Below are positions 1-64,000 of a stretch of DNA of 64,000 bases, one piece after another. This stretch comes from Shewanella vesiculosa. Lineage in GTDB: Bacteria > Pseudomonadota > Gammaproteobacteria > Enterobacterales > Shewanellaceae. The stretch covers positions 4,582,001 through 4,646,000 of the forward strand of contig NZ_CP073588.1 of NCBI RefSeq assembly GCF_021560015.1, written 5' to 3'. The translations under genes were made by a program, and so were the position numbers. The notes beneath the pieces are model-generated. The model had not been told where the DNA came from and did no database searches. It saw nothing but the letters and a program-made list of their open reading frames with translations. Within the stretch, counting starts at the first letter, position 1, and every line of letters starts with the position of its first letter.

Positions 1-195
1 CCCAAAGTGACATTGTAGATGCAACAGGCTTTTATTGTGTACATCGCCGACTTGTTCAAGTTCAATGGGGTTTAATGATGACTTGCCTTGGATAAATGCA
101 TCTAAGGCGTAAAATGTTGAGTCAAGATGGATTTGAGTTCGCTGGTTCCATGCGTGTTTATTGATCGCTAAATAGTCTTTTGCTTGATTGTCCAT
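1..195 (-). CDS. Class I SAM-dependent methyltransferase, N-terminal part (runs off the window)
   Basis: An open frame of 65 codons starts with ATG at 195 and continues past the left edge, so only the N-terminus is visible. The visible protein ends in LLHLQCHFG, which matches the start of the glycine-rich SAM-binding motif I of a common family of small bacterial methyltransferases (usually continuing GQD-LS-ARxGA). The stretch before it (YLAINKHAWNQRT) is also typical of these proteins, which begin with a short helix ahead of the Rossmann fold. The substrate cannot be inferred. It lies on the same strand as and just downstream of rlmG, with a gap of about 56 bases. Confidence 0.7.
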   Translation of the reverse strand, partial: MDNQAKDYLAINKHAWNQRTQIHLDSTFYALDAFIQGKSSLNPIELEQVGDVHNKSLLHLQCHFG

Positions 196-251
196 TAAAT
201 AAAGTCGTCCATTATGATTATTGTCAAATTTTTATATAGCGGCCAATCAAT

Positions 252-1415
252 TTATTTTATCGCTTGTAAAATGACAAATTTACCATTGGATGCCACAGTA
301 GTGCAGTTTTTAAAAATGCGCTTTATTTTAACGTGGTAGGCTAAATGTCGATTACCGACAATATGTAATAAACCGCCTTTCTTTAAGCGTTTATGTGCGT
401 CGACAAACATTTGCCAAGCGATGTGGTCGGTAATAGCTTCCCCTTGATGAAACGGAGGGTTACATAGCACTAAGTCTGGTTCAACATCTGCGGGCAAGTT
501 ACTCAGGCAATCGTCCCAATGGAAAAAAGCTTGTGGCGTTTGTTCTGTTTGTGGTTCTTGGGACTGAGCGTCTAGGGCGTTAGCATGCCAATTATGCTTT
601 GCCGAGGCGATAGCCATATCAGAATCATCGACAAAGTGGATCTGCGCATGTGGATAACATTGCTTTGCATGTAAGCCTAAAATACCGTTACCACAGCCTA
701 AGTCTATGATGTGGTTGAATTCACCTTTGGGCATGTTATCGAGCATAATCCTTGCGCCAATATCGAGCTTATTGGCAGCAAATACATTGGCAAGATTGCT
801 CATCGTCAGTTTCAGTTCATCGACGTTCCAACTCACCGCTTGCGCTAATGAGCGTGGTTTACCATCGCTAATACAGCTGATTACCCGTGTTTTTTTCCAC
901 GCTAAACTGGCTGATGCAGGACCTAGATTCTTTTCAATACTGGCGAGCAATGCGGGGTTGATTGACTTGGCTTTAGCACCGATCAGTATTTGGGTTCCCG
1001 CTGGAAGCACAGTTGATAAACGCGCCAGTTGCTGGCCAAAGTAATGAAGATTCTTCGGTAATTTCATCAACACTAATTGAATATTGTCTGGCAGAGTATC
1101 GCGACTGTTAAACCATTGAATATTAGTCGGCGCCAGTTTGTTGCCTAATAAATTTTGCTGACATCCTAGTAAACTGGTTTTTGCGTCGGTTTCAACTATT
1201 AACTCACTGTTTGGAGCTTGTGCTGCTAATGCACATGTCAGCGCACCAAAATTATCATTAAGAATCGCGGTTGTGCTTGGGGTTATTTCTGCATCAATGA
1301 GGTATTTGATTAGGTATTCATCAGCCGCGTCCCATGCTTGTAAGTTGGATGCTTGTTGGCTTGGATAACGAAAAAGCTCAAGCTCTATACCTGAACAAGC
1401 AAATTGGGTTGTCAT
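252..1415 (-). CDS. rlmG: 23S rRNA (guanine-N2)-methyltransferase RlmG
   Basis: A 387-residue protein with the two-domain layout of the RlmG/RsmC family: a degenerate N-terminal methyltransferase-like half and an active C-terminal half. The C-terminal half has the SAM motif [10 protein letters not shown] near residue 239 and the catalytic NPPF motif at residues 319-322, characteristic of N2-guanine methyltransferases. In E. coli the enzyme (YgjO) methylates G1835 of 23S rRNA. The length is close to the family norm (about 380). The ATG start is followed by MTTQF, and no better start is seen. RsmC is the nearest alternative, but the overall sequence reads as RlmG. Confidence 0.88.
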
Positions 1416-1745
1416 GACTGTGTTACCTAATAAAAAAGAATATCAATAAAATAGCCTAATATTATCTCAGATAACACCTAGTAGCGCGAGGCTTAGGCCT
1501 AAACAAGTTGATAAGAAAAATATGAGTTCAGTTTTACTATTTTATCCGTCAGCTATTTTCGCTAAGGCGATATTGATATTTAAATGCCAAGGGAGATTTT
1601 TTATAAAACAAGATGCTAAGAGTACCTCGCTAGGGCAATCAAGCATTATTGGGTAACAATGTTCATGTTATACCGATGATTGCTATTAATTGTACTGTTA
1701 AGTAACATCAATCTATTGACTTAAAATAATGGTTTTCAAGGGATA
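1416..1745. other. Divergent intergenic region, rlmG / small membrane protein
   Basis: About 330 bases between two divergently read genes. It is AT-rich and must carry both promoters, but no strong operator, RNA gene or repeat stands out by eye. No ORF with a credible start is present. Confidence 0.4.
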
Positions 1746-2159
1746 ATGATGAAAGGTGCTGGTGGAACGTCTGGCGGAATAGGTCAGTTCTTTATTGGAT
1801 TAGTGATGATGTGTGGTGGCTTTTATATGTTATTAAATGCCATTAAAGTGACCAGTTCATTTGGCTTTAGTAGCCATTTATATCAGTTGGGTGGTTTTGG
1901 GCTTACCAGTGGTATGGTGATGATCCCGTTTATGTTTGGCGTGGGTATTATGTTTTATAATGGCAGAAACATACTTGGCTGGTTACTGACATTTGGCTCA
2001 TTAGTGGCATTAATTTTTGGCGTAATAAGCTCGATTAATTTTCGATTCTCTTACATGAGTGCATTTGATTTAATTGTTATTTTGGTACTTAGTGTGGGTG
2101 GTTTAGGCTTATTTTTACGCTCTTTGAAAGCGATTGAAAAACGCTATCCTGAGTCTTAA
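1746..2159 (+). CDS. Small integral membrane protein, unknown function
   Basis: A 137-residue, strongly hydrophobic protein with a Gly-rich N-terminus and four likely membrane segments at about residues 13-32, 50-72, 77-97 and 107-125. It ends in a short charged tail (LKAIEKRYPES). No catalytic motif is visible and I do not recognise the family, although it resembles short conserved membrane proteins found in Shewanella. The start codon is in a GATAATG context with only a weak ribosome site (AAGGGA about 6 bases upstream). It sits alone between rlmG and a pilin-like gene read the other way. Confidence 0.6.
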   Translation: MMKGAGGTSGGIGQFFIGLVMMCGGFYMLLNAIKVTSSFGFSSHLYQLGGFGLTSGMVMIPFMFGVGIMFYNGRNILGWLLTFGSLVALIFGVISSINFRFSYMSAFDLIVILVLSVGGLGLFLRSLKAIEKRYPES

Positions 2160-2208
2160 TCATGTTTGTGGATTGCAATAAATGCGTGTGTTAAATGATA
2201 TTTGACGA

Positions 2209-2688
2209 TTAACAGCCGCTAGTTTGAACATTTATAATGGGACGAACACCGGTTGAAGTTGCCTGACGGTAACGTAAATAACATGCTGCGGTGCCAGCAT
2301 CTTCAACAATAACACCATGCCAATATATCCAGGCTCCAGCAAACACGCTGGGGCGTTTGTTCCAATCACCTTGTGGTAGGTTTATTAATAGATCAATCCC
2401 CTCAGCACTTCCATCTGGGTAACCATACGCCAGCTTAATATCAACACCATCAACATTAAGTGTCGTTGACGCAAGTCTTTCTACGCCGGCAATAGCGGCT
2501 TTGGAATAGGTTAACGTTGCCGCCGACTGCATTGCTGTTTCCATGCCATCCATAGTCGACACGATTGCATCAGTACGTAAATCAATAAATTTACTTGTAG
2601 CCACAACAGCTAATATGGCCAAAATTATGATCACGACAACCAATTCTATTAATGTAAAACCGCTTGACGCGCTTAAGCTATTCTTCAT
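2209..2688 (-). CDS. Type IV pilin-like protein (prepilin, MSHA-like)
   Basis: The protein has a class III prepilin signal: a short basic leader, then the GFTLIELVVVIIILAIL cleavage/methylation motif. The G|F junction is the site cut by the PilD/MshO-type prepilin peptidase, and E5 of the mature protein is present. A C-terminal Cys pair (AACYLRY and TSGC) fits the pilin disulfide loop. I place the start at 2688 (MKNSLSASSG) because a GAGGAAA ribosome site lies just upstream; a longer frame up to 2811 lacks one. It is an orphan pilin, not in an msh or pil operon, so it may be a minor pilin or pseudopilin. The nearest alternative is MshA-like major pilin. Confidence 0.8.
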   Translation of the reverse strand: MKNSLSASSGFTLIELVVVIIILAILAVVATSKFIDLRTDAIVSTMDGMETAMQSAATLTYSKAAIAGVERLASTTLNVDGVDIKLAYGYPDGSAEGIDLLINLPQGDWNKRPSVFAGAWIYWHGVIVEDAGTAACYLRYRQATSTGVRPIINVQTSGC

Positions 2689-2815
2689 TATATTTTTCCT
2701 CATATTATTGTTAGTCAAAAGCAGGGCGGGGAGCTTGCAATAACAATATTGGCGCAGTATGTGGCAATATTTTATATGCATAAGGCTTTTAATACTGCAG
2801 CAAGAAGCCACAAAC

Positions 2816-2833
2816 GCAGCCCAAGTGGGCTGC
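2816..2833. repeat. GC-rich hairpin upstream of the pilin-like gene
   Basis: A perfect 7-bp stem (GCAGCCC / GGGCTGC) closes a 4-base loop. No T-run follows on either strand, so it is not a classical intrinsic terminator. It lies about 130 bases upstream of the pilin start, in the 381-base gap before the ABC transporter. Confidence 0.4.
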
Positions 2834-3069
2834 TACACGGCTTGCATTTTCATCAAATTAGTTTGTTTTAGGGTAATGGCTTATGTCGTATCCCTAAATA
2901 AACCATTAAGTTGTTCGTGCCGAACGAATGTTAACTAACAAATTTTAACCAACAAGGTTCAGTACCCGCTTAGCATTATTTTTGCTGAACAATAATCAGG
3001 TGTTTTGGGTGCTTGTAGTTAAAGCATCTACAATGTTTTGTTGGTACTATCAGAATATCTTAGTTATTT

Positions 3070-4896
3070 ATGCTGGTTAATACTGTGACGAATTCAACGA
3101 CTACTGCAACCGCGGCAATTTCTCCTACTAAATCTTCTCCACCGCATCCTGTTCTGCCTTGGATTTTACAGTTTCTATCGCCTTATCGTTTGAAGGTAGT
3201 GGCAGCAATAATCTTTTTGTTTATTGGATCGCTAGCATGGCTATCGCTTGGGCAAGGTGTGCGACTGATGGTGGATGAGGGCTTTGTTGCCGATAACGCA
3301 GGGCGTCTAAATGAGATTATGTTGTTTATTATTGCGATAACTGCGGTCAGCGGCACAGCGGTTTTTTGCCGATTCTATCTTATGACATGGCTCGGCGAGC
3401 GGGTTAGTGCTGATATTCGATTACAGGTTTACAGTCATTTAATCGCGTTATCGCCAGCTTTTTTTGCCACCCAGCGAACTGGTGAGGTGATTTCACGATT
3501 TACCGCAGACAGTACTTTATTACAAAGCGTTGTTGGGTCGAGTTTATCAATGGCATTACGTTCAAGTGTCACTGTGATTGGTGGCATTGTTATGATGGCG
3601 TTTACCAGTGTTAAATTGACTGCATTAGTCTTATTAGCGGTTCCCTTGGTACTAGGTCCTGTGAGCTTTTTTGGACGAAAAGTAAGGGCTTTGTCGCGTA
3701 AAAGCCAAGATAGAGTAGGCGATCTAGGTGCTTATATCGATGAAACGTTACATGAGATTCATACCGTTCAAGCGTATACCCATGAAGCTAAAGACCGTCA
3801 ACTTTTTTCCGACCGTGTTGAGGCGGTAATGGATGTGGCGAAAGGCCGTATCAAGTATCGTGCACTACTTATATCAACCGTGATGTTCTTAAGTATTGCC
3901 GCCATTGCCTTTGTGACTTGGATTGGCGCCAAAGACGTTATGTCTGGCAGCATCACTGGCGGGGAGTTGTCTGCGTTTATGTTTTACGCTGTGATGGTCG
4001 CAGGTGCTGTAGCGACTATTAGCGAAGTCTTCAGTGAAATTCAGCGGGCTTCTGGGGCGGCTGAACGGTTAGTGGAATTAGTTAACACCCCAATAGACAT
4101 ACCTCAGCAAGCTGTACCAGCGCAATTGGTGCTGCCTGTTAATGGTTTACTCAGTTTTGATAATGTGAGCTTTGCTTATCCATCGGATCTTGGGCAAGAC
4201 GTGATCCGCCAGCTGTCGTTGACGATTGCTCCTGGTGAGCGGGTGGCATTAGTGGGTCCAAGTGGTGCAGGGAAAAGTACCTTATTCGAATTGATGATGC
4301 GCTTTTATCAGCCCAAACAAGGGCGAATTTTATTAGATGGTATTGATATTTCGACGCTATCATTGGCTGATTTACGCCAACAATATGCACTGGTACCGCA
4401 AGAGTCGGTGATTTTTGCTATGAACGTACTCGATAACGTGCGATATGGTCGTTTAGATGCCAGTGATGAAGAAGTTAAGCAGGCTTGTATTGCGGCTAAA
4501 GCCGACGAGTTTATTAGCGAGTTTACCCAAGGCTATGCAACTTATTTAGGTGAACGTGGCGTGCGCTTATCTGGTGGTCAAAAGCAGCGGATAGCGATTG
4601 CTAGAGCGATTTTAGCCGATAGGCCATTACTGTTACTTGATGAGGCCACTAGTGCGTTAGATGCTGTGAGCGAGATAAAAGTTAAGCAGGCGCTTGATTC
4701 TCTAATGGCTCAACGTACCACAGTGATTATTGCCCATCGTTTAGCGACAGTGATTAATGCCGATCGGATTTTTGTCATCGATAAGGGGCAATTAGTTGCC
4801 AGCGGAACCCATAGCGAATTGATGACCAGTAACGAATTATATCGTGAGTTTGCTAGCTTACAGTTATTAATGGATAACGATGAGCCCGCAATTTAA
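3070..4896 (+). CDS. ABC transporter, fused permease and ATP-binding protein (MsbA/LmrA type exporter)
   Basis: A 608-residue half-transporter. The N-terminal ABC_membrane domain (about residues 30-320) has six membrane segments; the nucleotide-binding domain follows. Walker A GPSGAGKS is at residues 396-403, the Q-loop is in LVPQES, the ABC signature LSGGQ is at 500-504 and Walker B ends in D524-E525. Such proteins act as homodimers exporting lipids, peptides or drugs. Several family members begin with a Pro/Ser/Thr-rich tail like the one here. No substrate-specific partner gene is adjacent, so the cargo is unknown. It is monocistronic, followed by a long inverted repeat at 4934-4981. Confidence 0.88.
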   Translation: MLVNTVTNSTTTATAAISPTKSSPPHPVLPWILQFLSPYRLKVVAAIIFLFIGSLAWLSLGQGVRLMVDEGFVADNAGRLNEIMLFIIAITAVSGTAVFCRFYLMTWLGERVSADIRLQVYSHLIALSPAFFATQRTGEVISRFTADSTLLQSVVGSSLSMALRSSVTVIGGIVMMAFTSVKLTALVLLAVPLVLGPVSFFGRKVRALSRKSQDRVGDLGAYIDETLHEIHTVQAYTHEAKDRQLFSDRVEAVMDVAKGRIKYRALLISTVMFLSIAAIAFVTWIGAKDVMSGSITGGELSAFMFYAVMVAGAVATISEVFSEIQRASGAAERLVELVNTPIDIPQQAVPAQLVLPVNGLLSFDNVSFAYPSDLGQDVIRQLSLTIAPGERVALVGPSGAGKSTLFELMMRFYQPKQGRILLDGIDISTLSLADLRQQYALVPQESVIFAMNVLDNVRYGRLDASDEEVKQACIAAKADEFISEFTQGYATYLGERGVRLSGGQKQRIAIARAILADRPLLLLDEATSALDAVSEIKVKQALDSLMAQRTTVIIAHRLATVINADRIFVIDKGQLVASGTHSELMTSNELYREFASLQLLMDNDEPAI

Positions 4897-4933
4897 TCAG
4901 CTCAGAATTGATTGGCTAATTCGGTATGTTAAT

Positions 4934-4981
4934 CGTTCATCAATAAACTATATGCCTTAGCATCTTGTTTATTGATGAACG
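4934..4981. repeat. 15-bp perfect inverted repeat between ABC transporter and acyl-CoA ligase genes
   Basis: CGTTCATCAATAAAC at 4934-4948 is the exact reverse complement of 4967-4981, with an 18-base loop. It sits between two convergent genes (stops at 4896 and 5044). Neither side has a T-run, so it is not a standard intrinsic terminator. It may be a bidirectional transcript end or an mRNA-stabilising stem. Confidence 0.6.
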
Positions 4982-5043
4982 GGACGCGGTATTATCGACA
5001 AGCATTCACCTTAGGGAGAATGTTCCAAACCATCGATTGCTAA

Positions 5044-6648
5044 TCAAGCAGACTTGCGTAATTCACGACGTAAAACTTTACCTACTGTGCTTTTTGGCAG
5101 TTGTTCGGTAAATTCAATAATACGTGGGACTTTATAAGCCGTGAGTTGGCTTCGACAATAATCATTAATTGTCTGTTTTACTGCCTCAATATCCGTTGGC
5201 GGCTGTTTTAATACAATCACTGCTTTTACCGCTTCGCCAGAACGTTCATCTTCCACCCCGACGACCGCACACTCTAGCACTAGCTCATGGCTTGCAAGTA
5301 CGTCTTCAACTTCATTAGGATAGACGTTAAAGCCCGAGACAATAATCATGTCTTTTTTACGATCGACAATGGTGTGATAACCATCAACACTGGCAATACC
5401 AATATCGCCGGTTTTGAAAAAGCCGTCTTTAGTCATGACGTTAGCGGTTTCTTCGGCTTTATGCCAATACCCTTGCATCACCTGAGGTCCGCGAACAGCA
5501 AGTTCTCCTGCTTGACCGATAGCCACTTCATTGTCATCCATATCAAGCACTCGCACTTCAGTGCCCAAAACGGGTTTGCCAATAGTGCCAAGACGCTGAT
5601 GACCAGGTGCATTAAGGCTGACGACAGGTGATGTTTCAGACAAACCATAGCCTTCTGAAATCATACAACCAGTAGTTTGTTGCCACAAATTAGCCGCGGC
5701 GCTGGTTAAGGCGGTACCACCTGAAATGGTTATTTTCATTCTGCTGAAATCTAAGGCTTTAAATTCGGGTTGATGACATAAACCGACAAATAATGTGTTT
5801 AAGCCTGCAAACCCAGTAAAGGGATAAGCTTTCATAGTATTGATCAACCCTGCAATGTCGCGAGGATTAGGGATTAATACTGAGCAACCACCTGATTCAA
5901 AATACAGGACTAAGTTAACCATAAAAGCATAGATATGATAAATCGGTAATGGCGCGACAAATACATCATGCCCTTCGTTCATGGTGCTGGCAATTCGCGA
6001 TTTCACTTGGCCTGAGTTGGCTAAAAGGTTGCCATGATTGAGCATAGCACCTTTGGACAAACCGGTTGTGCCGCCAGTGTATTGCAGTGCAATTAAGTCA
6101 TCATGGTTGGGTTTTATTGGGTTATATGGATGTTTGGCACCTTCAGCAAGCACGGCCATAAATTCTACTTTACTAAATGGTGTTTCTGGCTGGCCTTGTG
6201 GCTGAATAAGGTCCATTGCATGCGTTGAAATAACTAACTCGATAGCGGTGTTATCGATAACCTTAGTTAATGTTGGTAATAGATCAGATAATACAATTAA
6301 GGCTTTAGCCCCTGAGTCATTAAATTGATGAATTAGTTCACGTTCTGTGTACATAGGATTTGTATTCACGAGCACCATCCCCGCGCGAATAACCCCATAA
6401 GCCGCAATGACAAACTGAGTAATATTAGGCAGTTGGATTGCGACTCTGTCACCCGCTTGCAATGAGGTGCAATGCTGTAAGTAGCTGGCAAAATAGCGTG
6501 AATCACGTTCTATTTCACTAAAGGTGGTGCTTTTACCAAGACAAGCATACGCAGTATTGCCAGCGAACTTTTCACACGCTGTTTCGATTAAATCAACAAT
6601 GGATGAGTATTGATCTAGGTCGAGTGTTGAATCAGCATCATAAGGCAT
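5044..6648 (-). CDS. fadD: Long-chain fatty acid-CoA ligase (FadD type)
   Basis: A 534-residue adenylate-forming enzyme that activates fatty acids to acyl-CoA through an acyl-AMP intermediate, the entry step of beta-oxidation. The P-loop-like motif YTGGTTGLSKG lies near residue 190, the A5 region reads EGYGLSETSP, and the C-terminal hinge and catalytic lysine segment reads DRKKDMIIVSGFNVYPNE. The closing sequence PKSTVGKVLRREL carries the adenylation lysine. It reads closely like E. coli FadD but is about 25 residues shorter at the N-terminus. The start is preceded by AAAGGAGAT. A PsrA-like box lies just upstream. Shewanella usually carries more than one FadD, so this may be a paralogue. Confidence 0.85.
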   Translation of the reverse strand: MPYDADSTLDLDQYSSIVDLIETACEKFAGNTAYACLGKSTTFSEIERDSRYFASYLQHCTSLQAGDRVAIQLPNITQFVIAAYGVIRAGMVLVNTNPMYTERELIHQFNDSGAKALIVLSDLLPTLTKVIDNTAIELVISTHAMDLIQPQGQPETPFSKVEFMAVLAEGAKHPYNPIKPNHDDLIALQYTGGTTGLSKGAMLNHGNLLANSGQVKSRIASTMNEGHDVFVAPLPIYHIYAFMVNLVLYFESGGCSVLIPNPRDIAGLINTMKAYPFTGFAGLNTLFVGLCHQPEFKALDFSRMKITISGGTALTSAAANLWQQTTGCMISEGYGLSETSPVVSLNAPGHQRLGTIGKPVLGTEVRVLDMDDNEVAIGQAGELAVRGPQVMQGYWHKAEETANVMTKDGFFKTGDIGIASVDGYHTIVDRKKDMIIVSGFNVYPNEVEDVLASHELVLECAVVGVEDERSGEAVKAVIVLKQPPTDIEAVKQTINDYCRSQLTAYKVPRIIEFTEQLPKSTVGKVLRRELRKSA

Positions 6649-6683
6649 GCTATCTCCTTTTATGTTTGAGTTATTATTATAGA

Positions 6684-6704
6684 AATCAAACGTCCGTTTA
6701 GATT
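6684..6704. promoter_or_regulatory. Candidate PsrA (fatty-acid-responsive TetR regulator) operator
   Basis: The segment contains CAAACGTCCGTTTA, an inverted repeat matching the CAAAC-N4-GTTTG form known for PsrA sites except for the last base. It begins 36 bases upstream of the acyl-CoA ligase start, where a repressor of a fatty acid degradation gene would sit. In Shewanella and pseudomonads PsrA controls fad genes. The match is by eye only. Confidence 0.5.
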
Positions 6705-6819
6705 ATGTTGACTAACCTACACGGGTCAATATCAATTGGCAAAGCCTCACTGATATTGATTTGAAATTAGCTTGTTCATTTCGGGTAATCCTCTAAAAAC
6801 TTCTAGGATAAAAATGCAG

Positions 6820-6851
6820 CTTTAAGTGTAAAATTATAATTACACTTAAAG
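6820..6851. repeat. 12-bp perfect inverted repeat upstream of the TonB receptor
   Basis: CTTTAAGTGTAA at 6820-6831 and its exact reverse complement at 6840-6851 are separated by 8 bases. It lies in the divergent promoter region between the acyl-CoA ligase and TonB receptor genes. Without a following T-run it looks more like an operator for a dimeric regulator than a terminator. I do not recognise the regulator. Confidence 0.6.
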
Positions 6852-6900
6852 TTTGTAGTGATTATGTTTAAAATATTTACTTATTGAAAATAATTCGTTT

Positions 6901-6916
6901 TGTGATGTATGTCACT
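6901..6916. promoter_or_regulatory. CRP-like binding site
   Basis: TGTGATGTATGTCACT matches the CRP consensus TGTGA-N6-TCACA in nine of ten conserved positions. It lies about 205 bases upstream of the TonB receptor start and 250 upstream of the divergent acyl-CoA ligase. Either gene could be cAMP-CRP controlled, the receptor being the likelier target. Confidence 0.55.
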
Positions 6917-7121
6917 AAAAATCAGAAGCTTAGATCATTATTGTGTTGGTTAATCTTTAGCAGGTGCTTATTTATCCCAAAAAGTGTTAGCAATTGTAAT
7001 TCAATTGTTATAGAAATGTAGTCGGGATAGGGATTATTTCGATAGTGTGACGTGTTTTTTAGCAATTTTTGTAAAAGACATAGTCGACAAACAACAATAA
7101 TAAGCAGTTGAGAACATAATA

Positions 7122-9680
7122 ATGATGATGCAATCAAAAAAATCTAAATTTGGTATTAGCTCTTTAAGCTTAGCCATTTCATTTGCACTTGCCGGAACGG
7201 TAATTAGCTCTCAAGCTTTTGCTGAAGATGAAGAAGCTGTAAACAAAGAAAATGTTGAAAAAATCGCAGTAGTCGGTTCGCGTGCTGCACCGCGTTCAAT
7301 TGGTGATTCACCGGTTCCAATTGACATCATCAGCAGTGATGATTTAAAGAAAAATGGTTCAACTGACATGATCGACATGTTAGTGACATCTGTGCCTTCT
7401 TTTAACTCTCGTGCGCAACCTATTAGTGACGCAGCAACGCTAGTTCGTCCGGTTAACTTACGTGGTTTACCGTCTGACAGTACGCTTATTTTGGTTAACG
7501 GCAAACGCCGTCACCGTGCGTCAGTTATTGCTTTCCAAGGTGGTGGCATTAACGATGGTGCTCAAGGTCCAGATATTTCAGTTATTCCAGGTGTAGCATT
7601 AAAGCAAGTTGAAGTATTACGCGATGGTGCTGCAGCTCAGTATGGTTCTGATGCGATTGCGGGCGTTATGAACTTTGTATTAAAAGACGCCTCTGAAGGT
7701 GGCTCTATCACCGTCAGTCAAGGTGAATACTACGAAGGTGACGGCGCAGCAACTACTATTGATGGTAACATCGGTTTACCGTTAACTGATGATGGCTTTG
7801 TTAACATCAGTGCGCAATATAAAACCGCTGATGCGACTAGTCGCAGTGTACAGCGTCCAGATGCCGCTGCGATTGCCGCCGCTGGCAACACTTCAATTCA
7901 AGACCCTGCACAAACATGGGGTAATCCAGAGATTAATGATGACTATACTGTTTTCATAAACTCAGGTTTTGATATTAATGATGACACTCATTTATATGCT
8001 TTTGGTAACGTCTCTTCACGTGAAGCAACAGGTGGTTTCTACTATCGTAACCCACATAACCGCGGTAATGTGTATTCCAACGATGGTGGTGAAACATTAC
8101 TCGTAGGTGCTGTTAATGGCGATCAATCAACTTGTGCGGTTGTGCCAGCTAATGTTCCTAACGTGCTTGATACCCCTGAGTATCAAGCTATGGTCGCCGA
8201 TCCAAATTGTTTTGCGATGAACCAAATTCGCCCAGGTGGGTATACACCACAATTTACCGGTAAAATTGAAGACATGTCTTTCTTTGCCGGTGTTAAAGGC
8301 GAGTTAGGTGAATGGATGTACGATGCCAGTGCAGGTACAGGTAGTAACAAAGCCAGCTTTGGTTTAAAAAACTCTCTTAACCCATCGTTGGGCTTAGATA
8401 CGCCAACAGACTTTGACACTGGTTCTTACGAGCAAGTTGAAACAACGGTAAACCTTGATTTCTCGCGTTTTGTGACTTTAGGTGGCATTGAAGACATTAG
8501 CTTTGCTGCGGGGGCTGAATGGCGTAAAGAGTCATTTGAAATTGGTCAAGGTGATGAAGCCTCTTGGATTGCTGGCCCTTACGCAGACCAAGGTTTCAAC
8601 ATCGGCTCACATGGATTTAAAGGTTTTGGTCCAGAATCAGCTGGTAAAAACGACCGTAGCAACATTGGTATTTATACTGACGTTGAAGCGTATTTAACCG
8701 AAGACTTCTTACTAGGTGTCGCACTTCGTTACGAAGATTTCTCTACTTTTGGTGACACATTAAACTACAAGTTAACCGCGCAGTATGTTGCAACGGATGA
8801 ATTATCGTTCCGTGCTTCACACAGCACCGGTTTCCGTGCACCTACAGTCGGTCAAGAAAACGTAGTTAATACGCAAACATCGATTGTTAATGGTGATTTG
8901 ATTCAGACCTTTATTGCGCCACCAACAAATCCATTAGCGGCTTTCTATGGCGGTGAAGTGCTTGAGCCTGAAGAGTCTGTTAGCTATGCAGCTGGTTTGG
9001 TGTATCAATATGAAAACTTGTTCTTAACAGTTGATTACTACAACATTGAAGTCACCGGTCGTATTGCTCAGTCAAGCCAAATTTCGGTTAAAGCAAGTGA
9101 TTATGATGCATTAAGAGCTGCTGGTGTTGAATTCCCTGAACTGATTTCAGCGGTAACCTTCTATACCAATGACTTTGATACCACCACTCAAGGTGTTGAT
9201 ATTGTCGGTTCGTATACTACTGAAATGCTTTCTGGCGATGCCAAGTTTAGCTTAGCCTATGGTTGGACTGATACTAGTGTTGATAAGTATGATCCAGAAA
9301 CAACTGATGCAGGTAAAGTTCGTCGTTTAGAAGATGGTATTCCAGCACATCGTGCCACTCTAACGTGGGGCCAAAGCTGGGATGATTTAAGCATGTCTGT
9401 GCGTGCTAACTATTTTGGTGAATATTACGCAACACATGCTGATGATACTTCTGATTGGGGTTCTGAGGTTGCTGATGCTGCAGTGACTATCGATCTTGAA
9501 GTGAGTTATGCGGTACTTGATAACTTAACGGTATCTGTAGGTGCTAATAACATCTTTGATCAAGAAGCGCAGAAGCTAAAAGATGGCACATTAGGTGAGT
9601 TAGGTGGAGTGTACTACGAAAGTGGTCCATTCGATTACAACGGTGGCTTCTATTACGGCCGTGTTAACTATCGCTTCTAA
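7122..9680 (+). CDS. TonB-dependent outer membrane receptor
   Basis: An 852-residue outer membrane receptor. A signal peptide ends at about residue 34 (SSQAFA|EDEE). A TonB-box-like stretch (EKIAVVGSR) is followed by a plug domain (about 60-190) and a 22-strand beta barrel, and the protein ends in an aromatic residue (VNYRF), as outer membrane barrels do. It belongs to the large class with a long N-terminal GSR/SIGDSPVPIDII motif seen in marine gammaproteobacteria, often for carbohydrate, peptide or siderophore uptake. The ligand is not evident: there is no adjacent hydrolase or siderophore gene. ATG at 7122, 7125 or 7128 are all possible starts. A CRP-like site and a 12-bp inverted repeat precede it. 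Confidence 0.9.
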   Translation: MMMQSKKSKFGISSLSLAISFALAGTVISSQAFAEDEEAVNKENVEKIAVVGSRAAPRSIGDSPVPIDIISSDDLKKNGSTDMIDMLVTSVPSFNSRAQPISDAATLVRPVNLRGLPSDSTLILVNGKRRHRASVIAFQGGGINDGAQGPDISVIPGVALKQVEVLRDGAAAQYGSDAIAGVMNFVLKDASEGGSITVSQGEYYEGDGAATTIDGNIGLPLTDDGFVNISAQYKTADATSRSVQRPDAAAIAAAGNTSIQDPAQTWGNPEINDDYTVFINSGFDINDDTHLYAFGNVSSREATGGFYYRNPHNRGNVYSNDGGETLLVGAVNGDQSTCAVVPANVPNVLDTPEYQAMVADPNCFAMNQIRPGGYTPQFTGKIEDMSFFAGVKGELGEWMYDASAGTGSNKASFGLKNSLNPSLGLDTPTDFDTGSYEQVETTVNLDFSRFVTLGGIEDISFAAGAEWRKESFEIGQGDEASWIAGPYADQGFNIGSHGFKGFGPESAGKNDRSNIGIYTDVEAYLTEDFLLGVALRYEDFSTFGDTLNYKLTAQYVATDELSFRASHSTGFRAPTVGQENVVNTQTSIVNGDLIQTFIAPPTNPLAAFYGGEVLEPEESVSYAAGLVYQYENLFLTVDYYNIEVTGRIAQSSQISVKASDYDALRAAGVEFPELISAVTFYTNDFDTTTQGVDIVGSYTTEMLSGDAKFSLAYGWTDTSVDKYDPETTDAGKVRRLEDGIPAHRATLTWGQSWDDLSMSVRANYFGEYYATHADDTSDWGSEVADAAVTIDLEVSYAVLDNLTVSVGANNIFDQEAQKLKDGTLGELGGVYYESGPFDYNGGFYYGRVNYRF

Positions 9681-9720
9681 TATAAGTTAACTGCCATTGT
9701 TGTTAATGGCACAATATCGA

Positions 9721-9747
9721 AAAAGACTGCTTCGGCAGTCTTTTTTA
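9721..9747 (+). terminator. Intrinsic terminator of the TonB receptor gene
   Basis: A stem of AAAAGACTGC and GCAGTCTTTT around a UUCG tetraloop, followed by a T-rich tail. It lies about 40 bases after the stop codon and could act in both directions. Confidence 0.9.
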
Positions 9748-9772
9748 TTTCAAGTATCACAAGGATGATAAT

Positions 9773-10333
9773 TTACTGGGCGACTAGAGATAACGCTTGA
9801 TAAAGGTCATCGATAATGAGCGCTTTAGGCAACTCAATCCCTTTTGGGTAGCTAGGGCCATACACTTTATTAAACGGCGTACCTGCAACAGCCTGTTGCC
9901 CCATGTATTGCTCTATGACCGCATCGGCATGGGTCCAGTTACCTTGCATGAGGATAATATGCTGTTGGTCTAATTGGTTTACGACTTGTTCACGGTGAAG
10001 CACATTGGCTTTATTGGTCTGGCAGGGCACACACCAATCAGCTGTGATATCAACAAACACAATATTGCCCTGTGCAACATAAGAGGCAATTTTTTCGGGC
10101 TGTAGCGGCTGCCAACGAAGCATTTGGTAAGCTTGATAGTTTTCACCTTTATTAATAAAAGCGAGCACACCAGCAAAACAGATCCCCATAAAAATGAGCA
10201 TGACAATAATCAAGGTCGGAATCGATTTACCTTTAATTTTAGCCCTGATGAGTAACACCACGGCACTAAAAATAACCAAGAGTAATATCATCATTAATGT
10301 CGCCATAGGTTTCCCCTGTAAATACGTTATCAT
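9773..10333 (-). CDS. Membrane-anchored thioredoxin-like protein (DsbD gamma / ScsB C-terminal type)
   Basis: A 186-residue protein with two N-terminal membrane segments (roughly residues 10-28 and 38-60), then a thioredoxin fold. The active site is WCVPC preceded by DITAD, and the cis-proline loop reads AGTPFNKVYGP. The order of motifs (ADWCVPCQTN, then a NWTHAD-like stretch) matches the C-terminal domain of DsbD and ScsB, which passes electrons to periplasmic partners. Here the domain stands alone, without the eight-helix DsbD core. The start is placed at 10333, after AAGGA; 10339 is also possible. A role in periplasmic thiol reduction is inferred. Confidence 0.72.
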   Translation of the reverse strand: MITYLQGKPMATLMMILLLVIFSAVVLLIRAKIKGKSIPTLIIVMLIFMGICFAGVLAFINKGENYQAYQMLRWQPLQPEKIASYVAQGNIVFVDITADWCVPCQTNKANVLHREQVVNQLDQQHIILMQGNWTHADAVIEQYMGQQAVAGTPFNKVYGPSYPKGIELPKALIIDDLYQALSLVAQ

Positions 10334-10431
10334 ACCCATCCTTATCAGCGGCGCTACACTAGCAGCGCATGCTTAACTGGTTGTTAAAATGTATTTTGCA
10401 CAAATTAGGTGACTACAAGTAGAGGAGTGTT

Positions 10432-11049
10432 ATGACGTTAAGTACTTGGCTGGGATTATTGGCGATATGTTGTTTGGGGGCGATGTCCCCAGGCCCCAGT
10501 TTAGCCATGGTGGTGCGGCATACCCTTGGCGGTGGCCGATTACACGGTATCGTCTGTGCTTGGGCACATTCAATCGGTATTGGTGTCTATGCTCTGGTAA
10601 CTCTATTGGGTTTGGCAGCAATATTAAAAGCATCGCCGGTTATTTTTAATACCATCGCGGTAACTGGAGCGATTTACTTAGCTTGGATGGGGATGCAAGC
10701 ACTTAGGTCTAAAGGCGGAATGCAGCAAAAATTGGCGGCGGGTCAACCCACAAGTCTGTGGATTGCAGCAAGAGATGGTATGGCTATTTCATTATTTAAT
10801 CCCAAAATACTCCTGTTCTTTTTGGCTTTATTTAGTCAATTTGTATTAGCAGCTCAGACTGCTATTGGCCAAGGTTTAATTGTGTTTACGCCATTAATCG
10901 TTGATGGATTATGGTACACCATTATTGCATTTTTGTTGTCTCATTCTGCCGTGTTGCCTAAGTTACGAAATCAGGCCAAATTAATTGATAGGCTTTCAGG
11001 TGTGGTGTTAATTTTACTCGCAATGAGGGTGATTTATACTCTGCTGTAA
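10432..11049 (+). CDS. LysE/RhtB family amino acid exporter
   Basis: A 205-residue inner membrane protein with six hydrophobic segments. The N-terminal signature CCLGAMSPGPSLAMVVRHTLGGGR is the conserved loop of LysE/RhtB exporters, and the segment LFNPKILLFFLALFSQF is the second family hallmark. These proteins export amino acids such as threonine, homoserine or lysine to relieve excess; the substrate here is not decidable. A strong GAGGAG ribosome site lies 7 bases upstream of the ATG. A hairpin at 11142-11169 follows. Confidence 0.87.
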   Translation: MTLSTWLGLLAICCLGAMSPGPSLAMVVRHTLGGGRLHGIVCAWAHSIGIGVYALVTLLGLAAILKASPVIFNTIAVTGAIYLAWMGMQALRSKGGMQQKLAAGQPTSLWIAARDGMAISLFNPKILLFFLALFSQFVLAAQTAIGQGLIVFTPLIVDGLWYTIIAFLLSHSAVLPKLRNQAKLIDRLSGVVLILLAMRVIYTLL

Positions 11050-11141
11050 TATCTGAATTTTGCGACTATAAATAGTCATCATGATATCGGCTAGGATGAA
11101 CCGTATTGCTGACGGTGCAAAATGAGTCAGTTATGAACAAC

Positions 11142-11169
11142 AATGCCTAGCAATAATCTGTTAGGCATT
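11142..11169. terminator. Hairpin between convergent genes, probable bidirectional terminator
   Basis: AATGCCTA and TAGGCATT form an 8-bp stem flanked by A-rich and T-rich stretches. It lies between the convergent LysE and DUF3144-like genes. The T-run is weak, so termination is likely but not certain. Confidence 0.5.
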
Positions 11170-11194
11170 ATTGTTATAACGCGTCATATGTTGG

Positions 11195-11521
11195 TTAAAC
11201 GCCTTTAAACATTTGCACGCTGTCATCGCTTTCTGGCTCTTGTTGCTCTGCAGCAATAGGAGGATTAGCGATGTGGTCTTCTAAATTCTCTTTTAACATT
11301 GCTTTAAATTCATCAGAAAACCAAGCGAGTGCATGATCTTTTTCCGCAGCAAGATTAGCTGATTTAATCGATGCTTCAAACGCGTTAAAACGAGCAGAGG
11401 CAAATCTCATTGCGGTACCGACTTTGCCAATATCATTTTCTTGTTGGCTAAGTTGATTGGCTAAGGCAATAAATTGGTCAGCTATTTGATACATTGTTAA
11501 TTCTGTTTTGGCTTCAGACAT
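11195..11521 (-). CDS. DUF3144-like small cytoplasmic protein
   Basis: A protein of about 108 residues with no membrane segment. The core (DQFIALANQLSQ, then AMRFASARFNAFEA, then FSDEFKAMLKENLEDHIAN) matches my recollection of the DUF3144 family, a short helical domain of unknown function. The tail is acidic and low in complexity. The long frame opens with GTG at 11530; two ATGs follow at 11524 and 11521, and I prefer 11521 because AGTGGAT lies just upstream. No function can be given. Confidence 0.6.
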   Translation of the reverse strand: MSEAKTELTMYQIADQFIALANQLSQQENDIGKVGTAMRFASARFNAFEASIKSANLAAEKDHALAWFSDEFKAMLKENLEDHIANPPIAAEQQEPESDDSVQMFKGV

Positions 11522-11593
11522 CATATCCACTTTGTTGGTGAGTTAATTTTCCAATGAGTGTAACGTCTTTATTTGAAAATTTCAGGTAAAAAA

Positions 11594-12154
11594 TTAGCTA
11601 TCAGGATTTGAATCTATCAAGACCTCGCCGTTACGCGAATCATAGTATATGGACACCAGTGGTAGTAAATTGTAGTAATAACGGCACTGATCTGGATTGA
11701 TATATTCAGCTCTATAATCCGATATATCCTTATCTGCACTAATTGAAACACTTGGGCCATCTTGTAATAGCGTAGGCCAGACTGAGAGACAGTCATTATT
11801 ATTATCCAGTCTTGGCGAAGCCTCGTAAGGTGGGTAATTCTGTGCTGGATAACCCCATTGGTTGATATCAAGTTGGCCATCGGTTCCAGCTTGACTGAAA
11901 ATCGCTAAATTATCTGCCGGGCCAGAATACCCCATGGCTGCCCATTTCATGTGCGCTAGGGTTATTGCTGACGAAAATGCCCCACCAGTGACTTTTACCG
12001 TAGCGATTTTAGCATCTCTGCCGATATCAACAAATTTTGGTAAGGCAATCATTGCGATAATCCCAAGTATGATGATAACAACGACGAGTTCAATAAGGGT
12101 AAAACCATTTTTAGGGGTGTTTTTGTTATTATGTAATGGCATCATATTAGGCAT
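11594..12154 (-). CDS. Type IV pilin-like protein (MSHA minor pilin-like)
   Basis: A 186-residue prepilin with the class III signal GFTLIELVVVIIILGIIAMIALPKF after a short basic leader (HNNKNTPKN). The cleavage site is G|F and E5 is present. The globular part has a Cys pair (NDCLSVW and DQCRYYY) as in MSHA minor pilins, and the C-terminal YYDSRNGEV stretch is typical of MshB-like proteins. It lies outside an msh operon, next to ung. The start is uncertain because no clear ribosome site precedes the first ATG; starts at the MMPLH methionines are equally possible. It is a second orphan pilin in the window and not a copy of the one at 2209. Confidence 0.78.
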   Translation of the reverse strand: MPNMMPLHNNKNTPKNGFTLIELVVVIIILGIIAMIALPKFVDIGRDAKIATVKVTGGAFSSAITLAHMKWAAMGYSGPADNLAIFSQAGTDGQLDINQWGYPAQNYPPYEASPRLDNNNDCLSVWPTLLQDGPSVSISADKDISDYRAEYINPDQCRYYYNLLPLVSIYYDSRNGEVLIDSNPDS

Positions 12155-12236
12155 AAAAGTGATTAATCTGTTGATAGTAAACTAAAGACTGAGCTGTTCG
12201 CTAATTTATCGCTAACTTTTTGAAGGAATACATTAG

Positions 12237-12899
12237 ATGACTTCCCATTGGCAAACCTTGTTTGAACAACAACAATCACAGCCATATTATCAAGATTTGA
12301 TGCACTTTATTGCCTCACAAAGGGCCGCTAATAAGGTTGTTTATCCACCGGATGATGAAGTGTTTGCTGCTTTTAATTTAACGCCCTTGTCAGCGGTTAA
12401 AGTCGTGATACTAGGGCAAGACCCTTATCATGGCCCAAATCAAGCTCACGGGCTGTCTTTTTCGGTTAAGAAGGGCATAAAACCACCGCCTTCATTGGCT
12501 AATATCTATAAAGAGTTAACCAATGACATTGACGGCTTTGTGATCCCAGAACATGGTGATTTAAGCGCTTGGGCTAAGCAAGGGGTGTTGTTACTCAATA
12601 CTGTGTTGACAGTAGAGCAGGGGTTAGCTCATTCACATGCTAAAGCTGGCTGGGAGACATTTACCGATAGTGTGCTGAAGTGCTTAGATCAACAAGCATC
12701 ACCAATCATATTTGTGTGTTGGGGCAATCACGCGATTAAAAAAGGTCGATTGATTACCGCACCTCATCATCATGTAATGAACGGCCCACATCCATCACCC
12801 TTATCTGCTTACCGGGGCTTTTTTGGTTGTCATCATTTTTCAAGTATCAATCAATTATTAATTAACCAGGGTAATAAACCGATAAATTGGCAAGTGTGA
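12237..12899 (+). CDS. ung: Uracil-DNA glycosylase
   Basis: A 220-residue family 1 UDG that removes uracil from DNA as the first step of base excision repair. The water-activating motif GQDPYHGP (about residues 61-68) and the minor-groove loop [10 protein letters not shown] near residue 186 are both intact, as is the AHGLSFSV stretch. The length is normal for the family. AAGGA lies upstream of the ATG. It is followed by a strong terminator and divergent from the pilin-like gene. Confidence 0.97.
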
Positions 12900-12906
12900 T
12901 AACAAA

Positions 12907-12934
12907 AAAGGTGTGAATTTATATTCACACCTTT
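12907..12934. terminator. Intrinsic terminator between ung and ispB
   Basis: A 12-bp stem (AAAGGTGTGAAT and its complement) with a 4-base loop between two convergent genes. A-rich and T-rich flanks make it suitable for both directions. Confidence 0.8.
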
Positions 12935-13009
12935 CTCAATACCGTTAGTCATAAAATCTTGTCATCAGAAAACCACTGTTTATGGTAATTGTTGAGCTCT
13001 TGATGATTG

Positions 13010-13981
13010 CTAACTACTGCGATTAACCGATAAGTGAGCCAATGAAATTAATGCCTGTTTGTAGTCATTATCAGGAAAAACCCCGAGTGCATCAATGGCT
13101 TTTTGTGCTTCAGCTTGCGCCTTTTCTTGGGTGTAAACTAATGCACCAGACTCGCCCAATGCCACTAATATCTCATCAATAGCTTTAGTACCGTCGCTTT
13201 GTTCAATCGCGTCTCTAATCAGCTTTTTAGCAGTATCAGACCCATTTTCCATAGCATATATCAGCGGTAACGTCGGTTTACCTTCGGCGAGGTCATCACC
13301 GATGTTTTTGCCGAGTTCGTCGGAGTTAGCGGTGTAATCAAGTAAATCATCGGTTAACTGAAACGCCGTACCTAGGTATTTGCCGTAATTGGCTAATGCC
13401 TGTTCTTGTTCCGGGCTGACATTTGCTAATACGCCGGCTAATTGAGTTGCCGCTTCAAATAATTTAGCGGTTTTACAGTAGATAACCCGCATATAGTTTG
13501 CTTCGGTCGTATCGGGATCATTACAGTTCATTAACTGTAATACTTCGCCTTCAGCAAGTACATTAGTCGTATGGGCTAAGACTTTAAGCACTTTCATGCT
13601 GTCAAGCTCGGTCATCATTTGAAATGAGCGAGTATATAAAAAGTCTCCAACCAGCACGCTTGCACTATTACCGAATAACGCATTGGCAGTTTCACGGCCG
13701 CGACGCAGTGTTGACTCATCAACAACATCGTCATGCAATAAAGACGCGGTATGAATAAATTCGATAATCGCAGCGAGTTTTAAATGATGTTCGCCTTGAT
13801 AGCCAACAGCTCGGGCGGCCAATACAGATAATAACGGACGTAAACGTTTACCACCGCCATTGATTATGTAAAAGCCTAATTGATTAATTAGGGCTACATC
13901 AGATTCAAGTTGTTTATATATCAGCTGATTGACTGCTTGCATATCAGTGTCAGCCAGTTGACGAATGGCGTTTAAATCCAT
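13010..13981 (-). CDS. ispB: Octaprenyl diphosphate synthase
   Basis: A 323-residue trans-prenyltransferase that makes the C40 side chain of ubiquinone and menaquinone from FPP and IPP. The first aspartate-rich motif is LLHDDVVDES (near residue 82) and the second is QLTDDLLDYTA (near residue 210). The KRLRP motif that binds IPP is at about residue 45. The length matches E. coli IspB. It is divergent from rplU-rpmA, the same arrangement as in E. coli and most gammaproteobacteria, which supports ispB over ispA. Confidence 0.95.
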   Translation of the reverse strand: MDLNAIRQLADTDMQAVNQLIYKQLESDVALINQLGFYIINGGGKRLRPLLSVLAARAVGYQGEHHLKLAAIIEFIHTASLLHDDVVDESTLRRGRETANALFGNSASVLVGDFLYTRSFQMMTELDSMKVLKVLAHTTNVLAEGEVLQLMNCNDPDTTEANYMRVIYCKTAKLFEAATQLAGVLANVSPEQEQALANYGKYLGTAFQLTDDLLDYTANSDELGKNIGDDLAEGKPTLPLIYAMENGSDTAKKLIRDAIEQSDGTKAIDEILVALGESGALVYTQEKAQAEAQKAIDALGVFPDNDYKQALISLAHLSVNRSS

Positions 13982-14269
13982 AATAGTCTCTGGTTGTTGG
14001 GCGACAGGCTTTGCACCCTTAATTAGTCATATCGAATTAGAGCGCATATCTTACAGGATATTAGTGCTATTTTTCAAAGTATGTATTTACACAATTGCGC
14101 TTACATTATCCTGATTTCGCGATAGTTTGCTGGATTATTGCCAATTTACCTATAAAATTTAGGCATAGATTAACTCAAACATGTTAACTAAATTTTAAAG
14201 AAGGCACATTAGCTATTAATGAATAGTGTGCAGTAATAGGGTCTTTTTTATTTGATAGTGAATTAGCAC
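13982..14269. other. Divergent ispB / rplU intergenic region
   Basis: The upstream part of the 404-base gap between ispB and rplU. It is AT-rich and must hold the ispB promoter. Apart from the rplU promoter listed separately, I see no further structured element. Confidence 0.4.
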
Positions 14270-14298
14270 TTGCCGGATGATAATTCTTCGCGTAGAAT
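14270..14298 (+). promoter_or_regulatory. Sigma-70 promoter of rplU-rpmA
   Basis: TTGCCG at 14270-14275 and TAGAAT at 14293-14298 are separated by 17 bases. Transcription would begin near 14305, giving a leader of about 80 bases before rplU. GC-rich bases just after the -10 are common in ribosomal protein promoters. Confidence 0.65.
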
Positions 14299-14385
14299 CC
14301 GCGCCCATTGTCATTAAAAGTTTTTTAGCACCTAGTCTCGTCAATAATATGAGTTAGTGTGTTAGTCATTTGGAGTAAAATAGCC

Positions 14386-14697
14386 ATGTATGCTGTTTTT
14401 CAAAGTGGCGGAAAGCAACACCGTGTTGCTGAAGGTCATACAGTTCGTTTAGAAAAATTAGAAGTTGCTACTGGTGAAACCATAGAATTCGATCAAGTTT
14501 TATTGATCGCTGATGGTGAAACAGTGCATGTTGGTGCTCCTTTAGTTGCTGGCGGTAAAGTCGTAGCTGAAGTAGTTGGCCACGGTCGCGGCGACAAGGT
14601 AACTATTATCAAGTTCCGTCGTCGTAAGCATCACGACAAGAAGATGGGCCATCGTCAATGGTTCACCGAAGTTAAAATCACTGCGATCAGCGCATAA
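14386..14697 (+). CDS. rplU: 50S ribosomal protein L21
   Basis: A 103-residue protein starting [14 protein letters not shown], the invariant N-terminus of bacterial L21, with the basic [16 protein letters not shown] segment that contacts 23S rRNA domain I. An upstream in-frame start at 14359 exists, but TGGAG just before 14386 and family alignment fix the start. It is the first gene of rplU-rpmA, with obgE nearby. Confidence 0.98.
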
Positions 14698-14710
14698 TTT
14701 AGGAGTCTAA

Positions 14711-14968
<258 letters not shown>

Positions 14969-14987
14969 TTCTTTCTAAGCTAGATCT

Positions 14988-15022
14988 CGAAAGCCCTGCC
15001 TATGGTGGGGCTTTTGTGTTTT
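14988..15022 (+). terminator. Intrinsic terminator after rpmA
   Basis: AAAGCCC and GGGCTTT pair around an 11-base loop that can extend the stem, followed by a T-rich tail. It separates the ribosomal protein pair from obgE. Confidence 0.8.
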
Positions 15023-15151
15023 TTATATCATTAAACTGTTATAGGATAGTTTGATGATTTTGTTTATATGCAGTAGGCGATATCGTGATGAATGCTATCT
15101 TCAGCGCTTTCCTGCAAAACTCAGTTATTTGGGTTTATAATTACAGATTAA

Positions 15152-16336
<1,185 letters not shown>

Positions 16337-16356
16337 TAGACTCATTTGAGGATATC

Positions 16357-17116
16357 GTGTACGAAGATAGCCAAAATGAAATTACCCGCCTTGTAGTGCG
16401 TTGTGCGCAACTACTGTTGGCTTATGGTGCTGAGTCTGATCTTGTTGAAGAGATTAGCCAGCGCCTAGGTAAAGCACTCGGTCTTGCTAGCATTGAGATA
16501 TCAATTTCATCTAATGCATTAGTACTGACCAGCTTAGTACACGGTCGCTGTGTCACTACCACTCGTCGTATTCGTGCTCATGGCATTAATATGACGGTGA
16601 TTTGTGAATTACAGCGAATTTGTATATTGGCAGAAAAAGGCATTTATGGTGCCAATGAAGTTCGCCGCCGCCTCGCTCATATTACCCCTAAAACTTATCC
16701 CGCAATCGCCGTAGTCCCTATGATTGGTTTGTCATGTGCCAGTTTTTGTCATTTATTCGATGGCGACATGATGGCATGTTTAATCACATTTTTTTGCCTC
16801 GTCGATTGGCATGATGGTGCGGCTTTTTCTAGCATCGCGCCATTTCAATTTATTGGTTAACTTTTCGATTACAGCATTCATTATTACTGTTGTTGCCCAA
16901 GCCGGTTATATGTGGCCAATTACCCATACTCCCCAAGTGGCAATGGCCGCAAGCGTATTAATGCTGGTGCCTGGATTTCCGCTGATTAATGCTATTTCAG
17001 ATATGGTTAAAGGTCATATGAACGTAGGCATTTCTCGCTGGGGTCATGCAACGTTATTAACATTAGCTTCTGTTATCGGTATCACCATCGCCATGCAATT
17101 GGGGGGGATTTTCTAA
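16357..17116 (+). pseudogene. yjjP: YjjP (ThrE-like) subunit of a threonine/serine or succinate exporter, frameshifted
   Basis: The first frame (GTG start at 16357, after GAGGAT) gives the cytoplasmic N-terminal domain of YjjP/ThrE, including the conserved GAESDLVEE and HGRCVTTTRRIRAHG stretches, but stops at 16860. The membrane part continues in another frame from about 16800 to 17116 (PITHTPQ, MLVPGFPLINAISDM). The break is at a run of seven T at 16789-16795. Removing one T restores a 252-residue protein of normal family length (E. coli YjjP has 256). It overlaps yjjB by one base. Either a sequencing error, recent slippage, or transcriptional slippage at T7. Confidence 0.85.
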
Positions 17117-17586
17117 TGCTTGAGCTAATTAGTTTGTTATTGCATGACGCTTTTTTTTCCGCGATACCCGCTATTGGTTTTGCCATGGTGTTCAACGTTC
17201 CCAAACGATATTTACTCTATTGCGCTCTTGCTGGTGCGATAGGTCACAGTTCTCGAACCTTACTAATGCAATTTTCAATGCCGATAGAATGGGCGACATT
17301 TGCAGCCGCTGCAATTGTGGGCGTCGTGACGATTCGGTTTGCAAAGCAACATTTAGCCCCACCATTAATGTATGCTGTCGCAGCTATTATCCCTATGGTG
17401 CCAGGTACTTATGCATTTAATACCGTGATTGCTCTGATTCAACTGACCGCCCAAAGTCAAGTCAGCCCTGAACTCACTGCACAAGTCATTTTAAACGGCT
17501 TAAAAACGGTATTTATTTTAGGTGCGCTTGCCGTTGGGCTCGCGTTACCAAGCTTACTCTACTATCGCACCAGATCGATTATCTAA
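17116..17586 (+). CDS. yjjB: YjjB (ThrE_2 domain) subunit of the YjjPB exporter
   Basis: A 156-residue membrane protein with five hydrophobic segments and the ThrE_2 signature ([15 protein letters not shown] near the start and [12 protein letters not shown] near residue 97). In E. coli YjjB pairs with YjjP, and the two halves together correspond to one ThrE-type exporter; succinate export has been reported for the pair. The ATG shares its first base with the yjjP stop, so translation is probably coupled. If the yjjP frameshift is real, this subunit would lack its partner. Confidence 0.85.
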
Positions 17587-17605
17587 CCACAAGGATTCTG
17601 CCTCA

Positions 17606-18094
17606 ATGCGTATTGCAATGATTGCCGCAATGGCCAACAACAGAGTTATCGGCAAAGACAATAAAATGCCATGGCATTTACCGGAAGATTTACGTCATTT
17701 TAAGGCGATGACTTTGTCTAAACCTGTGGTAATGGGTCGTAAAACATTTGAATCAATTGGGCGGCCATTACCTGGTCGACATAATATCGTCATAAGTCGT
17801 AACAGCCAGCTGAGTATTGATGGCGTGACCTGTGTTCAAAGCTTTGATGATGCTGTTGCTGCTGCTGGCGATTGTGACGAAATAGTCGTCATTGGTGGTG
17901 GTCAGCTTTACCAGCAATTATTACCCAAAGCTGATATTTTATATCTTACGTTAATCGATCTTGATGTTGATGGTGACACCTTGTTTCCTGATTGGGATGA
18001 TGGATCTTGGCAATTACAGAATTCAGTAAATGCAACAAACGACAAAGGATTGCAATATAGCTTTAACACTTTACATAAAAAAGTGTTAAATTAG
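17606..18094 (+). CDS. folA: Dihydrofolate reductase
   Basis: A 162-residue enzyme reducing dihydrofolate to tetrahydrofolate with [21 protein letters not shown], then [13 protein letters not shown] (Met20-loop equivalent, with the catalytic acid position D27), then [18 protein letters not shown], are all canonical. The length is close to E. coli FolA (159). A longer frame opens at 17522 inside yjjB, but AAGGAT at 17591 and homology fix the start at 17606. In many gammaproteobacteria folA lies next to apaH; here the chemoreceptor is in between. Confidence 0.96.
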
Positions 18095-18185
18095 GCGTGT
18101 TTAACCCTGAATTAGTTTGACAGCGATCTAAAATATGATCTCTATACATAGCTATATAACTATAAAAAAAATAAAGGAGTGTCAG

Positions 18186-18590
18186 ATGCGTCTATTGCCT
18201 GTAGCTATCGCAGCCCTGATTGGATCATCTTTTGTATCAGTACCTGCTATTGCCGATACAGATCAATTAGTTGCAAATATTTGTGATTATGTGAAATCAG
18301 ATGATAAAAACCGCTTACGTAAAAAAATGAAAGAGAGCCGTGTTAAATTACGTAACGTATACTCCAGTATTTCTTGTGATGGCAGCAGTTTATTGCGTAC
18401 TGCCTACAAGTCGAACGCGGGTAATGTGGGTGAATTTATTGCTAAACGTATGCCATCATCAGATCTTGCTGCTCCAGAAGCTGACGGTAAAGCTATTTTA
18501 GATTGGGCTTCTGCCAATGGTTACGATGCAAGCGAAATAACAACAGCGATCAAAGACCGTCTTGGTGGTGGTGCTGAGTCAGATGATTAA
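18186..18590 (+). CDS. Small exported protein, DUF3718-like
   Basis: A 134-residue protein with a Sec signal peptide (MRLLPVAIAALIGSSFVSVPAIA, cut before DTDQ). The mature part has two Cys (NICDYV and SISCDG), a KKMKESRVKLRNVYSSI helix and an LLRTAYKSNA stretch. This pattern (Cys, basic helix, Cys, LLR-A) is what I recall for DUF3718 proteins in Shewanella and Vibrio. The function is unknown. AAGGAGTG precedes the ATG at 18186; the longer frame at 18135 is not needed. A good terminator follows. Confidence 0.7.
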   Translation: MRLLPVAIAALIGSSFVSVPAIADTDQLVANICDYVKSDDKNRLRKKMKESRVKLRNVYSSISCDGSSLLRTAYKSNAGNVGEFIAKRMPSSDLAAPEADGKAILDWASANGYDASEITTAIKDRLGGGAESDD

Positions 18591-18626
18591 TCATCCGAAT
18601 ATGCAGTAACATAAAGCGAACCAGAA

Positions 18627-18656
18627 ATGCCGATAAGTAATTATCGGCATTTTTTA
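18627..18656 (+). terminator. Intrinsic terminator after the DUF3718-like gene
   Basis: ATGCCGATAA pairs with TTATCGGCAT around a GTAA loop, followed by a T-run. Confidence 0.9.
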
Positions 18657-18975
18657 TGTCGGTAATTTATGAGCAAGTTTAAGAGTTTTATTTCGATTAA
18701 AGCCCATTTTAGTGTGCTATTTAACCTTGGTTGGGAATATAAACGTTTATCGAACTCTTCTCAGTCTCGCCAGCTGCATTGATTTGCAATAGGCTACATT
18801 GAGTATGAGTTTGATAAGAGCTAGGCCAAATGTTGCTATTAAGCTTTACTGATTCGATCCCTAACTTCAGTTGCGGTTATTTTTAACTGTTATATTCCGA
18901 CTATAGTGGGTTAATCAATGTGATAAACCAGCGCTACCATCGATTAGGGTTAACCTTACATTTGATATTGATAGC
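18657..18975. other. Intergenic region without recognisable gene
   Basis: About 320 bases between the DUF3718-like terminator and the chemoreceptor terminator. No ORF with a credible start, no RNA gene and no strong repeat were seen. Confidence 0.4.
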
Positions 18976-18977
18976 AA

Positions 18978-19006
18978 TAAAAAAGGCCCCAGAGGGACCT
19001 TTTATT
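18978..19006 (-). terminator. Intrinsic terminator of the chemoreceptor gene
   Basis: Read on the minus strand, AAAAGGTCCC and GGGGCCTTTT form a stem with one mismatch, followed by a run of T. It lies about 24 bases after the stop codon. Confidence 0.8.
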
Positions 19007-19029
19007 TATTTGAGCATAATGGTTATCAA

Positions 19030-21051
19030 TTAGACCTTAAACTCGCGTACAGAGGCTTGTAGCTCTTCAGCAAGCATTGCAACTTGATGACTTGATTGTG
19101 CAGTTTGATCTGCTCCGATTGAGGTTTCTTCTGAAATCGATGCGATATGTTCAAGTTTTTCGGAAACTTGTTGGCTAACGATATTTTGCTCTTGCGCAGC
19201 ATGGGCAATATGATTACCCGAATCATAGGCTCGGTGAACCGACTTGCTGATAGTTTCGAGGGCAATATTAGATTGCTCGTTCTTTTCAACGCAACTGTTG
19301 GCTTGACCTCGACTTTGCTCCATTACTGCAACCGCTTCCTGAGTGCCGACTTGTAAAACTTCAATCATTTGCTGAATTTCACTGGTTGAATGTTGTGTAC
19401 GTGATGCTAAGTTACGAACCTCATCAGCAACAACCGCAAAACCTCGGCCTTGTTCACCCGCTCTTGCTGCTTCAATTGCGGCATTTAGCGCTAGTAAGTT
19501 GGTTTGATCGGCAATCCCACGGATTACGTCTAAGATAGAACCAATCGATGCACTGTCTGAATGAACCTTATTAATTACAACACCGGCTCTGGCGACTTCT
19601 TCTGCAAGGGCAATAATGGTATTTTTACTTTCTTCTGCAAGGGTACGCATATGCTGAGTTTCATTGTCAGCTTGCTTAATCTCGTTGAGTGCTTGATCTG
19701 CGCTCATTGAAACTTGCTGTGCACTTGAGCTCAACTCAGTCGTCGCAGCAGCAACTTGATCGACTTGGCTCTTTTGTTCTTGAATACCTATCGTTGTTTG
19801 CGAGGTAATGGCAGAGGTCTCTTCAGCTGCAGCCGCTAATTGGTTCGAGCGATCGACAATACCAATAATAAGACTGCGTAGGCTGTCGACTAAGCGATTA
19901 CAGTTTTTAGCTAATTCGGCAAACTCATCGTGACCTGTGTCATCTAATTTATGAGTTAAGTCACCTGATGCCAATACATTAAGGGCTTTATTGACTTTTT
20001 CTAACGAATTAGTCAGTGGTTTAACAACCGCAATACTAACGATAATAGCGACGACAATTGCCATTAATACTACTATTAGGGTTTTAATCGCTGCGGAATC
20101 AATAATATCTAACGCCGAATTACTAATATCACTTGCGAAAGTATCGATTGATTTTGCTAAAACAGTCATCTTCTTGTTGACGTCTTTAGCGGAACTTTGA
20201 GTTTCTACAAGTTGTTTAGCCGCGGCAAACTCATGACTTAATTGCTGCTGTTTCAGAGCGATAATTGAGTCATTACCCTTTAGCAAAGTAAATACTTTTG
20301 CGCTTTCAGCGGTTAAATCTTCTAAAGTTGAACTGTTTACAACACCGTTACCTTTAGTGTTGATAAAGTCTAATTTGGTCGATGCTTCGCTGACCATGTA
20401 ATCGAGTTCTTTAATGATTAAGTCATATTTGCTTTGTTCAGTTGTCGCCACTAAATCATAAATTGTGGTAATGATATTGATGAATGTACTATCGATTACA
20501 CTGGCGGTTGCGGCTAAACTACGTTCAGTTTCGTCCTCGCTAGTTTCTAGATCGATAATATCTAACAGAATCGATGAGGAGTCATCCGCTGCGTTTTCAA
20601 GATTACTGCGCATCTTAAGTAACTGTTCTTGTAAAGTAAGCGCACTTAGACGTTCAAGAAGCATCTTTGTGGCATTGGAACCATACAAAGTATAGCTTTT
20701 ATTTAATGCCGCTAAGGGGGCTGAAAGCTGCGTCTGTTTACTGACTAAGTTGTTTAAGCTACTGAGGTCTTGTTTAAAGGTGTTATCTAAATCTGATAAC
20801 TGTTTTTTTATGGCAGGAATTTGGGATGAACGAGTACTGTAATAAGCCAGTAGTGCTTCAATTTGTTGCGAGCTTAAGTTTTCACTTAAAATGCTCGTTC
20901 TTTCAAGCGCAGGTAAACTGATAGTGTTAAGAATCGTCGCTCCATCTTTAATTCTGTCATTACTCAGCATGGTTACACCACCGAGTACTATCAATAACAG
21001 CGTCACCACGGTAAAACCGCCAATGACTCTGGTCGCTACATTAATTTTCAT
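19030..21051 (-). CDS. Methyl-accepting chemotaxis protein
   Basis: A 673-residue transmembrane chemoreceptor. One membrane helix lies at about 10-30, followed by a long helical periplasmic sensor of about 290 residues, rich in coiled coil. A second helix lies at about 320-345, followed by HAMP and a C-terminal signalling domain. The hairpin tip reads [20 protein letters not shown], the site that binds CheA/CheW, and the flanking E/Q-rich helices are methylation regions. No C-terminal CheR-binding pentapeptide is seen. The sensor domain is of helical-bundle type with no PAS or Cache motif; the ligand is unknown. GGAG precedes the start. Confidence 0.93.
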
Positions 21052-21203
21052 ACAGTACTCCGGCTATTATTATTTGATCCTGATTTTTCTGGTGTGTGCT
21101 GTTGCATGTCATCATATCGAATTTATTAGAGGGTGATTGTTTCTCAGGCAAGCGTAACAAATTCTACATTTAGTTATCGGCTAAATGCTACTTTAGTTTA
21201 ACG

Positions 21204-22022
21204 TTAAACTAACCTTTTTTGGGTAATATTTTCATTCTTTTCAAGATGCCATAATGTGAGGTGCTCTCCCCAGCAACAACCAGTATCTAATGCCAGAATT
21301 TTCTGGTTATTTGTTTGCCCCATTAATGCTGCCCAATGTCCGAAAACTAAGGTGTTTTGTGGCACTATTTTCGATGGGAATTCAAACCATGGGCGTAAAT
21401 CTGATGAGTGTTGTTTGCTGGGCGGCAATTTACACTTAAAATCAAGACTTCCATCTAAGTGCAAGAATCTCATTCGAGTTAAGGCATTGATACAGTAACG
21501 TAGCCTAGCTATACCTGCCAGTGCTGGCGACCATTGTTCGGTATCGTCGCTATACATTTGGCCAATTAATTCGCTTAAATAATCATCTTGCTGTAAAGCT
21601 ATGCTCACTTGTTTTGCTTCACGCTCAACTATGGCCAAGTCCCATTGAGGGGGAACACCTGCATGCGTCATGATGATATTGTGTTCGGGTAAGGTCCGAA
21701 TCAAGGGTTGTTGACGAACCCAAGTGACCAAATTATCAATATCAGGTGCATTGAGGAGTTCGTCAAGATGATCGTTGGGATTAGGTCGCTTTAATTTTCC
21801 GTGCAAAGCTAGCAGATGTAAATCGTGATTACCGAGCACCACTTTTGCAGAATCTTGTAAAGACTGGAAGAAACGCAGGGTTGCAAGTGACTCAGTTCCT
21901 CTGGCAATAAGATCACCTACGGCCCAGAGTTGGTCTTTAGACGGATTAAAAGCCACTTTTTGCAGCAGTAGTTGTAATTCTGAATAACAACCCTGAATAT
22001 CGCCAACAAAATAGTTAGCCAT
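21204..22022 (-). CDS. apaH: Symmetrical bis(5'-nucleosyl)-tetraphosphatase
   Basis: A 272-residue metallophosphatase that splits Ap4A into two ADP. The three phosphoesterase motifs are intact: GDIQGCYSEL near residue 7, GDLIARG near residue 36 and GNHDLHLLAL near residue 64. The last gene of the lptD-surA-pdxA-rsmA-apaG-apaH block, 3 bases after apaG, matching E. coli order. RNA-cap (Np4N) removal is a second established role. Confidence 0.95.
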   Translation of the reverse strand: MANYFVGDIQGCYSELQLLLQKVAFNPSKDQLWAVGDLIARGTESLATLRFFQSLQDSAKVVLGNHDLHLLALHGKLKRPNPNDHLDELLNAPDIDNLVTWVRQQPLIRTLPEHNIIMTHAGVPPQWDLAIVEREAKQVSIALQQDDYLSELIGQMYSDDTEQWSPALAGIARLRYCINALTRMRFLHLDGSLDFKCKLPPSKQHSSDLRPWFEFPSKIVPQNTLVFGHWAALMGQTNNQKILALDTGCCWGEHLTLWHLEKNENITQKRLV

Positions 22023-22025
22023 AAG

Positions 22026-22406
22026 TTATTGAAATATCCCAGGAACCGCTAGACGAAAAGGTGGGATTGCGACTAAAAAACGCTCTCCTTTATGATCTTC
22101 CATACCATAAAAACCTTGCATAAAACCGACTGGCGTTTCCATTACAGTACCACTGGTATACTGATATGCGGTATTCGGAGCAATGGTCGGCGTTTCGCCC
22201 ACAACACCAGGGCCTTTGACTTCATTTTTATCGCCGTCAGCGTCGGTGATAATCCAATGACGGTCTTTTAGAGTTACTTTGTTATCACTCAGATTGATAA
22301 TGGTTATCGTGTAGCTAAAGAGGTATTTATTATCGGCAACATCAGATTGTTGTTCTAAATATTGGGTGTCGACTTTAATTTTTATCGGTGATTCAACTTG
22401 GCTCAT
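22026..22406 (-). CDS. apaG: ApaG (Co2+/Mg2+ efflux-associated) protein
   Basis: A 126-residue single fibronectin-like beta domain. The core IINLSDNKVTLKDRHWIITDADG, then GPGVVGETPTIAPNTAYQYTSG, is typical of ApaG, as is the GFMQGFYGM motif near the C-terminus. The biochemical role is unsettled; E. coli mutants affect cobalt resistance. It lies between rsmA and apaH, as in other gammaproteobacteria. Confidence 0.95.
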   Translation of the reverse strand: MSQVESPIKIKVDTQYLEQQSDVADNKYLFSYTITIINLSDNKVTLKDRHWIITDADGDKNEVKGPGVVGETPTIAPNTAYQYTSGTVMETPVGFMQGFYGMEDHKGERFLVAIPPFRLAVPGIFQ

Positions 22407-22423
22407 ATTAGATCCTAAAGCAA

Positions 22424-22450
22424 AAGGGCATGCTCAATACGCATGCCCTT
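22424..22450 (-). terminator. Hairpin between rsmA and apaG
   Basis: A perfect 10-bp stem (AAGGGCATGC and its complement) with a 7-base loop, followed on the minus strand by TTTTGCTTT. Placed inside the operon, it would attenuate rather than fully stop transcription into apaG-apaH. Confidence 0.6.
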
Positions 22451-22454
22451 ATAT

Positions 22455-23261
22455 TTAATCTTTTTTGTCACACAGAAAATTAGCCATTGTGACGTATTGC
22501 TCGACGCTAATTTGTTCGGGCCGCAAACTAGCATCAACTTGTAACGTAGCAAAATCGTCGTCTGACAATAATGTTTTTAAATTATTACGTAATGTCTTAC
22601 GGCGCATATTAAATGCGGTTGTCACTAAGTGCCTTAATACATCAACATTTTGGCATGGCCAAGGCTTGACTGCATAAGGCAATAATCTGACGACTGCAGA
22701 ATCCACTTTAGGGGCAGGAGTGAAGCTGGTTGGCGGCACTTCTAGTACAGGAACCACTTGGCAATAATATTGTGCCATTACCGTTAAGCGGCCATATGCC
22801 TTGTTACCAGGGCTAGCCGATAAACGTAATACGACTTCTTTTTGCAACATAAAATGCATTGTTTCTATTTGTTCAGCAAACTCAAACAAATGAAACATCA
22901 AGGGCGTTGAAATGTTGTAAGGAAGATTTCCAAACACTTTCATTTTTTTGCCAGCTTGTTGCAATTGGTTAAAATCAAACTGCAATGCATCACCTTGGTG
23001 AATGGTCAGTTTGTCTTTTAGTGTTGGATGATATTGTAGGCGCTTAACTAAGTCGCGATCTAATTCAACAACCGTGAGGTTATCAATCATGTCTGCAACA
23101 GGTTCAGTTAAGGCACCTAGGCCAGGTCCAATTTCGACCATCACATGATTATTATCAGGCGCAATAGCCCCGACTATGCTACTAATCACGCCTTGATCAG
23201 TTAAGAAGTTTTGTCCAAAACGCTTTCTGGCCGTATGGCCTAAATGTACTTTATTACTCAT
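22455..23261 (-). CDS. rsmA: 16S rRNA dimethyladenosine transferase (KsgA)
   Basis: A 268-residue enzyme that dimethylates two adjacent adenosines at the 3' end of 16S rRNA. It begins with the [14 protein letters not shown] motif, then SAM motif [12 protein letters not shown] and the catalytic NLPYNIS motif near residue 113. The C-terminal helical domain has [15 protein letters not shown]. It is 9 bases after pdxA, in the conserved block. Confidence 0.97.
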
Positions 23262-23270
23262 TAAAATGGG

Positions 23271-24254
23271 TTACTTACTTTTTGAGGCCAATTCGATGGC
23301 TTTGTTTAATGCACAGGTAAAACTGCCGCTATCCGCTTGGCCACTGCCGGCTAATTCTAGCGCGGTGCCGTGATCGACTGAAGTACGGATATAAGGTAAA
23401 CCTAAGGTGATATTGACCGACTTGCCAAATCCTAATGATTTAAGCACAGGTAATCCTTGGTCATGATACATGGCTAATACCACGTCAGCTTGTTCGAGAT
23501 ACTTAGGTTGGAATAGCGTATCGGCCGGTAAGGGGCCAACAATATCCATACCTTGTTCCCGTAGCTCGTTGAGCGCAGGTATGATGGTATCAATTTCTTC
23601 ACGGCCTAAATGGCCATCTTCTCCTGCATGTGGATTGAGTCCGCACACATAAATTTTAGGTGAGCCTAAACCAAACTTACTGACTAACTCGCGATGTAAA
23701 ATGGTAATAATATGATGCAGTCTATCACGGGTAATCGCTTTAGCGACATACGCTAAAGGAATGTGAGTCGTCATCAATGCCACTTGCAAGCCTGGAGCGG
23801 CAAGCATCATGACAACATCAGCACAGTTAGCTTGCAGTGCAAAAAATTCGGTATGACCACTAAACGGAATACCCGCTTGGTTAATAATGCCTTTATGCAC
23901 TGGCCCAGTGACGACGGCGTCGAATTCATTCGACATATTTCTCTCACCGGCGTAACGCAAGGTTTCTACTACATATGCACTGTTTGCTTCATTCAACACA
24001 CCACATTTAGCTTCTTCAGCTAATGCAAAAGGCGCAATAGTTAATGTCCCTGCGGCTTGAGGTTTTGGTGGTTGTGATGATTGGTAAGGCATAAGTTGCA
24101 AGGGTAATCCAAGCATTTTTGCTCGCGTCATGAGCAAATCAGGATCGGCGCAAACAACTAACTCAACAGGCCAAGCCTGTTGAGCGAGTTTGATGACTAA
24201 GTCTGGACCAATACTTGCTGGTTCGCCTGGTGTTATGGCAATACGTTTAGTCAT
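23271..24254 (-). CDS. pdxA: 4-hydroxythreonine-4-phosphate dehydrogenase
   Basis: A 327-residue NAD-dependent enzyme of pyridoxal phosphate synthesis. It begins [13 protein letters not shown]. The substrate-binding TGPVHKG and GHTEF stretches and the metal-ligand histidine motifs ([10 protein letters not shown] and AMYHDQGLP) are intact. The gap to surA upstream is 9 bases, so the two are probably cotranscribed. Confidence 0.97.
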
Positions 24255-24263
24255 TAATTATGC

Positions 24264-25568
24264 TTAGCCTCGTTTGCTTTCTGGCTCAACGATTTCGATA
24301 TACGCTTCTGAACGCATTTCGTCTAACCAGGTTTGTAGCTCTTCATTAAACTTACGACGGAAGATTAATTGATGAGCACGGTTGCTATTAAATTGTTCTG
24401 TAGCGTCTGTTTTACGGCGAGCTTCAAGTTGGACTATATGCCAGCCATGCGTTGAACGGAACGGTTCACTGTACTGACCTTCTTCAAGGCTTGCTAGAGT
24501 TTGTGAAAACTCTGGCACATACATGCTTGGGTCTGCCCAGCCTAATTCACCGCCTTTAGCTGCAGAACCAGGATCTTCAGAGTACTGACTGGCTAATTTA
24601 GCGAAATCAGCATCACCGGCACGCACTTGAATTAAAAAGTTGGCTAACATCGCTTTAGCACGCTCTTCCGATAAAATCGGTGAGGGCTTTAATAGGATAT
24701 GGCGTGATTTTACTTCTTCAACTTCTTGAGTTTGTAAGCCACGAGTATCGACTACTTTGATAATATGAAAACCGGACCCCGATTTAATCGGACCAATAAT
24801 GTCACCTTTCTTAGCTGTACTAACCACTTCAGCAAATAAGGTTGGCATTTCATTGATGTTCATAAAATCCCAGATCCCGCCTTCTAGCGCTTTTGGACCC
24901 GAAGATGATGCAATAGCTGTGCTACGGAAATCATCACCGTCATTTAAGCGTTTAAGCACGATATCTGCACGGCGACTAGCACTTTCAAGTTGTTCACTGG
25001 TTGGGTTACTTGGTACTTCAATCAGGATGTGACCAATTTGAAACTCAACATCTTTTAAGCCTTGTTCCTGAATCAGTTTCACTAAGCCGGTAATTTCTTG
25101 CGGCGACACCTGAATTCGGCGTTGTACTTGAATACGCTGAATTTCACCTAGGGTGACTTCTTGACGTAACTGTTCCCGATATTGACTAAAGCTAGTGCCT
25201 TCGCTCTCAATCGATTGGCGCATCTGTGCAACCGATATTTTCTGCTCTTTAGCAATATTTTCAATTGTTTGGTCTAATTGTAAATCGCCAATTTGCAAAC
25301 CGATACGTTGAGCTGTTTGCATTTGCAAATGGGTTAAAATGAGGCGTTCTATAACCTGAGTACGCAAGGCGTCATCAGAAGGCAACGTTTGATTAGCCGA
25401 TTTGGCATTGGCTTTGACTGTGGTAATCATGTTGCTGATTTCACTTTCAAGAATGATACCGTCATTAACTTGTACCGCTACGCGATCTAATGGTATTGGC
25501 GCAGCAATACTGGTGTTGCTTATAGCCAGTGCTAGTAATGCAAAAATTATTTTTTTACTGTGTTTCAT
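24264..25568 (-). CDS. surA: Periplasmic chaperone and peptidyl-prolyl isomerase SurA
   Basis: A 434-residue periplasmic chaperone for outer membrane proteins. A signal peptide (MKHSKKIIFALLALAIS to about residue 23) precedes an N-terminal chaperone domain of about 140 residues. Two parvulin (PPIC) domains follow, marked by GHILIEVPSNP and by SRHILLKPSP, each ending in a GSGFHIIKV- or HGWHIVQL-like strand. I chose the start at 25568 because the longer frame to 25610 would put 14 residues in front of the signal peptide. Its partner lptD, an important SurA client, lies immediately upstream. Confidence 0.95.
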   Translation of the reverse strand: MKHSKKIIFALLALAISNTSIAAPIPLDRVAVQVNDGIILESEISNMITTVKANAKSANQTLPSDDALRTQVIERLILTHLQMQTAQRIGLQIGDLQLDQTIENIAKEQKISVAQMRQSIESEGTSFSQYREQLRQEVTLGEIQRIQVQRRIQVSPQEITGLVKLIQEQGLKDVEFQIGHILIEVPSNPTSEQLESASRRADIVLKRLNDGDDFRSTAIASSSGPKALEGGIWDFMNINEMPTLFAEVVSTAKKGDIIGPIKSGSGFHIIKVVDTRGLQTQEVEEVKSRHILLKPSPILSEERAKAMLANFLIQVRAGDADFAKLASQYSEDPGSAAKGGELGWADPSMYVPEFSQTLASLEEGQYSEPFRSTHGWHIVQLEARRKTDATEQFNSNRAHQLIFRRKFNEELQTWLDEMRSEAYIEIVEPESKRG

Positions 25569-25712
25569 CCACAAAATCCTTGGCACATTCGATTCAATAT
25601 AAACTGGCAATAGATCGCCAAAATAAGGTTACTACATCATACTCAACAGCATGTTTGTTGTTATTGGACTATGAGTTTATCGCTAGGTTCAGCAATCTAT
25701 CACAAAAGATTG

Positions 25713-28013
25713 TTAATTCCTCAAGTAAAGTGGTTTACGGTAGTTAAATAAGCCTTCATTTAACATGTCGTCGACTCCTAATGGACCCGATCCGCCTAAG
25801 CCTTTAATGACAAAGTTTAGATAAACACCGCTCTCAAACTCTTCACGTCCGTCAATGGCGGCTGACAAATCATCATCGTAGTTTGTTTTAATTCGGTAAT
25901 GATAACTCAGACGCAATGCCCAGCAACATGACTCATACTGCACGCCTGTATAAGTTTCAATACTACGAGATTCATTAAGGTCATAATAGTAGTTACCAAC
26001 AAAATATAAGTTGTCACTAAGAGGCCAAGATGTTCTTACGCCTGCTTGAGAAATATCAACTTTATCATTGGTATTGGTATTGAGTAAGTCTGGAACAAAG
26101 CGATAGCTTAACTGTAATAATTTGTCATTACTTGGACGATAATCCAAGGTGACTTCATTCTTTTTATTCTCACCTGTTTGAGTGTCGTGCTGAACCGAAC
26201 CACTGATAAACCAGTCATTATATAACTGAGCATCGAGTTCTGCTGCTAATACCGACGTCGACTGCGTTGTTTCTTCATAGGTATCATCAATGCTGACTTT
26301 TGAGTCTTGTAAATACATGATTTGACCTACGCTAAACTTCATTTTTTCGCGGTTAGCTTGGTCAAATAAACGGGTGGTGAACCCCAAGGTAAACTGGTTA
26401 GCATCTGCTACACGATCTAAGCCTGAATATTGGCGATCGCGGAACAAGCCATAATAGTCTTCTTGTAGTTGCGCGGTGTCATAAATACCAATATTGGATT
26501 GGTCTTCATAGCCGACATAAAGGTATTGAATTTGCGGTTCTAGGGTTTGACGGTATTGTTCGTCAAACATTTGGGTAGCTCGCTCGAAATTAACCTGACC
26601 ATGTAAACGCGCTTGCGGAATAGTGCGGCTTACGCTGTTATCTAAGGTTGAATCGGGATCGATATTTTGCTGCCAATACTGGGTTTGCAGTAATTTAACT
26701 TCACTGGTAAACGAGCCCGCAGGCCCTTGAATTGGCCAGATTAAGCTAGGCACTAAGTGTAAGCGAGTCGCGGTATTGTAGTCATTATCTTGATGACGAA
26801 AGTTGGTCAGTTCAGAGTTAAACTTAAAGTCGATAGAGTTAAAAATATCGGCAGCACGATAGTTAAAGTTTAACTGTGGCATCACTTGATAGGGTTTTTC
26901 GTCTTCACCAAGTACTTTAATGTCTTGTACGCGCATATTGAAATCCCAGTTACGTTCAAAATAACTCGCTTCACCAATGCGCGATAACTGGTTGTCGGTT
27001 GAACGGTTAACGTCGGAATTTAAATCATTGAAATAATTGTTATCAGACACATCGGTATAGTCTGATCTGACGCGCCAGTTTTTATTGATGGCCCCTTGAT
27101 GACTCCAATGATACAAATAACGGTCAGCGTTTGAGGTTAGCTTACTGTCATTACTTAAGTATTCGACATTGAACTGGCCGTTTTGTTGCTCACCGGCAAG
27201 ATAGCGAAATTGAGTTTTGGTATACAACCCACGTGATGACATGAAATCCGGAGTGAAAGTAAGATCAAACTCTGGCGCAATATTCCAATAATAAGGGGTA
27301 CTGACTTCTACACCATTCGTGGTACTGGTACTAAAGCTTGGGAATAAAAAGCCTGTTTTACGTTTATCAGATACCGGTACTGTCATATATGGAATATATA
27401 GCACTGGAATGTCTGCGATACGCAGCTTGGCATTCCAAATCTCACCCCATTCTTCTTTACTGTCAATTTTGATCATGTCCGCTTCAAGCAGCCATGATTC
27501 ATCACCTGGAGGACAGGTTGAAAAGTTAGTTTTGGTCAGTAATAAATTATTGTCTGACGTAATCTGTAACTTTTCAGCATCGCCATGAACTTGTTGGCCA
27601 TGCAACCAATACTGTGCGCCTTTTAAGGTGGCGTTATTGGTACTCATTTGAGCTTCTAGTGTATCGGCCGTAACGGTAAATAACTCATCTTTAAATATTA
27701 GGTTGCCGTTAGCATTTAAGCGTTGTTGCTTTTGATCTAATACGGCATTGTCAGCCGCAATATGACGAAACCCTTGGCTGAAACTAACATCGCCCGAAAA
27801 TTCGGCTTGCTCATTATAAGAAACAGCAGAGTGATCACTAATGATAACAATCTGATCGTCAGAAATACCGGTTAATGCTGCACTATCTTCGAATGAACGA
27901 GAAACAGGTGGCGCAACAACGCATTGTAGCGCAGGCGCTTCGGTCGTTGTTGGCTCATCAGCCAACACGATATTTGGGAGTAGGCTTAGTGCCAGAAAAT
28001 AACGGATCTGCAT
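25713..28013 (-). CDS. lptD: LPS assembly outer membrane protein LptD
   Basis: A protein of 766 residues: a signal peptide (MQIRYFLALSLLPNIVLA), an N-terminal OstA/jellyroll domain (about 50-210) rich in the repeated AD-A-LD pattern, then a large beta barrel. It delivers lipopolysaccharide to the outer leaflet with the lipoprotein LptE. Two cysteines near the N-terminus and a late CC pair (ESCCWALRL) provide the disulfides that LptD needs for function. The long frame opens with TTG at 28022; ATG at 28013 begins exactly at a normal signal peptide. It is divergent from amgK. Confidence 0.95.
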   Translation of the reverse strand: MQIRYFLALSLLPNIVLADEPTTTEAPALQCVVAPPVSRSFEDSAALTGISDDQIVIISDHSAVSYNEQAEFSGDVSFSQGFRHIAADNAVLDQKQQRLNANGNLIFKDELFTVTADTLEAQMSTNNATLKGAQYWLHGQQVHGDAEKLQITSDNNLLLTKTNFSTCPPGDESWLLEADMIKIDSKEEWGEIWNAKLRIADIPVLYIPYMTVPVSDKRKTGFLFPSFSTSTTNGVEVSTPYYWNIAPEFDLTFTPDFMSSRGLYTKTQFRYLAGEQQNGQFNVEYLSNDSKLTSNADRYLYHWSHQGAINKNWRVRSDYTDVSDNNYFNDLNSDVNRSTDNQLSRIGEASYFERNWDFNMRVQDIKVLGEDEKPYQVMPQLNFNYRAADIFNSIDFKFNSELTNFRHQDNDYNTATRLHLVPSLIWPIQGPAGSFTSEVKLLQTQYWQQNIDPDSTLDNSVSRTIPQARLHGQVNFERATQMFDEQYRQTLEPQIQYLYVGYEDQSNIGIYDTAQLQEDYYGLFRDRQYSGLDRVADANQFTLGFTTRLFDQANREKMKFSVGQIMYLQDSKVSIDDTYEETTQSTSVLAAELDAQLYNDWFISGSVQHDTQTGENKKNEVTLDYRPSNDKLLQLSYRFVPDLLNTNTNDKVDISQAGVRTSWPLSDNLYFVGNYYYDLNESRSIETYTGVQYESCCWALRLSYHYRIKTNYDDDLSAAIDGREEFESGVYLNFVIKGLGGSGPLGVDDMLNEGLFNYRKPLYLRN

Positions 28014-28156
28014 TGTTGTCAATAATTTATGAATTCTGATTCCGGAAAGTTTTGGAGAGAAAAAGATACTCAGCTAGATGAAACATTCCATTCTTTAGCT
28101 GTTTCCAAATGTTATGCTGGCTATAATAAAGCAATTTTTAGTTAAGAGCCATTGAG

Positions 28157-29185
28157 ATGATTTTATCTGACCCAAGATTTGTTGCGTTAAGTAACTGGTT
28201 AAACCAATATTTCGGCGATAACGTTGCCGTTAGTTTGATCTGTGGTGATGCCAGTTTTCGACGTTATTTTCGTGTTCAGTATCAAGGTAAGCATTATATT
28301 GTCTCTGATTCGCCCATTGATTTAGTGCCTATCGCGCCTTTTGTGGCGATTGCAAAAGCTTACCATCATGCTGGGTTATTAGTACCCGAAGTACTTGCCA
28401 CCTGCGATGACTATGGCTTTGTTTTGCAAACTGATGTGGGCGAATTACAACTCTTGTCCGTGCTGAATAAAGCTAATGCGAGCGACTATTATCAGCGCGC
28501 ATTAAACTTATTACCCATTATTGCATCCGTGACCGAGACCCAAGATGGTCCGCTGGCCGATTATGACGCTGCTTTTGTGATGCGAGAGTTAGCGATTTTT
28601 GTCGATTGGCTTCTGACAGAGCATTTAGATTACTCGTTGACGGACAATGAACAGGCAATGATTGAGTCGACCTTTAATGCGTTAACCGAAAATGTCCTTG
28701 CACAGCCTCAAGTCGGTATGCATCGTGATTATCATAGCCGTAATTTACTGATAAATAATCAAGCTTTAGCGGTGATCGACTTTCAAGATGCCGTCTATGG
28801 CGCAGTCACTTATGATGCTGTCTCTCTGCTACGTGACTGTTACGTGCGCTGGCCTGACGATATCGTTAATCCGTTGATGAGATATCATTATCAACTGGCA
28901 ATTGATCATCAATTGATGAGTGACGATGTAACGTTTTCAACTTATCAACAATGGTTTGATTTAATGGGCATACAACGCCACATTAAAGCCGCAGGTATTT
29001 TTGCACGTTTATACCATCGTGATGCCAAGCGCGGTTATTTGGCTGATATTCCATTAACCTTACAATACGTTGCTGATATTGGTATGCAGTACTCACAAAT
29101 TGCTGAATTTAGTCAATGGGTTAATAAGGTGATTTTACCGCGAGTAAACCGTAAAAGTATTGATGAGGCGGTAAGCGAAGCATGA
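28157..29185 (+). CDS. amgK: N-acetylmuramate/N-acetylglucosamine kinase AmgK-like
   Basis: A 342-residue aminoglycoside phosphotransferase-fold kinase. The catalytic loop reads MHRDYHSRNLLI (near residues 193-204) and the metal motif reads VIDFQDAVYG. In pseudomonads AmgK phosphorylates the anomeric carbon of MurNAc in a peptidoglycan recycling bypass that avoids de novo MurA (fosfomycin target). The stop overlaps the start of murU by four bases, and the pair sits beside lptD, the same arrangement known in Pseudomonas. Confidence 0.87.
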   Translation: MILSDPRFVALSNWLNQYFGDNVAVSLICGDASFRRYFRVQYQGKHYIVSDSPIDLVPIAPFVAIAKAYHHAGLLVPEVLATCDDYGFVLQTDVGELQLLSVLNKANASDYYQRALNLLPIIASVTETQDGPLADYDAAFVMRELAIFVDWLLTEHLDYSLTDNEQAMIESTFNALTENVLAQPQVGMHRDYHSRNLLINNQALAVIDFQDAVYGAVTYDAVSLLRDCYVRWPDDIVNPLMRYHYQLAIDHQLMSDDVTFSTYQQWFDLMGIQRHIKAAGIFARLYHRDAKRGYLADIPLTLQYVADIGMQYSQIAEFSQWVNKVILPRVNRKSIDEAVSEA

Positions 29186-29865
29186 AAGCAATGATTTTGG
29201 CTGCGGGGCGTGGAGAGCGTTTACGGCCTTTAACCGACTCCTTACCTAAACCGTTAGTGAGCGTTGCTGGTAAACCATTAATAGAATATCACATAGAGAA
29301 ACTTGCCTTGCTGGGGGTGAGTGACATAGTGATCAATCAGGCGTGGTTAGGGCATAAATTACCTGAAATATTAGGCGATGGAAGTCGTTGGGGAGTACAG
29401 ATCCGTTATAGCGATGAAACCACGGCGTTAGAAACGGCTGGCGGTATCAAGCACGCATTACCATTATTAGGTGATGAGCCCTTTTTAGTCATCAACGGTG
29501 ATATATTTATCGATTACTTGCCCGATGTCTCGTTAGCTTATCGAATGGTTATCCAAGCTGAAGCGGACGCGTTTTTATGGTTAGTTGATAATCCAGCGCA
29601 TCATCCGCAGGGCGATTTTGCTATTGATGTGAATGGCCAATTAACGGTTGATGATGAGCCAAAGTTAACCTTTGCTGGCTTGGGCATTTACCATCCTCGA
29701 TTATTTATAAACTTACCCGAAGGTAAACAAGCCTTGGGACCTGTGCTGAAGCAATCAATGAGCCAGCAGCGGATACAAGGTGTGCATTTTAAGGCTTATT
29801 GGTGCGATGTCGGGACGATTGAGCGATTAGAACAACTGCAGAGTCGATTACTGGCTCAAGATTAA
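29182..29865 (+). CDS. murU: N-acetylmuramate alpha-1-phosphate uridylyltransferase MurU-like
   Basis: A 227-residue nucleotidyltransferase beginning MKAMILAAGRGERLRPLT with the LPKPLVSVAGKPLIEY signature, characteristic of sugar-1-phosphate nucleotidyltransferases. Conserved VINGDIF (metal aspartate) lies near residue 107. With AmgK it yields UDP-MurNAc for cell-wall recycling. It overlaps amgK by ATGA, so translation is coupled. The short length and context argue for MurU rather than RmlA or GalU types. Confidence 0.87.
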   Translation: MKAMILAAGRGERLRPLTDSLPKPLVSVAGKPLIEYHIEKLALLGVSDIVINQAWLGHKLPEILGDGSRWGVQIRYSDETTALETAGGIKHALPLLGDEPFLVINGDIFIDYLPDVSLAYRMVIQAEADAFLWLVDNPAHHPQGDFAIDVNGQLTVDDEPKLTFAGLGIYHPRLFINLPEGKQALGPVLKQSMSQQRIQGVHFKAYWCDVGTIERLEQLQSRLLAQD

Positions 29866-29930
29866 GGCATGCGAGCGCGCCTAAATGCAAAGCGCGACAT
29901 ATTAATTATTTAACCGTAGTGGAAAACAAC

Positions 29931-30704
29931 ATGCGAATTTGGGGTAAAGTTTTTGGGTTTATCATTGGGTTTATGTTTGGGCGTTTCTTTGGGGCTATTT
30001 TAGGCTTATGGTTAGGCCATGCTTATGACAGACGCCAAGGCTTAAGCGCGTTAATGCGTAAAGGCGGTGAGCGTCAGGCGATGTTTTTCAATGCTACATT
30101 TGCCGTCATGGGCCATGTAGCTAAAGCCTCTGGGCGAGTGACTGAAACCGACATCCGTATTGCGGCCATGTTAATGGATCAAATGAAGTTATCGGGACAA
30201 TCGCGTATTGATGCGCAAACAGCTTTTCGCCAAGGGCGCCAAGCTGATTTTGATCTGTTACAGCAGCTTGAGTTGTTTCGACAAGCCACTCAAGGCCGAG
30301 CTGAGTTAGCGCAGATGTTTTTAGAAATCCAAATTCAAACTGCATTATCTGATGGTGAGTTACATGCCAATGAGAAGCAAATTTTATCCGCTATTGCCAA
30401 TAAGCTTGGTCTTGCTGCACAACTTGATGTGTTACTGGCTCGTTGGCAAGCTGAATTCAGTCATCATCAGTCGCCGCAAGGTAATAAAATGCCGCTGACT
30501 GATGCTTATGTACTCCTCGGCGTATCAGAGTCTGCAAGCGATCAAGACGTTAAGCGTACTTACCGCAAACTGATGAACGAACATCATCCTGATAAGCTTG
30601 TTGCAAAAGGCTTACCAGAAGAAATGATGGAGCTTGCCAACACTAAAGCGCAAGATATTCAAGCTGCTTACGAGCGAATTAAAACTTCACGTGGAATGCG
30701 TTAG
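29931..30704 (+). CDS. djlA: Co-chaperone DjlA (membrane-anchored J protein)
   Basis: A 257-residue type III J-domain protein. The single N-terminal membrane segment is Gly-rich (FGFIIGFMFGRFFGAILGLWLGH), typical of DjlA. A central TerB-like helical domain (about 55-170) follows, and the J domain is at the C-terminus (DAYVLLGVSESASDQDVKR, with HPDKL). It stimulates DnaK ATPase at the inner membrane. The longer frame begins with GTG at 29919; ATG at 29931 gives the standard MRIWGK start. The djlA gene lies beside lptD-surA in E. coli too. Confidence 0.94.
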   Translation: MRIWGKVFGFIIGFMFGRFFGAILGLWLGHAYDRRQGLSALMRKGGERQAMFFNATFAVMGHVAKASGRVTETDIRIAAMLMDQMKLSGQSRIDAQTAFRQGRQADFDLLQQLELFRQATQGRAELAQMFLEIQIQTALSDGELHANEKQILSAIANKLGLAAQLDVLLARWQAEFSHHQSPQGNKMPLTDAYVLLGVSESASDQDVKRTYRKLMNEHHPDKLVAKGLPEEMMELANTKAQDIQAAYERIKTSRGMR

Positions 30705-30753
30705 TAATAGGCTCAATGCCTGTGCACGCTGTTATTAATAGGGCCAAAAATCG

Positions 30754-31707
30754 ATGAAAATAGTGGTATTAGATGGTTACACTCTGAATCCTGGTGATTT
30801 GAATTGGCAGGCGCTAGAGGCATTAGGCGAGTGCGATATTTACGACCATACACCACTCGATCAAATCGTCAGTCGCTGTCAAGGTGCGCAAATTGTGCTG
30901 ACGAATAAAACCCAGTTGAGTGCTACAACCTTAAAGCAACTGCGCGGATTAATTTATATTGGGGTTCTTGCCACAGGCACCAATGTTGTAGACATGGATG
31001 CCGCAACCGCGCAGGGGATTGTGGTCACCAATATTCCTGCTTATGGCCCAGATGCCGTGGCGCAAATGGTGTTTGCCCATATTCTGCATCACCATCAGCA
31101 GGTGGCCTTACACGATCACGCTGTTAAAGCTGGACAATGGGCTGCTAATCGGGATTTTTGTTTTAGTTTGAGTCCATTAACCTCGTTAAAAGGATTGACC
31201 TTGGGGGTGGTGGGGTATGGCGATATTGGTCAGCAAGTTGCCAATTTAGGTGTGGCATTCGGTATGAATGTATTGATCACCACTACGCAACCAAAAACGA
31301 ATTTACCAGCAGCCATTCAATGGTGTCAACGTGACCATTTACTTAAGCAAGCCGATATTATATCGCTACATTGTCCGCTTAATGCGGCAACCAAATATAT
31401 GATAAACAGTGACAGTTTACGCTTACTTAAACCGGGTTGTTTATTGGTTAATACTGCTCGCGGCGACTTGATTAATGAAATTGATTTAGCCCAATGGCTT
31501 AACCATGATCATGGATTTGCTGGCGTTGACGTGCTATCAACTGAGCCGCCAAGTCATGATAATCCGCTCCTTAGTGCTGCCAATATTACCATTACGCCGC
31601 ATATTGCCTGGGCAACATTGCAGGCTAGACAAAATCTACTCAACATCGCGGTTGAAAATGTACACCAGTTTCAACAGGGTAAAATGTTGAATCAGGTTAA
31701 TGGCTAA
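30754..31707 (+). CDS. D-2-hydroxyacid dehydrogenase (hydroxypyruvate/glycerate dehydrogenase type)
   Basis: A 317-residue NAD(P)-dependent dehydrogenase. The Rossmann motif VVGYGDIGQ lies near residue 151. Catalytic Arg is in NTARGD, Glu in STEPP and the His in TPHIAWAT, all in the usual order. The start MKIVVLDGYTLNPGDL is typical of glycerate dehydrogenase (HprA-like), which interconverts D-glycerate and hydroxypyruvate. The exact substrate cannot be fixed. It is about 50 bases after djlA, possibly cotranscribed. Confidence 0.85.
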   Translation: MKIVVLDGYTLNPGDLNWQALEALGECDIYDHTPLDQIVSRCQGAQIVLTNKTQLSATTLKQLRGLIYIGVLATGTNVVDMDAATAQGIVVTNIPAYGPDAVAQMVFAHILHHHQQVALHDHAVKAGQWAANRDFCFSLSPLTSLKGLTLGVVGYGDIGQQVANLGVAFGMNVLITTTQPKTNLPAAIQWCQRDHLLKQADIISLHCPLNAATKYMINSDSLRLLKPGCLLVNTARGDLINEIDLAQWLNHDHGFAGVDVLSTEPPSHDNPLLSAANITITPHIAWATLQARQNLLNIAVENVHQFQQGKMLNQVNG

Positions 31708-31746
31708 TGGCTTTTTAATCACCACCAGTAATACGGATATTCTCTT

Positions 31747-32193
31747 ATGTCACTATGGAAAATCTTGTTTGATTTTGTTGATAAAGAACGGACAAAGTTT
31801 GATAACGTGCGTCATGATACCCATGCGCTGCAATTTGAGATTGAATCAAATATTCATTTTATCGTTGATGGCTTAGCGCAGGAAATCAGCGCCGCTGATA
31901 TTATTAAAGGGTTAGAAACCAAAGCGTTTGAACATGCCATGAGCTCAGGTTTACGTATTCGACAAGCTAGACTGAGCGCTAAAACCATTGAGGGTTATAA
32001 AGAGTTTGATAAATATCTAGATGAGCCAAGTGATGTGCTGGTGAAAAACCTGTATATGAAAATCACCGTATTACGAAAATTGATCAATGTGGGTAAGTTT
32101 GATCAGGAACGTAAACTCAAAGCGCTATTTCGTCTAATGATGTTAGTCCACTTTCATTTAGCCAGTAAGTCACTGCCAAAAGCAAAAAACTAA
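31747..32193 (+). CDS. Conserved helical protein of unknown function
   Basis: A 148-residue soluble protein, mostly alpha-helical, with no signal peptide and no catalytic motif. It starts MSLWKILFDFVDKERTKFDNVRHD. I do not recognise a named domain, though it has the look of a conserved Shewanella protein. It follows the dehydrogenase by 39 bases on the same strand and ends about 70 bases before a shared terminator. Confidence 0.6.
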   Translation: MSLWKILFDFVDKERTKFDNVRHDTHALQFEIESNIHFIVDGLAQEISAADIIKGLETKAFEHAMSSGLRIRQARLSAKTIEGYKEFDKYLDEPSDVLVKNLYMKITVLRKLINVGKFDQERKLKALFRLMMLVHFHLASKSLPKAKN

Positions 32194-32263
32194 GTTATCA
32201 AGCTAAGGTATACGTTCACTTAAACACTTAAAAGCAAAAAGAAAAAAGAAAAAAGCAAAAAAA

Positions 32264-32299
32264 TAAGCCGCTGAAACGTGTAACAGATTCGGCGGCTTA
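32264..32299. terminator. Intrinsic terminator of purT (minus strand), also facing the upstream plus-strand gene
   Basis: TAAGCCGCTGAA and TTCGGCGGCTTA form a 12-bp stem with one G-T wobble and a 12-base loop. On the minus strand it is followed by seven T and a longer T-rich stretch, so it is a strong terminator for purT. The matching A/G-rich run at 32229-32263 on the plus strand is simply that tail. Confidence 0.85.
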
Positions 32300-32357
32300 A
32301 TTTTGTCTATCAAGTCATTTTGTTGAGCTGTTATTGCTTAACTGAGATAAGCGTTAT

Positions 32358-33548
32358 TTAAAATATAACCTTGATATTACTCGCCACTATTTTAGCTTTT
32401 TCGACCGCAGCTTCCACCGAGCTATCACGGGCTAATGCAACGCCTAAACGACGGCGACCATCAATATCGGGTTTACCAAACAAACGTAATTGAGTGTTAG
32501 CCGGGGCTAAGGCTGCCGCGACGCCTTGATAACGAATATTGGTCGAGGTACCTGTCGCTAAAATCACTGCAGAAGCGCTGGGTCCATGTTGAGCAATATT
32601 GCTGATTGGTAAGCCCAAAATCGCTCGAACATGCAAAGCAAATTCAGATAAATCTTGGCTGATTAAAGTGACTAAACCTGTGTCATGTGGCCTTGGTGAT
32701 ACTTCAGAAAAGTACACTTCACCACCGCGAATAAATAGTTCAACCCCAAATAAGCCATATCCACCCAGAGCTTCAACCACACGTTGGCTCATAGCTTGAG
32801 CTTTTTGTAGTACATCAGCTGGCATGGCTTGTGGTTGCCATGATTCACGATAATCACCATCTTCTTGTCTGTGACCAATTGGGTCACAAAAGTGAATGCC
32901 ATTAACAGCGCTAATGGTTAGCAAGGTAATTTCGTAATCAAATGGAATAAAGGCTTCAACAATCACTCGGCCTTTGCCTGCGCGGCCGCCTTCTTGAGCG
33001 TAAGCCCATGCGTGCTGAACAGTGTCTGCTGATTTAATCACACTCTGACCTTTACCAGATGAGCTCATCACCGGCTTAACCACACAAGGAATACCAATAT
33101 CGGCTACGGCTTGTTCAAATTCTGCTTGGGTGTCACAGAAAAAATACTTTGAAGTTGGAATCGCTAAGGTTTCTGCCGCTAGACGGCGAATTCCTTCACG
33201 ATCCATAGTCAGTTTGGCCGCATTGGCTGTCGGCACGACATGCAGACCTTGTTGCTCTAGTTCCACTAAGGTTTGGGTGGCAATGGCTTCAATTTCTGGA
33301 ATGACTAAATCAGGCTTTTCAAGCTCAATAACCGCTTTTAATGCCTCAGCATCCAACATGTTAATTACATGAAAACGATGAGCAATTTGCATAGCAGGCG
33401 CATTAGGGTAGCGATCAACCCCAATCACCTCAATACCATAACGTTGCAGCTCAATAGCCACTTCTTTGCCGAGTTCACCGCAGCCTAATAGCATCGCCTT
33501 AATCGTGCCTAGAGTATTTGCTGTGCCAAATGTAGTAGGAATCGCCAT
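32358..33548 (-). CDS. purT: Formate-dependent phosphoribosylglycinamide formyltransferase
   Basis: A 396-residue ATP-grasp enzyme of purine synthesis that makes formyl-GAR from GAR, formate and ATP. The nucleotide fold [20 protein letters not shown] and the ATP-grasp core ([16 protein letters not shown]) are intact, as are the metal ligands in [12 protein letters not shown]. The length matches E. coli PurT (392). The K-type homologue PurK is ruled out by the N-terminal sequence. Monocistronic; no obvious PurR box was found upstream by eye. Confidence 0.96.
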
Positions 33549-33890
33549 GATGATGTACAGCCTCTGTGTAGGGATATTTTTATATGCCGAACAGTGTAAC
33601 GAGATGCACTATTAAAAAGCCATTACAAAAGTCACTTTATGGCGAAAATAGTACGAATATGACTGTTTTTTGTGATGAAAGATTGTGTTTTTTGACGACA
33701 AGTCTAGATTTCGCATGTGTTGTAGCTATGAGTCATGGCACGACAGGATTTACATTCTTTGCGATTATTGCTCGGCTTTATGCTTAGGCGAGTTGTGACG
33801 TTATATCCTGAGAATGCTCCTTAGTGATAACAAAGGATATTGCTGATAGCAATGCGCCAGATGACACGCTAATGACTTTGATTAATACGC
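33549..33890. other. Intergenic region upstream of purT
   Basis: About 340 bases holding the purT promoter on the minus strand. A 67-codon plus-strand frame here has no ribosome site and looks like chance. No other element recognised. Confidence 0.4.
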
Positions 33891-33916
33891 AAAAAAGGCG
33901 CCGAGGCGCCTTTTTT
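33891..33916 (-). terminator. Intrinsic terminator of rhlE
   Basis: A perfect AAAAAAGGCGCC / GGCGCCTTTTTT palindrome with a GA centre (stem with a small loop) and a T-run on both strands. It lies just after the helicase stop codon. Confidence 0.9.
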
Positions 33917-33932
33917 GTTTGCATCAAAAAGA

Positions 33933-35234
33933 TTACTTAATTTTTTTGTACTTCACGGTACTGCTCACTTTACCGACTTTAACACGACGGCCATCCATGT
34001 TTTTCTCGGCAATCATCTGTGCGCCAGCGTTATCACCGCGTTGTTGCTTTTTGGCAAAACTACGACGTTTTTCAATTTGCTTAAGCAGCATTTCACGGCT
34101 ACCCACTTCATAACCTGGTACCGTAACACGGCGAATTTGTTGGCCAATTAATTTTTCAATGTCAGCTAATGTGCGTTCTTCTTCACGGCTTACAAACGAA
34201 ATTGCCACGCCAGTTTTACCTGCACGGCCAGTACGGCCAATACGGTGGACATAATCTTCGGCTAAAAACGGTAAATCGTAATTAACAACGTATTCAAGGT
34301 TTTGAATATCAAGACCACGGGCAGCAACTTCGGTGGCCACTAATACACGAATTTTGCCTTCCACAAATTCACGTAGCGCGCGACGACGACTCCCTTGAGC
34401 TTTTTCGCCATGAACCACGCCAGATGGAATACCATCTAGATTTAACTCTTTAACTAACTTGTCTGCCGCATCACGGGTCGCGGTAAATACCAACACTTGG
34501 CGCCAGTTTTTAGTACCGATAAGTTCAGATAATAATTCACGCTTGCGACGTTGTTCAACAGGGTAAATAACTTGGCTTACGGTAGCTGCTGTGGTGTTTT
34601 GTTTATCCACAGTAATCACTTTTGGTTTTTCAAGCATTTCATTCGCTAGCTTTTTCACTTCGGTAGAGAAGGTGGCAGAGAACAACATGTTTTGGCGATT
34701 TTTATTTACTGCTTGGAGGATCTTTTTAATATCGGCACTAAAGCCCATATCAAGCATACGGTCGGCTTCATCAAGTACTAAAAATTCAACATTAGATAAA
34801 CTTAAGTTACACGCCACTATGTGTTCAAGTAAACGACCTGGCGTTGCTACAATCACGTCGGCGCCGCGTTTCAGTTTTTGTGACTGAGTATCTATCTTAA
34901 CGCCACCATAAATGGTTAATACAGTTAAGTTGAGGTGTTTACTGTAAGCGGTAATGTTATCTGCAACCTGTGCGGCAAGCTCACGAGTTGGTGTAAGAAT
35001 TAAGGCGCGAGTGTTAGACGGCATCGTTTCTTTTGGGTTATCACACATTCTTTGCAGAATAGGCAGTGCGAAAGCCGCAGTTTTACCTGTTCCTGTTTGT
35101 GCGCTGGCCAACACGTCTTCACCACGGCGGATTGCCGGGATCGCTTGTTGTTGAATTGGCGTCATAGATTGATAACCGCACTCAGCGATCGCGCGTAATA
35201 TTTCTGGGGCGAAGCTAAAAGATTCGAATTTCAT
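33933..35234 (-). CDS. rhlE: DEAD-box RNA helicase, RhlE type
   Basis: A 433-residue helicase with all motifs: Q motif with F upstream (FESFSFAPEILRAI), motif I AQTGTGKT, Ia PTRELA, Ib TPGRLLEH, II VLDEADRMLD, III FSAT, V ARGLDI and VI HRIGRTGRAG. The C-terminal tail is short and basic (KKIK), unlike the long Gly-rich tails of DeaD. The N-terminus MKFESFSF is typical of RhlE. Roles in ribosome maturation and mRNA turnover are known for the family. It has a long leader region upstream. Confidence 0.9.
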   Translation of the reverse strand: MKFESFSFAPEILRAIAECGYQSMTPIQQQAIPAIRRGEDVLASAQTGTGKTAAFALPILQRMCDNPKETMPSNTRALILTPTRELAAQVADNITAYSKHLNLTVLTIYGGVKIDTQSQKLKRGADVIVATPGRLLEHIVACNLSLSNVEFLVLDEADRMLDMGFSADIKKILQAVNKNRQNMLFSATFSTEVKKLANEMLEKPKVITVDKQNTTAATVSQVIYPVEQRRKRELLSELIGTKNWRQVLVFTATRDAADKLVKELNLDGIPSGVVHGEKAQGSRRRALREFVEGKIRVLVATEVAARGLDIQNLEYVVNYDLPFLAEDYVHRIGRTGRAGKTGVAISFVSREEERTLADIEKLIGQQIRRVTVPGYEVGSREMLLKQIEKRRSFAKKQQRGDNAGAQMIAEKNMDGRRVKVGKVSSTVKYKKIK

Positions 35235-35828
35235 GGTGCGGTTCCTGTATGTACATCAAAACAAAGCGATTTAGTTGCGATAAGTTAATATTATCTACAC
35301 AACATCAATCTGGAATATTGGGGCCGATAGCCTTATTTATGGCTGAACTCATGCTTAACTGGGTTGATTAACGTCTTCGGATAGCTGAAAAACATTAAGC
35401 TTGAATGATACACCCAATTGAGTGCCATCGATAAGCGGCCGCGGAGTATAACAAACTTTTGTTTAAATCCTGAACTTTATCTGTGTCAAAAGAGAAGATT
35501 TTTTAGCAGGGAATAGTTTAGATGATATGGATTGATAGTCATGGCAATTACAGCACCTTAAGTGTGTGGCTGCTAACTCGTTTTTGGACAAAAACGAGCT
35601 AGAGTTAATATTCTAAAGATAATATTGTCGCATTACGATAAGTATGTTTAAGATCGGAAATACCAGCGAAACAGGAATACCTCAATCTATATTCTAATCA
35701 AAGTGCTCAACTCTGTATGCCACTATACACGTCGTTATCCTAACGCATATTGGTGGCTAACAAGGTCTTCTAGGGGGCATCTTCATACTATTTTCACCAG
35801 TGCATCAAATCCACAAAATCTAAAGCTG
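35235..35828. other. Long gene-free region between rhlE and the retron
   Basis: About 590 bases with no coding frame of note. It must hold the rhlE promoter on the minus strand. It contains a perfect 9-bp hairpin at 35577-35598 (CTCGTTTTT, loop GGAC). The part nearer the retron may be the left flank of the accessory island. No RNA gene was identified here. Confidence 0.45.
35577..35598. repeat. 9-bp hairpin upstream of the retron
   Basis: CTCGTTTTT and AAAAACGAG pair around a GGAC loop. Its left arm and loop include CGTTTTTGGAC, an 11-base sequence found again at 37688-37698 near the end of the retron gene. Possible island boundary, unproven. Confidence 0.4.
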
Positions 35829-35857
35829 TTGATATTAATAGTAAATTACTATATATT
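35829..35857 (+). promoter_or_regulatory. Sigma-70 promoter of the retron RNA
   Basis: TTGATA at 35829-35834 and TATATT at 35852-35857 are 17 bases apart. The predicted start point near 35864 coincides with the left arm of the inverted repeat that begins the retron RNA. A palindrome (ATAGTAA-A-TTACTAT, 35838-35852) fills most of the spacer and could be an operator. Confidence 0.6.
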
Positions 35858-35861
35858 TTTT

Positions 35862-35994
35862 TTGCTGGAGAGGTAGATTTCAACTTCCTATGCCATCGGA
35901 CATAGGCAATGAACAATGGCATTTTTGCCGATTAGTCTCTCTACGGTTTGATAAAGTTGGCTTACCGGGTAAAAGACAAAACCCTCTCCAGCAA
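35862..35994 (+). ncRNA. Predicted retron msr-msd RNA
   Basis: A 133-base element immediately upstream of the reverse transcriptase. Its ends are a perfect 12-bp inverted repeat: TTGCTGGAGAGG at 35862-35873 and CCTCTCCAGCAA at 35983-35994, matching the a1/a2 repeats that close retron RNAs. Inside are a stem CCTATG/CATAGG (35887-35906), an alternative pairing ATGCCAT/ATGGCAT (35890-35922) and a weaker CGGT/ACCG stem. A G three bases after a1 (35876) is a candidate for the 2'-5' branching guanosine. Folding and boundaries between msr and msd were not computed. The element is short compared with many retrons. Confidence 0.75.
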
Positions 35995-36027
35995 CATTCT
36001 CTATTTCTTGAAGTGGACCTTCCTTAT

Positions 36028-37716
36028 ATGTTTGGCAACCCAGAAGCTCTTCATGAGTGTATTGATACAAATGATCTTGCGAAGTTTTTCGGTATCAATC
36101 GAGATGAGATGCTTAGCTACTTATATTCGAAGGATATTAAATATCGAAACTTTGAAATAGATAAAAAGAATGGTAAGAAACGAAAAATTGTTGCTCCAGT
36201 AAAAAAATTAAAATTTTTACAATACAAAGTCAAGGCTGCCTTAGAACCCTACTATAAGCCCAAGAAATGTAATCATGGATTTGTTAAAGATCGTGATATT
36301 GTGACTAATGCGCAAGCGCATTTAAGAAAGGAATTTGTCCTCAACATCGATTTAGTTGATTACTTCGGCAACATAACTTTTGGTCGAGTGAAAAGATTAT
36401 TCGAAAGCAATCCTCTTAATCTAAGCCACTCAGTTGCAACCGTACTAGCTCAAATATGTTGTCACAATGGTTGTTTGCCTCAAGGTGCTCCTTCTTCACC
36501 TATTGTATCTAATATGGTTACATTCAAACTGGATAATCAACTTCGAGCTTTGGCGATAAAATCTAGCTGTTCATATTCCAGATATGCTGACGATATAACT
36601 TTCTCATTCACAAATAGAGAGCGCTCATTGCCAAAAATGATAGCTTTCTATAAGAACGAAAAGCTACAGTTAGGCAGTAGCTTAGAAAAGGTCATAGAAG
36701 AAAATGGCTTTTCTATCAATGACGATAAAACCCGTATGCAACACCGAACCCAGCGTCAGTCAGTTACGAATATCACCGTTAATGAGAAAATAAATGTAAA
36801 TAGAAGATTTATCCGATCAACCTCTGCCATGATTAACGCACTCATTAAGTACGGCCCTGCAGCTGCCGAAAAAGAACATTTTGAGAAATATCTAAAAGGT
36901 TATATACCTGCTAGACATCATATGAAGATGGCTAAGTATCCCGGAAAGATGTTTATTCAGAAAGTTAGAGGGCGGCTAAATTTTATCCGAATGGTAAGAG
37001 GCAATACATGCGATGTATGGCGTAAGATGATGTACCTATACACTGTGGCAATTGGTGCGCCAAATGAAGACTATAATATGAGCTGGTTAGAATTAGCAGC
37101 GGAATCGACTTTGGTTATCCATACCTATACAGATTCAAATATGGCTCAGGGCAGTGGATTTATTGTAGAAGATATTGGCATCATAACCAATGAACATGTT
37201 GTTCGAGGTATTACCAGTAAAAATATTAAAGATGGTCTTGAGATGCACAGATGGAACAATGAAACAGCCAAATTTTCATTTGTCGAACTGATTGGTATGG
37301 ATGAGGACATTGATCTCGCAATCTTTGAACCTTCAATACACTTAGCAACTTTCACCCCATTAAAAATCGAAAATAATCCTGACTATAGTAATGGAACAAT
37401 TGTCCATACTATCGGCTACCCTAATTATCAAAGCGGAGAAGAGCCTACATATATTACAGCGAAAATTATCGGTAAAACAAAAAGGATGCTCCAGCCAAGA
37501 ATTAAAATTGATGAGAATATTCGTCATGGGAATAGTGGTGGTGTGGTGATGAATACCGATGGGAAAGTTATAGGAGTTGTTTCAAATGGTAATGCCATAG
37601 GGGCAACCTCACAAAATGATAGCTCATTTATTCCGATCCAAACCCTCCTTGAATACCATGAAAAATTAAGGAATCTTGTTGCTCGACCGTTTTTGGACGA
37701 AGTAGACTCACTTTAG
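36028..37716 (+). CDS. Retron reverse transcriptase fused to a trypsin-like serine protease
   Basis: A 562-residue two-domain protein. The N-terminal reverse transcriptase (about 1-320) has the retron-specific NAXXH motif (NAQAH, 94-98), the first metal aspartate at D108, LPQGAPSSP at 150-158, the catalytic YADD at 186-189 and a region-Y motif VTNITVN from 246 (VTG in most retrons). The C-terminal domain (about 355-540) is an S1-type chymotrypsin/HtrA-like protease with His390 (TNEHVV), Asp429 (DIDLAIF) and Ser503 (GNSGGVV); no PDZ domain, signal peptide or membrane segment is seen. The open frame extends upstream to 35890, but that part lies in the msr-msd RNA; AAGTGGA before 36028 supports the later start. 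It is probably an anti-phage retron with the protease as effector; the target is unknown. Confidence 0.9.
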   Translation: MFGNPEALHECIDTNDLAKFFGINRDEMLSYLYSKDIKYRNFEIDKKNGKKRKIVAPVKKLKFLQYKVKAALEPYYKPKKCNHGFVKDRDIVTNAQAHLRKEFVLNIDLVDYFGNITFGRVKRLFESNPLNLSHSVATVLAQICCHNGCLPQGAPSSPIVSNMVTFKLDNQLRALAIKSSCSYSRYADDITFSFTNRERSLPKMIAFYKNEKLQLGSSLEKVIEENGFSINDDKTRMQHRTQRQSVTNITVNEKINVNRRFIRSTSAMINALIKYGPAAAEKEHFEKYLKGYIPARHHMKMAKYPGKMFIQKVRGRLNFIRMVRGNTCDVWRKMMYLYTVAIGAPNEDYNMSWLELAAESTLVIHTYTDSNMAQGSGFIVEDIGIITNEHVVRGITSKNIKDGLEMHRWNNETAKFSFVELIGMDEDIDLAIFEPSIHLATFTPLKIENNPDYSNGTIVHTIGYPNYQSGEEPTYITAKIIGKTKRMLQPRIKIDENIRHGNSGGVVMNTDGKVIGVVSNGNAIGATSQNDSSFIPIQTLLEYHEKLRNLVARPFLDEVDSL

Positions 37717-38022
37717 GACGGCCAGCGGTTTCTCCGATGGCAACCGCATCATTGGCGTCATTTCTATTACAACCAGCATGGCTTTCACCATTCTGGCGGG
37801 GATAATCTTGACGGTATGACCGAGCTTTTCGATAGTGCGCACCCAGTAATTAGCACTGTAACAAGCTTCCATCACCACTGACGTTGGTTCGCATTGCCTA
37901 AGGGTATTGAGCAATGCCGAACGGTTGATTTTACGATTAAAAGCAATGGTATTGTCATGATTGAAGGCCGCCACTTGGAAGACAGTTTTTGCCAAATCAA
38001 TGCTGATAAGTTTATAGTTCAT
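37710..38022 (-). pseudogene. IS110 family transposase, truncated and frameshifted
   Basis: The N-terminal 90 or so residues of an IS110 transposase are visible: MNYKLISIDLAKTVFQVA (with the first catalytic Asp of the DEDD/RuvC-like domain), then SVVMEACYSANYW and KIIPARMVKAMLV. At about 37775 one base is missing, after which the expected GNRNDANDAVAIGETAGRP continues in another frame. The gene then breaks off at about 37710-37716, overlapping the last bases of the retron coding region. GAGGTGA upstream supports a start at 38022. It is a dead remnant. Confidence 0.85.
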
Positions 38023-38155
38023 ATCGGTCACCTCGAGTCAGATTTTGTGCACCTAAATCATGGCACATTGCGATGGCGAGACCGAGGTAACCATCTCAGC
38101 AGGCATAACTTATGAACTATCCAAAAACCTTTCACATTAGATTTTTATAGCCAAA
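38023..38155 (-). mobile_element. Remnant of the IS110 left end
   Basis: About 130 bases upstream of the transposase remnant, with no gene. In the IS110 group the non-coding DNA before the transposase encodes the bridge RNA. Short pairings such as GAGATGG and a CCATCGC-containing stretch are compatible with a structured RNA, but boundaries and folding are not established. Confidence 0.35.
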
Positions 38156-38585
38156 GCTATATTCGGCAACTTGCCTCTTGAGCTGCGAAACACGTTTTGG
38201 GGCATAAATGATTTGCATACCTTGCTTGTAATTGGCGTGATTCAACTCTGAACTTGAGGGCGTTGAAGAAAATAGCGTGAAGCTCACATGGATGTGAGCT
38301 TAGCTTTCGCGGTACAGGATGTACCATCGGAAGCGTTAGCATTTTCGAATAAGGCCGAAGCAGGTTTCAAATGAAGTTAAAAGCTGGATCAATCCCCATG
38401 GCGACCTTTTCGCAGCTGTTGTTTTGTAAATAGCGAAAATGTTGCGGGGCGGCTGGGAGTTCCAAGAGGGAATAGCCGTTGATTTCCTCTTGGTCTGGTG
38501 TGGGCGAAGCACCACGACGTTAGTGGCCGCAGGTCATAGCCTAACCAACGTTGGGGTAAAACCAAGTTAGCTTATATGGTTGTTG
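38156..38585. repeat. Hairpin-rich intergenic element with GGA loops
   Basis: A gene-free stretch with several clean hairpins: AAGCTCACA/TGTGAGCTT at 38279-38300 with loop TGGA, GGTACA/TGTACC at 38311-38325 with loop GGA, and a GTC-TGGTG/CACCA-GAC stem around 38494-38520. From memory similar hairpin strings recur in Shewanella and Vibrio intergenic DNA, so this may be a dispersed repeat. The short minus-strand frame across it is not credible as a gene. Confidence 0.5.
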
Positions 38586-38593
38586 AAAACAAA

Positions 38594-38618
38594 AAGGCCA
38601 GCCTCTATGGCTGGCCTT
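38594..38618 (-). terminator. Intrinsic terminator of the purine permease gene
   Basis: AAGGCCAGCC and GGCTGGCCTT pair around a 5-base loop, followed on the minus strand by T-rich sequence. It lies 34 bases after the stop codon. Confidence 0.85.
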
Positions 38619-38651
38619 AATATTGAATTTATAATTGAGTTTACAATTGGG

Positions 38652-40010
38652 TTAAATCGCCCAGCCACCCATGTAGAAAGCGACTAAACCTAGGGTGATT
38701 AAGATGACCCCAAGTCGCAGTTTACGCCACTCGCCGCTACATATACGGCCAATAACTAAGGTAACAAAGCCAAGCATAATCCCAGTAACGATATTACAGC
38801 TTAAAATGATAAACACCGCGCAGGTTAGGCCCGCCATTGCATCGACTTTATCGTCAAAATCAAGCTTGGTGACATTGCTTAACATCAATAAGCCAACATA
38901 CATAAGCGCAGGAGCTGTTGCATAAGCGGGTACCAAAAAGCTTAACGGCGCTAAGAACATCATCATCAAAAATAACAAGCCAACGATGGTTGCCGTTAGG
39001 CCGGTTTTGCCACCTGCTGCGGTTCCAGCTGCTGATTCAATATAAACCGCTGCTGGGGCGCCGCCGACCACGCCAGCAAAAATACTGCTGACTGAGTCTG
39101 ATGTCAGTGCTTTACCACCGCCGACAATATTGTCGTTATCATCGAGAAGTTCCGCTTGTCCGGCAACTGCTCGAATCGTGCCTGTGGCATCGAAAATGGC
39201 GGTCATCACCAATGCCAATACAATCGGCAGTACTACTGGATTCAGTGCGCCCATAATATCGAGTTGACCAATCAGCGATGTATCAGACATTAAGTCCGGC
39301 AAAGCAAATAGCCCTTGATAAGTCACGCTTGGATCAAATATTAACCCAAAAATCGATAGTCCGACTATTACCAATAATATGCCACCTGGTGTGCCTCGGC
39401 GCTCAAGCCCTATGGTCATAGCAAGACCAATAATCGTTGCGATAACCGGAAAACTATTAATATCACCAAGCTTTACGGGTAAACCGGCATCGTTTGATAC
39501 AATCAATTTAACGCTATTGGTTGCGATAAGGAGTAAAAACAGACCAATACCAATTCCCGTACCGTGAGCGATACCGGTTGGCAGGTTAGTGAGCACCCAT
39601 TGACGGATCCCTGTGACACTCACAAGTGTAAATACGATACCCATCAGGAAAATAGCGCCAAGAGTCACTGGAATCGATATTCCCTGTCCCAGCACCATGC
39701 TAAATGCAGTAAATGCGGTGAGTGATATTGCACACCCTATGGCCATAGGTAAATTAGCCCATAGTCCCATGAGCAATGAACCAAACGCGGCAATTAAACA
39801 AGTGGCGATAAATACAGCAGCAGGATCAAACCCTGCCGCGCCGAGCATGTTTGGCACCACAATCACCGAATAAACCATCGCTAAAAACGTTGTTAAGCCA
39901 GCAATGACTTCACGTTTTAAGGTACTACCTCGGGCAGATATATTGAAATAACGATCCAAAAATGAATCAGAAGCGGCGGTCGAGCTAGAGAGAGTCTGTT
40001 CAGACTTCAT
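38652..40010 (-). CDS. NCS2 family purine permease (AzgA/GhxP type)
   Basis: A 452-residue inner membrane protein with about 13 hydrophobic segments. It has the hallmark N-terminus of the adenine/guanine/hypoxanthine branch ([31 protein letters not shown]), the GIGIGLFL segment and the [18 protein letters not shown] loop. This branch (E. coli AdeP, GhxP) imports purine bases with protons. Specificity between adenine and guanine/hypoxanthine cannot be read here. It is a single-gene unit with a 745-base upstream gap. Confidence 0.87.
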
Positions 40011-40683
40011 AGTGATTATACCTTTTGATCTCTTAAATTATGAGTTAACCAATGGTCATTCATTGGCGACACGGCTATGGCAGGTAGAGCCCTAAACAAG
40101 AAACACTTAGGTGAGAGATCCACTTGGCGCATATAGCGTTAGTGACCTGCGAGTATTGTGCTAAACAACTTTGTTAAACACATGTCTGGTAAAATTTACT
40201 CTTACCAACATAGCCTTTGTTGGCGCGGAGTTTACAACAATCGACAATGCGGAAATAGGAAGCGGCTAACATTTTTGTTATATAGGCAAAAACGCACTAA
40301 AAACAGATTGTTTTGTATACCTCACAATAAAATTAACTCGCTGCAGTTATAACCCTTTTGAGCATTTATCACTAATAACGGATCGCCGCCCTTGGTATGG
40401 CAATTTAATACCATTATTTAGTAATAGTGGCGTTTGCCAAGAATAGGCAAATTAACCGACGTGAGTTCAAGCTCGACGTTGGCAACATTATGCTGTTATT
40501 GCGCATTATCGGTGTAGAGATGACAGTGACGTCTTACGATCCAAACGGGTTAATACATGTATACAGGTTAACTCATGGTAAATCTGACGATAAATATGCT
40601 TGTGATGATGGGGGAAATATTGCCGCTGATGTCGTGCCTTAGCGTGCTATGACCTAGTTTGAACTTAATGGTATTCCACTAAA
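40011..40683. other. Long intergenic region upstream of the purine permease
   Basis: About 670 bases with no gene I can support. Two plus-strand frames (64 and 71 codons) lack ribosome sites and family features. I looked for a purine riboswitch and for a PurR box by eye and found neither. A terminator follows at 40684. Confidence 0.4.
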
Positions 40684-40716
40684 AGGGCTTTAGACGAGTT
40701 ATTCGTCTAAAGCCCT
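40684..40716 (-). terminator. Intrinsic terminator of the aminopeptidase P gene
   Basis: A perfect 14-bp stem (AGGGCTTTAGACGA and its complement) with loop GTTAT, followed on the minus strand by TTTT. It lies 40 bases after the stop codon. Confidence 0.85.
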
Positions 40717-40755
40717 ATATTCAGTGCTCGCGCGTTATGTTGTATTGGTTAACGC

Positions 40756-42544
40756 TTAAATCGCAGCAGTTACTTTATTGAGCCAAGTTAACTCATCACC
40801 TTGCATTAATGGCGCTAAGGTTTGATGCACTTTTTGCTGATATTGATTAAACCAATTGACTTCAAAATCAGTTAACAATGACTTATCAATTAAGCGTGCA
40901 TCCATTGGAATATGAGTTAACACATCAAACTCATACATTTCACGCTCTGCACCCGTTAGGGCTTGGCAATGCTGCACTGTAACCAGGTTTTCGATACGAA
41001 TACCAAAACCGTCGGCGCGATAATAACCAGGCTCATTGGACAATACCATGCCCGGCAGTAATGCCACGCCATTGACGTTTTTGCCAATACGCTGCGGGCC
41101 TTCGTGAACACTTAAAAAGTGACCGACACCATGGCCAGTACCATGGTCATAATCAAAACCATGCTGCCATAAATACTGACGAGCAAACGCATCGAGTTGT
41201 TGACCTGAAGTGCCTTTAGGGAAACGGGTAGTATCAAGGGCAATATGACCTTTTAATACCAGCGTGACCATTTTCCCTCTGCTCATCGGTCACCTTGCCA
41301 ATGGCGATGGTGCGAGTGACGTCTGTGGTGCCATCTAAATATTGCGCGCCAGAATCGACCAAATAAATGCTGTTCATGGTCATGGTGCTTGGCGTGCCAT
41401 TATTGTGGTTGTAATGGCACATAGCGGCATTGGCGCCGGTAGCTGAAATGGTGTCAAAGCTTGGTTCGCGATACAGCGGGTCTTGTAATCTAAAGCTTTC
41501 TAATTTGTCAGCCAGTTGGGCTTCATCATGCATGATGTTTTGCTCAACTTGGTTGTCTAACCAGGCTAAAAAGCGGCTCACTGCTGCACCATCACGGATA
41601 TGACATGCACGCATACCGGCTAATTCGGCGCTATTTTTTTGTGCTTTAGGTAATGCAACAGGGTCACTACCTACAATCAGCTTTGCGCCAGCCTTTTGTG
41701 CGAGTAGTTGCGAGTATGCGTTAGCAGAATGTGGGTCAGCTAATAACTTAACCCCCTTCATTTGTGCCAACACAGAAGCTAGCTCTGCTTCATCTTTAAA
41801 GCTCACGCCAGTACCAACGTGCGCGGCAATATTTTGCGGCACTTTGGCTAAATCGGTAAAAAAGGTCATGTCGCCATTGGTTGATAATAATCCACAACCA
41901 AGAATGACGGGGAAGCGTGGTACATCATTACCACGGATATTGAGTAGCCAACAGCATGAGTCTAATGCTGCAATTAGAGCGACGTCGGCACCTTGTTTTT
42001 TAACCAGCACACCAATTTGTTGACGTTTCTCAACGCTATTACGTCCAGCTCCTTGATGACTGAATAGCGTCATGGTTGATGCTGACGGTGCAGGGCGATC
42101 TAACCAACTTATATCGATTGGGTTGTTATCTACGTCGACGAGATTGATGTCGGCTTTATCAAATTGTGCTTTAGTTTGTTGATACCAAGCTAGGGTGTGT
42201 AAACGGCTATCGATACCGACACTCGCGCCAGCAGGTAACGTGTCAATTAACCAGTCAATTTGTGGATCGTCATACAGACTTAAATATTCAAACAAGTTAC
42301 CGTCTACTTGTTGACGCACTTGCACTGTGTAACGGCCGTCAGTAAATATTGCCGCGCGGTCTTTTAGCACAATAGCCATGCCAGCAGAACCGGTAAAGCC
42401 AGTGGCCCAATGTAAACGCTCATTACGGGCAGGTACGTATTCACCTAAATATTCGTCAGCGCGGGGAATGATGAATGCATCTATTTGGTTTACTTCAAGC
42501 TGCTGGCGAATGGCGCTAATGCGCGTAGCAATAATATTGGACAT
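40756..42544 (-). pseudogene. Xaa-Pro aminopeptidase (M24B, three-domain type), frameshifted
   Basis: Two overlapping minus-strand frames together make one M24B aminopeptidase P of about 595 residues, the size of the eukaryote-like long form. The N-terminal creatinase-like domains start MSNIIATRISAIRQQLEVNQ; the pita-bread fold carries metal ligands in GTTDVTRT, TGHGVGH, LSNEPG and RIENL. The break is at 41271-41277, where one extra base (in TTTT or CCC on the plus strand) shifts the frame between TDEQR and MVTLVLKGH. Removing it restores an uninterrupted gene. The enzyme removes N-terminal residues before proline. True pseudogene or sequence error is undecided. Confidence 0.85.
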
Positions 42545-42819
42545 GGTTTTTCCATTGGAGGCGACTGATGAACTCAGCTCTGTAGAATGAAGGGGGATTA
42601 TCGCAAGTGTGACGGCAAACTGGCAAGTGAAGTCGCTGACATAATGTTTATCAAACAGACAAAAATTGTAAACTTATATTGTATACAATGGTAACAAAGC
42701 GATGCAGACGGTATTCTTATCGGTAGTAACTATCTTGTCTATTTGGACAAGATAAGACGATTTGATTCAATCATTCTATTGCTAGATAAATAACAATAAA
42801 AATAACTAAAGGAAAACCT

Positions 42820-44034
42820 ATGACAATCGGTGTCGGCGGCGTTAGCCCGCAACAAGCATTAGCCACACTCACGAATATGACTCATGGCATAGGGTTGATA
42901 AGTGATGATGAATTTAATCGACGAATTCAACATGCACAACGATTGATGGCACAACACGGTTTAGATGCGATTTATGTTAATGCTGGCACTAACTTGTACT
43001 ATTTTACTGGTACTCGTTGGTTTGCGAGTGAGCGTATGGTTGGTGCTATTATCCCTGCTGTGGGTGAGGTGCAGTATATTGCGCCAGCTTTTGAGCTCGA
43101 TACGTTACAGGGATATATGACCATTAAGGGCCAAGTGAATACGTGGCATGAGGATGAAAGTCCATTTCAGCTATTTGCCGACGTGTTAGATAACATTGGC
43201 GTGAGCCAAGCCAAAATTGGTATTGATGAGTCAACCGCCTTTTTCATCAGTGATGGTATAGCCCAAGCCGCTCCACAGCATCGATTTGTCAGCGCCACAA
43301 CTGTCACAGCTGGATGTCGGATGATGAAGTCGGTTGCTGAAATTGCCTTAATGCAACGTGCTAAAGATATGACCCTTGAAGTACATAAAGCGGCGGCCAG
43401 CATATTATACGAGGGCATTACTACCATAGAGGTTGAAAACTTTATTCACCAAGCTCATGTTGCCGTTGGTGCGCCCAAAGGATCGTATTTTTGCATCGTA
43501 CTATTTGGCGAAGATACTGCTTATCCGCATGGGGTTAAATCGCCTAAAGCATTAGCGCTAAATGACACCGTCCTGATTGATACAGGGTGCCAGTTACAGG
43601 GATATAACTCAGATATCACCCGTACTTATGTATTTGGTGAACCCAACGCTCGTCAACGTCAGTTATGGCAACTTGAACAAGATGCGCAAATTGCCGCATT
43701 TGAGGCGGCGCAAATTGGTACACCGTGTGGCGAGGTAGATGCTGCTGCGCGCAAAGTACTTGAAGCTGCTGGGTTTGGTCCAGGTTACGCAGTTCCGGGC
43801 TTACCTCATCGTACAGGCCACGGTATTGGTTTAGACATTCATGAATGGCCATATTTGATGGGTAATGATATTACCCCGCTGGCGGTTGGTATGTGCTTTA
43901 GTAACGAGCCAATGTTATGCGTACCAGGCGAGTTTGGTATTCGTCATGAAGACCATTTCTATATGACAGCGCAAGGGCCTAAATGGTTTACACCGCCCGC
44001 GAAATCTATCGATGATCCGTTTTATCTAGCATGA
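42820..44034 (+). CDS. M24 family metallopeptidase (Xaa-Pro dipeptidase-like)
   Basis: A 404-residue pita-bread fold peptidase. Dinuclear metal ligands are readable: Asp in LIDTGCQLQGYNSDITRT (two Asp), His in TGHGIGLDIHE, Glu in SNEPML and Glu in IRHEDHFY. The N-terminal creatinase-like domain (about 30-165) has YYFTGTRWFASERM. It is distinct from the frameshifted long aminopeptidase P next to it. Probable role: cleavage of peptides with proline at position 2. AAGGAAAA precedes the start. A strong terminator follows. Confidence 0.86.
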   Translation: MTIGVGGVSPQQALATLTNMTHGIGLISDDEFNRRIQHAQRLMAQHGLDAIYVNAGTNLYYFTGTRWFASERMVGAIIPAVGEVQYIAPAFELDTLQGYMTIKGQVNTWHEDESPFQLFADVLDNIGVSQAKIGIDESTAFFISDGIAQAAPQHRFVSATTVTAGCRMMKSVAEIALMQRAKDMTLEVHKAAASILYEGITTIEVENFIHQAHVAVGAPKGSYFCIVLFGEDTAYPHGVKSPKALALNDTVLIDTGCQLQGYNSDITRTYVFGEPNARQRQLWQLEQDAQIAAFEAAQIGTPCGEVDAAARKVLEAAGFGPGYAVPGLPHRTGHGIGLDIHEWPYLMGNDITPLAVGMCFSNEPMLCVPGEFGIRHEDHFYMTAQGPKWFTPPAKSIDDPFYLA

Positions 44035-44082
44035 TAATCAAATTGTTATCGAGTGAAGCCTAATGAGTCAATAACCCATAAC

Positions 44083-44110
44083 AAAAAGCCTCCAACAAGG
44101 AGGCTTTTTT
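44083..44110 (+). terminator. Intrinsic terminator after the M24 peptidase gene
   Basis: AAAAAGCCTCC and GGAGGCTTTTT around an AACAA loop, T-run on both strands. It also serves the convergent FKBP gene. Confidence 0.92.
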
Positions 44111-44141
44111 ATTTTCAGTTTAAACTGATACTCAGTGCTGA

Positions 44142-44612
44142 TTAGTTAATCTCAAATAACTCAACGTCAAATATGAGTACTGAACCACCTTCAATTTTGC
44201 CGGTGGAGCGATTGCCATAAGCCAATTGGCTAGGAATATAAAAACGGAATTTATCGCCAATGCTCATTAGTTGTACACCTTCGGTCCAACCAGCTATGAC
44301 TTGGTTTAAGCCAAAGCTGATCGTTTCGCCGCGATCAACAGAACTGTCGAATACTGTACCGTCAATGAGTGTACCGTGATAATGCACGGTGACTTTACTT
44401 TTTGCGCTCGGATGTTCAGTGTTTTCGCTTTTGACTAATACTTCATATTGTAAGCCCGATAAGGTTTGTATCACGCCTTGGCGTTTGGCATTTTCAGCTA
44501 AAAAAACCTTACCTTTCTCAATATTTTCTTTCGCGGCTTTAGAATTGTTAGATTGAGTAAAAAAATAAAAAATAACGCCCGCAATGACCAGTACGGCCAA
44601 AATCATACGCAT
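44142..44612 (-). CDS. FKBP-type peptidyl-prolyl cis-trans isomerase, membrane-anchored
   Basis: A 156-residue protein with one N-terminal membrane anchor (MRMILAVLVIAGVIFYFF) and a short helical linker. The FKBP domain spans about 50-156: VTVHYHGTLIDGTVFDSS, then VIAGWTEGVQLMSIGDKFRFYIPSQLAYG. These are the standard active-site strands. It should fold periplasmic or envelope proteins. It differs from FkpA and FklB in lacking the long N-terminal dimerisation domain. Confidence 0.88.
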   Translation of the reverse strand: MRMILAVLVIAGVIFYFFTQSNNSKAAKENIEKGKVFLAENAKRQGVIQTLSGLQYEVLVKSENTEHPSAKSKVTVHYHGTLIDGTVFDSSVDRGETISFGLNQVIAGWTEGVQLMSIGDKFRFYIPSQLAYGNRSTGKIEGGSVLIFDVELFEIN

Positions 44613-44714
44613 AATTGATCTCGAATTGTTGGGTAGATAGTGCGACTAGTTTAGCGCAAAAACTGCTGGGCTAATACTTCTCAACGTAGCTAAAGGTAAC
44701 ATTGAGCTAAGAGG

Positions 44715-45065
44715 TTAACGGTATGCGTCTAATAACGGATGCCACTGCTGGTAACACAATAAGCTGAGCCCTGCTGAGTTGAGTACGATACAACACCACA
44801 ACACCCATTTAAAAGATGATTTTTGGGTTTTATGGCGTAAGTGATATTGCCCAAGTAGCGCGGCAGGCCAGCCGCCAATTAAGGCAAAAAATTGTAAGGT
44901 ACTTTCTTTTATGCGCCATTTCCCTCGTTTAGCCGCTGATTTGTCGCGGTAGTACAAGGTAAATGTGAGCAGATTAATTATGCCATATACTCCAGCAAGC
45001 CAAGGCTGGACTGCAGCCCAAATAGCACCGATAAGCAGTAACATTAACCAAGCAAATTTATTCAT
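44715..45065 (-). CDS. DUF1294 small membrane protein
   Basis: A 116-residue protein with three membrane segments. The core LYYRDKSAAKRGKWRIKESTL, then GGWPAALLGQ and LRHKTQKSSF, is the DUF1294 signature as I know it. In many bacteria this domain is fused to a cold-shock domain; here the CSD is absent. Function unknown. Confidence 0.8.
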   Translation of the reverse strand: MNKFAWLMLLLIGAIWAAVQPWLAGVYGIINLLTFTLYYRDKSAAKRGKWRIKESTLQFFALIGGWPAALLGQYHLRHKTQKSSFKWVLWCCIVLNSAGLSLLCYQQWHPLLDAYR

Positions 45066-45170
45066 GCTAGCGTCAGCCCAGTAAGAGTAAGTTCATCTAT
45101 CTGATGAGATAGAGCAATATTGCACAGAATGTCTGTTACCGACGATTTTCTCATAAGTATTGATTATTCA

Positions 45171-46319
45171 TTAGCTGGTACGTGAGACTAGCATACGCCA
45201 AAGCTTTTCTAGCGGACCTTGATTAAATATACGTAAATAGACATCGGCTAACACCAGCTGTAACAGGCTGTAGATAATTGCAATTGATAAGTAACCTGTT
45301 CTATCTAGCGAGTACAGCCACTCTGGTGCGATATAACGTAGTAGCAATATACCGACAATTGATTGCAGAATGTATAAACTAAATGCCAACTTACCAACGT
45401 TCTGCAGCAGAGTTAATCTATGGGGAGTATTTTTGCAAAGCTTTACAATAATATGGATATAAATCAAAGCAGTCGCAAGCGCGCTGAACCATAATAATAG
45501 ATCTGATATCGCTTCCCACATTGGATTACCGCTAAGACTCAGCAGTGAATCTAATGATGACAATACCACGGCCCAAAACACACATTGCCACAGGGTTTTA
45601 TTGTCCAGCCCATCAATAAATATATTACGTTTATATAACGCCATTCCCAATAGCATTAAGCCTGCGATATACCACATTAACGTTAATGGGATCACCGCTA
45701 ACATGTAAGCAAACAAGCTTAAATGCAGCTTCAGTTGTTGCGAATAGCTGCCGGTCCAAGCTGACAGTTGCTCAGTGAAAAAAGCTGACTCGCGTGAGTA
45801 AACTTGATCGTCAGGCATCAGTGAAATAAGCGCGATGGGGATTAGTGATAAAAAGATAAACCATTTAGCCTTGCTAATTAGCTCATCGGCACTGAGTGTG
45901 ATGTAGCGAAAAGCTAATAGTCCTGCGACACCATATGATAATAAGATATCGCCAGGAAAGATGAATATGGCGTGTATTACGCCAAAGGCAATTAGCCAAT
46001 ATTGGCGGCTTTTTATGTGTTTATTGTTCTGGGTAGTGGTGGCTGTATCCATTTCCATTTGCTGGCGTTGGTATTGGATTAACATTCCTACACCGAAAAT
46101 CATCGCAAATAGGCTAAAGAAACGACCTTCTAAAAAGAAATTGCTAAAAATGAGTATGCCAATATCTGAGCTGGGTTGAACTTCATGGGGAGCATACCCG
46201 AAAAAGCTATTGCCCATAAAATAGATATTAAGGAAGAAAATACCTAATACGCCAAGCCCTCTAATCGCGTCAAGATTAGCCAAACGTATCGGTTTACTCG
46301 GAGCAATTTGCTCATCCAT
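45171..46319 (-). CDS. DUF418 (YeiB-like) membrane protein
   Basis: A 382-residue protein with about nine membrane segments. It begins with the family signature RLANLDAIRGLGVLGIFFLNI, then FFLEGRFFSLFAMIFGVGM. The C-terminal DUF418 region is present (NVGKLAFSLYILQSIVGILL). The fold is related to acyltransferase 3/HGSNAT proteins. No substrate is known. Gap to DUF1294 is 105 bases on the same strand. Confidence 0.85.
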   Translation of the reverse strand: MDEQIAPSKPIRLANLDAIRGLGVLGIFFLNIYFMGNSFFGYAPHEVQPSSDIGILIFSNFFLEGRFFSLFAMIFGVGMLIQYQRQQMEMDTATTTQNNKHIKSRQYWLIAFGVIHAIFIFPGDILLSYGVAGLLAFRYITLSADELISKAKWFIFLSLIPIALISLMPDDQVYSRESAFFTEQLSAWTGSYSQQLKLHLSLFAYMLAVIPLTLMWYIAGLMLLGMALYKRNIFIDGLDNKTLWQCVFWAVVLSSLDSLLSLSGNPMWEAISDLLLWFSALATALIYIHIIVKLCKNTPHRLTLLQNVGKLAFSLYILQSIVGILLLRYIAPEWLYSLDRTGYLSIAIIYSLLQLVLADVYLRIFNQGPLEKLWRMLVSRTS

Positions 46320-46610
46320 GTCAGTTGTAACGTTAATAACCGAATTCCTTTTGCTATTAGCTATTTATGAACCCTCTTTATTCATTAAAGAGGCGCTGTT
46401 AGAGATTACCAACCACCTGTTGTAATGCAACTAGATAATGCGTTTAAGCTTGAAAAAACCATTATATAGGCCCAACGTTGAGTTTTGTACTGAGTAAAGT
46501 GGTATCTGTATTGCATAGCTATAACCATACCTAGCAGCGATATCGCATTGCTGTTGTTTTTATCGATACCATTTCACAGAAAAAACCAACAAGTTAAGTA
46601 ATGCTTGAAT
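46320..46610. other. Divergent intergenic region, DUF418 / SDR
   Basis: About 300 bases between divergent genes. AT-rich; no clear operator or RNA found. Confidence 0.35.
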
Positions 46611-46624
46611 TAAGGATAAATCTC

Positions 46625-47305
46625 ATGACAAATGAAAAAATAATATTGATTACCGGTGCCTCTAGTGGCATAGGTGCCGCAACCGTAGATAAGGTACTAG
46701 AAGCTGGACACAAAGCCGTGATCACGGCAAGAAGCACTGATAAACTTAATGAAATAGCTAAACGTTGGGGCGAAGACAAGGTCTTGGCGGTAACGGCAGA
46801 TGTATCCAAACTGGATGAGATTAACAATGTCGTTGCCAAGGCGAAAGAGAAATTTGGTCGAATTGATGTTGTCTTTGCTAATGCCGGTACTGGTGTTAAT
46901 GCTGCTGGCATTGAAAATGGCGATCCAGATGAATGGAAAACGATGCTCGACGTCAATATTAACGCTTTATTATTTACCGCAAAAGCCAGTTTACCTTCGC
47001 TAAAAGAAACGCAGGGGCACTTTATTATTACCAGTTCAATTGCTGGCAAGATAACGCTTAAAGGCTCTGTTTATGGCGCTTCAAAATGGTTTGCTTACGG
47101 GTTTGGACAGAATTTGGCAGCCGAAATGGCTGAATGGAACGGACGGTGTACCACGATATGCCCTGGGATGGTTAACACGCCATTTTTCGATGAGGCTAAA
47201 CCTGACAAACTAGACCCTAGCGATATAGCAGATGCTGTTATGTATGCTATTTCTGCTAATCCGCGATGTGATATACGTGAAATAACCCTTATGCCAACTA
47301 AGTAG
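46625..47305 (+). CDS. Short-chain dehydrogenase/reductase
   Basis: A 226-residue classical SDR. The cofactor motif TGASSGIGAATVDKV lies near residue 10, NAG is in FANAGTG, the catalytic Ser in TSSIAG and the YxxxK pair in YGASKWF (about residues 148-152). A 234-residue frame starts at 46601, but AAGGAT upstream of 46625 and the MTNEKIILITGAS start favour the later ATG. The substrate is unknown. It is a lone gene. Confidence 0.87.
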   Translation: MTNEKIILITGASSGIGAATVDKVLEAGHKAVITARSTDKLNEIAKRWGEDKVLAVTADVSKLDEINNVVAKAKEKFGRIDVVFANAGTGVNAAGIENGDPDEWKTMLDVNINALLFTAKASLPSLKETQGHFIITSSIAGKITLKGSVYGASKWFAYGFGQNLAAEMAEWNGRCTTICPGMVNTPFFDEAKPDKLDPSDIADAVMYAISANPRCDIREITLMPTK

Positions 47306-47381
47306 CGGGAATAAAGTAGCGTAAGTCATTAAATTAGTTGTTTAATTCATATTTTATTAACTTAAATTTTCTTCATACCCA

Positions 47382-47421
47382 TAGGGATAGCTTGCCGATG
47401 CGCAGCATCAGCGCTAGCCCT
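47382..47421. repeat. Nested hairpin in an intergenic region
   Basis: TAGGGATAGC pairs with GCTAGCCCTA (one mismatch), enclosing an inner GATGC/GCATC stem. It is in a 449-base gene-free stretch between the SDR and the OMP remnant. No T-run; likely a mobile or dispersed hairpin. Apart from the terminator below, nothing else was found in this gap. Confidence 0.4.
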
Positions 47422-47662
47422 AAAGCAAATTAATCGATTATCCTATCAATTCTTCTAACCTAACAGGCCAACAGTGCAAAGCTAGCATGGTCGTGTTTAA
47501 TAATACGGTGTAATAGTTACATTAGCGCTGTAATACTTACCTACAATACGCTTAGTTAGGCCTGCGCCTTTGTTTCATTTTATGGTTGTATAAAACGGTA
47601 TAAGAGATTATTTAGATATGTGCTTACTGGCTGTAAAGTATATTACGGGCTGAATCGTTATC

Positions 47663-47697
47663 TAAAAAAGGCTCCAACACATTTTAGTGTTGAAGCC
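47663..47697 (-). terminator. Intrinsic terminator of the outer membrane protein remnant
   Basis: On the minus strand GGCTTCAACAC and GTGTTGGAGCC pair with one mismatch, followed by six T. Located about 60 bases after the pseudogene end. Confidence 0.75.
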
Positions 47698-47754
47698 ATT
47701 GATAATTACCTTTGGATAAAAACATGGGGGGCTATTTATCCCTATTCACTGCGA

Positions 47755-48205
47755 TTAAAATTTATATTTAAACCCGACCGCGGCCTATTTTAAATCGGTT
47801 GAGAAATTAGCATCATCAATGTCATCGGTTGCACTATCAAGGTTTAAATCACTGTCATATAGTGTGTAGTCGACCTCAGCGGTCCAGCTTTCGTTGATAT
47901 GATAACTACCACCAACACTAGCAAATAAACCTTCATCATCAGTGCTGTCGCGAGCGCCAAGAACCGAATAATCAGTCTTGTAGCACAATTGACCATCACG
48001 GACATAAAGACTGATATTGTCTGACACTGGCAAACCTAAATATAAATCTAGGGAATAGCCATTAGTATCTGCATCGGCTAAATTCTTGCCCTAGTTACCA
48101 AAGTTAATTTCAACATCTACTTCTGGATTATATGTTTTTGCTTGTACGCTAGTGTTTAAGAAACCAGCGGTAAATAAGTGTACCCACTAATATTGTCTTT
48201 TTCCT
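47755..48205 (-). pseudogene. Outer membrane beta-barrel protein (choice of family uncertain), degenerate
   Basis: A reading frame of outer-membrane character runs from a signal peptide-like start (KKTILVGTL then FTAGFLNTSVQAK) to a barrel-type end with a terminal aromatic residue (AAVGFKYKF). It is broken at least four ways: no start codon (AGG where ATG is expected at 48205), a frame change in the signal peptide near 48165-48175, and in-frame TAG at 48091-48093 and 47785-47787. Strands such as SYHINESWTAEVDYTLYDSD fit a small barrel. A clear pseudogene with its own terminator still recognisable. Confidence 0.72.
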
Positions 48206-48210
48206 TACAT

Positions 48211-48490
48211 ATCCCACCACTTAACTCGAGTTGAAGTGAGTTAAATAGGTGAGCTTTTTGCGCTGCCACAAACCGCATAAACATTGACGACTTAATTCGC
48301 TATTTAATCTTTTATTCACTCCGGTATAAACATTAATACTCCACAAGGCTTGGTTAAATGACTTGAGTCAATCATGTAGATATCAGACAAGTTTATGTTC
48401 TCTATTGGGGAGTAAATTAAACCACAACCGTGTGTGTAAAAACTTCATATTCCTTGTAAATTATTCATCTTTTATAGATTAAGCAGATCA
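48211..48490. other. Gene-free region
   Basis: About 280 bases upstream of the four-helix bundle gene, AT-rich, with no recognised feature. Confidence 0.35.
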
Positions 48491-48493
48491 AGG

Positions 48494-48519
48494 TTGATTT
48501 TATTTTTCAATAAAATCAA
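48494..48519. repeat. 11-bp inverted repeat upstream of the DUF2383 gene
   Basis: TTGATTTTATT and AATAAAATCAA pair perfectly around a TTTC loop, about 90 bases before the start. It could be an operator or part of the leader. Confidence 0.5.
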
Positions 48520-48610
48520 GTTGATAAGTTTATTTTATTGTTGGGGTGTTTATTGCATCTAAGAAAGTAAGCTAACAATGGTTAGTAGTACAGTCAAAAC
48601 AGGAGTGAAT

Positions 48611-49060
48611 ATGTTAAATCAAAAAACAAGTGTAGAGAATGTAACAGATGTCATCCAAGTTATGAGAGCTGGTGTCGAGTTTTACCAAGACGCAATTGAG
48701 AAGGTCAGTAACCCAGCGCTCAAAAGTACTTTCACCAAAATGGCCACGAAAAAAGCCACAGCGATTCAAGCATTACAACCACTCGCCATTGCTGAGCAAG
48801 GTGATATTGAAGATGGGAGTTCTTTTGCGGTAGAGTCGCGCAAAATATACACCAAATTTGTGGCAGTGTTCTCAAGTGATGAAGACTACACCTATATTAA
48901 GCAACTTGAAGAAGTTGAAGATAAGGTGCTTGAAGTGCTGGATGATGCAATCGATAAAAATCAACAGGGTCAGGCATTGCTTATACTGACCAATATTCGA
49001 GCGGATGCGCAATCGATGCACGACGAAATGAAAACTCTGCAACAGTTACAGAAAAACTAG
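48611..49060 (+). CDS. PA2169-type four-helix bundle protein (DUF2383)
   Basis: A 149-residue helical protein without signal peptide. It resembles the DUF2383/PA2169 family: helices beginning VTDVIQVMRAGVEFYQDAIEKV, then KSTFTKMA, an FSSDEDYTYIKQLEEVEDKVLEV segment and a final QSMHDEMKTLQQL helix. Ferritin-like bundle, often stress-induced. The AGGAGTG ribosome site fixes the start at 48611, not the longer frame at 48578. It lies near csbD-like, another stress gene. Confidence 0.78.
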   Translation: MLNQKTSVENVTDVIQVMRAGVEFYQDAIEKVSNPALKSTFTKMATKKATAIQALQPLAIAEQGDIEDGSSFAVESRKIYTKFVAVFSSDEDYTYIKQLEEVEDKVLEVLDDAIDKNQQGQALLILTNIRADAQSMHDEMKTLQQLQKN

Positions 49061-49302
49061 TACTGGTTCATTGTGTAAATGCCCTGCGGCGGGGTATTTG
49101 AATGCTTGATTGTAATCTCTAAAGCCGGACTACGGATTAGGGATATATCAAAATTATAGCTGTCGCTGATGTGTATTTAATACCGAACCACATCATCAAT
49201 ACACATCATCGGCTGTGGGTTTTGTCCAAGATGTAATTATTTAAGATGGATATGTCTACTGCGGCGACCCAGAATTTTTCTCACCTGGAGGAGTATTTAA
49301 TT

Positions 49303-49494
49303 ATGAATAACGACATTATTAAAGGTAAATGGAAGCAGGCATCTGGTTCACTAAAAGCACGTTGGGGTAAATTAACCGACGATGATTTACAGGAAATCGA
49401 TGGAAAACTTGAGAAATTCCAAGGTAAGATGCAAGAGAAATATGGTATGGCTAAAGATGAGGCTAAAAAGGAATTCGACAAGTCACACTCTTAG
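49303..49494 (+). CDS. CsbD family stress protein
   Basis: A 63-residue hydrophilic protein: MNNDIIKGKWKQASGSLKARWGKLTDDD, followed by a helical EKFQGKMQEKYGMAKDEA segment. This is the typical CsbD/YjbJ layout, general stress proteins of unknown biochemistry. GGAGGAG at 49287 fixes the start; the longer frame at 49246 has no support. A terminator follows immediately. Confidence 0.88.
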   Translation: MNNDIIKGKWKQASGSLKARWGKLTDDDLQEIDGKLEKFQGKMQEKYGMAKDEAKKEFDKSHS

Positions 49495-49508
49495 CGTATA
49501 ACCAATGA

Positions 49509-49537
49509 AAAAGGCGTCATGTTATATGACGCCTTTT
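49509..49537 (+). terminator. Intrinsic terminator after csbD-like gene
   Basis: AAAAGGCGTCAT and ATGACGCCTTTT pair around GTTAT. Confidence 0.9.
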
Positions 49538-49796
49538 AAAACTCAGACTCGAACGATTCTTGAGCTGATGAAAATATAATTGCCTATTAATTAACAAGAT
49601 GCTTGACTGATTTCTGCCATTCAAACTGACTAATCTCGTCTGAAATACCTTAACTGTGAACTTTACAGCCATCATAGAGCATAGCCATTATGATGATTTA
49701 TATTGGCTTGCGCACAGCATTATTAACATTATGCCTTTCAATCAGTTGAATAAAAAAACTCAATAAAAACTATGGATATAGATAACCTTTAGTGAA
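49538..49796. other. Intergenic region between csbD-like and DUF4442 genes
   Basis: About 260 bases with no supported gene. No RNA or strong repeat seen. Confidence 0.35.
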
Positions 49797-50274
49797 TTAT
49801 TTTTGAGGTTTATGTGAAATCCACAGTTTAATGTGCCCTTGGACGACCACCACACCATTGGTATCATAGGCTTTAACATCGACTAACATATCGCCCACTT
49901 GCCACTGCTCTGGTTTTACCTCTGCAACACATAGAATATCACTCGCCGCTTTTGCGGTGTAATCGACCGACATTCCTTTTGGTATCCAACGTAAATGCGC
50001 CGGAATCGATGCTTCAGCCATAGTGCCCATAGCCATTTCTAAACCATTACAAATAGCAATAACATGCACAGTGCCAATATGATTTTGGACTTTTTTTACG
50101 CTTTTTGATTAAACATTCACAACGGTTTACACGTAAATCGCTTATGTAAGGATGTACAGTGCCAAAATAGGGCGCCATACGCGCTACCATTTTAGAGAAT
50201 ATATGCTTACCAAAAGGGTACGCGGTCACTTTTTGATATAGCGACATGACTTTATTAGATTTAGTTTGGGCCAT
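49797..50274 (-). pseudogene. DUF4442 hotdog-fold protein (thioesterase-like), frameshifted
   Basis: Two minus-strand frames together form one DUF4442 protein of about 158 residues. The N-terminal part has KVMSLYQKVTAYPFGKHIFSK and APYFGTVHPYISDLRVNRCE; after the break the second frame continues HVIAICNGLEMAMGTMAEASI and RWIPKGMSVDYTAKA, the family's core. The break is a run of seven T on the plus strand (50091-50097); removing one restores the frame through KKRKKVQNHIGTVH. Function is probably acyl-CoA thioesterase-like, unproven. Confidence 0.82.
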
Positions 50275-50427
50275 TGGAAAGACTCTGATTATTGTGGAAG
50301 TAAGTTGTCTGGTCGGATGAGGTTAGCATTGTTGTAACCTGCGGTGAAGTCATGATCAATATTTTCCATCGCTCATTACACTGGCCACAGGTATAATTTA
50401 CTTGATTAGACACTTTAAGGATGAATT

Positions 50428-51351
50428 TTGAAAACTGACTCACTGATATTAAATTATTTTAAAGGTATGGCTATGGGGGCGGCAGATGTTGTCCCTGGGG
50501 TGTCTGGCGGCACAATTGCATTTATTACCGGTATTTTAGACCCGCTGTTGGATGGTATTCGCAAAATTAATTTTTCGTTAGTGGAGGTGATTAAACAGAA
50601 AGGGATTAAAGGTGCTTTTTTACACATTAACGGTCCTTTTTTATTGTGTGTATTTGGCGGTATTTTAACCAGCATTTTTACCTTAGCTAAATTAATTTCT
50701 TGGCTATTAGCGACGCATCCTATTCCTGTGTGGTCGTTCTTTTTTGGCTTAATTTTGTTTTCTGTGGCTCACATGCTCAAGCAAGTGGATAAATTCACTG
50801 TTGTTCGGGTTGTTATGTTTATTGTCGGTGTCGCATTTGCATGGGCAATCACAGTGTTGCACCCTATTGAAATGCAGGTGAGTTACCTTAACTTCTTTTT
50901 CTGTGGTGCCATTGCTATTTGCGCCATGATATTACCAGGCATTTCGGGCAGTTTTATTTTACTGCTCTTAGGGATGTATCCTGCGGTGTTAGCTGCTGCA
51001 AAAGGGTTTGATATTGTTTATTTAGCCTGTTTTGCTTTAGGTGCTGTTGCGGGACTATTGAGTTTTAGCCATGTGTTATCAGCATTGTTGCGTAAATTCC
51101 ACGATGCGACTTTACTCTTTTTAACTGGGTTGATGTTAGGCACGCTCGGTAAAATCTGGCCATGGAAACAAGTGATTAGCTGGCGTGAAAACTCTAAAGG
51201 CGAGTTAGTGCCATTGGTTGAGCAAAATTTATCTCCGTTTCAGTTTGAGCACATTACCGGTGAGTCATCACAAATGATCGTCGCTATAGTGTGTCTGCTA
51301 ATTGGGATTGGTTTGGTTTGGGGCCTAGAGCGCGTAGGTAATCGAGCGTAA
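50428..51351 (+). CDS. DUF368 integral membrane protein (possible undecaprenyl phosphate transporter)
   Basis: A 307-residue protein with eight or so membrane segments and two copies of a Pro-Gly motif: GAADVVPGVSGGTIAFITG near residue 17 and MILPGISGSFILLLLG near residue 170. These mark the DUF368/PopT family; members have recently been tied to undecaprenyl phosphate recycling. The start is a TTG at 50428 with AAGGATG upstream; the alternative ATG would remove the conserved N-terminal helix. Followed by a terminator. Confidence 0.85.
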   Translation: MKTDSLILNYFKGMAMGAADVVPGVSGGTIAFITGILDPLLDGIRKINFSLVEVIKQKGIKGAFLHINGPFLLCVFGGILTSIFTLAKLISWLLATHPIPVWSFFFGLILFSVAHMLKQVDKFTVVRVVMFIVGVAFAWAITVLHPIEMQVSYLNFFFCGAIAICAMILPGISGSFILLLLGMYPAVLAAAKGFDIVYLACFALGAVAGLLSFSHVLSALLRKFHDATLLFLTGLMLGTLGKIWPWKQVISWRENSKGELVPLVEQNLSPFQFEHITGESSQMIVAIVCLLIGIGLVWGLERVGNRA

Positions 51352-51409
51352 AACTCATATAACATTTCAATCTGTGGCGTTGAGTTAACGCCTTAAGTTG
51401 CATATGAAT

Positions 51410-51438
51410 AAAAAGCAGAACTTAGGTTCTGTTTTTTT
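51410..51438 (+). terminator. Intrinsic terminator after the DUF368 gene
   Basis: CAGAAC and GTTCTG pair around TTAG, extendable by flanking A/T pairs, with seven T after. Confidence 0.85.
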
Positions 51439-51822
51439 ATCGCTATTTTTAAGTAAGCTTATGTTGGTGTTATGTTTGATTATGTTTTGCCGCAAATGGT
51501 TGTGCGATAACAAGCCAATAACGCACTAGAAGGTGGCTTCGGATGCTATCCAAATGGGCGGCTAAAGGGTCTTGGTTATCTTGATACAATGAGTTTGTTA
51601 TCAGGTTTTGTTTAGCATGACTAAGTGGCACATCTTATACTGCGATTGAAAACCGTTTGCTGCGAACAAACTTTAACCGCCCTAATCTTATATTGCACAA
51701 AACCACAAATATCCCTATAAACAATGAACTTAATTTTGTTTTATTCGTATATTTGGTCTAATTACATATGCGTTAACTATGCTATCTTTTTTAATCCCAC
51801 CTTGGGAATATTACTTTTGCCA
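51439..51822. other. Intergenic region upstream of the ybgA-like gene
   Basis: About 380 bases without a supported gene. AT-rich; probably holds the ybgA-photolyase promoter. No operator recognised. Confidence 0.4.
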
Positions 51823-51836
51823 CAGGAGTGCATAAC

Positions 51837-52800
51837 ATGCCAGATATCGATATATTTGTGCCAGAAAAAAATCCAGATTGGGATCAGCAGCTGTTTGCTG
51901 GGTAACCAAGTTCGTTTTGACGGCGGCCACAAAAACTCCTATTACTGCAGACAAGAAATTGAACCGTTTTTTGAATACACCACAGTGTGTCCTGAAATGG
52001 CTATTGGCATGGGTGCACCACGTAAAAGTATTCGCCAAGTGCGAGATGGCGATATTGTCCATATCCGCAGTGCCGATGGCTCGTTAGACGTGACCGATAA
52101 ATTGAATGAATACTCCCAAGCTAAAGTAGAAGAGTTAGACTACCTTGGTGGTTATATTTTATGTGCTAAATCGCCAACGTGCGGTATGGAAAGGGTAACC
52201 GAGTACAAAATTGGCACCAATAATGGAACCAAGACTGGTGTCGGCGTTTTTGCCAAGAAATTAATGGAGCGTTATCCACTATTACCAGTGGAAGAAGAAG
52301 GCCGTTTACATGATTTGCCATTAAGAGAGAATTTCTTTACTCGAGTGTTTGCCTATAACGATTGGCGTAAAATGACCCAGTCGGGGTTAACTAAGCATAA
52401 GTTAATGCAGTTTCATTCGCGTTATAAGTACTTACTTATGGCACATAGTCCCCAATGGTATCGCGAGCTAGGCCCTATTCTGGCTGATATTCAAGATGTT
52501 GAGCAGTCGGCGCAGGTATACTTTGAGGGCTTTATGACCGCGCTTAAAATTATTGCCACCCGTAAAAATCACACCAGTACTTTGCAGCATATTCAGGGCT
52601 ATTTTAAGAAAAAACTGACGGCTGCCCAGAAAGAAGAATTAAGCGAATCGATTTTAAAATATCGTCAAGGACTATTACCTTTACTGGTTCCTATTACCTT
52701 GATCAATCATTATGTGCGTGAGTTTCCGACACCCTATATTGAAGAGCAAGTGTATTTAAATCCGCACCCTGAAGCGTTAAAGCTTCGTTACGCCTATTAG
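51837..52800 (+). pseudogene. YbgA-like DUF523-DUF1722 protein, frameshifted near the N-terminus
   Basis: The correct start is ATG at 51837 with AGGAGTG 9 bases upstream, giving MPDIDIFVPE. That frame hits a stop at 51903. The DUF523 core (ISSCLLGNQVRFDGGHK, then CPEMAIGMGAPR, and CAKSPTCGMERV) and the C-terminal DUF1722 domain (about 200-315) run in another frame. The break is a run of seven A (51865-51871); dropping one restores a 320-residue protein. A long apparent frame from 51724 avoids the break only by chance. It lies just before the photolyase gene, as ybgA does in E. coli. Confidence 0.85.
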
Positions 52801-52811
52801 GTCGAGTGTTA

Positions 52812-54245
52812 ATGACTTCTATGAATAGCTTGATGTGGTTCAGGCAAGACTTACGTGTTGCCGATAACCCAGCATTAGTTGCGGCTTGTCAATTTGCCAA
52901 GCAACATCAAAGTAAGGTTAGGGCTGTGTATATTGTGACTCCGTCGCAATGGGCGCAGCATGATGTCGCGCCAATACAAATTAACTTTATTCAGCGGCAC
53001 GTCAATTTATTAGCCCAGTCACTTGCCGCGTTAGGCATACCCTTGGACGTACTGCATCTTGAGTGGTTTAGTGATACTCATGCCGCGTTAAATGATTACC
53101 TGCAGCAGCATAATATTGATGCCGTGTTTGCCGGTAGCGAGCCGGAAATTAACGAACGCCGCCGCGACAGTGGCTTAATTGAGCAAGGGTTACCCCTGAC
53201 GTTAATTGATCAAGACTGTGTATTGGCAAGTGGGCAAGTACAAAATTTGTCTGGTGATATGTATAAGGTGTTTACCCCATTTTCGAAAAAATGGAAAAGC
53301 ATTGCCAGTCAAAAAGCGATAGTTCCCCTCGCAGTGCCAGCTCCAGTTGCGGCAGCCTTGCCATCACCTGCCGCTATTGAGTTTACTTGCCCTTCGCGTA
53401 ACAGCGAACAATGGGCTGCTGGCGAAGGTGCAGCAAAGCGAATACTTGAACAATTTTTAGCAAGTCAGGTTGCAGATTATCAAGCAGAACGAGATTTCCC
53501 CGCCCTTGAAGGCACGAGTCGCTTATCACCCTTTTTAGCTATCGGAGTGGTGAGTTCTCGTCAATGTGTTGCGGCAATATTAGCGCAATACCCAGAAGCA
53601 TTAGTCGATGATACTTGCGCGGCGAAAACCTGGTTAAATGAGCTTATTTGGCGTGAATTTTATCGACATCTGCTCGTGGCATTCCCGCATTTATCAATGG
53701 CGCAAAATTTTAATGAGCTGGGTAAAGGGATTGTTTGGCGAAATAATGCTCAGGAGTTTACCGCCTGGTGCGATGGGCAGACGGGTTATCCGATTATTGA
53801 TGCTGCCATGCGCCAATTAAATCAAACGGGTTGGATGCATAACCGCTTACGTATGGTGGTCGCCAGTTTTTTAACCAAGCACTTATTGGTCGATTGGCGC
53901 TGGGGTGAACGTTACTTTAGACAGCAATTGATTGATGGAGACTTAGCGGCCAATAATGGTGGTTGGCAATGGTCTGCTGGCACCGGATGCGATGCGCAGC
54001 CTTATTTTAGGGTATTTAACCCTATGACCCAAAGTAGTAAGTTTGACCCTGATGGCAGTTTTATTAAACGTTACGTTCCAGAGGTTGCCCGCTGGTCGTT
54101 AAAAGATATTCATGAACCTAAAACGGTTAACGTTAATGACTTATTTGCCTCACCACAAGGCGACAGTTATCCAAAACCTATTGTTGAACACAAGATGGCC
54201 CGCCTCCGGGCAATAGAAGTGTTAAGTGCGCTAAAGCGTGGTTAA
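52812..54245 (+). CDS. phrB: Deoxyribodipyrimidine photolyase (CPD, class I)
   Basis: A 477-residue blue-light DNA repair enzyme. The N-terminal antenna domain begins SLMWFRQDLRVADNPAL; the FAD domain has the IWREFYRHLL and NRLRMVVASF motifs, then LLVDWRWGERYF, NNGGWQWSAGTGCDAQPYFR and FNP. These identify a CPD photolyase rather than a DASH cryptochrome. The long frame starts with GTG at 52806; ATG at 52812 or 52824 is more natural. Tight spacing to the ybgA-like gene suggests one transcript. Confidence 0.94.
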   Translation: MTSMNSLMWFRQDLRVADNPALVAACQFAKQHQSKVRAVYIVTPSQWAQHDVAPIQINFIQRHVNLLAQSLAALGIPLDVLHLEWFSDTHAALNDYLQQHNIDAVFAGSEPEINERRRDSGLIEQGLPLTLIDQDCVLASGQVQNLSGDMYKVFTPFSKKWKSIASQKAIVPLAVPAPVAAALPSPAAIEFTCPSRNSEQWAAGEGAAKRILEQFLASQVADYQAERDFPALEGTSRLSPFLAIGVVSSRQCVAAILAQYPEALVDDTCAAKTWLNELIWREFYRHLLVAFPHLSMAQNFNELGKGIVWRNNAQEFTAWCDGQTGYPIIDAAMRQLNQTGWMHNRLRMVVASFLTKHLLVDWRWGERYFRQQLIDGDLAANNGGWQWSAGTGCDAQPYFRVFNPMTQSSKFDPDGSFIKRYVPEVARWSLKDIHEPKTVNVNDLFASPQGDSYPKPIVEHKMARLRAIEVLSALKRG

Positions 54246-54325
54246 TCCTATTTATTGTCACTACTGACGAGCTATTGAGTTGATTAACTTGGCTGCTTAA
54301 GTTCGCAAATCGGTGAATACAGTTT

Positions 54326-54366
54326 AAGGCCGCTATTATCTCTTATGATAATAGCGGCCTTTTTTT
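54326..54366 (+). terminator. Intrinsic terminator of the photolyase gene
   Basis: AAGGCCGCTATTATC and its complement form a 15-bp stem with a 6-base loop and a T-run. Confidence 0.92.
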
Positions 54367-54417
54367 GGGCTTAGATCACACTATGGGCTTGGCTAAACGG
54401 TCGATTGCTCAGTATTG

Positions 54418-54433
54418 ATTGAAGCGGTTCAAT
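54418..54433. promoter_or_regulatory. FNR/CRP-family-like operator upstream of nnrS
   Basis: ATTGAAGCGGTTCAAT is a perfect 6-bp inverted repeat with a 4-base spacer, the geometry of FNR boxes (TTGAT-N4-ATCAA) with one changed base per half. It lies about 90-100 bases before the nnrS start. An NsrR-like half-site (AACATGCAT on the minus strand) lies at about 54471-54479. Assignment is tentative. Confidence 0.4.
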
Positions 54434-54506
54434 TAACGGCATAGAATGACTTATTAAAGGTTTAAAATTTATGCATGTTTAAATCTTGTTGCTGTTATGC
54501 CACTAA

Positions 54507-55733
54507 GTGAGTGAACTGTTTATGTTAAATATTGATGATCCTGCGGAAACTGATAACACTCCTGCTATATGGCGTTTAGGCTTTAGACCATTTTTTTTGG
54601 GTGGGGCGAGTATTGCGGCCTTATATATTCCATTGTGGTTAATGGGTTGGTTTACGCCACAATTTAGCCTATTTAACAGTGAATTTTGGGCTAACGTGGT
54701 GCCGTTATGGTGGCATCCGCACGAAATGTTATTCGGCTTTGCCATGGCGATAGTATGTGGCTTTTTACTCACAGCCGTTCAGGCGTGGACTAACCAACCG
54801 ACCATTAAAGGGCGCGCATTAATGCTCACCTTTGGGTGTTGGTTTATTGCTCGCTTGATGTTGCTGTTGCCAATGAATATTCCTTTATTTTTACCGGCAA
54901 TATTCGACAGCTTATTTTTAGGCTTGAGCGCTTATGCATTGTGGCGTTGTATTTATCCCGTTAAGCAATGGCGAAATATTGGGTTTCCGCTGCTATTGCT
55001 GGTGGCCTTAGTGGTCAACTTAGTCAGTTACTATGCTCTGTCTGAACGTAACTTCTCGTTATCAACTCAATTATGGCAAGGGATGATTTGGTGGTTCGCC
55101 ATGGTGATCACCGTAGTCGGTGGCCGCGTGATCCCATTTTTTACCGCAATGAGAATTAAACAACCCAAACCCGATCCCATTATCGCACTCGAGAACACGT
55201 TAATATTGGCAATGGGTTTACTGTTTATTCAAGCCATCACTCATTGGCTTCCTGAGGGTGCAGAGCAACTGCTGCTTGTTGTTGCAGGCATATTACATTT
55301 ACTCCGTTTTGCCCGATGGCAAGCACATAAAACCCTAAAAGAGCCGATGTTATGGTCGTTACATATATCGTATTTTTCGTTGCCTATCACACTGTTATTA
55401 ATGGCTGTAAATATTGATAACGAATATGCCTATCGTACCTTGCTGCATCTGTTTGCCATTGGCGGGATTGCTTCATTATGTTTATCAATGATTTCAAGAG
55501 TTTCACTTGGGCATACTAGTCGTAATATCTACCAAGGACCTAACATGACCTGGGCATTTTTATGTGTGCCGCTTGCTGCAGTGTTACGTGCCGTTATGCC
55601 TTTGTTGATGCCTGAATACACGCAAATTTGGTTATGGGCAGCAGGGGCTTGTTGGTTTATGGGCTTTGGATTATTTGTGTGGTTTTACGCGCCGATATTA
55701 ATGCGACCGCGTCTTGATGGTCGTCCGGGATAA
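54507..55733 (+). CDS. nnrS: NnrS family membrane protein (nitric oxide response)
   Basis: A 408-residue protein with about twelve membrane segments. The conserved N-terminus WRLGFRPFFLGG, then PLWWHPHEMLFGFAMAIVCGFLLTAVQAWT, then GGRVIPFFTAMRI mark NnrS, a heme- and copper-containing protein that protects against nitrosative stress in denitrifiers and ammonifiers. His residues in these segments are the likely heme ligands. The start may be GTG at 54507 or ATG at 54522 (no strong ribosome site for either). It lies next to nrfA, consistent with an NO/nitrite theme. Confidence 0.88.
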   Translation: MSELFMLNIDDPAETDNTPAIWRLGFRPFFLGGASIAALYIPLWLMGWFTPQFSLFNSEFWANVVPLWWHPHEMLFGFAMAIVCGFLLTAVQAWTNQPTIKGRALMLTFGCWFIARLMLLLPMNIPLFLPAIFDSLFLGLSAYALWRCIYPVKQWRNIGFPLLLLVALVVNLVSYYALSERNFSLSTQLWQGMIWWFAMVITVVGGRVIPFFTAMRIKQPKPDPIIALENTLILAMGLLFIQAITHWLPEGAEQLLLVVAGILHLLRFARWQAHKTLKEPMLWSLHISYFSLPITLLLMAVNIDNEYAYRTLLHLFAIGGIASLCLSMISRVSLGHTSRNIYQGPNMTWAFLCVPLAAVLRAVMPLLMPEYTQIWLWAAGACWFMGFGLFVWFYAPILMRPRLDGRPG

Positions 55734-55921
55734 TCTGGTCACTGTATCTTTTATATCAAGTTATTTCAGTAATAACCCGGCTAGGTAGTTAAACAGACGG
55801 TGTCATAACCAGTGAACCCATTTATAGATAAGCAGTACTTTATGCTTAGCTCTCAAAGATTAATTAACGTGATGAATAAACAAAGGTTAGCAATATGATG
55901 GATCTACTTATCGAGGTGATA

Positions 55922-57316
55922 ATGAAGGCTACGCAGCCGATGCGAAGCAAGGTAGGCTTAAGTGTTATTCTTGGGGCAATAGCTCTGTTGAGTCTAACCT
56001 CTTGGTCGCTCAAAGGTGCTGAGGTGGATCCTAATCAACTAAAGTTTCCACAACAATATGACTCATGGCAAGCAACCGAAGAACAAGTAGATCGAGACGA
56101 TATACTGGCGCAATATCCTGCCAATATCATTTTATGGGCAGGTTCATCATTTGCCAAAGAATATCATAGCCCTCGCGGGCATCAGTTTGCTGTAGCTGAC
56201 GTGACACATACCTTGCGTACTGGTGTTGCAATAGCTGAAGGTGACAAAGGTTTATCTGCCAGTTGCTGGACCTGTAAAACACCTGATGCCCCTAGATTGA
56301 TTAAAGAAATGGGTATTCAAGGTTTTTCAGGTGCCAATTTTGTTGATTTAGGCCGTGAAATCAAATCCGTTGTTTACTGCAGTGATTGTCATGTTGATGG
56401 CAGTGCTAAACTCGCATTACCTCGACCACATGCACAAGATGCGATGGCAAAAATTAAACTGCCTTTTGATAAGCAAAACCACACTATGCAAGGGGCACAG
56501 GTTTGTGGTCAATGTCATGTGAGTTATTATTTCCAGCCTGAAAATAATAACAAGGTTAATATTCCATGGATTTTTGGCAGCACTGCCGATGAAATTGAAA
56601 AGTATTACGACACACGTCGCTTTTACGAATGGATCCACCCCATTTCTAAAACCCCAATATTAAAAGCGCGTCATCCAGAGTTTGAACATTGGAGTCGTTC
56701 GGCTCACGCTAAGCAAGGCGTGACCTGTATAACCTGTCATATGCCGCCTGCGACCGATGAAAAAGGCGCTACATTTACTGACCATAAGGTTGGTGGTGCA
56801 TTAGACAATTTTGATCGTAGTTGTGTAAATTGTCATAGCAGTAAAGCGGCCATCACCAAAAAGCTTGATAAAACCAAAGCTACTATTAATGCCAAAGCAC
56901 GACATGTAGAGTCATTGCTGATTAAGGCGCATTACGAAGCCAAAGCTGCGTGGGATGCGGGGGCTACATGGGCGCAAATGAATGATGCGATTATGGCTAT
57001 TCGTCATTCACAATGGCGTTGGGATTTTGCCACTGCATCGCATGGTATGTATGCTCATAACCCTAAAGAGGGGATTGAACTACTGGATAAATCGACTGAA
57101 CAGGTTATTTATGCCCGTCAAGCATTGGCCCGCATATTAAGTCAAATGTCAGTTACTGAAGTTGAGTACCCAGATTACAGTACCAAAGAAAAAGCCCACG
57201 CTGCTATTGGCTTTGTTGAAGCCGACGCGATGAAGGCGAAACACGCATTTATTCAACAGGAAGTTGATAAATACTGGCATCCAGTGGCCAAAACAGGTTA
57301 CTCAGTTTCTGAATAA
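55922..57316 (+). CDS. nrfA: Ammonia-forming cytochrome c nitrite reductase (pentaheme)
   Basis: A 464-residue periplasmic enzyme reducing nitrite to ammonium with six electrons. A signal peptide (SVILGAIALLSLTSWS) precedes five heme sites: CWTCK (active-site heme with Lys ligand), then CSDCH, CGQCH, CITCH and CVNCH. The order matches NrfA. GAGGTG upstream of 55922 fixes the start; the frame opens further at 55895. In Shewanella NrfA is fed by CymA rather than NrfBCD, which fits the absence of nrfBCD here. Terminator at 57340-57366. Confidence 0.95.
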   Translation: MKATQPMRSKVGLSVILGAIALLSLTSWSLKGAEVDPNQLKFPQQYDSWQATEEQVDRDDILAQYPANIILWAGSSFAKEYHSPRGHQFAVADVTHTLRTGVAIAEGDKGLSASCWTCKTPDAPRLIKEMGIQGFSGANFVDLGREIKSVVYCSDCHVDGSAKLALPRPHAQDAMAKIKLPFDKQNHTMQGAQVCGQCHVSYYFQPENNNKVNIPWIFGSTADEIEKYYDTRRFYEWIHPISKTPILKARHPEFEHWSRSAHAKQGVTCITCHMPPATDEKGATFTDHKVGGALDNFDRSCVNCHSSKAAITKKLDKTKATINAKARHVESLLIKAHYEAKAAWDAGATWAQMNDAIMAIRHSQWRWDFATASHGMYAHNPKEGIELLDKSTEQVIYARQALARILSQMSVTEVEYPDYSTKEKAHAAIGFVEADAMKAKHAFIQQEVDKYWHPVAKTGYSVSE

Positions 57317-57339
57317 AACACACTATTACTGACTTTATT

Positions 57340-57367
57340 AACGCCTAAGCTTTGCTTAGGCGTTTTG
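57340..57367 (+). terminator. Intrinsic terminator of nrfA
   Basis: AACGCCTAAG and CTTAGGCGTT pair around CTTTG, with a short T-run. Confidence 0.8.
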
Positions 57368-57389
57368 CTGTGTGGCTCATTTAACATGT

Positions 57390-57417
57390 TGATCTACTTT
57401 TGCGAGTATGTCGTATC
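57390..57417 (+). promoter_or_regulatory. Candidate ECF (RpoE-ChrR type) promoter
   Basis: TGATCT at 57390-57395 and CGTATC at 57412-57417 are 16 bases apart, close to the TGATCC / CGTA pattern reported for ECF11 sigma factors that answer singlet oxygen. It lies upstream of a gene cluster of the kind found in such regulons. The sigma factor gene is not in this window. Confidence 0.4.
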
Positions 57418-57536
57418 AACCCCCATAAGTTTTTATTTGTTTCACGGTCATTAAATGCTTTTATCTGATTGTCATATAAGGCATTGTTATATTTATGTTC
57501 CGTGAGTTTTTAGGGTCGCGTGGTAGGAGTCTGTTA

Positions 57537-57998
57537 ATGCAAGGTGCACAATCGATAGTTGATACTCAATCAGTACCATTAAATACGGACAATTCTGCGT
57601 CTGTGAGTGGTCATCCGGCTATTGTTGATGCCTTTATTAATATGTATCAACAGCTCAATAAAGATAATTTGTTTCTACTCAGTCAAGTCTATCGCGATGA
57701 TATTTGCTTTAGAGATCCGATGCATCATGTCGAGGGCATGGAAGCATTAACGCATTATTTTGCCAACATGTATCAAAACGTCACCCACATTGAATTTGAC
57801 ATCAAAGAAGTGGTCATTGGTGCTGATAATCAGCAAGCCGCTTTGTATTGGACCATGAGTTATACACATCCTAAATTAAGTAAAGGCCAGCTAATAAATG
57901 TTGAAGGCATGTCGCAACTTAAATTTTCCGATAAGATATTTTCTCATAGAGACTACTTTGACCTAGGACAAATGCTCTATGAGCAAGTGCCTTTTTAG
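57537..57998 (+). CDS. NTF2-like / SnoaL-like protein
   Basis: A 153-residue protein with a cone-like NTF2 fold pattern (helix VDAFINMYQQLNKDNLFLLSQVYRDD then ICFRDPMHHVEGMEALTHYF). No catalytic triad is evident. AGGAG at 57525 fixes the start at 57537, not the longer frame at 57495. It heads a co-directional cluster with SDR, FAD oxidoreductase, DUF1365 and Cfa-like genes, so a role in the same lipid/oxidative pathway is inferred. Confidence 0.8.
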   Translation: MQGAQSIVDTQSVPLNTDNSASVSGHPAIVDAFINMYQQLNKDNLFLLSQVYRDDICFRDPMHHVEGMEALTHYFANMYQNVTHIEFDIKEVVIGADNQQAALYWTMSYTHPKLSKGQLINVEGMSQLKFSDKIFSHRDYFDLGQMLYEQVPF

Positions 57999-58038
57999 GA
58001 GGTCTCATCGGCTTACTTAAAAATAGGGTGGCGAAGTA

Positions 58039-58789
58039 ATGGCAACTGTTAACGTGAGTTCCAAGGCCGTATTAATTACTGGAGCCAGCTCAGGTATTGG
58101 GTTAGCTTTAGCTGAATATTACCTTGAAAAAGGTATTACTGTAATAGCTTGTGGCCGAAATGCTCAAGCATTAGAGGCGATTACCGGCGCCACACCGCTA
58201 GAGTTTGATATTACTGATAATGAGCAGGTACAAGCCGCAGCCGCTAAGCTTAAGCAACTATTGCAGCATAATGGTTGGCAGCTACAGCAAGTGGTATTGA
58301 ATGCCGGAAGCTGCGAATACATTGATGATGCATTGCATTTTGACTCGGCTTTATTTGCGCGAGTGATCAATACCAATGTGGTTGCTATGGGTTACTGTCT
58401 AGAACATTTTTTACCGCTTTTAGGCCGTGGTGCTCAGCTGGGACTGATGAGTTCAAGCGCCACCTATCTGCCGTTTCCGCGTGCCGAAGCCTATGGCGCA
58501 TCAAAAGCGGCCATTACTTATTTAGGTCGCAGTTTACGAGTTGATCTTGCCAAACATGGGATTGGGGTTAGCGTGATTTGCCCAGGTTTTGTGAAAACCC
58601 CCCTTAACCGCTAAAAATGACTTTGCTATGCCAATGCAAATCTCGCCTCAGCAAGCCGCTGTGACCATTTATAATGGTATGCAACGCCAAAAATGTGAGA
58701 TCCATTTTCCAACCAAATTCACTTGGTTACTTAAATTAGCCTCTTTATTGCCAGAAAAATTATTAGTGTCTTTATTGGCTCCTAAATAG
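58039..58789 (+). pseudogene. Short-chain dehydrogenase/reductase, frameshifted near the C-terminus
   Basis: The N-terminal 190 residues are a complete SDR core: ITGASSGIGLALAEYY, then NAGSCEY, catalytic Ser in MSSSATYL and YGASKAA. The frame stops at 58614 after GFVKTPLNR. Removing one C from the run of six at 58598-58603 extends it to 249 residues, ending at 58789 (TAKNDFAMPMQIS, then a hydrophobic C-terminus). That tail is typical of the family. It starts 40 bases after the NTF2-like gene and 50 before the FAD oxidoreductase. Confidence 0.83.
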
Positions 58790-58838
58790 CTTGCTCAAGT
58801 CAATCAACAATAAAGTATTAGTGTCAGGGATTAACGAA

Positions 58839-60107
58839 ATGAAAAATATTGCTGTAATAGGTAGTGGAATTGCAGGCCTAACGAGTGCCCACTTACTCAG
58901 CCGGGAACACTCAGTAACTGTGTTTGAGGCTAATGATTATATTGGTGGTCATACAGCTACCATAGATGTAGAAGTTGCTGGCCAGCAATACGCAATCGAC
59001 TCAGGCTTTATTGTGTTTAACGATCGTACTTATCCGCTTTTTGAAACTTTAATGGCGCAACTTAAGATTAAATCGATACCCACTGAAATGAGCTTTAGTG
59101 TTAACAATGCACTCACGGGGCTTGAATATAATGGCCATAATTTGTGGAGTTTATTTGCCCAGCGCCGTAATTTATTTCGTCCAAGTTTTTACAAATTTTT
59201 AGGCGAGATAGTTCGGTTTAATAATGGTTGTAAAGTGATTTATGAGGCAGATAAATACCCTACGGCTTCACTAGGTGAATATCTTGACCAGCAAGGTTTT
59301 TCTGCCTTTTTCTGTGAGCATTACATTTTACCTATGGGCGCCGCTATTTGGTCTGCCAGTATTGATGATATGCGCGGTTTTTCACTGCGATTTTTCATTC
59401 GTTTTTTCCAACATCATGGATTATTAAATATTAATGATCGCCCGCAGTGGTATGTACTTGAAGGCGGTTCGCGCAGTTATATTCCTGCTTTAACGGCACC
59501 TTTCAAAGATCGCATTCAGCTTAATTCTCCCGTTACAGGTATTAAGCGCAGCGATGATGGCGTATATGTTCAAGTGGCTAAAGGGGAATGGCAGCGTTTT
59601 GATGATGTGGTATTAAGTTGCCATAGCGATCAGGCATTAGCGATGTTAACTGATGCCACCCAAGACGAGATTGACGTGTTAGGTGCAATGGAATACCAGA
59701 ATAATGAAGTGGTATTACATACTGACATTAATCTGCTGCCTAAACGCAAAGCGGCATGGGCAAGTTGGAATTATCGTTTAGATGGTAAAAATCAGCAAGA
59801 TATTGCCCAGCGTCCTGCCAGTGTGACTTATAACATGAATATTTTGCAGTGTTTACCAGCCAGTGCGCCAACATTCTGTGTCACTCTCAATCAAACGGCG
59901 TTAATTGACGAACGTAAAATTTTGCGTAAGTTTAATTATGCTCACCCAGTATTTAATGATGCCAGCATGAAGTCTCAAGCGAAAAGATCGCTTATCAATG
60001 GTAAACACAATACCTACTTTGCGGGAGCTTACTGGCACAACGGATTTCATGAAGACGGCGTTCGGAGTGCGGTTGAAGTATGCGATCTTTTTGGGATTAG
60101 TTTATGA
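58839..60107 (+). CDS. FAD-dependent oxidoreductase (amine oxidase/NAD(P)-binding family)
   Basis: A 422-residue flavoprotein. The dinucleotide motif IGSGIAGLTSAHLLSREH lies at the start and EANDYIGGHT binds the FAD ribose. The C-terminal FAD motif lies in YFAGAYWHNGFHEDG. AGGGA supports ATG at 58839, rather than the frame start at 58791. Homologues sit beside DUF1365 and Cfa-like genes in many bacteria, where they are thought to act on membrane fatty acids. The start of the next gene overlaps the stop by four bases. Confidence 0.87.
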   Translation: MKNIAVIGSGIAGLTSAHLLSREHSVTVFEANDYIGGHTATIDVEVAGQQYAIDSGFIVFNDRTYPLFETLMAQLKIKSIPTEMSFSVNNALTGLEYNGHNLWSLFAQRRNLFRPSFYKFLGEIVRFNNGCKVIYEADKYPTASLGEYLDQQGFSAFFCEHYILPMGAAIWSASIDDMRGFSLRFFIRFFQHHGLLNINDRPQWYVLEGGSRSYIPALTAPFKDRIQLNSPVTGIKRSDDGVYVQVAKGEWQRFDDVVLSCHSDQALAMLTDATQDEIDVLGAMEYQNNEVVLHTDINLLPKRKAAWASWNYRLDGKNQQDIAQRPASVTYNMNILQCLPASAPTFCVTLNQTALIDERKILRKFNYAHPVFNDASMKSQAKRSLINGKHNTYFAGAYWHNGFHEDGVRSAVEVCDLFGISL

Positions 60108-60925
60108 ATCAACCCACATCGGTAATGAAATATGATCAATTAAACAGTGGCATTTATTGTGGCAAGGTTAACCATCGCCGTCATACGCCTAAGGTGCACA
60201 GTTTCGGTTATAACATTGCGATGATGGCAATTGATTTAGATGAACTGCCAGCATTAACGGCGGTGAGTAAGTTGTTTTCAACAGACAAGTTTACCCCACT
60301 TAAATTTAAGCCTAGCGATTATCTCAATGCGCTTGAGCAGCAATTTGGTGAGAAACTTGCGTTAAGCCAAGCTTGTGTAGGCTCTGATGCTGTGGCATTG
60401 AAACATCGCGTGTTGGCAACCATTGAGCATTTAGGCGCCACACAAATATGCGATAAAGTGATATTTTCTGGGCAGATACGCCATTTTGGTTTTTATTTTA
60501 GTCCGGTCAATTTTTACTTTTGTTATCATCAAGATGAGCTAATCTATATGCTCGCTGAGGTGAGTAATACCCCTTGGAATGAGCGTCATTGTTATCTGGT
60601 GGATATTGCCAATACTACTCAAACAGACAAAGTGTTTCATGTGTCGCCTTTTATGAACTTAGATATGCATTACTTGTGGCGTATTACGCCCCCAGCTAAA
60701 CATTTGAAAGTGACTATTGAAAATAGAAATGCCAATAACGATAAGCTATTTGATGCTGGTTTAGTGTTAAAACGCCAACTAATTACCTCAAGTTCGATAC
60801 GCCAATTTATGTTGGGTTACCCATTGATGACGCTCAAAATTATGTTGGGTATTTATTGGCAAGCTATGAAGTTATTTATTAAGCGGATCCCATTTGTTGG
60901 CAAGCAGACCGTTAAGTTGAATTAA
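60104..60925 (+). CDS. DUF1365 family protein
   Basis: A 273-residue protein with the family's features: SGIYCGKVNHRRHTPKVHSFGYNIAMMAIDLDEL at the N-terminus, an HFGFYFSPVNFYFCY core and SPFMNLDMHY. It lies on the membrane side of the cluster and ends in a basic, hydrophobic tail. Function unknown but always found with this FAD oxidoreductase and a Cfa-like enzyme. It overlaps the upstream stop by ATGA, implying coupling. Confidence 0.9.
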   Translation: MNQPTSVMKYDQLNSGIYCGKVNHRRHTPKVHSFGYNIAMMAIDLDELPALTAVSKLFSTDKFTPLKFKPSDYLNALEQQFGEKLALSQACVGSDAVALKHRVLATIEHLGATQICDKVIFSGQIRHFGFYFSPVNFYFCYHQDELIYMLAEVSNTPWNERHCYLVDIANTTQTDKVFHVSPFMNLDMHYLWRITPPAKHLKVTIENRNANNDKLFDAGLVLKRQLITSSSIRQFMLGYPLMTLKIMLGIYWQAMKLFIKRIPFVGKQTVKLN

Positions 60926-61029
60926 TCGTTATTGAAAAATGTAAACCAAATAAGTGGTTATCACGTATTACAGTTGCATTACGCCAATAAAGCGATCGAA
61001 TAAGACAGTGTATGAACTGGAGAAATGAC

Positions 61030-62265
61030 ATGGAAAATATGGTGACAGAAAGTAGCATGACTCAAGCGAGTTTATCTGACAGCCTGGCAAGGAAAATTCT
61101 TCTTCGCGCATTAGCGCATCTTGCTGAAGGTCATTTAACGATTGTTGATGGTAATCAAACTTCAGAATTTGGCGATCCTAAAAGCGATGTGCACGCCACA
61201 ATGCAGGTCCAGCATGCTAACTTTTATCGTCAAGTGGTGTTTGGCGGTTCAATTGGCGCTGGTGAAGCTTATATTCAAGGCCATTGGTGTAGCCCAGATT
61301 TGACCAAAGTGGTGCAGATTTTTGCCAAAAACTTAGCCTTGCTAGACAATATAGAACGTTATTTTTCATGGTTGAGCAATGGTATCAATCGTATTAAACA
61401 TGTATTTAATCGTAATTCTGAAACCGGCTCTAAGCGAAATATTCTGGCGCATTACGATTTAGGTAATGACATGTATAAAGAGTTTCTTGACCCAGAAATG
61501 ATGTATTCAAGTGCACTTTATCCGGCAGATGATAGCAGTCTAAATGAAGCGCAATTACACAAGTTGCACACCATTTGTGAGCGTTTAGATTTAAGTCCAG
61601 GCCAAACCTTGCTTGAAGTTGGTACCGGTTGGGGCGCTTTGGCCATTTATGCGGCGAAACATTATGGCGTGCATGTTACTACCACGACAATTTCCGATGC
61701 TCAGTACGATTATGCACTAGCGCGAGTGAAGCAAGAAGGGCTTGAAAATAGTATTACCTTGTTGAAACAAGATTATCGTTTATTGACGGGTGAATATGAC
61801 CGAGTCGTATCGATTGAAATGATTGAAGCTGTCGGCCACGAATATTTAGGCGGTTTTTTCGAAAAACTTCAGCATATGCTTAAACCAGACGGGCGCATGC
61901 TTATCCAGGCGATTACTATTGCCGACCAACGTTACAATAGCTATCGCAAGAGTGTCGACTTTATACAGCGCTATATATTCCCCGGCGGTTGCTTACCGTC
62001 GGTGAGTGAAATGACTCGTCACATCGCCAAGAAAACCGACATGGTCACCTGGTCTATTGATGATATGGGTAAAGACTATGCACGTACATTAAAGCATTGG
62101 CATGAGAATTTTGATGCTGCTTACGACAAAATAAAAGCCTTAAATTATGGCGATGACTTTATTCGTATGTGGAAGTTTTATCTGAGCTACTGCGAAGGTG
62201 GTTTTTTAGAACGTACCACAAGTACAGTGCATTTAGTTGCCGTGCGTCCTCAATACCGATCTTAA
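61030..62265 (+). CDS. Cyclopropane-fatty-acyl-phospholipid synthase family methyltransferase
   Basis: A 411-residue SAM-dependent lipid methyltransferase. The conserved NILAHYDLGNDMYKEFLDPEMMYS segment lies near residue 140, the SAM motif EVGTGWGALAIY near 195, and FIQRYIFPGGCLPS near 320. CFA synthases use a bicarbonate and a Glu/Tyr pair; FLERTTSTVHLVAVRP is the typical end. TGGAGA at 61017 favours ATG at 61030. It may methylate unsaturated phospholipids, possibly making furan or cyclopropane fatty acids in this cluster, not proven. Confidence 0.88.
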   Translation: MENMVTESSMTQASLSDSLARKILLRALAHLAEGHLTIVDGNQTSEFGDPKSDVHATMQVQHANFYRQVVFGGSIGAGEAYIQGHWCSPDLTKVVQIFAKNLALLDNIERYFSWLSNGINRIKHVFNRNSETGSKRNILAHYDLGNDMYKEFLDPEMMYSSALYPADDSSLNEAQLHKLHTICERLDLSPGQTLLEVGTGWGALAIYAAKHYGVHVTTTTISDAQYDYALARVKQEGLENSITLLKQDYRLLTGEYDRVVSIEMIEAVGHEYLGGFFEKLQHMLKPDGRMLIQAITIADQRYNSYRKSVDFIQRYIFPGGCLPSVSEMTRHIAKKTDMVTWSIDDMGKDYARTLKHWHENFDAAYDKIKALNYGDDFIRMWKFYLSYCEGGFLERTTSTVHLVAVRPQYRS

Positions 62266-62342
62266 TCAATGATAGTGTTATCTTGCTATTTACATCCCCG
62301 GTAATATATTACCGGGACGTCTCATCATGTGTGTGAGGTGTT

Positions 62343-62879
62343 ATGTCTTCTTACGGTATTCCGCCAACGTTATTTATCTTAATTAACGCCGTGTGCTTCC
62401 AATTAGTTTGGTGGGCGGGAGTACTGGCTCAAAATCAACTCTTATTACTGTCTATTTTATTGATCATTAGTCACTTTTTATTGTCACCATCAGCGCGTCA
62501 TGATGCATTAGTTATGGGTGTTTGTGGGGCAATTGGCATCGCGGTTGATAGTCTATTGGTGTGGTTTGGCGTATTTGAATTCGCTAATATCCCTTATTGG
62601 TTGGGACTATTATGGCTCTATTTTGCACTTTGTTTAGACTACAGCTTATCTGTATTCAGAAAGCTCCCTCTGTGGTTACAGTCAGTATTGGGTGGGGTAT
62701 TTGGTTGTTTAAGTTATCTTGCTGGCGCTAAATTTGATGCCGTGGAGCTGCCATTGGGAGATGCTTGGAGTGCACTGATATTGGCACTGATCTGGAGTGG
62801 CTTATTTCCCGTACTGTTAATAATCAGTAGCAAAAAACTCCCGTATTACAACGGTGGCTCTCGTTTTGGAGAATCCTAG
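62343..62879 (+). CDS. DUF2878 membrane protein
   Basis: A 178-residue protein with five hydrophobic segments and few charges. From sequence and context (between Cfa-like and chalcone isomerase-like genes) it is DUF2878 as found in Shewanella and Vibrio clusters of this kind. The stop lies directly before the next ATG. Function unknown. Confidence 0.75.
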   Translation: MSSYGIPPTLFILINAVCFQLVWWAGVLAQNQLLLLSILLIISHFLLSPSARHDALVMGVCGAIGIAVDSLLVWFGVFEFANIPYWLGLLWLYFALCLDYSLSVFRKLPLWLQSVLGGVFGCLSYLAGAKFDAVELPLGDAWSALILALIWSGLFPVLLIISSKKLPYYNGGSRFGES

Positions 62880-63524
62880 ATGAAAACCTTAACCAAGGCT
62901 GCTAAATCGCAGCCACATTGGCAGATACCCCAATCGATGCACTGGTTAGCAGAATTACTCTTTGGTGTGGTGGGCGCACTGGTATTAGCACTTGTTGTTA
63001 TGTTGAGTGTCAGTGATGCTTTTGCTAATGATGGTGACAGTGTTTCACATATTGCGACAACAGCCCCCTTGGTTAAAGCCGACACAGCTGATGTGCCACT
63101 GATTGAAGTTGGCACAGCCGACATGAGTCTTCTGTGGCTGGATATCTATAGCGCTAAATTATTTTCCATCGACGGTAAATATCAAGCTAATCGATTTCCA
63201 ATGACTCTCGACATCCAATATCACCGCGATATTGATGCCAGTGATTTGGTTGATGCGACAATTGAGCAATGGCAACATTTGGGGTTAACTAAAGATAATA
63301 TTGAGCTTTATCGTCAACAGATAGTCAAAGCATGGCCTGATGTTAAAGAGGGCGATAGACTCACGTTTAGAGTTAACACGCCAGAAGATGCAGCATTTTT
63401 ACTTAATGATAAGACATATTATCAAGTTAATAACAGTCAGTTCCCTGAAGCTTTTCTCGATATCTGGTTGTCAGAAAAAACCAGTCACCCCGAATTACGT
63501 AAACAATTAATTGGAGTCAACTAA
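62880..63524 (+). CDS. Chalcone isomerase-like protein
   Basis: A 214-residue protein with an N-terminal membrane segment/signal anchor (LLFGVVGALVLALVVMLSV), then a chalcone isomerase-like domain with WLDIYSAKLFS, MTLDIQYHRDIDASDLVDATIEQW and a fatty-acid-binding-like core. Bacterial members are not flavonoid enzymes; they are thought to bind fatty acids. It starts right after the DUF2878 stop and shares its last base with the next start. Confidence 0.82.
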   Translation: MKTLTKAAKSQPHWQIPQSMHWLAELLFGVVGALVLALVVMLSVSDAFANDGDSVSHIATTAPLVKADTADVPLIEVGTADMSLLWLDIYSAKLFSIDGKYQANRFPMTLDIQYHRDIDASDLVDATIEQWQHLGLTKDNIELYRQQIVKAWPDVKEGDRLTFRVNTPEDAAFLLNDKTYYQVNNSQFPEAFLDIWLSEKTSHPELRKQLIGVN

Positions 63525-64000
63525 TGCGCACCAGTCTATTATCCATACCTCAAAAGATATCTGTTTCAGCGCGCGGCATGATTAAAAAGTTTGCTCATGT
63601 GTGTTTGTTTAGCGGATTACTTTTAGGTGTGATGTCATGTTCATCAGCCTCGATTGAAGATTATCAACAAACGACGCCTAAGTTAGACTTAGCCACATTT
63701 TTTGACGGTAAGCTAACGGCGGCAGGCATAGTACAAGATTTTTCTGGCAAGGTGACGCGTAAATTTACTGTGACTATGGAAGCGCACTGGACCGACACGC
63801 CACAAGGTAAGCAAGGTGTGATTAACGAATGGTTTGTTTACGATGATGGCGAAAAACAAACTCGAGTATGGAAAATTACTGACAAAGGTAATGGTATTTA
63901 CCAAGGCACAGCCAATGATATATTAGGTATTGCAGAGGGTGAGTCGCGCGGCAGCGCATTACGCTGGCGCTATGATATGCAATTAGCTGTAGATGGCAGT
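63524..64000 (+). CDS. DUF3833 lipoprotein, partial
   Basis: 159 codons are visible and run off the right edge. The N-terminus has a basic stretch, then a hydrophobic segment ending in a lipobox-like VMSCSS, so it is an outer membrane lipoprotein candidate. The mature domain (KLDLATFFDGKLTAAGIVQDFSGKVTR) matches DUF3833, which closes this cluster in many Shewanella and Vibrio. GGAG precedes the start; the ATG shares its A with the previous stop codon. Confidence 0.82.
   Translation, partial: MRTSLLSIPQKISVSARGMIKKFAHVCLFSGLLLGVMSCSSASIEDYQQTTPKLDLATFFDGKLTAAGIVQDFSGKVTRKFTVTMEAHWTDTPQGKQGVINEWFVYDDGEKQTRVWKITDKGNGIYQGTANDILGIAEGESRGSALRWRYDMQLAVDGS

Follow-up and report, generated by a model that had tools for sequence, protein, structure and literature searches.

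A predicted type XI retron in Shewanella vesiculosa with a trypsin-like protease fused to its reverse transcriptase

Organization of the locus

The window, which is the whole 64-kb stretch of Shewanella vesiculosa DNA analysed here, carries on its + strand a promoter-like site, a 133-nucleotide (nt) element and an open reading frame (ORF) for a reverse transcriptase (RT)–protease fusion, in that order. The features are as follows.

35829–35857, + strand: sigma-70-like promoter, TTGATA, 17 nt, TATATT, assigned from consensus match alone and ending 4 nt 5′ of the RNA element
35862–35994, + strand: retron msr-msd-type non-coding RNA, 133 nt, from its terminal inverted repeat, its fold and a model of 11 relatives
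35862–35873, + strand: arm a1, TTGCTGGAGAGG, of the perfect 12-bp terminal inverted repeat
35876, + strand: candidate priming (branch) guanosine in TAGA, base 3 past a1, proposed from position
35887–35906, + strand: msr hairpin CCTATG...CATAGG, 35887–35892 pairing with 35901–35906 (RNAalifold, 12 sequences)
35918–35929, + strand: second small hairpin, GGCA-TTTT-TGCC, in the predicted fold, most evident in the window, L005 and L116
35971–35981, + strand: conserved AAAAGACAAAA motif 5′ of a2, from alignments of relatives
35983–35994, + strand: arm a2, CCTCTCCAGCAA, complementary to a1, of the perfect 12-bp terminal inverted repeat
36028–37716, + strand: RT–protease fusion, 562 residues, PADLOC RT-Protease_XI E 7e-179 over residues 6–545
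36028–37062, + strand: retron RT domain, about residues 1–345, with NAXXH at 36307–36321, YADD at 36583–36594 and VTN at 36763–36771
37081–37683, + strand: trypsin/HtrA-like protease domain, about residues 352–552, with His390 at 37195–37197, Asp429 at 37312–37314 and Ser503 at 37534–37536

GC content is 35–38% along the element against 40–48% in the surroundings. The stretch from the DEAD-box helicase gene to an aminopeptidase-like gene (35235–40755) is variable within the genus. Both flanking genes are present in 16 of 17 same-genus genomes; in 8 of these 16 the gap from the helicase to the next gene is under 500 bp, and in the remaining 8 other genes fill it. The gene beyond the helicase, in the window and in relatives, is one that we take to be aminopeptidase P. 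Its window copy (40756–42544, − strand) is split into two overlapping ORFs of 176 and 436 residues and looks frame-shifted; in the same-genus relative L210 it is one ORF of 603 residues. Beside the helicase gene, 35434–35481 includes 45–49 bp conserved at 82–88% identity in three relatives and 26 bp in a fourth. On the − strand, 37708–38031 holds a shortened IS110-type transposase gene, of which the N-terminal part remains; the end of its ORF overlaps the final bases of the retron gene.

The reverse transcriptase–protease fusion

The best-fitting start of the fusion is 36028, from which relatives align. Upstream of this start the frame stays open into the RNA element, with a mechanical ORF start at 35890, and the nearest database relative, P0001, has a listed length of 608 residues. 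Numbered from 36028, NAXXH lies at residues 94–98, YADD at 186–189 and the protease triad at His390, Asp429 and Ser503, exactly as the original prediction had placed them. In an alignment of 39 rows, the window and 38 relatives, N94, A95, H98, Y186, D188, D189 and the triad are invariant, and residue 187 is A or V. The retron VTG triplet that starts region Y reads VTN here (residues 246–248), its V and T invariant in the 39 rows; VTG is present in 14 of 16 validated retron RTs, with substitutions in two (PMC6868368).

Retron models (RT-Protease_XI) score 594 bits on the RT versus 72 bits for the group II intron maturase model, whose cut-off is 300; these values bear out the earlier assignment to retrons and led us to reject a group II intron identity. 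No model of diversity-generating retroelements (DGRs) was among the matches listed in profile searches of the protein, and the tree described below was built without a DGR reference. The protease part by itself matches RT-Protease_XI (E 1.6e-38). This PADLOC label, a name given to relatives that makes no statement of tested function, can rest on the RT alone, because L020, with no recognisable protease, also has RT-Protease_XI as its best match (E 5.3e-132, RT part only). A structure model, of the kind that the prediction had proposed as a check, places the protease directly behind the RT after a short linker. The Pfam matches of the fusion protein include no PDZ domain, and fusion to an RT distinguishes this protease from HtrA/Deg proteases.

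The upstream RNA

The 133-nt element has a predicted folding energy of −44.9 kcal/mol (z −4.09 versus shuffles), and none of 200 shuffles folds as well. The perfect 12-bp inverted repeat reported at its ends is present and scores 31; shuffles average 19.8 and 0 of 60 are as high, the search range having been fixed after the repeat positions were known. We applied the repeat test to 43 unique loci with RT and protease, the window included, after dropping the duplicates L001, L085, L105, L106, L108 and L123; L199, which has one stop in its RT frame, was entered for its RNA only. At 33 of the 43, no more than 1 of 60 shuffles equalled the best upstream repeat; the loci are not independent, since the alphaproteobacterial ones include several near-copies. 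The test failed at the other 10, four of which (L197, L110, L111 and L007) fall in the close group of 12. Within this group the sequences of a1 and a2 vary and their complementarity is kept, and the arms enclose a conserved ATTTAAC-type stretch and an AAAAGA(G/C)AAAA-type motif 5′ of a2. The msr hairpin has six pairs, and in four of them both partners differ in one or more of the sequences (RNAalifold, 12 sequences).

A covariance model built from 11 relatives with the window excluded (R2) retrieves 35866–35991 from the 64 kb at E 3.6e-7, the next match being at E 3.6; E-values from this tool are rough. A 12-sequence model (R1) is no independent test of the window, since the window is among its sequences, and both models score mainly sequence because each holds only six base pairs. 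R1 gave no match at distant RT–protease genes among its 57 sources, and its three extra matches are at chance level (E 3.6–4.8), one of them, in L015, sitting at the RT frame start. Covariance modelling, suggested at the outset for close homologues, thus recovered the window and none of the distant loci: conservation of the sequence motifs is a trait of the close clade, and the repeat one of the wider family. Rfam returned no match at gathering scores, meaning only that no curated family fits.

In retrons, the priming guanosine is described as lying within or just past a1, mostly in TAGC and, in Eco2, in CAGA (PMC6868368). The window has TAGA at this place, making G35876 a candidate priming guanosine by position. 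Of 12 close loci, 9 carry a G either in the final base of a1 or in the following four; L007, L117 and L118 do not, L007 having one a base further inside a1. The type XI RNAs L117:7796-7936 and L118:6258-6401, on P2-like prophages, show no G in the 22 bases inspected. Sen1 is one retron described without an apparent priming guanosine (PMC6868368). On the retron model, the AAAAGACAAAA motif at 35971–35981 would be the template for the first msDNA bases.

The predicted promoter, TTGATA-17-TATATT, does sit at 35829–35857, and its position just 5′ of the repeat has p 0.01 versus simple base shuffles, although the region as a whole has no excess of promoter-like sites (9 versus a shuffle mean of 11.0). 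Over 38 of the 43 loci, a promoter before the repeat gives Fisher's p 1.6e-4, a value that is overstated because the loci are related. The five omitted loci (L008, L032, L033, L039 and L059) have no accepted repeat near the start; L039 has a significant repeat, but 121 nt from it.

Identity and known relatives

The locus therefore combines an RT of retron lineage carrying NAXXH and YADD, a structured upstream RNA whose complementary a1 and a2 ends are kept in relatives, and a trypsin-like protease in the same single ORF with RT-Protease_XI as best match, and is almost certainly a type XI retron. Type XI is already catalogued (PADLOC RT-Protease_XI), with the same order of RT then trypsin-like protease in one ORF, near full-length match and no difference in kind that we could find; the locus is a further example. 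The statement in the original prediction that surveys include RT–protease architectures was accurate: PMC12405507 names Toprim, TIR and protease domains as fusion partners of retron RTs, proteases appear among retron effector genes in PMC8867640, and Trypsin_2 is listed among domains near RT genes in PMC8934634. The literature searched, with coverage partial enough to make any absence weak, yielded no substrate, mechanism, structure or phage assay for an RT–protease retron.

The nearest solved structure is that of Retron-Eco2 (Ec67), in which the effector is likewise fused behind the RT but is a Toprim RNase, whereas that of the locus is a protease (PMC12405507). RT-TIR retrons of type XII, the PADLOC runner-up (RT only, E 1.4e-116), also carry their effector behind the RT, in their case a TIR domain.

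On a quick tree, from which all tree figures here are taken, the window falls within a 10-row RT–protease clade with support 99. The protease label, which was also given to L038 and L114, changes ten times on this tree, and a single origin is not rejected (p-AU 0.067). The tree is rooted on L003, L099 and L104, presumably group II-type RTs of same-genus genomes. Related RTs bear Toprim- or TIR-like tails; these labels were assigned by eye, and L035 was confirmed as RT-TIR_XII. A 'REase-like' tail assigned by eye to L020 and L029 found no confirmation in Pfam. Other RTs of the same family are fused to Mrr_cat, an Mrr-type restriction endonuclease domain (L034:5932-7536 and L041:2326-3903), or to the Schlafen domain SLFN_AlbA_2 (L013:5288-6901). 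Toprim-, TIR-, Mrr- and Schlafen-type domains at the equal position on neighbouring branches suggest one sensor with exchangeable effectors.

Distribution and neighbourhood

RT and HtrA domains are common, and a loose family search matches nearly everywhere (59 of 60 relatives and 12 of 14 control genomes), so our genome counts use only matches at E 1e-100 or better. At that cut-off 2 of 117 genomes of the genus matched: the window's own genome and another in which the tail looks like TIR; this sample, own genome included, contained no additional RT–protease. Sampling of the order gave 3 of 394 (own, G186 and G130, the last with a TIR-like tail) and sampling of the class 3 of 369 (own, G543, and G455, whose frame is interrupted by a stop), mostly with three candidates scored per genome in both. 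The family of G186 yielded 1 of 150, G186 itself, and the genus of G130 1 of 3. Distribution is sporadic.

A close-protein scan of viral contigs gave no match, and an alignment-based scan gave 80 loci; relatives are carried by plasmids as well as by predicted viral contigs. In L117 and L118, prophages of P2-like look, the relative is flanked by a gpA-type replication gene on one side and by portal/terminase genes on the other (PHROG scan for L117 only), and P2-like phages are described as having an anti-phage hotspot adjoining cos (PMC9122126). A plasmid relative adjoins genes annotated as ATP-dependent endonuclease and UvrD helicase. The plasmid RT–protease gene at L114:5962-8607 has its 3′ end overlapped by an IS3-family transposase gene. 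The viral-contig, plasmid and hotspot settings support a defence role, and the element is probably an anti-virus defence.

Among 533 neighbour ORFs (at least 70 residues, within 6 kb) at 42 loci, L199 being excluded and some contigs ending within 6 kb, the largest recurring family is found at 4 loci, with two members annotated as recombinases, and the next at 3. Families were defined by BLAST at 1e-4, which would miss distant kin. With the largest family in just 4 of 42 loci, no substrate or partner is seen travelling with the gene.

A proposed guarded protease

Read from sequence and predicted structure, the locus comprises a retron RT, an HtrA-like protease with an intact triad and a conserved RNA whose ends are complementary; no partner gene commonly recurs beside it in relatives, and the protease is supported as a fused, built-in effector. 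This part of the original prediction holds; its 'tripartite' system reduces to an RNA and one two-domain protein, as in Eco2. We propose that the locus acts as a guarded protease, a two-component anti-phage switch of one RNA and one fusion protein, and give this reading a probability of roughly two in three. Counting against it are the limits of the PADLOC label, the 10 loci at which the repeat test failed, the lack of R1 matches at distant RT–protease genes, the VTN triplet, the absence of an Rfam match, and a sequence that gives no pointer to a substrate and no sign of inhibition by msDNA.

The model carries the logic of Eco2 over to a protease effector. In Eco2 the effector projects from the thumb of the RT, and msDNA is proposed to hold the assembly inhibited; published work describes the msDNA-bound complex as inhibiting itself and implicates phage DenB as the trigger (PMC12405507). 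By analogy, a transcript from near 35864 would fold via a1 and a2, and the RT would prime at or near G35876, copy the RNA into msDNA, moving backwards from a2, and remain bound to its own product. The RT–msDNA complex would then occlude or distort the protease site until a phage nuclease, a DNA-binding protein or a similar insult removed or rearranged the msDNA, and the freed protease would cut a protein of host or phage whose gene lies elsewhere, stopping the infected cell. A more specific version is tentative, at slightly below even odds: a stand-alone proteolytic retron in which the RNA–DNA hybrid inhibits the HtrA-like protease, phage damage frees it onto a cellular protein encoded elsewhere, and L117 and L118 are primed from a non-usual or distant base.

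Alternatively, the protease may be a signalling enzyme that, instead of stopping the cell by itself, switches on a distinct pro-toxin in trans, whose gene would lie at another place in the genome. Trypsin-like proteases serve anti-phage immunity, as proposed here, in pairs with MBL-type nucleases, which they activate in Hachiman (HamMAB) and AVAST, and such pairs also occur in Lamassu and DRT (PMC12799240); the protease domain of the locus matches HamA1 weakly (E 4.4e-4) and the candidate defence family PDC-M35A better (E 4.8e-11). In those systems, however, the protease is N-terminal and the separate nuclease gene typically lies just upstream (PMC12799240), whereas here the protease is C-terminal and the + strand from 35235 to the RT frame has no ORF of at least 80 residues, on which grounds we rejected an MBL nuclease–protease pair as the identity of the locus. 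Nor does any neighbour family turn up at more than 4 of 42 loci, and we regard pro-toxin activation as unlikely.

The lack of a commonly linked partner gene, and sporadic carriage that includes prophages and plasmids and would suit a self-contained weapon, fit a second alternative, in which the protease cuts a phage protein directly (capsid, early protein or anti-defence factor) and stops infection without host death. The published account of retrons, however, is that they kill infected hosts and thereby protect the population (PMC12548924), and a trypsin-like fold alone gives no preference for a phage target, so that we judge direct attack on the phage quite improbable. That the protease is regulatory or self-processing, splitting from the RT or turning over the complex while msDNA or RT activity acts on the phage, would agree with its modelled place directly behind the RT on a short linker, but is very improbable given the Toprim-, TIR-, Mrr- and Schlafen-type domains in the equivalent place on related RTs, which look like exchangeable effectors.

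For the guarded protease, the locus offers a compact test case of about 1.9 kb, with RNA boundaries mapped and catalytic residues named, and the type XI RNA it carries is definable by comparison with relatives. The substrate, once found, would reveal whether a retron can act by proteolysis. The stand-alone version, if true, would parallel in bacteria the cell death that proteases trigger, with a nucleic acid serving as the inhibitor.
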